The notes under the pieces: model-generated
The model's database searches: none
Seen by the model: the letters and a program-made list of their open reading frames with translations, nothing else
What the model was told of the DNA's origin: nothing
Position numbers and translations under genes: made by a program
Source: a virus
IMG/VR virus record: IMGVR_UViG_3300031774_000184
Coordinates: 1 to 21,625 of that record
Direction: 5' to 3' (one strand)
Length of the DNA stretch: 21,625 nt
Shown: positions 1 to 21,625 of the stretch, piece after piece
Layout: every line of letters begins with the position of its first letter
Numbering within the stretch: the first letter of the stretch is position 1

Positions 1-258
1 TCTCCTAAATCTTTTCCTAGAGGTTTTGCTGCTGTAGAAGTTATTTATACAGCAGGGTATTCAGCAACCCCTCCAGATTTGAAGCTGGCATTGTTTGATT
101 TAACTACTTATTACCTTAAAGAAGAGTACAAAGGTAGAAAATCATTAGCAGGCGCCGCTATTCAAAACGAGACAGCTACCTCTATCCGTGATGATATAGG
201 TTTTCCGGACCACATAAAACGAATTCTAGATATGCATAGAATTGTGGACGTGATGTAA
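1..258 (+). CDS. Head-tail connector protein, gp6-like (3' part only)
   Basis: This is the C-terminal 85 residues of a gene whose start lies before the window; frame 1 is open from base 1 to a TAA at 256-258. The fragment reads VEVIYTAGYSATPPDLKLAL and continues with FDLTTYYLKEEYKG. The pattern Y-x-A-G-Y, a Pro-rich turn, then a helix with Leu/Ala spacing and a Tyr-rich end is typical of the HK97 gp6-like head-tail connector (adaptor) family. Members form a ring under the portal that joins the filled head to the tail. The stop overlaps the next start by one base (TAATG), which suggests translational coupling to the tail terminator, the usual neighbour in siphoviruses. The family call rests on this motif and position, not on a search. 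Confidence 0.7.
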   Translation, partial: SPKSFPRGFAAVEVIYTAGYSATPPDLKLALFDLTTYYLKEEYKGRKSLAGAAIQNETATSIRDDIGFPDHIKRILDMHRIVDVM

Positions 259-704
259 TGGCTCGCGCTCAGACTACCCGCAGATCAGGCATCTTAAATG
301 CTCTGGCAGAATTGTTCCAGCGCATTGACGGTGGCGATGGGTATAAATCAGATTTAACTGGTACTATTTCTACTCGAATGAAATTTTGGGATGAAGTAGA
401 TGTATTTCCTTCTCTTCATATGTCAGCGGGTACTGAAACTCGTGAATACTATGGAGGAGGACAGAAATTCAGATTTCTAACTGTTACACTCAGAATCTAT
501 GTAAACGCAGATGACCCAATAGAGGAACTCGAAGAAGTACTAGAAGATGTTGAAACAGTTATTGATGACGCTGGACACTTTAATTATTCGGCTACTGAAG
601 GAACGCAAAATATAATGCAAACTACAGTAGTAAGTATAAGTACAGATGAAGGCGTATTGGCTCCATTAGGAGTCGGAGAAATGATCTTAGAAATAAGATA
701 TTAG
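258..704 (+). CDS. Tail terminator protein, lambda gpU-like / DUF3168-like
   Basis: The 148-residue product has the layout of siphovirus tail terminators: an N-terminal helix (RSGILNALAELFQRI), a strand with T-R-M-K-F-W-D-E-V and F-P-S-L, a central strand pair around FRFLTVTLRIYV, then an acidic helix (PIEELEEVLEDVETVIDD) before closing strands. Proteins of this fold form a hexameric ring that stops tube polymerisation and docks the tail to the head. The length fits the family (about 130-150 residues). Its place between the connector and the tail tube gene agrees. The start ATG overlaps the upstream stop by one base and has no strong ribosome binding site, so it is probably coupled to the upstream gene. 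A different head-tail joining role is possible; terminator is the best reading. Confidence 0.65.
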   Translation: MARAQTTRRSGILNALAELFQRIDGGDGYKSDLTGTISTRMKFWDEVDVFPSLHMSAGTETREYYGGGQKFRFLTVTLRIYVNADDPIEELEEVLEDVETVIDDAGHFNYSATEGTQNIMQTTVVSISTDEGVLAPLGVGEMILEIRY

Positions 705-766
705 AGCTTAGATTTACTTCAGCAAACGCATAGTAAACACAGCTCAAGTTAAAGAGGAGACCTATT
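705..766 (+). promoter_or_regulatory. Short leader with strong ribosome binding site for the tail tube gene
   Basis: This 62-base gap is one of the few true gaps in the cluster. It holds a purine-rich Shine-Dalgarno sequence, AAGAGGAG at 752-759, seven bases before the ATG at 767. That is stronger than the sites of the overlapping neighbours and fits the high copy number needed for a tube protein. I see no convincing promoter or hairpin in it. Confidence 0.6.
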
Positions 767-2383
767 ATGGCTCTATATTTTCAACGCGACGCGACCCTAC
801 GAGTCTTCCCTAATAAGGCAGACGGTACGTATCCTTCGGCAAGTCCGGCATATGATATTCCTTTGTTAGAAGGATTTTCTTTTAGTCAGACTACTAACTC
901 TTCAGAGGTAACTCTGTCGGAGATGGAAAGTACAATCGGTAACTCTCGTAGAGGACGAAAAATGTTTAATGACTCTCTCGCACCTGTCGAGTGGAGTTTT
1001 TCAACATATCTAAGACCTTATATTGCATCTACCAGTGCAAATCCTGGCTCAGGAACTACATATTCTTGGGGTGATGGTGACCAGCACTTGGTGGACGAAG
1101 TATTGTGGAATGCTTTGCTTGCAAAAGGTCGAATTGGTGAAGCTAATAATGAAGTAGATAAAATTACTATTACTACAGCAGGTTCTGGATATCTTGCTCC
1201 TCCTGCTATCACGTTTAGTGGTGGCGGTGGATCAAGTGCTACAGCAACTGCAAATATTAATGCTTCTGGAGCGGTAACTGATATCAATATCACAGCTGGT
1301 GGTACAGGATTTACTTCTGCTCCTACAGTTGTAATTGGTACAGCATTTGCTGCAAGCACAGCACTGGCCCTTAATGATCAAGTTTTCCATGGTGCAAACT
1401 TGTATACTGTGACTACTGCAGGTACTACGCATGGTAGTACTGTTCCTACTCATACGAGTGGTGCAGTTGCAAACGGTAGTGCTACTCTTACTTTTGCAGG
1501 TGCGAAAGCAGTTGCGACAGCAACGTTTGGTGATACAGACGATGCTATAGTAAGTAGAGGGGGCGCACAGGGTGCAGCAACTTCTTTGCCTCTTATTTTA
1601 GACTCTAGTAAGTCAAATAAAGCGGCTTTGAACACTATGTCTTTAGAGTTTAACTTTGGTAATAGCTTAGTTTACAGACTAAATAAAGCAGTATGTAACT
1701 CTGCAACAATTAACTTTGATGTAGAAGGTATTGCTACTGTAGAGTGGAGCGGAATGGCGGCAACAATTACGCCTCTCACAGCCCATACTACTACTAACGT
1801 TAGCAACTCTGGTAATGGAATTAACGAAGGCGGAACGTCTGCGGATACTGAAAACTTTATTCGTAATCGACTAACGTCAATGTCAATTGTACCAAAAGCT
1901 AGTGGTTCTACTATTGGAGCAAACACTGCAACCAATACTCCTTTTAGTAGCACAGGATACAACCTAACTCTAACGGGCGGAAGTATCAGTATTGAGAATA
2001 ATATCTCATACTTAACACCAGAAGAACTTGGTGTTGTTAACAAGCCAATTGAGCACGTAACCGGTGTTCGTAATGTTGGCGGAAGCTTTACTTGTTACCT
2101 CGCAGACGGTACCAACAATAGTAAAGAGTTCTTTGAGGACTTAACAACGGCGGCAGGTTTGGATGTTATTACACACGACTTTACTGTGGTGTTCAAAGTC
2201 GGGGGTGCAAGTGCAACTCCTCGAGTAGAATTTGAAATGCCTCAAGTACACGTGGAAGTACCTTCCCACTCTGTAGACGATGTTATTGCGTTGGAAACAA
2301 CCTTTACTTCACTACAAAGTGATATGGAAGATCAGGTAGCTGATGACTTCACCTTGAAGTCATACGGTGTAGCCTTAACATAA
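767..2383 (+). CDS. Tail tube protein with inserted beta-rich module
   Basis: The 538-residue product begins MALYFQRDATLRVF, followed by IPLLEGFSFSQTTNSSEVTL. This N-terminus, with a strong leader and a place between tail terminator and chaperones, fits a major tail tube subunit, which stacks as rings around the tape measure. It is much longer than a minimal tube protein (about 150-250 residues). Residues about 132-252 look like an insertion. It first holds two similar units (T-T-A-G-S-G-Y-x-A-P-P and T-A-G-G-T-G-F-T-S-A-P), then a unit around LYTVTTAGTTHGSTVPTHTS. These Gly/Ser/Thr/Ala-rich units resemble surface modules found on other phage virion proteins. The tube fold resumes near LNTMSLEFNFGNSLVYRLNK and ends around residue 538 after EFEMPQVHVEVPSHSVDDVI. 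The N-terminus resembles that of the product at 3852-4778. The tube call is moderately firm; the function of the insert is unknown. Confidence 0.65.
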   Translation: MALYFQRDATLRVFPNKADGTYPSASPAYDIPLLEGFSFSQTTNSSEVTLSEMESTIGNSRRGRKMFNDSLAPVEWSFSTYLRPYIASTSANPGSGTTYSWGDGDQHLVDEVLWNALLAKGRIGEANNEVDKITITTAGSGYLAPPAITFSGGGGSSATATANINASGAVTDINITAGGTGFTSAPTVVIGTAFAASTALALNDQVFHGANLYTVTTAGTTHGSTVPTHTSGAVANGSATLTFAGAKAVATATFGDTDDAIVSRGGAQGAATSLPLILDSSKSNKAALNTMSLEFNFGNSLVYRLNKAVCNSATINFDVEGIATVEWSGMAATITPLTAHTTTNVSNSGNGINEGGTSADTENFIRNRLTSMSIVPKASGSTIGANTATNTPFSSTGYNLTLTGGSISIENNISYLTPEELGVVNKPIEHVTGVRNVGGSFTCYLADGTNNSKEFFEDLTTAAGLDVITHDFTVVFKVGGASATPRVEFEMPQVHVEVPSHSVDDVIALETTFTSLQSDMEDQVADDFTLKSYGVALT

Positions 2384-2390
2384 TAGAATA

Positions 2391-2410
2391 GGCGGGGGTA
2401 AAACCCCGCC
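2391..2410 (+). terminator. GC-rich hairpin after the tail tube gene (attenuator or terminator-like)
   Basis: GGCGGGG (2391-2397) pairs perfectly with CCCCGCC (2404-2410) across a 6-base loop. It starts eight bases after the tube stop codon. The bases that follow (CATTTCTT) are T-rich but are not a clean T tract, so termination would be partial. It stands out as very GC-rich in AT-rich DNA. Hairpins after highly expressed phage structural genes often reduce read-through or protect the upstream message. Confidence 0.6.
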
Positions 2411-2427
2411 CATTTCTTGGAGATAAA

Positions 2428-3852
2428 ATGGCAAGCAAAAATCCTTTTACATCAGTACAAAAATCTTATGGTAAAGAACGTAAGATGGAGTGGGACTGGG
2501 ACTCTTCAGTGGAATATGCTATTGGCGGAAGAACTATTGATACTCAAGGCGTTATGAGAAGATACCTAAATAGAACTATGCTTGCTCAAATGAGATGGGG
2601 AGAAAACCTCATAGAAAAAATAAAGAAAAGTAAAATTGCAGCTCAATTAGCTTTAGATAAGGGTGAAACTTTGATGCCTCAAGTAGGTAGATCAGGAGAT
2701 ATAGCTCCTAAAAATATGATAGCTAAAGCAGATGCAATACTTGAGGCTCCTGAAACTCAGAGAACCTACGGAGCATGGGAGGGAATAAAAAGAGCCTTAG
2801 TACAAACAGACATGGAAATGGGGCACAAAAACTTTGGTGTTTCTACAGCCGTACTAGTAGCTTACTTAGAAGCAAACAGTAGGTCTCCCATTGCGGATCA
2901 AGCAGAACAAAGAGCTTTTAGACAAGAGTTAAAAGCTTTGTTGGTTGCACAACAGCAAGTGGATAATTATAGTTATGAAAAGTGGCTTGCAGATGGGTCT
3001 CCTGCAGGAACAAAAGAAGGTATAGCTACTGTTCTTGGTGAACTAGAAAAAATAGCTAATAAAGGTTACGATATAACTAGTAGTAGAGACTTAGTTGTTG
3101 ATATGGCACAAGGGAAAGTAAACGCAGATGCTACTATAGATATGGAGAAACAAAAGTTTAATCAATTTAAAGGTAAGTTATCTCAGGCGTTCGGACAAAT
3201 AGCAGATGAAGCTTGGTTCGGCCAGACCGCAGGAACACTACAAAAAAGACTAGGGAAAAGCGGTGAAGATTTTGCATATATACAAGGCTCAAAGAGTATG
3301 ATTAGAGCTATGACAGAACAAGTAATGGACATAGGAGCTGTTGGAAGAAGTAAAAAATACGTTAACAAAAAAACTGTAAAAACAAATGTAAAACCTAACG
3401 GTAGACAAGACATTGCGAAACACAAAGCAAAAGTTAAAAAACTAAATACTCAACTAAAAAAAGAAATGCAAAGCTTTTCTAAAATACAAGGAGCTAAAAG
3501 CGTTACAAGAAGTAGTGGTGCTGGAAGCCAACAATCAGATTTACAACTTTTAACTTTGTTAAAAGCAAAACTGCCACAGACAGTGGCAAAGAACATGGGA
3601 CCGCCAGGTCTAGAAAACCGAACAGGAAGATTCGCAAGCAGTGTCACACCAACAGATGTTAGTAGAACTGCTCAGGGTTACCAAAGTGTCGGTTACACTT
3701 ATAGAAAAAATCCATATCAAGTATTTGAGATGGGAGCCGGGGATGCCAGATGGGCTACTCCAGATCGAGATCCTAGAAAGGTTATTGATATGTCTATAAG
3801 AGAAATTGCAGCCCAGTTAGTGGTAGGTAGACTTTATACACGGAGACAATAG
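2428..3852 (+). CDS. Virion structural protein with HK97-gp10-like C-terminus (possible tail completion/neck role)
   Basis: I cannot name this 474-residue product with certainty. It starts after GGAG at 2419-2422. The N-terminal half is helical and charged, beginning with a Trp-rich stretch (MEWDWDSSVEY). The middle is very basic (about residues 305-355, many Lys). The last 80 or so residues carry the pattern R-T-G-R-F-A-x-S-V, then G-Y-T-Y-x-K-N-P-Y-x-x-F-E, then R-D-P-R-K-V-I and a closing helix. This resembles the HK97 gp10 / lambda gpZ class of tail completion proteins, which link terminator and tail. No separate small gp10-like gene is visible between connector and terminator, so this product may fill that role with an added N-terminal domain. 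It lies between two tube-like genes and overlaps the next start by one base. Structural role is likely; the exact role is inference. Confidence 0.5.
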   Translation: MASKNPFTSVQKSYGKERKMEWDWDSSVEYAIGGRTIDTQGVMRRYLNRTMLAQMRWGENLIEKIKKSKIAAQLALDKGETLMPQVGRSGDIAPKNMIAKADAILEAPETQRTYGAWEGIKRALVQTDMEMGHKNFGVSTAVLVAYLEANSRSPIADQAEQRAFRQELKALLVAQQQVDNYSYEKWLADGSPAGTKEGIATVLGELEKIANKGYDITSSRDLVVDMAQGKVNADATIDMEKQKFNQFKGKLSQAFGQIADEAWFGQTAGTLQKRLGKSGEDFAYIQGSKSMIRAMTEQVMDIGAVGRSKKYVNKKTVKTNVKPNGRQDIAKHKAKVKKLNTQLKKEMQSFSKIQGAKSVTRSSGAGSQQSDLQLLTLLKAKLPQTVAKNMGPPGLENRTGRFASSVTPTDVSRTAQGYQSVGYTYRKNPYQVFEMGAGDARWATPDRDPRKVIDMSIREIAAQLVVGRLYTRRQ

Positions 3853-4778
3853 TGGCTTTAAATTTTGCAAGAGATACAGACGTATATGTATTATATGATG
3901 GTTCATATTATAAATTGCACGTATCTCAAATAGAATTCGATCAAGCTTTTCAGCAGGATTCTTATAAAACAAAAACTATTGATAAACCTACAAACTTAGT
4001 GGATGCATCTAAAATTACTTCAGCGAATGTTGCAAATTTTAGTATCACCTTCCCTATGGTTGATGAGTCTTCTACTTATCAACACATTCTATTGCAGTTA
4101 CTATTAAGTAATACAGACAATATTTTAAATACTTTTACTTTGTATGTAGACCCTTCCACAGCAGGTCAAGCAGTTAATCTTAGACGTATGTATCAAATAA
4201 GTAACTGTGTACTAACGAGTGGGTCTTTTACAATTGGAAATAATGCGGTAATGCAAATGGAAGTGACAGGTCAAGCCTCTCAACTTTCACGAATTAATTA
4301 TACTAACTTTAATATTGGTAGTTATACTACTTTTGACAATTTAACTTATGCTGTATCTAAGATTATCAATGTTACAGTAGACGGGTCACTTTTAGAAGGG
4401 ATATTTGGAGTTGCTTTAGAGATACAAAACAGTATATCTTGGACAAAAAACAAGACTCTACAAAATAGTTTGGATATAGCGGGATATACGCAAACAGTAT
4501 ACCCCGCTAGTTTTGTATTTGAGGAAAGAGTAGTCTCAGGGAGCATTACTCAATATGTAGGAAACTCTTTGGCAGCATATACAAATATACAAACATGGAA
4601 AGAAAATATAGCAGTAAGGATTCAAGCTGGTTTAGCATCAAACAACTATCAACTTGATGCACAACTAACTCCTTGCTCCTTTACAAATAGAGTAACACCT
4701 ACGGAAATATATTCGCAGGCTTACGACTATAGAATGATGGGACACCCATCAAATTTAAACAGTTCATTCACTTACTAG
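3852..4778 (+). CDS. Second tail tube-like protein
   Basis: The 308-residue product starts at a GTG that overlaps the upstream TAG (TAGTG); a Shine-Dalgarno CGGAGA at 3841-3846 supports this start. It opens MALNFARDTDVYVLYDG, much like MALYFQRDATLRV of the tube protein at 767, and both are rich in beta strands and Ser/Thr. This gene lacks the inserted module. Its composition (many Asn, Thr, Ser, Tyr; no membrane segments) fits a virion protein. Tube paralogs in other phages can form a distal ring, a tube initiator or a decorating layer. Its place directly before the chaperones is where the main tube gene often sits, so it could equally be the principal tube and the 767 product a modified one. 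The similarity is clear only at the N-terminus by eye. Confidence 0.5.
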   Translation: MALNFARDTDVYVLYDGSYYKLHVSQIEFDQAFQQDSYKTKTIDKPTNLVDASKITSANVANFSITFPMVDESSTYQHILLQLLLSNTDNILNTFTLYVDPSTAGQAVNLRRMYQISNCVLTSGSFTIGNNAVMQMEVTGQASQLSRINYTNFNIGSYTTFDNLTYAVSKIINVTVDGSLLEGIFGVALEIQNSISWTKNKTLQNSLDIAGYTQTVYPASFVFEERVVSGSITQYVGNSLAAYTNIQTWKENIAVRIQAGLASNNYQLDAQLTPCSFTNRVTPTEIYSQAYDYRMMGHPSNLNSSFTY

Positions 4779-4787
4779 GAGATTAGG

Positions 4788-5270
4788 ATGAAATTAGCAG
4801 AACTATTAGTTGATACTAAACTTGCTTGGATCGAGTTCCCAGGCTGCGAAGGATTTGAGGTGGAAGTCGCAAATCTATCGCGAAAAGAATTAGTAAATTT
4901 AAGAAAAAAGTGTCTTAAAACAAGGTTTGACAGAAAGACACGACAAGCAGAAGAAGAGTTAGATGATGAGAAATTTGTAAATGAATTTACAAAAGCAACT
5001 ATCAAAAACTGGAAAGGATTCAAGCTAAAGTTTTTAGAAGACTTACTTATAGTGGATCTCACAACCAGTGACCCAGAAGATGAGTTAGAGTATAATTTTG
5101 AAAATGCTCATTCTCTTGTTTCAAACTCTACAGAATTTGACAATTGGATTAACGAGGTGGTCTTTGATCTTGCCAATTTTCGCGGAGGAGCAGAAGAACC
5201 TTCTATGGGATCGACTGGAAAAGTGGCAAAAAAACAGCGAAGTCAAGATGACGAAGGATCGGTATCTTGA
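4788..5270 (+). CDS. Tail assembly chaperone, lambda gpG-like
   Basis: The 160-residue acidic, helical product follows the second tube gene by nine bases and has AGGAG at 4777-4781. It ends just before the tape measure, in the place of lambda gene G. Members bind the tape measure protein during tail assembly and are absent from the finished virion. Visible features are an N-terminal beta region (TKLAWIEFPGCEGFEVEV), a charged helix (LSRKELVNLRKKCLKTRF) and a central conserved-looking stretch (FTKATIKNWKGF). The 3' end has codons GCA AAA AAA C, so an A7 tract lies at 5228-5234, about 12 codons before the stop. The downstream frame overlaps there, as in gpG/gpGT systems, where a minority of ribosomes shift and make a longer fusion. 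Confidence 0.75.
   Translation: MKLAELLVDTKLAWIEFPGCEGFEVEVANLSRKELVNLRKKCLKTRFDRKTRQAEEELDDEKFVNEFTKATIKNWKGFKLKFLEDLLIVDLTTSDPEDELEYNFENAHSLVSNSTEFDNWINEVVFDLANFRGGAEEPSMGSTGKVAKKQRSQDDEGSVS
5226..5235 (+). other. Candidate programmed frameshift site (A7 slippery tract)
   Basis: In the frame of the upstream chaperone the codons are GCA-AAA-AAA-CAG, giving A_AAA_AAA as slippery heptamer. A -1 shift would hit a TGA at 5249-5251 after five codons. A -2 shift, continuing from 5233 as AAC-AGC-GAA, or a +1 shift enters the open downstream frame and gives a fusion of about 260 residues ending at 5571. A -2 shift at this gene pair is known for phage Mu; -1 is used by lambda. The alternative is no shift and independent initiation at ATG 5248. 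Confidence 0.5.
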
Positions 5271-5571
5271 TATGATGGAGCAGCTAGGTCAAGAACCTAG
5301 CCTAGAGGAACTGCCCCCGGGGTACGAGGATTTTCCAGATATAGTTATTGAAGCAATAGAAACTTTTAATAGCTTAGGAGATCGAGTTCAAGCAGACATT
5401 GGATATATAGGCAAAGATTACACTAACCTACCTTACTATATGAAAATAAATAAGGTAGAAGACGAAGATTTATTTTTAAGCATCCTACTTAGACTGGATG
5501 CCCAAGCCATAGAGATTTCATCTAAACGAATGAAAGCTCAAATGGACAAGGCAAAGAGAGGACATGGCTAG
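5248..5571 (+). CDS. Tail assembly chaperone second part, gpT-like (separate 107-aa protein or frameshift extension)
   Basis: From ATG 5248 the product begins MTKDRYLDMMEQLGQEPSLE and continues with PPGYEDFPDIVIEAI, ending at a TAG at 5569-5571. This is coherent, coding-like sequence, acidic and helical, and it lies between the gpG-like gene and the tape measure, the place of lambda T. The open frame extends upstream to 5098, but the part before about 5230 is hydrophobic and out of character, so it is only a shadow of the first gene. Two ways of expression fit: a -2/+1 shift at the A7 tract, which would join it to the first 149 residues of the upstream protein, or its own start at 5248. The latter has only a weak Shine-Dalgarno (GCGAAG). 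The stop overlaps the tape measure start by eight bases. Confidence 0.65.
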   Translation: MTKDRYLDMMEQLGQEPSLEELPPGYEDFPDIVIEAIETFNSLGDRVQADIGYIGKDYTNLPYYMKINKVEDEDLFLSILLRLDAQAIEISSKRMKAQMDKAKRGHG

Positions 5572-8500
5572 TAACGTAATATTTACAGTTGAGGGTAAAG
5601 GTAAGAATCTAAAGAAGACTTCGAAAGAGGTTAACGACTTAGGTCGCGGTGCAGAACGTGCCGGCAAAGGTTTAGATAGTGCCAGTAAAGCTCAAGATAA
5701 ATATCATCGAGGGGCTAAAGGTGTTGCCGGAGTATCTTCTAATAGTACTAAAAACTTCTCAAAAATGCAACAGGGAATAGGTTCGGGGTCGTCCGGTCTT
5801 GTAGGAGCCTACGCAACATTGGCCGCAAACTTATTTGCTGCAAGTGCTGCTTTTAATGCATTACAAAAAGCTGCTCAATTAGAAGGAGTTGTTAAAGCTC
5901 TTAATGATGTAGGAGCAGCAGCCGGTAGGAATCTTACTGCAGCTTCTGATAGGTTACGAGAAGTAAGTGGTATGGCAATATCTGCCGACCAATCTTTGCG
6001 TGCAATGTCTTTAGGGGTGTCCTCTGGTTTTAGTACGGAGCAAATGGAAGGGCTAACAAAAGTTGCTCGAGGAGCTTCAGTTGCTTTAGGTAGAGACTTA
6101 GGCGATGCTCTTGATCGTTTAACTCGAGGTACCGCAAAGTTAGAGCCTGAAATCTTGGATGAATTAGGTATTATGGTTCGCTTAGACGATGCTACTGCAG
6201 AGTACGCTGCAACAATTGGAAAGTCTGTAAATGATCTGTCTCAATACGAGAGGCGTCAAGCATTTTTGAATGCTACCTTGGAACAGGGCACTAAAAAGTT
6301 TGGTGAGTTAGCAGAAACTATTGATGTAAATCCTTACGATAGATTAGCAGCCACATTAGGAGATACTGCAAAACAATTTTTAACTCTTATAAATGATGGA
6401 GTTGAACCTTTTGTAAGTATACTTGCAGAAAATCAAGGTGTTTTAATTGGTACTATAGTTATGTTTGCTTCAACAATTGCAAAACAGCTTTTGCCTGCTA
6501 TGACTACTTTAGGAGCAAAAACTGTTGAGCAATCTAAGTCGGATGCGAAAGCTTCCGCAGATAAACTAAAACACTTAAATGTTTCTAAAGGCATGCCTAA
6601 AGCCTATATCGAAGCTGCGAGAGCCATGTCTAAAGGTACTATTACTCAAGAGCAGTATGATAAAGCTCTTCGTAGTACTTCGCTGTCTATAAGCAGACAT
6701 CGAGTGGGTTTACAAAATATGACTCTTTCTAACTTTGCAGCTACAAAATCTTATGTTAAAAAGATCTTAGTAATGCAGCAGGTTAAAAGAGCGAGAGAAC
6801 AGCTAATACGAACTGCGATGATGCATGCTACTGTAGTTGCAAAAGAGAATGCAGGTAACGCTATTCAAATGATCGGACAAGGAAATCTTATAAGAGGGTT
6901 CGCAGCTTTAGGTCGCTCTATAGCATTATTTACTAGTCAAACTATGGGGGCTACTGCAGGAGGTAACTTACTAACTCGAACAATGGGTCTTATGAGAATT
7001 GGAGCTTTTGCTTTAGGTACAGCAATGCGTGCCGTAGGCTCGGCTTTTATGGCAATGCTTGGTCCTATAGGATTAGTAATAAGTGTAGGAATGATGTTGT
7101 ATGATGCTTTTAAAGATAAGTTTGTGCAATCTAAGCCTGTAAAAGAAGAAACCGATAAAATAGTGAAAGAACTAGAATATATCGAAACCGTTGGGAGAAA
7201 GTTTGCAGATAATATGGATAAGTCAGGAGCTGGCTCTGCTGATAATGTTGTAGCGGGCTACAAAGCTTTGGGCGGTGTACTACAAGAGTTACAAAGCAAC
7301 TTGAACCGTGTTCAACGAGCACATGTACAAACTAAAAGTACGGCTGTGGATGCGGCAAATGCAGAAATAGCCGAACAACAGAGGTTAAAAGCGGAAGCCG
7401 AGAAAAATTTAAAATCAAGAGCTAGATTCGTACGAAACAAAGCGGCACAAGACGTAGCAGCTGCAGAGGACGCCATAAACAAACAAAAAAACCTTATAAA
7501 AAAAGCTGAAGCAGAAATGAAATCTTTAGCTCCGGAACAACTATTAAGAGTAATAGATGAAACTAATTCAAAGCTATTACAAACAGGTGCCTTTGGAAAG
7601 TTTTCAGAAGTTGGTGTAAAAGCTATAGCAGACGTAAGAGCAGAAGTAGAAGCAGAAGGTGGCTCTATAGAAGAAGTTAATAAAAGACTTGAAGAAGCTA
7701 TTCGTCCTATTATGAATATGGCAGGAGCTTTTGAAACGGCAAATGATGCAGCCTCTCAATTTAGAAAAGAACAAACTAAGCTTGCTACTAAAGACACTAC
7801 ACCTTTTGATGGCGTAATAGATGGTGCGAAAGGAATGTTAAAAGCCTTGAGAACTGTAGACGAATCAATAGACAATTTATCAAAAGGGGCCACTGACGGT
7901 CAGAAAGATAAATTAGAAGCTGAAAGAAAAACTCTTTTAGCAGAAATAAACAAACAAATGGGATCTGAGTTTTTAACAGGCTCAGATAGTCTAGAAGCGT
8001 ATGTGGATAAGCTACTTGAGGCAAGAAAAACTCTATTAGAAAGTAAGGGGTTAATTAAAAATCTTCAGAAAGAACAAAAAGATTTAAATAATTTAGATAG
8101 ATCTTCAACAACTTTAGGTACTTTAAACGCGGTTTTAGCAAAAGAAAAAGAACTTAGAACAACAAAACTAGAAGCAGCTAAGGCAACTATAGCATTAAAT
8201 GAGTTATCTTTAGGAGTAGCTCAAGAAGAGTTGGTAGCACAAGCAGAGAAAAATTTAGAGAATGCAAAAGGTGCTACTGAAAAATTAGCTGCACAAAATG
8301 AGTTGGACAGACTACAAGAAAAGTCTGATCAAGCACGGCTGTCTAACTTAGACGCACAAGCAGAGAAAGACAGACTACTATTTGAGCAAAAAGTTGCAAA
8401 TGCAACAAAAGAGTTCCGCCTGGCCCAAAGACAGGCAGAAGTTTCTATACAAGAAAATAAAAGAGCACAAGAGTTGTTGGCTTTGACAAAAGAAAGAACT

Positions 8501-10294
8501 AGTCAAATTGCAGGTCTTGTAGACGCTCAAATGGAAGCCGTAAGACTAGAAAGACCCGGAGCTACAGGCAACGAAAGTGCTACTAAGGGAGAAGAACTAG
8601 CTGCTTTTCAAGTTCTTGCAGAAGTACGAAAAGCTTCTATAGATAACGAATATAATCTTAAAGTTGAAATGATTCAATTAGAGTATGAATTGTTAAAAGC
8701 AAAGCAAGAATTGTTCCAAGCTGAAGTACAAATAAAAGCAGACGAAGGAAAAATAAGCAAAACAGCAGCTGCAAATGCTATAGAAGCCTCTAAGAAAACT
8801 GTTACTCATGCAGAAAAAATAGCAAAACTGTCAAAGCAAAACGCAGAAAGACAAAAACGACTAGACCAATTAACTCTTGCTAATGAAGGTAAGAAAATAG
8901 CACTACAAGCCGCAGAAGAAAGACGTCAAGTAGGACAAGATGCAGGATCTCCAGCAGAGGCGGCAGGTTTAATTGCACAATACGATAGAGATGTAGCTGC
9001 TGCAAGAGATGCTGCTATAAAAGCACAAATAACTGAAAAAGACGCGATTATAAAAGCTTTTGCAACAGAAAACAGCGTAATGATAAGCGACGGAGTTTAT
9101 CAATTCACAAAAGGGCAGTTTGAGCAACTTCATGAGCAAATAAAATCAGCATTAGGTGAAAGCATGGCTAATGCTTCTGGAACTCCAGGAGCAGGAGGAA
9201 CGACAGATGTAGCTACAGGCAGTGGCGCGGGGACTGGTGTAGGAGGAGACGGTACAGGGGACGTAGATCCTTTAGTACAAATGAAAGATAGATTAGCCAC
9301 TACTAAATCAGTTCTTGGACCTATGATAGATAAATTTAAAGAAATGGGCCCTGAAGGGGAAGTAGTCGCAGCCGTAACGGGAGGCGCTATAGCTATAAAT
9401 GAGGCATTTGTTACTATGTCTGAAAATGTAGCAAAGGGTGCAAATAAAACAGCCGCGGGATTAGAAATGGCCAGTGCTGTTATGGGTCAGGTTCAAAATA
9501 TCATGGCAGCGGCTTCTAAGTCAAAAATTGCAGGAATAGATAAAGAGATAGCAGCAGAGAAGAAAAAAGACGGCAAGTCAAAAGAAAGCTTAGCAAGAAT
9601 TGCAGCTCTTGAAAAGAAGAAAGAAAAAGAAAAGAAGAAAGCGTTTGAAATGAATAAGAAAATGCAAATGGCTACTATTATTATTGATACTGCTGCTGCC
9701 GCAATGAAAGTTGTGGGACAAACAGGAATCTTTGGGCTATCAATGGTACCTATGGTTATAGCAATGGGAGCTGCGCAATTAGCAATGGTTGCTAGTCAAA
9801 GCTATCAAGGCGGAGGGGGCGGTATGGGAGCTGGAGGTTCAAGTGCTCCTTCTAAAGTTACCATGGGGTCTCGACAAAATAAAGTAGACCTTGCTACAGG
9901 ACCAAGTAGGGCCTCCGGAGAACTCTCATATATGAGAGGAGAGCGAGGACAAGGAAGTTCTGCGTCTAGCTTTACTCCGGCTTTTGGAGGCATAAAATAT
10001 AGAGCAGCAGGTGGAGCTGCTTATATGATAGGTGAACAAGGCCCAGAGGTATTTGTACCAGAAGTTCCTGGTCGTATAATGCCTAATGATGAAGTTAGAC
10101 AAGGAGCTGGAGGAGCTCCTATCAATGCAACTTTTAATATTAGTGCGATTGATGCTTCTAATATGGAAGAAACTTTAACCGCTCAAAGAGGAAATATTAT
10201 TGGTATGATAAGAGAAGCAGCGAACAGCTCAGGAGAAAGCTTTTTAGAGAGCGTGGACACTCTAGCTCTTGGCGAAGATAGGAATACTTACTAA
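5564..10294 (+). CDS. Tail tape measure protein
   Basis: At 1576 residues this is the tape measure, which fills the tube lumen, sets tail length and is ejected during infection. The start ATG lies within the upstream stop region and has AGAGAGGA at 5555-5562. Regions seen: a Gly/Ser/Lys-rich N-terminus; a conserved-looking segment with LVGAYATLAANLFAASAAF and ISADQSLRAM, typical of tape measures; hydrophobic stretches near residues 290-316 and 474-513; long Ala/Glu/Lys/Gln-rich coiled-coil regions (about 580-700 and 830-1180); a Gly-rich linker near 1205-1235; a third hydrophobic stretch near 1366-1414; and a C-terminal AAGGAAYMIGEQGPEVFVPE, the G-E-x-G-P-E-V-x-V-P motif common to tape measure C-termini, recognised by tail assembly partners. 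The hydrophobic stretches may reach the host membrane. I see no lysozyme or peptidase motif. By the usual rule of about 0.15 nm per residue the tail would be roughly 235 nm long. Confidence 0.92.
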   Translation: MASNVIFTVEGKGKNLKKTSKEVNDLGRGAERAGKGLDSASKAQDKYHRGAKGVAGVSSNSTKNFSKMQQGIGSGSSGLVGAYATLAANLFAASAAFNALQKAAQLEGVVKALNDVGAAAGRNLTAASDRLREVSGMAISADQSLRAMSLGVSSGFSTEQMEGLTKVARGASVALGRDLGDALDRLTRGTAKLEPEILDELGIMVRLDDATAEYAATIGKSVNDLSQYERRQAFLNATLEQGTKKFGELAETIDVNPYDRLAATLGDTAKQFLTLINDGVEPFVSILAENQGVLIGTIVMFASTIAKQLLPAMTTLGAKTVEQSKSDAKASADKLKHLNVSKGMPKAYIEAARAMSKGTITQEQYDKALRSTSLSISRHRVGLQNMTLSNFAATKSYVKKILVMQQVKRAREQLIRTAMMHATVVAKENAGNAIQMIGQGNLIRGFAALGRSIALFTSQTMGATAGGNLLTRTMGLMRIGAFALGTAMRAVGSAFMAMLGPIGLVISVGMMLYDAFKDKFVQSKPVKEETDKIVKELEYIETVGRKFADNMDKSGAGSADNVVAGYKALGGVLQELQSNLNRVQRAHVQTKSTAVDAANAEIAEQQRLKAEAEKNLKSRARFVRNKAAQDVAAAEDAINKQKNLIKKAEAEMKSLAPEQLLRVIDETNSKLLQTGAFGKFSEVGVKAIADVRAEVEAEGGSIEEVNKRLEEAIRPIMNMAGAFETANDAASQFRKEQTKLATKDTTPFDGVIDGAKGMLKALRTVDESIDNLSKGATDGQKDKLEAERKTLLAEINKQMGSEFLTGSDSLEAYVDKLLEARKTLLESKGLIKNLQKEQKDLNNLDRSSTTLGTLNAVLAKEKELRTTKLEAAKATIALNELSLGVAQEELVAQAEKNLENAKGATEKLAAQNELDRLQEKSDQARLSNLDAQAEKDRLLFEQKVANATKEFRLAQRQAEVSIQENKRAQELLALTKERTSQIAGLVDAQMEAVRLERPGATGNESATKGEELAAFQVLAEVRKASIDNEYNLKVEMIQLEYELLKAKQELFQAEVQIKADEGKISKTAAANAIEASKKTVTHAEKIAKLSKQNAERQKRLDQLTLANEGKKIALQAAEERRQVGQDAGSPAEAAGLIAQYDRDVAAARDAAIKAQITEKDAIIKAFATENSVMISDGVYQFTKGQFEQLHEQIKSALGESMANASGTPGAGGTTDVATGSGAGTGVGGDGTGDVDPLVQMKDRLATTKSVLGPMIDKFKEMGPEGEVVAAVTGGAIAINEAFVTMSENVAKGANKTAAGLEMASAVMGQVQNIMAAASKSKIAGIDKEIAAEKKKDGKSKESLARIAALEKKKEKEKKKAFEMNKKMQMATIIIDTAAAAMKVVGQTGIFGLSMVPMVIAMGAAQLAMVASQSYQGGGGGMGAGGSSAPSKVTMGSRQNKVDLATGPSRASGELSYMRGERGQGSSASSFTPAFGGIKYRAAGGAAYMIGEQGPEVFVPEVPGRIMPNDEVRQGAGGAPINATFNISAIDASNMEETLTAQRGNIIGMIREAANSSGESFLESVDTLALGEDRNTY

Positions 10295-11034
10295 TGGCAC
10301 AATTTACAGCATTTCAAAATATACTTCCAGATCCCAATAACCGTATTTCATATTCGGGAAGTGCGTCTTCGTCAGATACAGGAGCAAGTCTTGGACCGGG
10401 TTGGGCTTCTACACAGCTAACTTCTAAGCAGCCTGTTATGCAAAATCGTACAAATAGTGGTAGAGTAATTTCTCGAGCTATTGCTGGGCATACTTGGGAA
10501 ATAAGTATAAATTATAACGAGCTTACAAAAGCAGAGTTTACTCCAATTTATGCTTTTCTCATACAAAAAGTAGGGAAACTAAATCCTTTCTTTGTTGCTC
10601 TGCCTCAGTATCAAGTAGCTCAAGATTCTACTTTTGCATCAGCTATGGCAGGCGGAACTGCTATAACGACAGCAGAAGTAGCTCCTGCAGGTAGAAACTA
10701 TTTTTTATCTGCTTATACTGGAAACGGAAGTCCTCGTCCCGGAGATATATTTACGATTACAGATACTGATAATACTATTCATACAAAATTATATATGGTG
10801 ACTCGTACAGAAACAAACGCAGACTATAATTCAAATGTAGGCTCTCAGCCTAGTACAGGACAAAGAAGAATACACTTTACTCCTTCTTTAACCTATTCTA
10901 CTTCAAATGGCTCTGCCTTGGATTTTACCAGCCCTTTGATTAGGGTTGTAAATTCGGCTGATACAAACAACTATAATTTAAAACCTAGTGGTCTTTATTC
11001 TTTTAATTTAAAACTAACAGAAGCAGGAGCTTAG
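10294..11034 (+). CDS. Distal/minor tail protein (Dit- or gpM-like)
   Basis: The 246-residue product follows the tape measure with a one-base TAATG overlap and is beta-rich. It carries patterns common to proteins in this place: S-G-R-V-I-S-R-A-I-A-G-H-T-W-E-I-S-I-N-Y, then a segment with F-T-P-I-Y-A-F-L and F-F-V-A-L-P-Q-Y, then strands ending R-P-G-D-I-F-T-I and Y-M-V-T-R. The fold is likely a beta-sandwich ring protein joining the tube end to the tip complex, the job of lambda gpM or of Dit proteins. It precedes the tip protein by one base. No enzymatic motif is seen. The assignment to the tube-tip joint rests on position and general pattern. Confidence 0.6.
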   Translation: MAQFTAFQNILPDPNNRISYSGSASSSDTGASLGPGWASTQLTSKQPVMQNRTNSGRVISRAIAGHTWEISINYNELTKAEFTPIYAFLIQKVGKLNPFFVALPQYQVAQDSTFASAMAGGTAITTAEVAPAGRNYFLSAYTGNGSPRPGDIFTITDTDNTIHTKLYMVTRTETNADYNSNVGSQPSTGQRRIHFTPSLTYSTSNGSALDFTSPLIRVVNSADTNNYNLKPSGLYSFNLKLTEAGA

Positions 11035-11035
11035 A

Positions 11036-14000
11036 ATGTCTCGATTAAATAATACAAATGGTGCTTTATTATCGGCGTTAAACAATAACACGCCGTTTAT
11101 CTATGCTCATCTAGTAAAATTTGAGCGACCTACTGTTGAAGCTAATACAAATATACCTATAGTTAAAGGAACAAACGGAAATAAGTTTGCATACATAACT
11201 GATGCTGGTTATGATATTACTTGGGACGACGGTTCTACTTACTTGAACTCAAGTGATGCTGTTGTTGCGAATGGTAATAGAACTTATACTGCTAATAAAC
11301 TTTTAAAAACGGGATCGGTAACAGAGTCTACTCGAGTAAAAGTAGACGGACTAAATATAGAGGTAGATGCTACTGCAATAGATACAGAAGTTACAAGTAC
11401 TTTTACTGTAACTTCTACAGAAATACAAGGATTAAAAGGCGTAGACTTAGCCGCAGCAGGTTTTAAAGTTGGAGACAAAATACGTTTCACCGATAACGCT
11501 TCTTCGGAATTAACTATTACAGGATTTAAAGGAGATGGTCAAGGGGGTATTCCTGGCAATTTAAATGCTAGAATGACTTATACTGTATTGTCGGGCAGTC
11601 AAAGTGCTTTTTCTAGTACGGAAAAAACTCTTACATTAGTAAGTGAAGAAGTAAAATTTTTAACTAATTCAACGCTAGATACTTCTTTTGTAAACAGACA
11701 AGTCATAGTATATAAAGCTTTTTTCTACGCAGACAACCCTCATACCCTAATTGGAGACCCAATTAAACTATTTGAAGGAATCATTACTGGAGGTAGTTAT
11801 AAGCAATCAGAGAAGAAAGCTTCTGTTAGCTGGCAATTAAAAAGTCATTGGGGTGACTTCGAACAAACTAGAGGAAGAATTACTTCTGCTGACTTTCATC
11901 AAGCATTAGACCAAAATGAAAACCCTCAAAAAGACTCTACTCTAAAGAAAGCTTATGCAGAAGATTACGGGTTTGCTCATTCAGAAATGGCTTTAAATGT
12001 TATTGCTCAATATCAAGATATTGAAATGCAATTAAAAGAAAAAAAGAAAAAGAAGTGGTATGGAGCTACAAAATACAAGTATAAAGAAATAGAAGTAGAA
12101 GTAACAAGAGAAACTGATCTTCGATTTGATCTTCAAGCACGCAGAATTCCTTTAATATATGGTGTTGTAAGAACAAAGCCTGTTCCTGTGTTTGCAGATA
12201 TAGGAGCAAGCTCAGATACTAACAATCAGGTATTTACTGCCCATGTTCTTTCTGAAGGGCCTATTCAATCTATAATGAATATTTATGTAGATGATATGCC
12301 TTTAGTATGTATTGACGAAGCAGATGCTACTGCTCGCTCCACAGGAAGTGATGCGGTAGATATAAAGTGCGTTGGAAGAACAGATTCAGGTGAAGTTTTA
12401 GGAGGTGCAGCAGCTTCCACTGCTAGTGAGCTTACTTATGACGTTACAGAGGATTTCGCCTCTGTTGGTAGTGAAAATCCAGCTGCTGGAGGTTTATTTA
12501 CTAGGGCGATATCTAAAGCACGGGCCGCCGTGCTTGCTTATGCTTTTGCCAATCCTTCTACTAGTTCTTTTCAATCTTCTAGTAAGGGGATCTTTCATGA
12601 AAGAAATATAAAGTTTACTGATCCCGAAGATTGGTATCTAGAGTTTCATGGCGGCTATGAAGACCAAGCAGCTTCCTCTATGATAAGCACTCAAGCAAAT
12701 ACATCAGGTAAAAAATTCAGAATACAAGAAGACTATTGGACTCCTGCTGCAGGCTCTGGAATAGAATACTGGGGACCTCAACACCAATTATTAGACACTG
12801 CATACGCAGCTATAAAGTTTGAGCTATCCCCCGATCAAACTCAATTGCCTAGTTTAGAATATGTTGTAAAAGGTAAAATGATTGAATGTTACAACTATGA
12901 TGGAAGCTACGAACATAACAGCTTAGTTACTTACAACTCAGAAGATATTACAAATTTTACAGAGGGAGATACTGTAACAATCAAAACTCGACGAGGGTTT
13001 ACAGCTTCTTCTGATGCAGGAGGAGCTACCTATTCTGCTAATGATACTATTGCAGCTTCTAAAACTATTTTAGAACTTTTCTACTTTGTGGATGGAAAAG
13101 GAGAAACTCATTGGAGAATGAGATGGGACTTAACAGGGCAACAGCAAGATATACTAAATGAAGCAAAAGATTTTTATGTAGTAAAAGGCAGTGATACTTG
13201 GAGTATGATAACGTATGATGGAACTGCAACTATAGATACAAATATAACTATAGCAGAGGTTTTAACTACAACTATTTCTTCTCCTACTTCATCAGGGAAT
13301 GCAAACTATGCAGCTACAAGAAGCAACCAGTCTTCGTCTTTTGATGCGAGTATAAACAATGAAGCTATGTTCAGATTTTTAGAAATACATGAATCAGAAG
13401 GCGCAGGTTACTCTGATAGATATTACTACAGCCAAGCTTTGAACGGTTCTTTAGGTAACAATACTTTAACTTTTTCAACTATTAACAGTCAAAAAGCGGC
13501 TACCATGACTAAGGTAGATATTACAAATAAGTTAAAACTATCTAGCAATGCTAGTTCTACAGATGACTTCTATAATGGAATGAATATAGTAGTGACTAAA
13601 GTTACTTCAAATGGTGATAGAGAAAAAGTAGTTAAAAAGATTGAAGATTATGATGGCAGTACTCGGGTAGCTACGTTAACACAAGAGTTTTTAGAATTCA
13701 GACCTTCTGTAGGCGATAAGGTAGAAATTAAGTTTACAAAGGATGTGGTCTCTAGCGCAGCAGGAAATGATGTTCGTCCTAGTACTAATTTCGCAATGAT
13801 ACTACTTGATTATATATCAAGTAAAACTTATGGTCCTGGAATTGACTTAGATACTAAAATTGATTTAGACACTTTTAGACTAGCAGCACAAATGTGTGAT
13901 ACTCAGTCTGATGTTACTGTAAAATTTGCAAGTAGTGTATCTTTAACTGAGGGCGATGTTTATAGATACTTTGAAAATAGTCTTGAGAAGTGGAGAGGAA

Positions 14001-17000
14001 CCGTAAAAAGTACCGCAAGTGGAACTTCTCATGTATTTACTAACTGTTTTGGTAAGCTAACTAATAAATTCAATAACTGGAAGTATAGAAACTTAGGGGA
14101 CTTAGTATACACAAGTAACGGCACAGATTTGTATAAGGTTACTACTGGTGGTACTCAATCTTCTATATCTACTAATGCAAGTACTGAGGGAGCTCCTGTA
14201 TTACGAAAGGTAAGTGGTTCAGGTCCTTCCACTGCTACTATGGTAGGAAATGGTACGGGCAATCCTGTTACTGCGTATTCTTTATATGACGCAGACGACG
14301 TAAAGTTTTGGAAATACCTAGGCTGGGAAGAACCTCGCCAGAAGTATGCTACACGTCACCAAGGTAATATAAAGCTTGATACGAATCAAACTGTATTTCA
14401 AATAATTCAAGGACTACTAGAACACTTTAATGGGCAACTTGCTTTTGTAGATGGAAAGTACAGACTAACAGTTGAGTCTACAAGAACGGCTGATGAGTTA
14501 GATTCTGTATTTACGGATAACATAGGAGGTAACTCTCCTACTGTTGCTAATCTTGATATAAGAGCTAGATATATTACAGCAGAAGATATTATTGGAAATA
14601 TATCTATAAAGGATGCAGGGCTTTCGAAGGCTTTTAACTCTTTATCTGCTTCTATTGCAGACCCACAATTGAATTTTGATAGTAGGTCTGTTTCTTTCTT
14701 TAACTCTGAGTACCTAAAAGCAGATAGGGGTGTTGTACGATCCACTAATTTTACAGCAGGAGGAATTACAAATTACTTTAATGCTCGTATGCTTGTAAAA
14801 CAGACATTAGATAAATCAAGATTTAATCGACAAATCTCTTTTACAATGAGGCCCGTAGGAATATCTATACTTCCAGGAGAGCTTATTCGAATTGAATACG
14901 ATCGTTTTGGTTGGAACTCTACTGCACCTAAATTATTTAGAGTAGAAACTGTAAGTCTAAAAGAAGATTGTTTAATTGGAATAACAGCAGAAGAATACGA
15001 TGATAGTGTATATCTTATTGATCCACCAAAGACAAGCGCATTCTTTATTGATACAAAACAAGCTGCAGTGGCAAGAGTTCCTACTGCTCCTTCAAATGTT
15101 ACTGTATCTTCAAGTGGGCCTGCTGGAGCAAATGTTGTCTCTTGGACAGCTTCTGCAGGTTTGGGGCCTGGCGGAAAGTACGAAGTTTGGAGAGCTACAA
15201 ATAAATCAGGTAATCCTTCTACTTCTGTAGTAAGCCACGCAACTCAGTTAGATTTTGAACCTGTTACTAATACTTATACGGATATTGGATTTACCAATAC
15301 CTCAAACGTTACTTACTACTATTGGGTTCGTGCTTACAATGAAATGGTCCAACAAACAACTTCTGGAACAGATCAAAGACGTAAAAAATATTATAGTGCG
15401 TTTAATGCTAACTCAAACTATGGGGATGCAACTGATGCTGCCCAAGTAGGTAGAGCTGTAGCAGACGGTATTAGTCCTATAAGTGTTGACATAAAAAGCT
15501 CTGCCGTATTGGTTCAGTGTGACTCTGCAGGTGCAGTAATTTTATCTGGTGGCCAGATACCTGATTCAGGAAATGAGTTTAGAGTTTTTGAAGGTACGAC
15601 CCAACTACAGTTTGACGGAGCTGGAACTAGCAATGGAACTTTTAATATTACAGTTAGTGCCACTAATGTTAATAATGGCACTATAGTAGACTCAGGAGCC
15701 CATGCAACAGTAAATCCTGCCACAGGAATGACAGCAGATATAGGTACTTTAGTATTTACTATCTCTGGTAAAACAAGTACAGGAACAGCATTTACTGCAA
15801 CACGTACACAAGGATTTACAAAAGCAATTCCAGGAGAGACGGGAGTGGGAGTTGAACTTGCTCCAAGTAAGTATGTAATAAACTATACAAAAGCCAATTC
15901 AGAAAGCGATACTATAACTCTTACTGCAACTCCTAGAAACATGAGTAATCTTACTCCTCACTATCAATTTACTGTGGGAGGCTCTAACATAGTTCAAAGT
16001 TATTCTACTACTGCCACTCATACTCTTGCAGACAACTTAGAGCCTGCTTCAGGAGCTTCTACTTTAATTTCTGTATCTGTAAAAGATGGAGGAACTGGAG
16101 ATGTACTAGCAGCAGACTCTGTTTCAATATACGGTGTTAAGGATGGAGAAGATGCTCAAATAGGTTTCTTAACAAATACAAGCGAGGCAATACCTTCAGA
16201 AAATGATGGCACACTTCAAAGTGGAGCATTAAATAATGCTGGAGGAACTTTCAAAGTATTTGTCGGAGGAACAGAAAGAACCACTCATTCAGACGTAACT
16301 TTTGCAGCTTCAAATGCAACAGGAATGGCTTCGGCTATAAACTCAAATACAGGGGTTTATACTGTATCTGCTTTAAACTCAGATCAAGCTAGTGTCCAAT
16401 TTACGGCTACAATAGCTGCAGGATCTTCTTTGCTTGGGGGAACGGGAGCGTCTGCGGTAACTATTGGTCCTCTTACTTACAGTATGGCAAAAGCAAAGAA
16501 AGGGGCACAAGGTAATTCAATTACAGGAGCAACAGGGCCAAGAACTACTACTGCACGACTTTTTTACAGTGTAGCAGCTGCAAGTGCTCCAACTGCTCCT
16601 ACAAGTTCTAATACAAATACGTTTGTATTTAATACAGCAGTTTTTTCAAATAGAGCAAGTAATTGGCAACATAACCCTCCTACTTTTGCAGGATCAAATC
16701 AAAATAAATATTGGTATATACCGTTTACTGTTACAGAAGCAAGCTTTGGCGGAACACAGTCTATAACATTTGGAAGCGTAACTCAGGCTATAGGATTTAC
16801 AGGTCTTGTAACTTTCTCAAATGGCGACACATTTGGAGATGGTACAAATGCTATGAGTTTTGGTGCTAGTGGTACGACATCAATAAATGGTGGTAATATT
16901 ACTACTGGTGTTGTAAACTTAGGTACTTCAAACGGTATGGCAATTCGTCAAGGAAAAACTGGATACCCGGATGCTAGTACTACAGGTTTTTGGTTAGGAA

Positions 17001-18835
17001 ACGATGGTGGTACTCCCAAATTTAGTATAGGAACTTCTACTAATTTTCTTAGATTTAGTGGTTCTGCGTTAGAACTTGCGGGAACTTTAAAACTGGTTGA
17101 TGGAGGGAGCACAACAACACTTTCAAATAGTAATACTCTTAACGGAAATACTGAGTGGTCTGATGTAGCAGGAACTTCAAATGCTCCTGCTGATAATGCT
17201 ACAGCAAATAGAACTGATTCCAGTACAGATGCTGCAATTGCAACTGCAGAAAGTGATGCTGTAGCTACAGCGGGAACGAATGCAAATACAGCAGCAAAAA
17301 CAGGGGGTTCCATTGGTGGCTGGGAACTAGGAACTAGTCGAATTTATTCAAATGGTCACGGAACTACTTCTCTTAGCGCAGGTAGTGGTTTTCTTGGTAG
17401 TACAGGAATGGTTCTTCGAAAAGAAGGAGCAATTCACTCAAAAAACTTTTATATAAATGAGAATGGAAATGCTGGATTTACAGGAGCAATAACTGCTACC
17501 TCTCTTTCTTTCGGCACCAATGTAACGGTAGATTATGATAAAATTAGTGGTACTAATAAGCCCGCAAATGGTGCTACAGCAAACCAAAGTGATGCAACAA
17601 CTAATAATGCAATTTCTGCCAAAAGTAAAGTATTTAGACAAACTAATACTCCAACTGCTCTAGCCGCTGGAGATGTTTGGATTGATACGAATGACGGTAA
17701 TAAAATGTACGTTGCAAGCGCAGCAGGAACCGGCAGTTGGAATTTATCTCAAGATGCTGCAAGTAAAACAACCGCAGCTGCTGCAGCTGCTGCTGCCAAC
17801 AGCGCGGACAAAGACGATGGTTCAGTAGGCGGATGGAACTTAGATGCAAATAATATATTTTCAGGTACTTCTGCGGATGCGTCAGGTTATACGTCTAGTG
17901 GAATGACTTTAAATAAAAATGGGTCTATTCACGCTCCTAAGTTCTATATAGATACAAGCGGAAACGCTTTCTTTAAAGGATCTATTGAATCTAGTGCATC
18001 AATTAACGGTACTGCTGCATCTACTATAACTGCAGATGCAGCACTTGCTAAATGGAGTATATCTGGAACTTCAACAAACTATAGAGCTCCTATTTATACC
18101 CAAGGAAGCGGAACAACTACTCCAAATAGCGGAGAGCAGATTACAGTAACAGCAACAAATGGATCTACTACACATACTTATACTGTAACTTTTACCGTAA
18201 CTACTTCAACCGGAGCAGTAGCTACGGGTTTCAGTGGAGATACAGGACAGTTTTCTCACAATAATACTTTTGGAACATTTACCGCAAGCGCTTCCACTCC
18301 TGTCAGAGTAGGAACAGTGACACACACTACTTCTGGATTAAAATGGAAAATTTCTTATGGTTCTATGAACGTAGAAGCAGTTACTATTCAGTGTTGTTTT
18401 ATAGGGGACACTCTTATAGATATGATAGACGGGGCAAGAAAAGCTATAAAAGATATAGAGATTGGAGACCGAGTAATTGTAGAAACAGGAACTGCAGAAG
18501 TAATAGAATTACATCCCACAATACTAGGAAGTAGAAAACTATACTCCATAAACGGTGGAACTGCTTTTGTAACATCAGAGCACCCTTTTAAGACAGAAGA
18601 AGGCTGGAAGTCTATAGACCCCGAAAAAACAAAAGAAGAAAGAGAGGAGCTCTATAAAGAATTAAAAGGAACTTTACAGATTGGAGATAAAGTTTTAAAA
18701 AGTGACGGACAATATCATGAAATAACTGATATAAGTTCTGTAAGTGGAGACTACAATACTCCATTATATAATTTTACAGTCGGCTTAGACGATCACTCGT
18801 ATTTTGCTGACGGATACTGCGTACACAACAAATGA
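11036..18835 (+). CDS. Giant tail tip / host specificity protein, gpJ-like, with C-terminal Hint domain
   Basis: This 2599-residue product (AGGAG at 11025-11029) should form the central tail tip that contacts the host. Residues about 1-270 resemble DUF2163/gpL-like tip proteins (FIYAHLVKFERP, TDAGYDITWDDG, VYKAFFY). Residues about 270-1340 look like the gpJ hub, with the hallmarks RRIPLIYGVVRTKPVPVFAD near 368, GPGIDLDTKIDLDTF near 933 and LLEHFNGQLAFVDGKYRL near 1120. Residues about 1348-1436 are a fibronectin type III domain (PTAPSNVTV ... YYYWVRAYN). Next come beta-sandwich and linker units (GETGVGV near 1600, KDGEDA near 1702, KGAQGN near 1820) and two related fibre units beginning IGGWELGTSRI (about 2093) and VGGWNLDANNI (about 2265). 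Residues 2454-2599 are a Hint domain. Separate L, K, I and J genes, as in lambda, are absent. The hub call is strong; the N-terminal family name is less certain. Confidence 0.85.
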   Translation: MSRLNNTNGALLSALNNNTPFIYAHLVKFERPTVEANTNIPIVKGTNGNKFAYITDAGYDITWDDGSTYLNSSDAVVANGNRTYTANKLLKTGSVTESTRVKVDGLNIEVDATAIDTEVTSTFTVTSTEIQGLKGVDLAAAGFKVGDKIRFTDNASSELTITGFKGDGQGGIPGNLNARMTYTVLSGSQSAFSSTEKTLTLVSEEVKFLTNSTLDTSFVNRQVIVYKAFFYADNPHTLIGDPIKLFEGIITGGSYKQSEKKASVSWQLKSHWGDFEQTRGRITSADFHQALDQNENPQKDSTLKKAYAEDYGFAHSEMALNVIAQYQDIEMQLKEKKKKKWYGATKYKYKEIEVEVTRETDLRFDLQARRIPLIYGVVRTKPVPVFADIGASSDTNNQVFTAHVLSEGPIQSIMNIYVDDMPLVCIDEADATARSTGSDAVDIKCVGRTDSGEVLGGAAASTASELTYDVTEDFASVGSENPAAGGLFTRAISKARAAVLAYAFANPSTSSFQSSSKGIFHERNIKFTDPEDWYLEFHGGYEDQAASSMISTQANTSGKKFRIQEDYWTPAAGSGIEYWGPQHQLLDTAYAAIKFELSPDQTQLPSLEYVVKGKMIECYNYDGSYEHNSLVTYNSEDITNFTEGDTVTIKTRRGFTASSDAGGATYSANDTIAASKTILELFYFVDGKGETHWRMRWDLTGQQQDILNEAKDFYVVKGSDTWSMITYDGTATIDTNITIAEVLTTTISSPTSSGNANYAATRSNQSSSFDASINNEAMFRFLEIHESEGAGYSDRYYYSQALNGSLGNNTLTFSTINSQKAATMTKVDITNKLKLSSNASSTDDFYNGMNIVVTKVTSNGDREKVVKKIEDYDGSTRVATLTQEFLEFRPSVGDKVEIKFTKDVVSSAAGNDVRPSTNFAMILLDYISSKTYGPGIDLDTKIDLDTFRLAAQMCDTQSDVTVKFASSVSLTEGDVYRYFENSLEKWRGTVKSTASGTSHVFTNCFGKLTNKFNNWKYRNLGDLVYTSNGTDLYKVTTGGTQSSISTNASTEGAPVLRKVSGSGPSTATMVGNGTGNPVTAYSLYDADDVKFWKYLGWEEPRQKYATRHQGNIKLDTNQTVFQIIQGLLEHFNGQLAFVDGKYRLTVESTRTADELDSVFTDNIGGNSPTVANLDIRARYITAEDIIGNISIKDAGLSKAFNSLSASIADPQLNFDSRSVSFFNSEYLKADRGVVRSTNFTAGGITNYFNARMLVKQTLDKSRFNRQISFTMRPVGISILPGELIRIEYDRFGWNSTAPKLFRVETVSLKEDCLIGITAEEYDDSVYLIDPPKTSAFFIDTKQAAVARVPTAPSNVTVSSSGPAGANVVSWTASAGLGPGGKYEVWRATNKSGNPSTSVVSHATQLDFEPVTNTYTDIGFTNTSNVTYYYWVRAYNEMVQQTTSGTDQRRKKYYSAFNANSNYGDATDAAQVGRAVADGISPISVDIKSSAVLVQCDSAGAVILSGGQIPDSGNEFRVFEGTTQLQFDGAGTSNGTFNITVSATNVNNGTIVDSGAHATVNPATGMTADIGTLVFTISGKTSTGTAFTATRTQGFTKAIPGETGVGVELAPSKYVINYTKANSESDTITLTATPRNMSNLTPHYQFTVGGSNIVQSYSTTATHTLADNLEPASGASTLISVSVKDGGTGDVLAADSVSIYGVKDGEDAQIGFLTNTSEAIPSENDGTLQSGALNNAGGTFKVFVGGTERTTHSDVTFAASNATGMASAINSNTGVYTVSALNSDQASVQFTATIAAGSSLLGGTGASAVTIGPLTYSMAKAKKGAQGNSITGATGPRTTTARLFYSVAAASAPTAPTSSNTNTFVFNTAVFSNRASNWQHNPPTFAGSNQNKYWYIPFTVTEASFGGTQSITFGSVTQAIGFTGLVTFSNGDTFGDGTNAMSFGASGTTSINGGNITTGVVNLGTSNGMAIRQGKTGYPDASTTGFWLGNDGGTPKFSIGTSTNFLRFSGSALELAGTLKLVDGGSTTTLSNSNTLNGNTEWSDVAGTSNAPADNATANRTDSSTDAAIATAESDAVATAGTNANTAAKTGGSIGGWELGTSRIYSNGHGTTSLSAGSGFLGSTGMVLRKEGAIHSKNFYINENGNAGFTGAITATSLSFGTNVTVDYDKISGTNKPANGATANQSDATTNNAISAKSKVFRQTNTPTALAAGDVWIDTNDGNKMYVASAAGTGSWNLSQDAASKTTAAAAAAAANSADKDDGSVGGWNLDANNIFSGTSADASGYTSSGMTLNKNGSIHAPKFYIDTSGNAFFKGSIESSASINGTAASTITADAALAKWSISGTSTNYRAPIYTQGSGTTTPNSGEQITVTATNGSTTHTYTVTFTVTTSTGAVATGFSGDTGQFSHNNTFGTFTASASTPVRVGTVTHTTSGLKWKISYGSMNVEAVTIQCCFIGDTLIDMIDGARKAIKDIEIGDRVIVETGTAEVIELHPTILGSRKLYSINGGTAFVTSEHPFKTEEGWKSIDPEKTKEEREELYKELKGTLQIGDKVLKSDGQYHEITDISSVSGDYNTPLYNFTVGLDDHSYFADGYCVHNK
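18395..18832 (+). other. Hint (Hedgehog/intein) domain at the C-terminus of the tail tip protein
   Basis: Residues 2454-2599 of the tip protein match the Hint blocks. Block A is CFIGDTLIDM with catalytic Cys2454 and then A-I-K-D-I-E-I-G-D-R-V. Block B is T2513-S-E-H2516-P-F-K-T-E-E-G-W, the T-x-x-H that assists the N-S acyl shift. Block F is Y-N-F-T-V-G-L-D-D-H-S-Y-F-A-D-G-Y. Block G is V-H2597-N2598. Only Lys2599 and the stop follow, so there is no C-extein and no Cys/Ser/Thr at +1, and classical splicing is not possible. The expected chemistry is thioester formation at Cys2454 with cleavage or transfer to a nucleophile, as in Hedgehog and bacterial intein-like domains. The residue before it is also Cys (2453). 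There is no homing endonuclease; the domain is about 145 residues, the size of a mini-intein. Confidence 0.88.
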
Positions 18836-18846
18836 GGAGATAACGC

Positions 18847-19602
18847 ATGGCAACAGCAATACAAGGAGTAAGTTTAGGGGATACTGTATATGATCCTGTT
18901 TATAAAATGGTAGAAGGAGGAGTTACTTATACTATGAGGCTAGGTACGGCTACGGACGTAGATAAAACACTATTTGATAGCACTTTAGGAATAATTCCTG
19001 ATTATTCAAATATGGATTACCGAAGAAAACAATATATTTACTGGAATGCAAGTACTCCCAAACCTCCTTACCCTGCAAAAGCTTATCGACAATGTTGGCT
19101 AGTATTTGAAGTGAATGGAACTCCAGTGGGCTCTTTTGCTTTTGATGCAACTACAGATGAAAACAGTAAAGAAACTATTCTTAGTAATAAACTCGCAATT
19201 TTAGAATCTGAAAGAGGTAAAAAATATTCAACTAAACTTCTCAATCTTTTAGGATGGATGGCAAAAGAGGCTGGAGATGGACACGACGTTGTAGAGATGG
19301 ATTCAGATATAATAGCGGCTGTCAAACCCGCTTTGAAAGAAGCACATAAAAGAGGAGGAGAACTTTTGCAAACAGACCAAACTAAATTTTCGGATGGCCC
19401 GTCTCACAGAATAAAGGTAGACACTAGCAAAGGAGCAGCTTTTCGAGAATCTCAAGGACTATCTTCTAGTAACTTTAGTATTGAAGATAGAAATACAGCA
19501 ATATCAGATACAAAATGGGCTACAGGAGATATAACAAAAGAAATAGCGGATAACCTTACCCAAAGCACTTCTATACCAGCTTGGAATGCAGATTGGGTAT
19601 AA
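18847..19602 (+). CDS. Possible GNAT-family acyltransferase downstream of the tip protein
   Basis: The 251-residue product starts after GAGGAGA (18834-18840), which overlaps the stop of the tip gene, so the two are probably co-translated. The centre (about residues 80-165) has the run of a GNAT core: a strand with WLVFEVNGTPVGSFAF, then a strand leading to ESERGKKYSTKLLNLLGWMA, then a strand with DVVEMDSD and a helix. R-G-x-x-Y-S-x-K-L-L sits where GNAT enzymes have the Q/R-x-x-G-x-G/A acetyl-CoA pyrophosphate loop, but the second Gly is not canonical. The C-terminal 90 residues (Asp, Ser, Thr, Asn rich) are not recognised and could be a virion-attachment part. If it is a GNAT, substrate is unknown; it may modify a tail protein or a host component. 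An alternative is a small structural or chaperone protein for the tip. Confidence 0.4.
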   Translation: MATAIQGVSLGDTVYDPVYKMVEGGVTYTMRLGTATDVDKTLFDSTLGIIPDYSNMDYRRKQYIYWNASTPKPPYPAKAYRQCWLVFEVNGTPVGSFAFDATTDENSKETILSNKLAILESERGKKYSTKLLNLLGWMAKEAGDGHDVVEMDSDIIAAVKPALKEAHKRGGELLQTDQTKFSDGPSHRIKVDTSKGAAFRESQGLSSSNFSIEDRNTAISDTKWATGDITKEIADNLTQSTSIPAWNADWV

Positions 19603-19625
19603 TCATACCAAGAAAAAAATATGTC

Positions 19626-19655
19626 TTGACAACAGATAGGGTTTTTTGGTATAAT
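19626..19655 (+). promoter_or_regulatory. Near-consensus sigma70 promoter for the downstream fibre cluster
   Basis: TTGACA at 19626-19631 and TATAAT at 19650-19655 are both exact consensus boxes, 18 bases apart. Transcription would start at about 19661-19663, just before GGAG (19666-19669) and ATG 19680, giving a very short leader. It lies in the only sizeable gap (19603-19679) in the second half of the window. In AT-rich DNA a TATAAT alone means little; the pair at this spacing in an intergenic gap does. Confidence 0.75.
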
Positions 19656-19679
19656 TTTTAAGAATGGAGAAATATAACT

Positions 19680-20012
19680 ATGGCAGCAGGCAAATACAAC
19701 ATTAGGATAGATCAGGGCAGCGACTTTTCGATTCAACTTACCGTAAAAGAAAGTGGCTCTGCTAAGAACATAACGGGCTATAGTGCTCGGGCACAGCTGC
19801 GCACGTCAATTACATCCAGTTCGGTAGCAGCTACTTTTACCTGCACAATAACAAATGCAGCAAACGGCATACTTACAATGGCTTTACCAGCTGCAACTAC
19901 GACAGGCTTAACTGCAGGAAATTATGTATATGACTTAGAATTAGTCACAGGCTCTGCAGTGCAACGTTTAATAGAGGGGACTGCTACACTTAGAGCTGAA
20001 GTAACTAGATAA
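19680..20012 (+). CDS. Small virion-associated protein, BppU-like beta-sandwich
   Basis: The 110-residue product begins MAAGKYNIRIDQGSDFSIQL and shows the pattern of a family of small phage proteins with an Ig-like/BppU N-terminal-like fold: I-D-Q-G-S-D-F, then I-T-G-Y-S-A-R-A-Q-L-R, then T-x-G-L-T-A-G-N-Y-V-Y-D-L-E-L, ending R-L-I-E-G-T-A-T-L-R-A-E-V-T-R. In other phages such domains attach receptor-binding or fibre proteins to the tail or head. It is the first gene after the promoter, and its TAA overlaps the next ATG by one base. It is probably an adaptor or decoration protein of the fibre assembly; that role is inference. Confidence 0.6.
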   Translation: MAAGKYNIRIDQGSDFSIQLTVKESGSAKNITGYSARAQLRTSITSSSVAATFTCTITNAANGILTMALPAATTTGLTAGNYVYDLELVTGSAVQRLIEGTATLRAEVTR

Positions 20013-20428
20013 TGCCTACTACTAATATATTAACTACTTTAGCCCCCACATCGGTTACTGCTGTAGAAGTATTAGAAGATGACTGGTTTGTAGAAGTTAG
20101 GACAGACAGTGAAATCGTAGTTTACTCCGAAACTAAAACTATTGATGTCGATGTAGGTGTCTATATTTTTAGTGGATCTTTGTTTGCTGCATCAGGCTAT
20201 ACCGTAACTCCTAAAGCTCAACTGACGGGTACAAATATTCAAACCGCTATTGAGGAGTTAGCAAGACAATTAAGTTTTAGTTCTACCCCTACTGCAAATC
20301 CACAAGAAGGGGATGTTTACTATGATACTGATGATAATATTTTACGGTTACGAATTGACAGTGCTTGGCAAACTTTAGCAGGCAGTACAATCAACAGTAT
20401 GACAAGAATTGAAGGAGGATCTTTCTGA
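20012..20428 (+). CDS. Accessory fibre-region protein, first of two paralogs
   Basis: The 138-residue product overlaps the upstream stop by one base (TAATG) with no strong site of its own, so it is likely coupled. Its C-terminal half (T-N-I-Q-T-A-I-E-E-L, then G-D-V-Y-Y-D-T-D-D-N-I-L, then W-Q-T-L, ending M-T-R-I-E-G-G-S-F) matches the next product position by position. The Y-Y-D-T-D unit with a following W is common in small phage fibre-associated proteins. The codons for the final E-G-G-S-F contain AAGGAGG (20412-20418), the ribosome binding site of the next gene. Function is unknown; a tail-fibre or head-fibre accessory role follows from context only. Confidence 0.6.
   Translation: MPTTNILTTLAPTSVTAVEVLEDDWFVEVRTDSEIVVYSETKTIDVDVGVYIFSGSLFAASGYTVTPKAQLTGTNIQTAIEELARQLSFSSTPTANPQEGDVYYDTDDNILRLRIDSAWQTLAGSTINSMTRIEGGSF
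20412..20418 (+). promoter_or_regulatory. Ribosome binding site embedded in the C-terminal codons
   Basis: AAGGAGG, a full Shine-Dalgarno match, lies nine bases before ATG 20428 and is formed by the Glu-Gly-Gly codons of the upstream paralog. Strong translation of the second paralog is expected. Confidence 0.7.
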
Positions 20429-20763
20429 TGGCGGATACAGAAATCACAGTAGAAGAAGATGTAACAACTGTTGCAGTTACTGCATCTACTCCTGTTTCAA
20501 TCACAACCGCATCTGGAATTGGCTTTACCCCTTTTGGGCACGTAGGTTCAACAGATGTACAAAATGCCTTGGAAGAAGTTATTGATCAATTTACTGTTCA
20601 AGCAGCTCAACCAGGGAGTCCTGTAGAGGGGCAGCTTTTCTACGATACGGACGATAACTTACTACAAGTGTATGCGGATACCTCCGGTGGAACGCAATGG
20701 ATTACGCTACTCAGAGCAGGAAGTGCTAGTGACATGACCAAGCTCGATGGAGGATCATTCTGA
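20428..20763 (+). CDS. Accessory fibre-region protein, second of two paralogs
   Basis: The 111-residue product starts at an ATG that overlaps the upstream TGA by one base (TGATG). It aligns with the upstream product: T-D-V-Q-N-A-L-E-E-V against T-N-I-Q-T-A-I-E-E-L, G-Q-L-F-Y-D-T-D-D-N-L-L against G-D-V-Y-Y-D-T-D-D-N-I-L, and M-T-K-L-D-G-G-S-F against M-T-R-I-E-G-G-S-F. A short insertion (DTSGGTQ) precedes the conserved W. The pair arose by tandem duplication or by gain of a related cassette. Its own terminal GGAGGA (20751-20756) is too far from the next ATG (20784) to act as its site. Function is unknown. Confidence 0.6.
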   Translation: MADTEITVEEDVTTVAVTASTPVSITTASGIGFTPFGHVGSTDVQNALEEVIDQFTVQAAQPGSPVEGQLFYDTDDNLLQVYADTSGGTQWITLLRAGSASDMTKLDGGSF

Positions 20764-20783
20764 TCTTCATAGGAATTTAAACA

Positions 20784-21625
20784 ATGGCAAATACAATTCA
20801 AATTAAACGAAGTACATCTTCGGCAGCCCCTTCTAGTTTAGCAGCGGGTGAAATTGCATATTCGTCTAATTCCAACAAATTTTTTATTGGTCATCCAGAT
20901 GGAACCACGGGAAATGTTGTAATTGGCGGTAATCTATATGTAAACATGCTGGACCATACTGCAGGTACTCTTACCGCAAGCAGCGCTATACTTGTTGACT
21001 CAAACAGTAAGATAGATCAATTACTTGTTGATAATATTCGTATTGGTACAACTGCCAATACGATTGATACTTCATCAGGCGATCTAGCTTTAACTGTAGC
21101 TGGAGGCAACTTAGACCTTACTGGTGGTAACCTTTTTCTAAAAGCAAGAGATAACTCTGCTACTGCTTTACGTATCGGTGAAGGTACAACTCCTTATCTT
21201 ACGTTTGATACTTCAAACGGTACAGAAAAGATAATTACTGGAAAGCAACTTTCTGTTAGTGGTGCTTATACATTACCTACTGCTGACGGATCAAACGGTC
21301 AGGCACTTATTACTAATGGCTCAGGAGCTGTTAGTTTTACTACTATTTCTACTAATCTTACTGTAGGAGCAGATTCCGGATCAAATGATGTTGTAAGTCT
21401 TATTTCAGATGTTCTTACTTTTACGGGTGGAAGTGGTATTGATACTACTGTAAGTAATAATACAATTACTATTGCTGCAGAAGATGCAACTTCTTCAAAT
21501 AAAGGTGTAGCAAGTTTTGACTCTACAGACTTTGGTGTTTCTTCGGGAGCAGTTACTGTAAATCCAACTACTCTCGGTTCTACTGCTTTAAATCCTGGTA
21601 CAACTACTACGGCTGTTGCAGGTTT
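20784..21625 (+). CDS. Long tail fibre protein (5' part, runs off the window)
   Basis: The frame is open from ATG 20784 to the window end, 280 codons with no stop. An AGGA at 20771-20774 lies ten bases upstream. The product begins [20 protein letters not shown], followed by [17 protein letters not shown], a start seen in fibre proteins of many marine phages. Behind it come Gly/Thr/Ser/Asn/Asp-rich strands with repeated short beta units (for example [19 protein letters not shown] near residue 134 and [18 protein letters not shown] near 163), as in trimeric beta-helical fibre shafts. It should form a shaft that carries a receptor-binding tip encoded beyond the window. The small proteins just upstream are likely its adaptors. 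No chaperone or cleavage motif is visible in this part. Confidence 0.8.

Follow-up and report, generated by a model that had tools for sequence, protein, structure and literature searches.

Why should a phage tail-tip protein end in a Hint domain that carries its catalytic residues and is followed by a single lysine? Covalent maturation of phage tails is known via capsid or fibre proteases or via cleaved chaperone domains, and we know of no case that uses Hint chemistry. In inteins, the residue after the domain (+1) is usually Cys, Ser or Thr; such a residue is not obligatory in A-type BIL domains. The window analysed here is a whole IMG/VR virus record of 21,625 bases from a phage of probable marine origin; it contains a siphovirus tail block with these features:

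5564-10294, tape measure protein (phrog_3779)
10294-11034, T5 pb9-type distal tail protein (phrog_1302 and PF21425)
11036-18835, plus strand, tail-tip protein of the T5 pb3/lambda gpJ type, 2,599 aa, with a C-terminal Hint domain
18314-18394, plus strand, stretch before the Hint domain, tip residues 2427-2453, ending in the -1 Cys
18392-18394, plus strand, Cys2453, the -1 residue (codons of Cys2453-Cys2454, 18392-18397)
18395-18829, plus strand, Hint domain from Cys2454 (C1) to Asn2598, assigned by Pfam, family alignment and the match of an AlphaFold model to the PDB
18395-18397, plus strand, Cys2454 (C1), by homology the putative nucleophile of the N-S acyl shift
18572-18583, plus strand, block B TSEH, T2513 to H2516
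18824-18829, plus strand, His2597-Asn2598, the Asn-cyclisation motif
18830-18832, plus strand, Lys2599, the +1 residue and entire C-extein, with the stop codon TGA next
18847-19602, plus strand, 251-aa open reading frame downstream of the tip gene with weak GNAT similarity (PF13508, E = 0.0016, below cutoff)
19680-20012, 20012-20428 and 20428-20763 (together 19680-20763), plus strand, three small genes that also accompany the Hint end in a second locus, L126

The tip protein resembled T5-like tail proteins over residues 167-1433 (best tblastn E value 5e-33), and PF13550 (Phage-tail_3) matched residues 1117-1289 with a score under the gathering cutoff. The comparison with lambda gpJ made in an earlier, sequence-only reading of this DNA needs a small correction: the protein resembles T5 pb3 and is not specifically of the lambda kind. 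Loci L002-L005 were discarded as relatives of the whole gpJ protein; they matched repetitive tail regions only and lacked the Hint domain.

The end of the tip protein reads CCFIGDT...TSEHPF...YCVHNK-stop. The Hint domain makes up the last 147 residues of the protein and measures 145 residues from C1 to Asn. Cys2454, TSEH (2513-2516) and His2597-Asn2598-Lys before the stop are all present where the sequence-only reading had placed them, and the N-junction and the His-Asn end carry the full set of catalytic residues. The domain that this reading proposed was also borne out by profile and structure. Run alone against Pfam, it matched Vint (PF14623, E = 8e-8, over the gathering score), Hom_end_hint (7e-7), Hedgehog Hint (2.6e-5) and PT-HINT (3.5e-5). 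An AlphaFold2 model built from an input that included 16 family members reached pLDDT 96.2 and pTM 0.89, and matched 46 PDB chains at a Foldseek E value of ≤ 0.001, nearly all of them inteins, BIL domains or Hedgehog. An AXH (ataxin) domain was matched as well. The Hint assignment is well beyond chance. When the model was aligned to PDB chains with VIA-align, the Z scores ranked BIL2 first (19.7), followed by gp41-1 (17.5), a Clostridium BIL domain (16.8), DnaB inteins (16.4) and Hedgehog (15.6). BIL2 was also first by Foldseek and by sequence profile. The nearest kind is consequently not Hedgehog, as had been suggested, since BIL2 and other inteins and BIL domains score at or above it.

In the phage collection and IMG/VR, close relatives of the domain were found neither by a single-protein scan with the window Hint nor by tblastn with three family members; what matched in phage records was either the Hog-like domain of locus JWF or an ordinary intein of a helicase, terminase or portal. 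In contrast to these searches, a DNA scan for the motif EHPFxTxxGW, by which loci were not selected for their domain ends, and a follow-up alignment scan (363 of 537 stretches confirmed, 80 kept) yielded many relatives in uncultivated phage contigs; these homologues come from metagenomic contigs, many of them partial. With near-copies removed, C1 was Cys in all 44 non-redundant motif-retrieved members, including all 39 with a profile score of ≥ 90. In this subset of 39, His-Asn and a +1 Lys were present in 38 (the remaining +1 residue was Glu), and the -1 residue was Ser, Cys or Thr in 38; the protein stopped right after the +1 Lys in 10, and others began 1-5 residues before C1. The block B Thr (T60) was kept in 60 of 63 members and replaced by Ser in the rest, in sets of 63 to 67 members that are end-biased because they include loci fetched by a VHNK pattern; a sample of bacterial relatives was likewise drawn with VHNK. 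The E-H of block B belongs to the motif used for retrieval. In four upstream copies from tandem arrays, the flanks were Pro (-1) and Arg (+1), and one ordinary intein had Cys at +1.

At ∼33-55% identity to the window domain, few positions of the family are as well conserved as Cys1, the block B His, and the terminal His and Asn, and this argues for live chemistry. The His-Asn-Lys codons vary synonymously in the C-terminal class (CAC/CAT, AAT/AAC, AAA/AAG); selection therefore acts on the protein. Cys2454 and TxxH are conserved in the family, so that the counter-evidence named in the sequence-only reading, an alignment lacking this conservation, did not appear. That reading was also right that the domain lacks Cys, Ser or Thr at +1, yet this position is not an empty slot, as Lys is conserved there family-wide. 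Several predicted structures of proteins from uncultured Caudovirales bear the name 'Hint domain containing protein', with no function given there; among them, A0A6J5KSY2 and A0A6J5M6E1 (BFVD) have the same fold (TM 0.88-0.91). Phage Hint domains had thus been annotated before, by name only. In the open-access literature, no account of Hint domains in phage tail proteins was found. What is new here is a large phage Hint family, sampled from uncultivated contigs, with conserved flanks and varied positions.

In four or more distinct types of tail protein, the domain lies at an end or in the interior. C-terminal copies, often with exactly one Lys before the stop, occur in the window, in L126, in L018 (a 1,295-aa hub-like protein) and in a family of tail proteins starting with MKGTLFS (L054, L092 and L108). 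N-terminal copies sit on gpJ-type tips that begin MCC..., MGGSC... or MGKLSC... and run through to HNK-GGGG. Behind internal copies come a Gly-rich linker and another domain, and tandem copies are joined by linkers that can be as short as one Lys or Lys-Gly. On a tree of 63 sequences, whose long branches leave details unsure, the C-terminal class needs four changes and the N-terminal class three, in each case with at least two forced (for the C-terminal class, by well-supported branches). The module has accordingly shifted place more than once and reached both termini at least twice.

The nearest Hint domain to that of the window (68% identity) lies in L126, at the end of a different gpJ protein. 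By blastp the two tips are 63% identical over residues 2427-2599 and have no other match; similarity returns in the genes downstream (26-70% identity). Between these unrelated tip proteins, the C-terminus and the fibre genes have hence moved as one. The downstream genes include the three small ones listed above, of which one encodes an L-shaped protein resembling tail-fibre-assembly proteins (phrog_3304) and two encode short tail-fibre-like proteins. The stretch before the window Hint had no useful homologue in the phage collection.

GNAT-like genes adjoin many Hint genes, including, if weakly, that of the window. The product of 18847-19602 is homologous (26% identity) to that of the gene at the same place in L126 (10456-11178), and its AlphaFold model was uninformative (pLDDT 46). 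The idea of a GNAT partner was dropped: in the same gpJ family, GNAT genes stand beside 58 of 64 Hint-free tips as against 26 of 26 Hint-bearing ones, so that the association is with the tail locus and not with the Hint domain. On present evidence, we do not consider the 18847-19602 gene a functional partner. The 240-aa gene adjoining the Hint gene of JWF proved unrelated to this reading frame. SET-domain genes also occur among the Hint neighbours; the Hint-free control covered the GNAT genes.

How such proteins look without the module was seen by scanning with the tip portion of N-terminal-class proteins, which retrieved relatives both with and without Hint. The Hint-free tips are 46-60% identical to Hint-bearing ones over ∼400 residues past the junction. 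At the junction they read ...EYEGPITEC-KGGGGGGGG or ...EHTGPVAEC-KGGGGGGGG, versus MC-[Hint]-KGGGGGGG in the bearers, which places the Hint domain between a Cys and a Lys that are adjacent in the Hint-free relatives; this comparison draws on about two independent Hint-free lineages. The Hint-bearing N-terminal class lacks a stretch of ∼30 aa with which the Hint-free relatives begin, and the domain has therefore replaced this segment rather than merely been inserted. For the C-terminal contexts, one Hint-free homologue was informative: L345, 54% identical to L018 over the matched part, ends ∼9 aa past the -1 position. A scan for L092-type Hint-free homologues returned identical copies only. By sequence comparison, the N-terminal junctions and L345 fit a module added to the natural end of a complete protein.

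We give about an even chance to the interpretation that the window Hint is a self-releasing, A-type BIL-like module on the natural C-terminus of the tip. Most likely, it would act once and in cis. The Cys2453-Cys2454 bond would be converted to a thioester on Cys2454, assisted by His2516, and then be cleaved by water or a small nucleophile, releasing the ∼16 kDa Hint and leaving a tip that ends ...VTIQC; cyclisation of Asn2598 could free the single Lys2599. In the relatives with an N-terminal module, Hint would instead be removed through Asn cyclisation at HN↓K-GGGG. The module might serve as a transient terminal cap while the tip folds or assembles. This cap role is a guess, the timing is proposed, and we infer the reaction from homology. 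Self-release is favoured by the fold, the catalytic residues, the flanks (Ser, Cys or Thr before, Lys after), the mobility of the module, Hint-free relatives whose own ends lie near the junctions, and the self-cleavage reported for A-type BIL domains (PMC5874633, PMC7765530). However, if release at Cys1 were all that mattered, the C-terminal His-Asn-Lys should drift, yet these residues stay; C1 is likewise kept in the N-terminal copies; and the replaced ∼30-aa segment of the N-terminal class speaks against simple insertion.

The conserved lysine could point to a different outcome, to which we assign a low but appreciable probability: a lysine amine may attack the Cys2454 thioester, so that the tip is joined instead of merely trimmed. 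The attacking residue could be Lys2599 itself, giving an isopeptide or a re-ligated tip-Lys; alternatively, it could belong to a nearby fibre or virion protein. No flank is more conserved than the +1 Lys (38/39), the Hint end and the downstream fibre genes travel together between unrelated gpJ proteins, and for BIL2, which is the nearest relative of solved structure, both formation of a Lys-epsilon isopeptide bond and conjugation of its N-flank to other proteins have been reported (PMC8616854). However, BIL2 uses a distal lysine in the C-flanking ubl5 (PMC8616854), and its crystal construct has Met after His-Ala, that is, at +1; a +1 Lys is thus not the feature that BIL2 employs. Moreover, joining a single Lys has no obvious use, and the genes of the downstream cassette are not necessarily partners. 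The broader proposal that the whole family, with Ser, Cys or Thr at -1, performs isopeptide splicing or conjugation via the +1 Lys, covalently tagging tail tips and baseplate proteins or joining them to other parts of the virion, strikes us as doubtful. If true, it would describe a built-in, ATP-free ligase that is reused within tail proteins at either end, inside and in tandem.

That the domain is folded but unreactive in the virion, acting as a structural bead or riding along as a passenger that protein ends tolerate, we regard as unlikely. Linkers of one Lys or Lys-Gly between tandem copies would be odd processing sites, tail proteins can do without the domain, as the Hint-free relatives show, and the AXH match shows that the fold class can serve without chemistry; against this, an inert fold should lose Cys1, the block B His, and the terminal His and Asn, all of which are highly conserved.

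Full BIL-type splicing appears less probable still. In this reaction, thioester formation and Asn cyclisation would be followed by attack of the freed Lys amine, leaving ...C-K. The sequence-only reading had held that the domain apparently cannot splice; this is too strong, because A-type BIL domains by definition do not need Cys, Ser or Thr at +1 (PMC9185962), and the activity reported for them is mostly cleavage but at times splicing (PMC5874633, PMC7664689). Dassa 2004 (pmid 15150275) reports BIL splicing without a +1 nucleophile, although one review states that A-type BIL domains cleave themselves but cannot ligate their flanks (PMC7765530). The Hint-free N-terminal relatives read exactly C-K-Gly7-8 where Hint would splice out, a match that comes from about two lineages; in the window, however, the C-extein is one residue, and a freed lysine would seldom re-ligate. 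Hedgehog-type transfer of the tip to a sterol, a lipid or a nucleophile on the host surface is highly improbable: a C-terminal domain with C1 and TxxH and a fold in common with 1at0 are as expected, but BIL and intein domains match more closely, the His-Asn end is kept, and the protein ends at HNK with no sterol-recognition region.

No explanation, self-release included, fully accounts for a Lys kept as the last residue and a C1 kept with almost nothing before it. If the module is active, trimming or ligation of tail proteins by a self-contained domain with a fixed S/C/T↓C...HN↓K signature would be widespread, and the Lys+1 module would be a new tool for protein ligation.

Compared with known systems, the window Hint departs from several Hint classes in what surrounds it. 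The PT-HINT domains of polymorphic toxins precede a C-terminal toxin domain, whereas here the stop directly follows Lys2599. With the Hedgehog domain it shares the C-terminal position; it keeps, however, a His-Asn that Hedgehog does not use, and its host is a phage tail protein rather than a secreted signal. Class 1 inteins such as gp41-1 have Cys1, block B and His-Asn in common with it, but these inteins carry Cys, Ser or Thr at +1, where the window has Lys2599, and lie between two substantial exteins, where the window has a C-extein of one residue; N-terminal phage copies, with N-exteins of 2-5 residues, are equally unlike a class 1 intein inserted in a conserved enzyme core. BIL2 from the BUBL1 polyubiquitin locus of Tetrahymena thermophila (PDB 6y75, 6tmm) is closest in solved fold (rmsd 1.9 over 134 aa) and in sequence profile (E = 3e-16). 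It lies between ubiquitin-like domains, and in BUBL1-type isopeptide formation a lysine of the C-flank attacks the Cys1 thioester; by sequence, a candidate counterpart in the window domain would be the conserved Lys at +1, where the BIL2 construct has Met. In its sequence features the window Hint classes as an A-type BIL domain. With that of Clostridium thermocellum (PDB 2lwy; 30% identity over 124 aa) it shares the Hint fold, and with the type as a whole Cys1, TxxH, His-Asn, a non-nucleophilic +1 residue, a size of ∼130-155 aa and the absence of an endonuclease. Like A-type BIL domains, the phage family occurs in variable or terminal parts of unrelated proteins and is absent from close relatives. 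It differs from them in its conserved +1 Lys, in the Ser, Cys or Thr at -1, in hosts that are phage tail proteins, and in the many copies that stop immediately after the Lys.

Immediately 5′ of the gpJ gene, one or two GNAT-type acetyltransferase genes were present in 84 of 90 T5 pb3-like tail-tip loci (gpJ loci among L012-L138 and L270-L343 with at least 900 b upstream), both Hint-bearing and Hint-free. Judged by sequence, this gene is a conserved putative acetyltransferase of the tail locus. SET-domain genes (PF00856, E ∼1e-10) were also found near Hint-bearing tail proteins, directly 3′ of the tandem-Hint tail protein gene in loci L178-L186 and, in L135, at 5186-5635; their domain is of lysine methyltransferase type, and this placement is seen in two unrelated gene families. 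Downstream of the tail-tip gene, the window carries an adjacent pair matching the same two genes of L126, the locus with the nearest relative of the window Hint:

20012-20425, + strand, short tail-fibre-like gene 1
20428-20760, + strand, short tail-fibre-like gene 2

The two look like duplicates of one another.

Two to three consecutive Hint domains per protein occur in phage-side loci (L150, L187, L092 and L035) and likewise in bacterial ones (L244, L254 and L258), with linkers that shrink to Lys-Gly (HNKG-CFLKG) or to Lys by itself (HNK-CFLAG). The domain that comes next is Hog-like in many of the arrays from phages, having SGSH but lacking His-Asn. VHNK-ending relatives were found in bacterial genomes, those of Bacteroidota, Legionella, cyanobacteria, Bdellovibrio relatives and candidate phyla (L193-L268), many followed by Gly runs; this sample was chosen on VHNK.

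Other phage tails carry Hint domains as well. Those of L053, L056, L072 and L110, with an HN-F/Y ending, lie close to the protein C-terminus, and the last part of the protein (AMIGEAGPEALVPL) resembles tape-measure proteins; they are putatively a different phage-tail Hint subfamily. In the cultured Achromobacter phage JWF (KP202971; L125, 3077-6598), a tail-fibre-like protein has a C-terminal Hint domain preceded by a Cys-Asn run (NCNCDCNCNCSCF), and two genes after the Hint gene lies one whose annotation is anaerobic sulfatase-maturating (radical SAM) enzyme.
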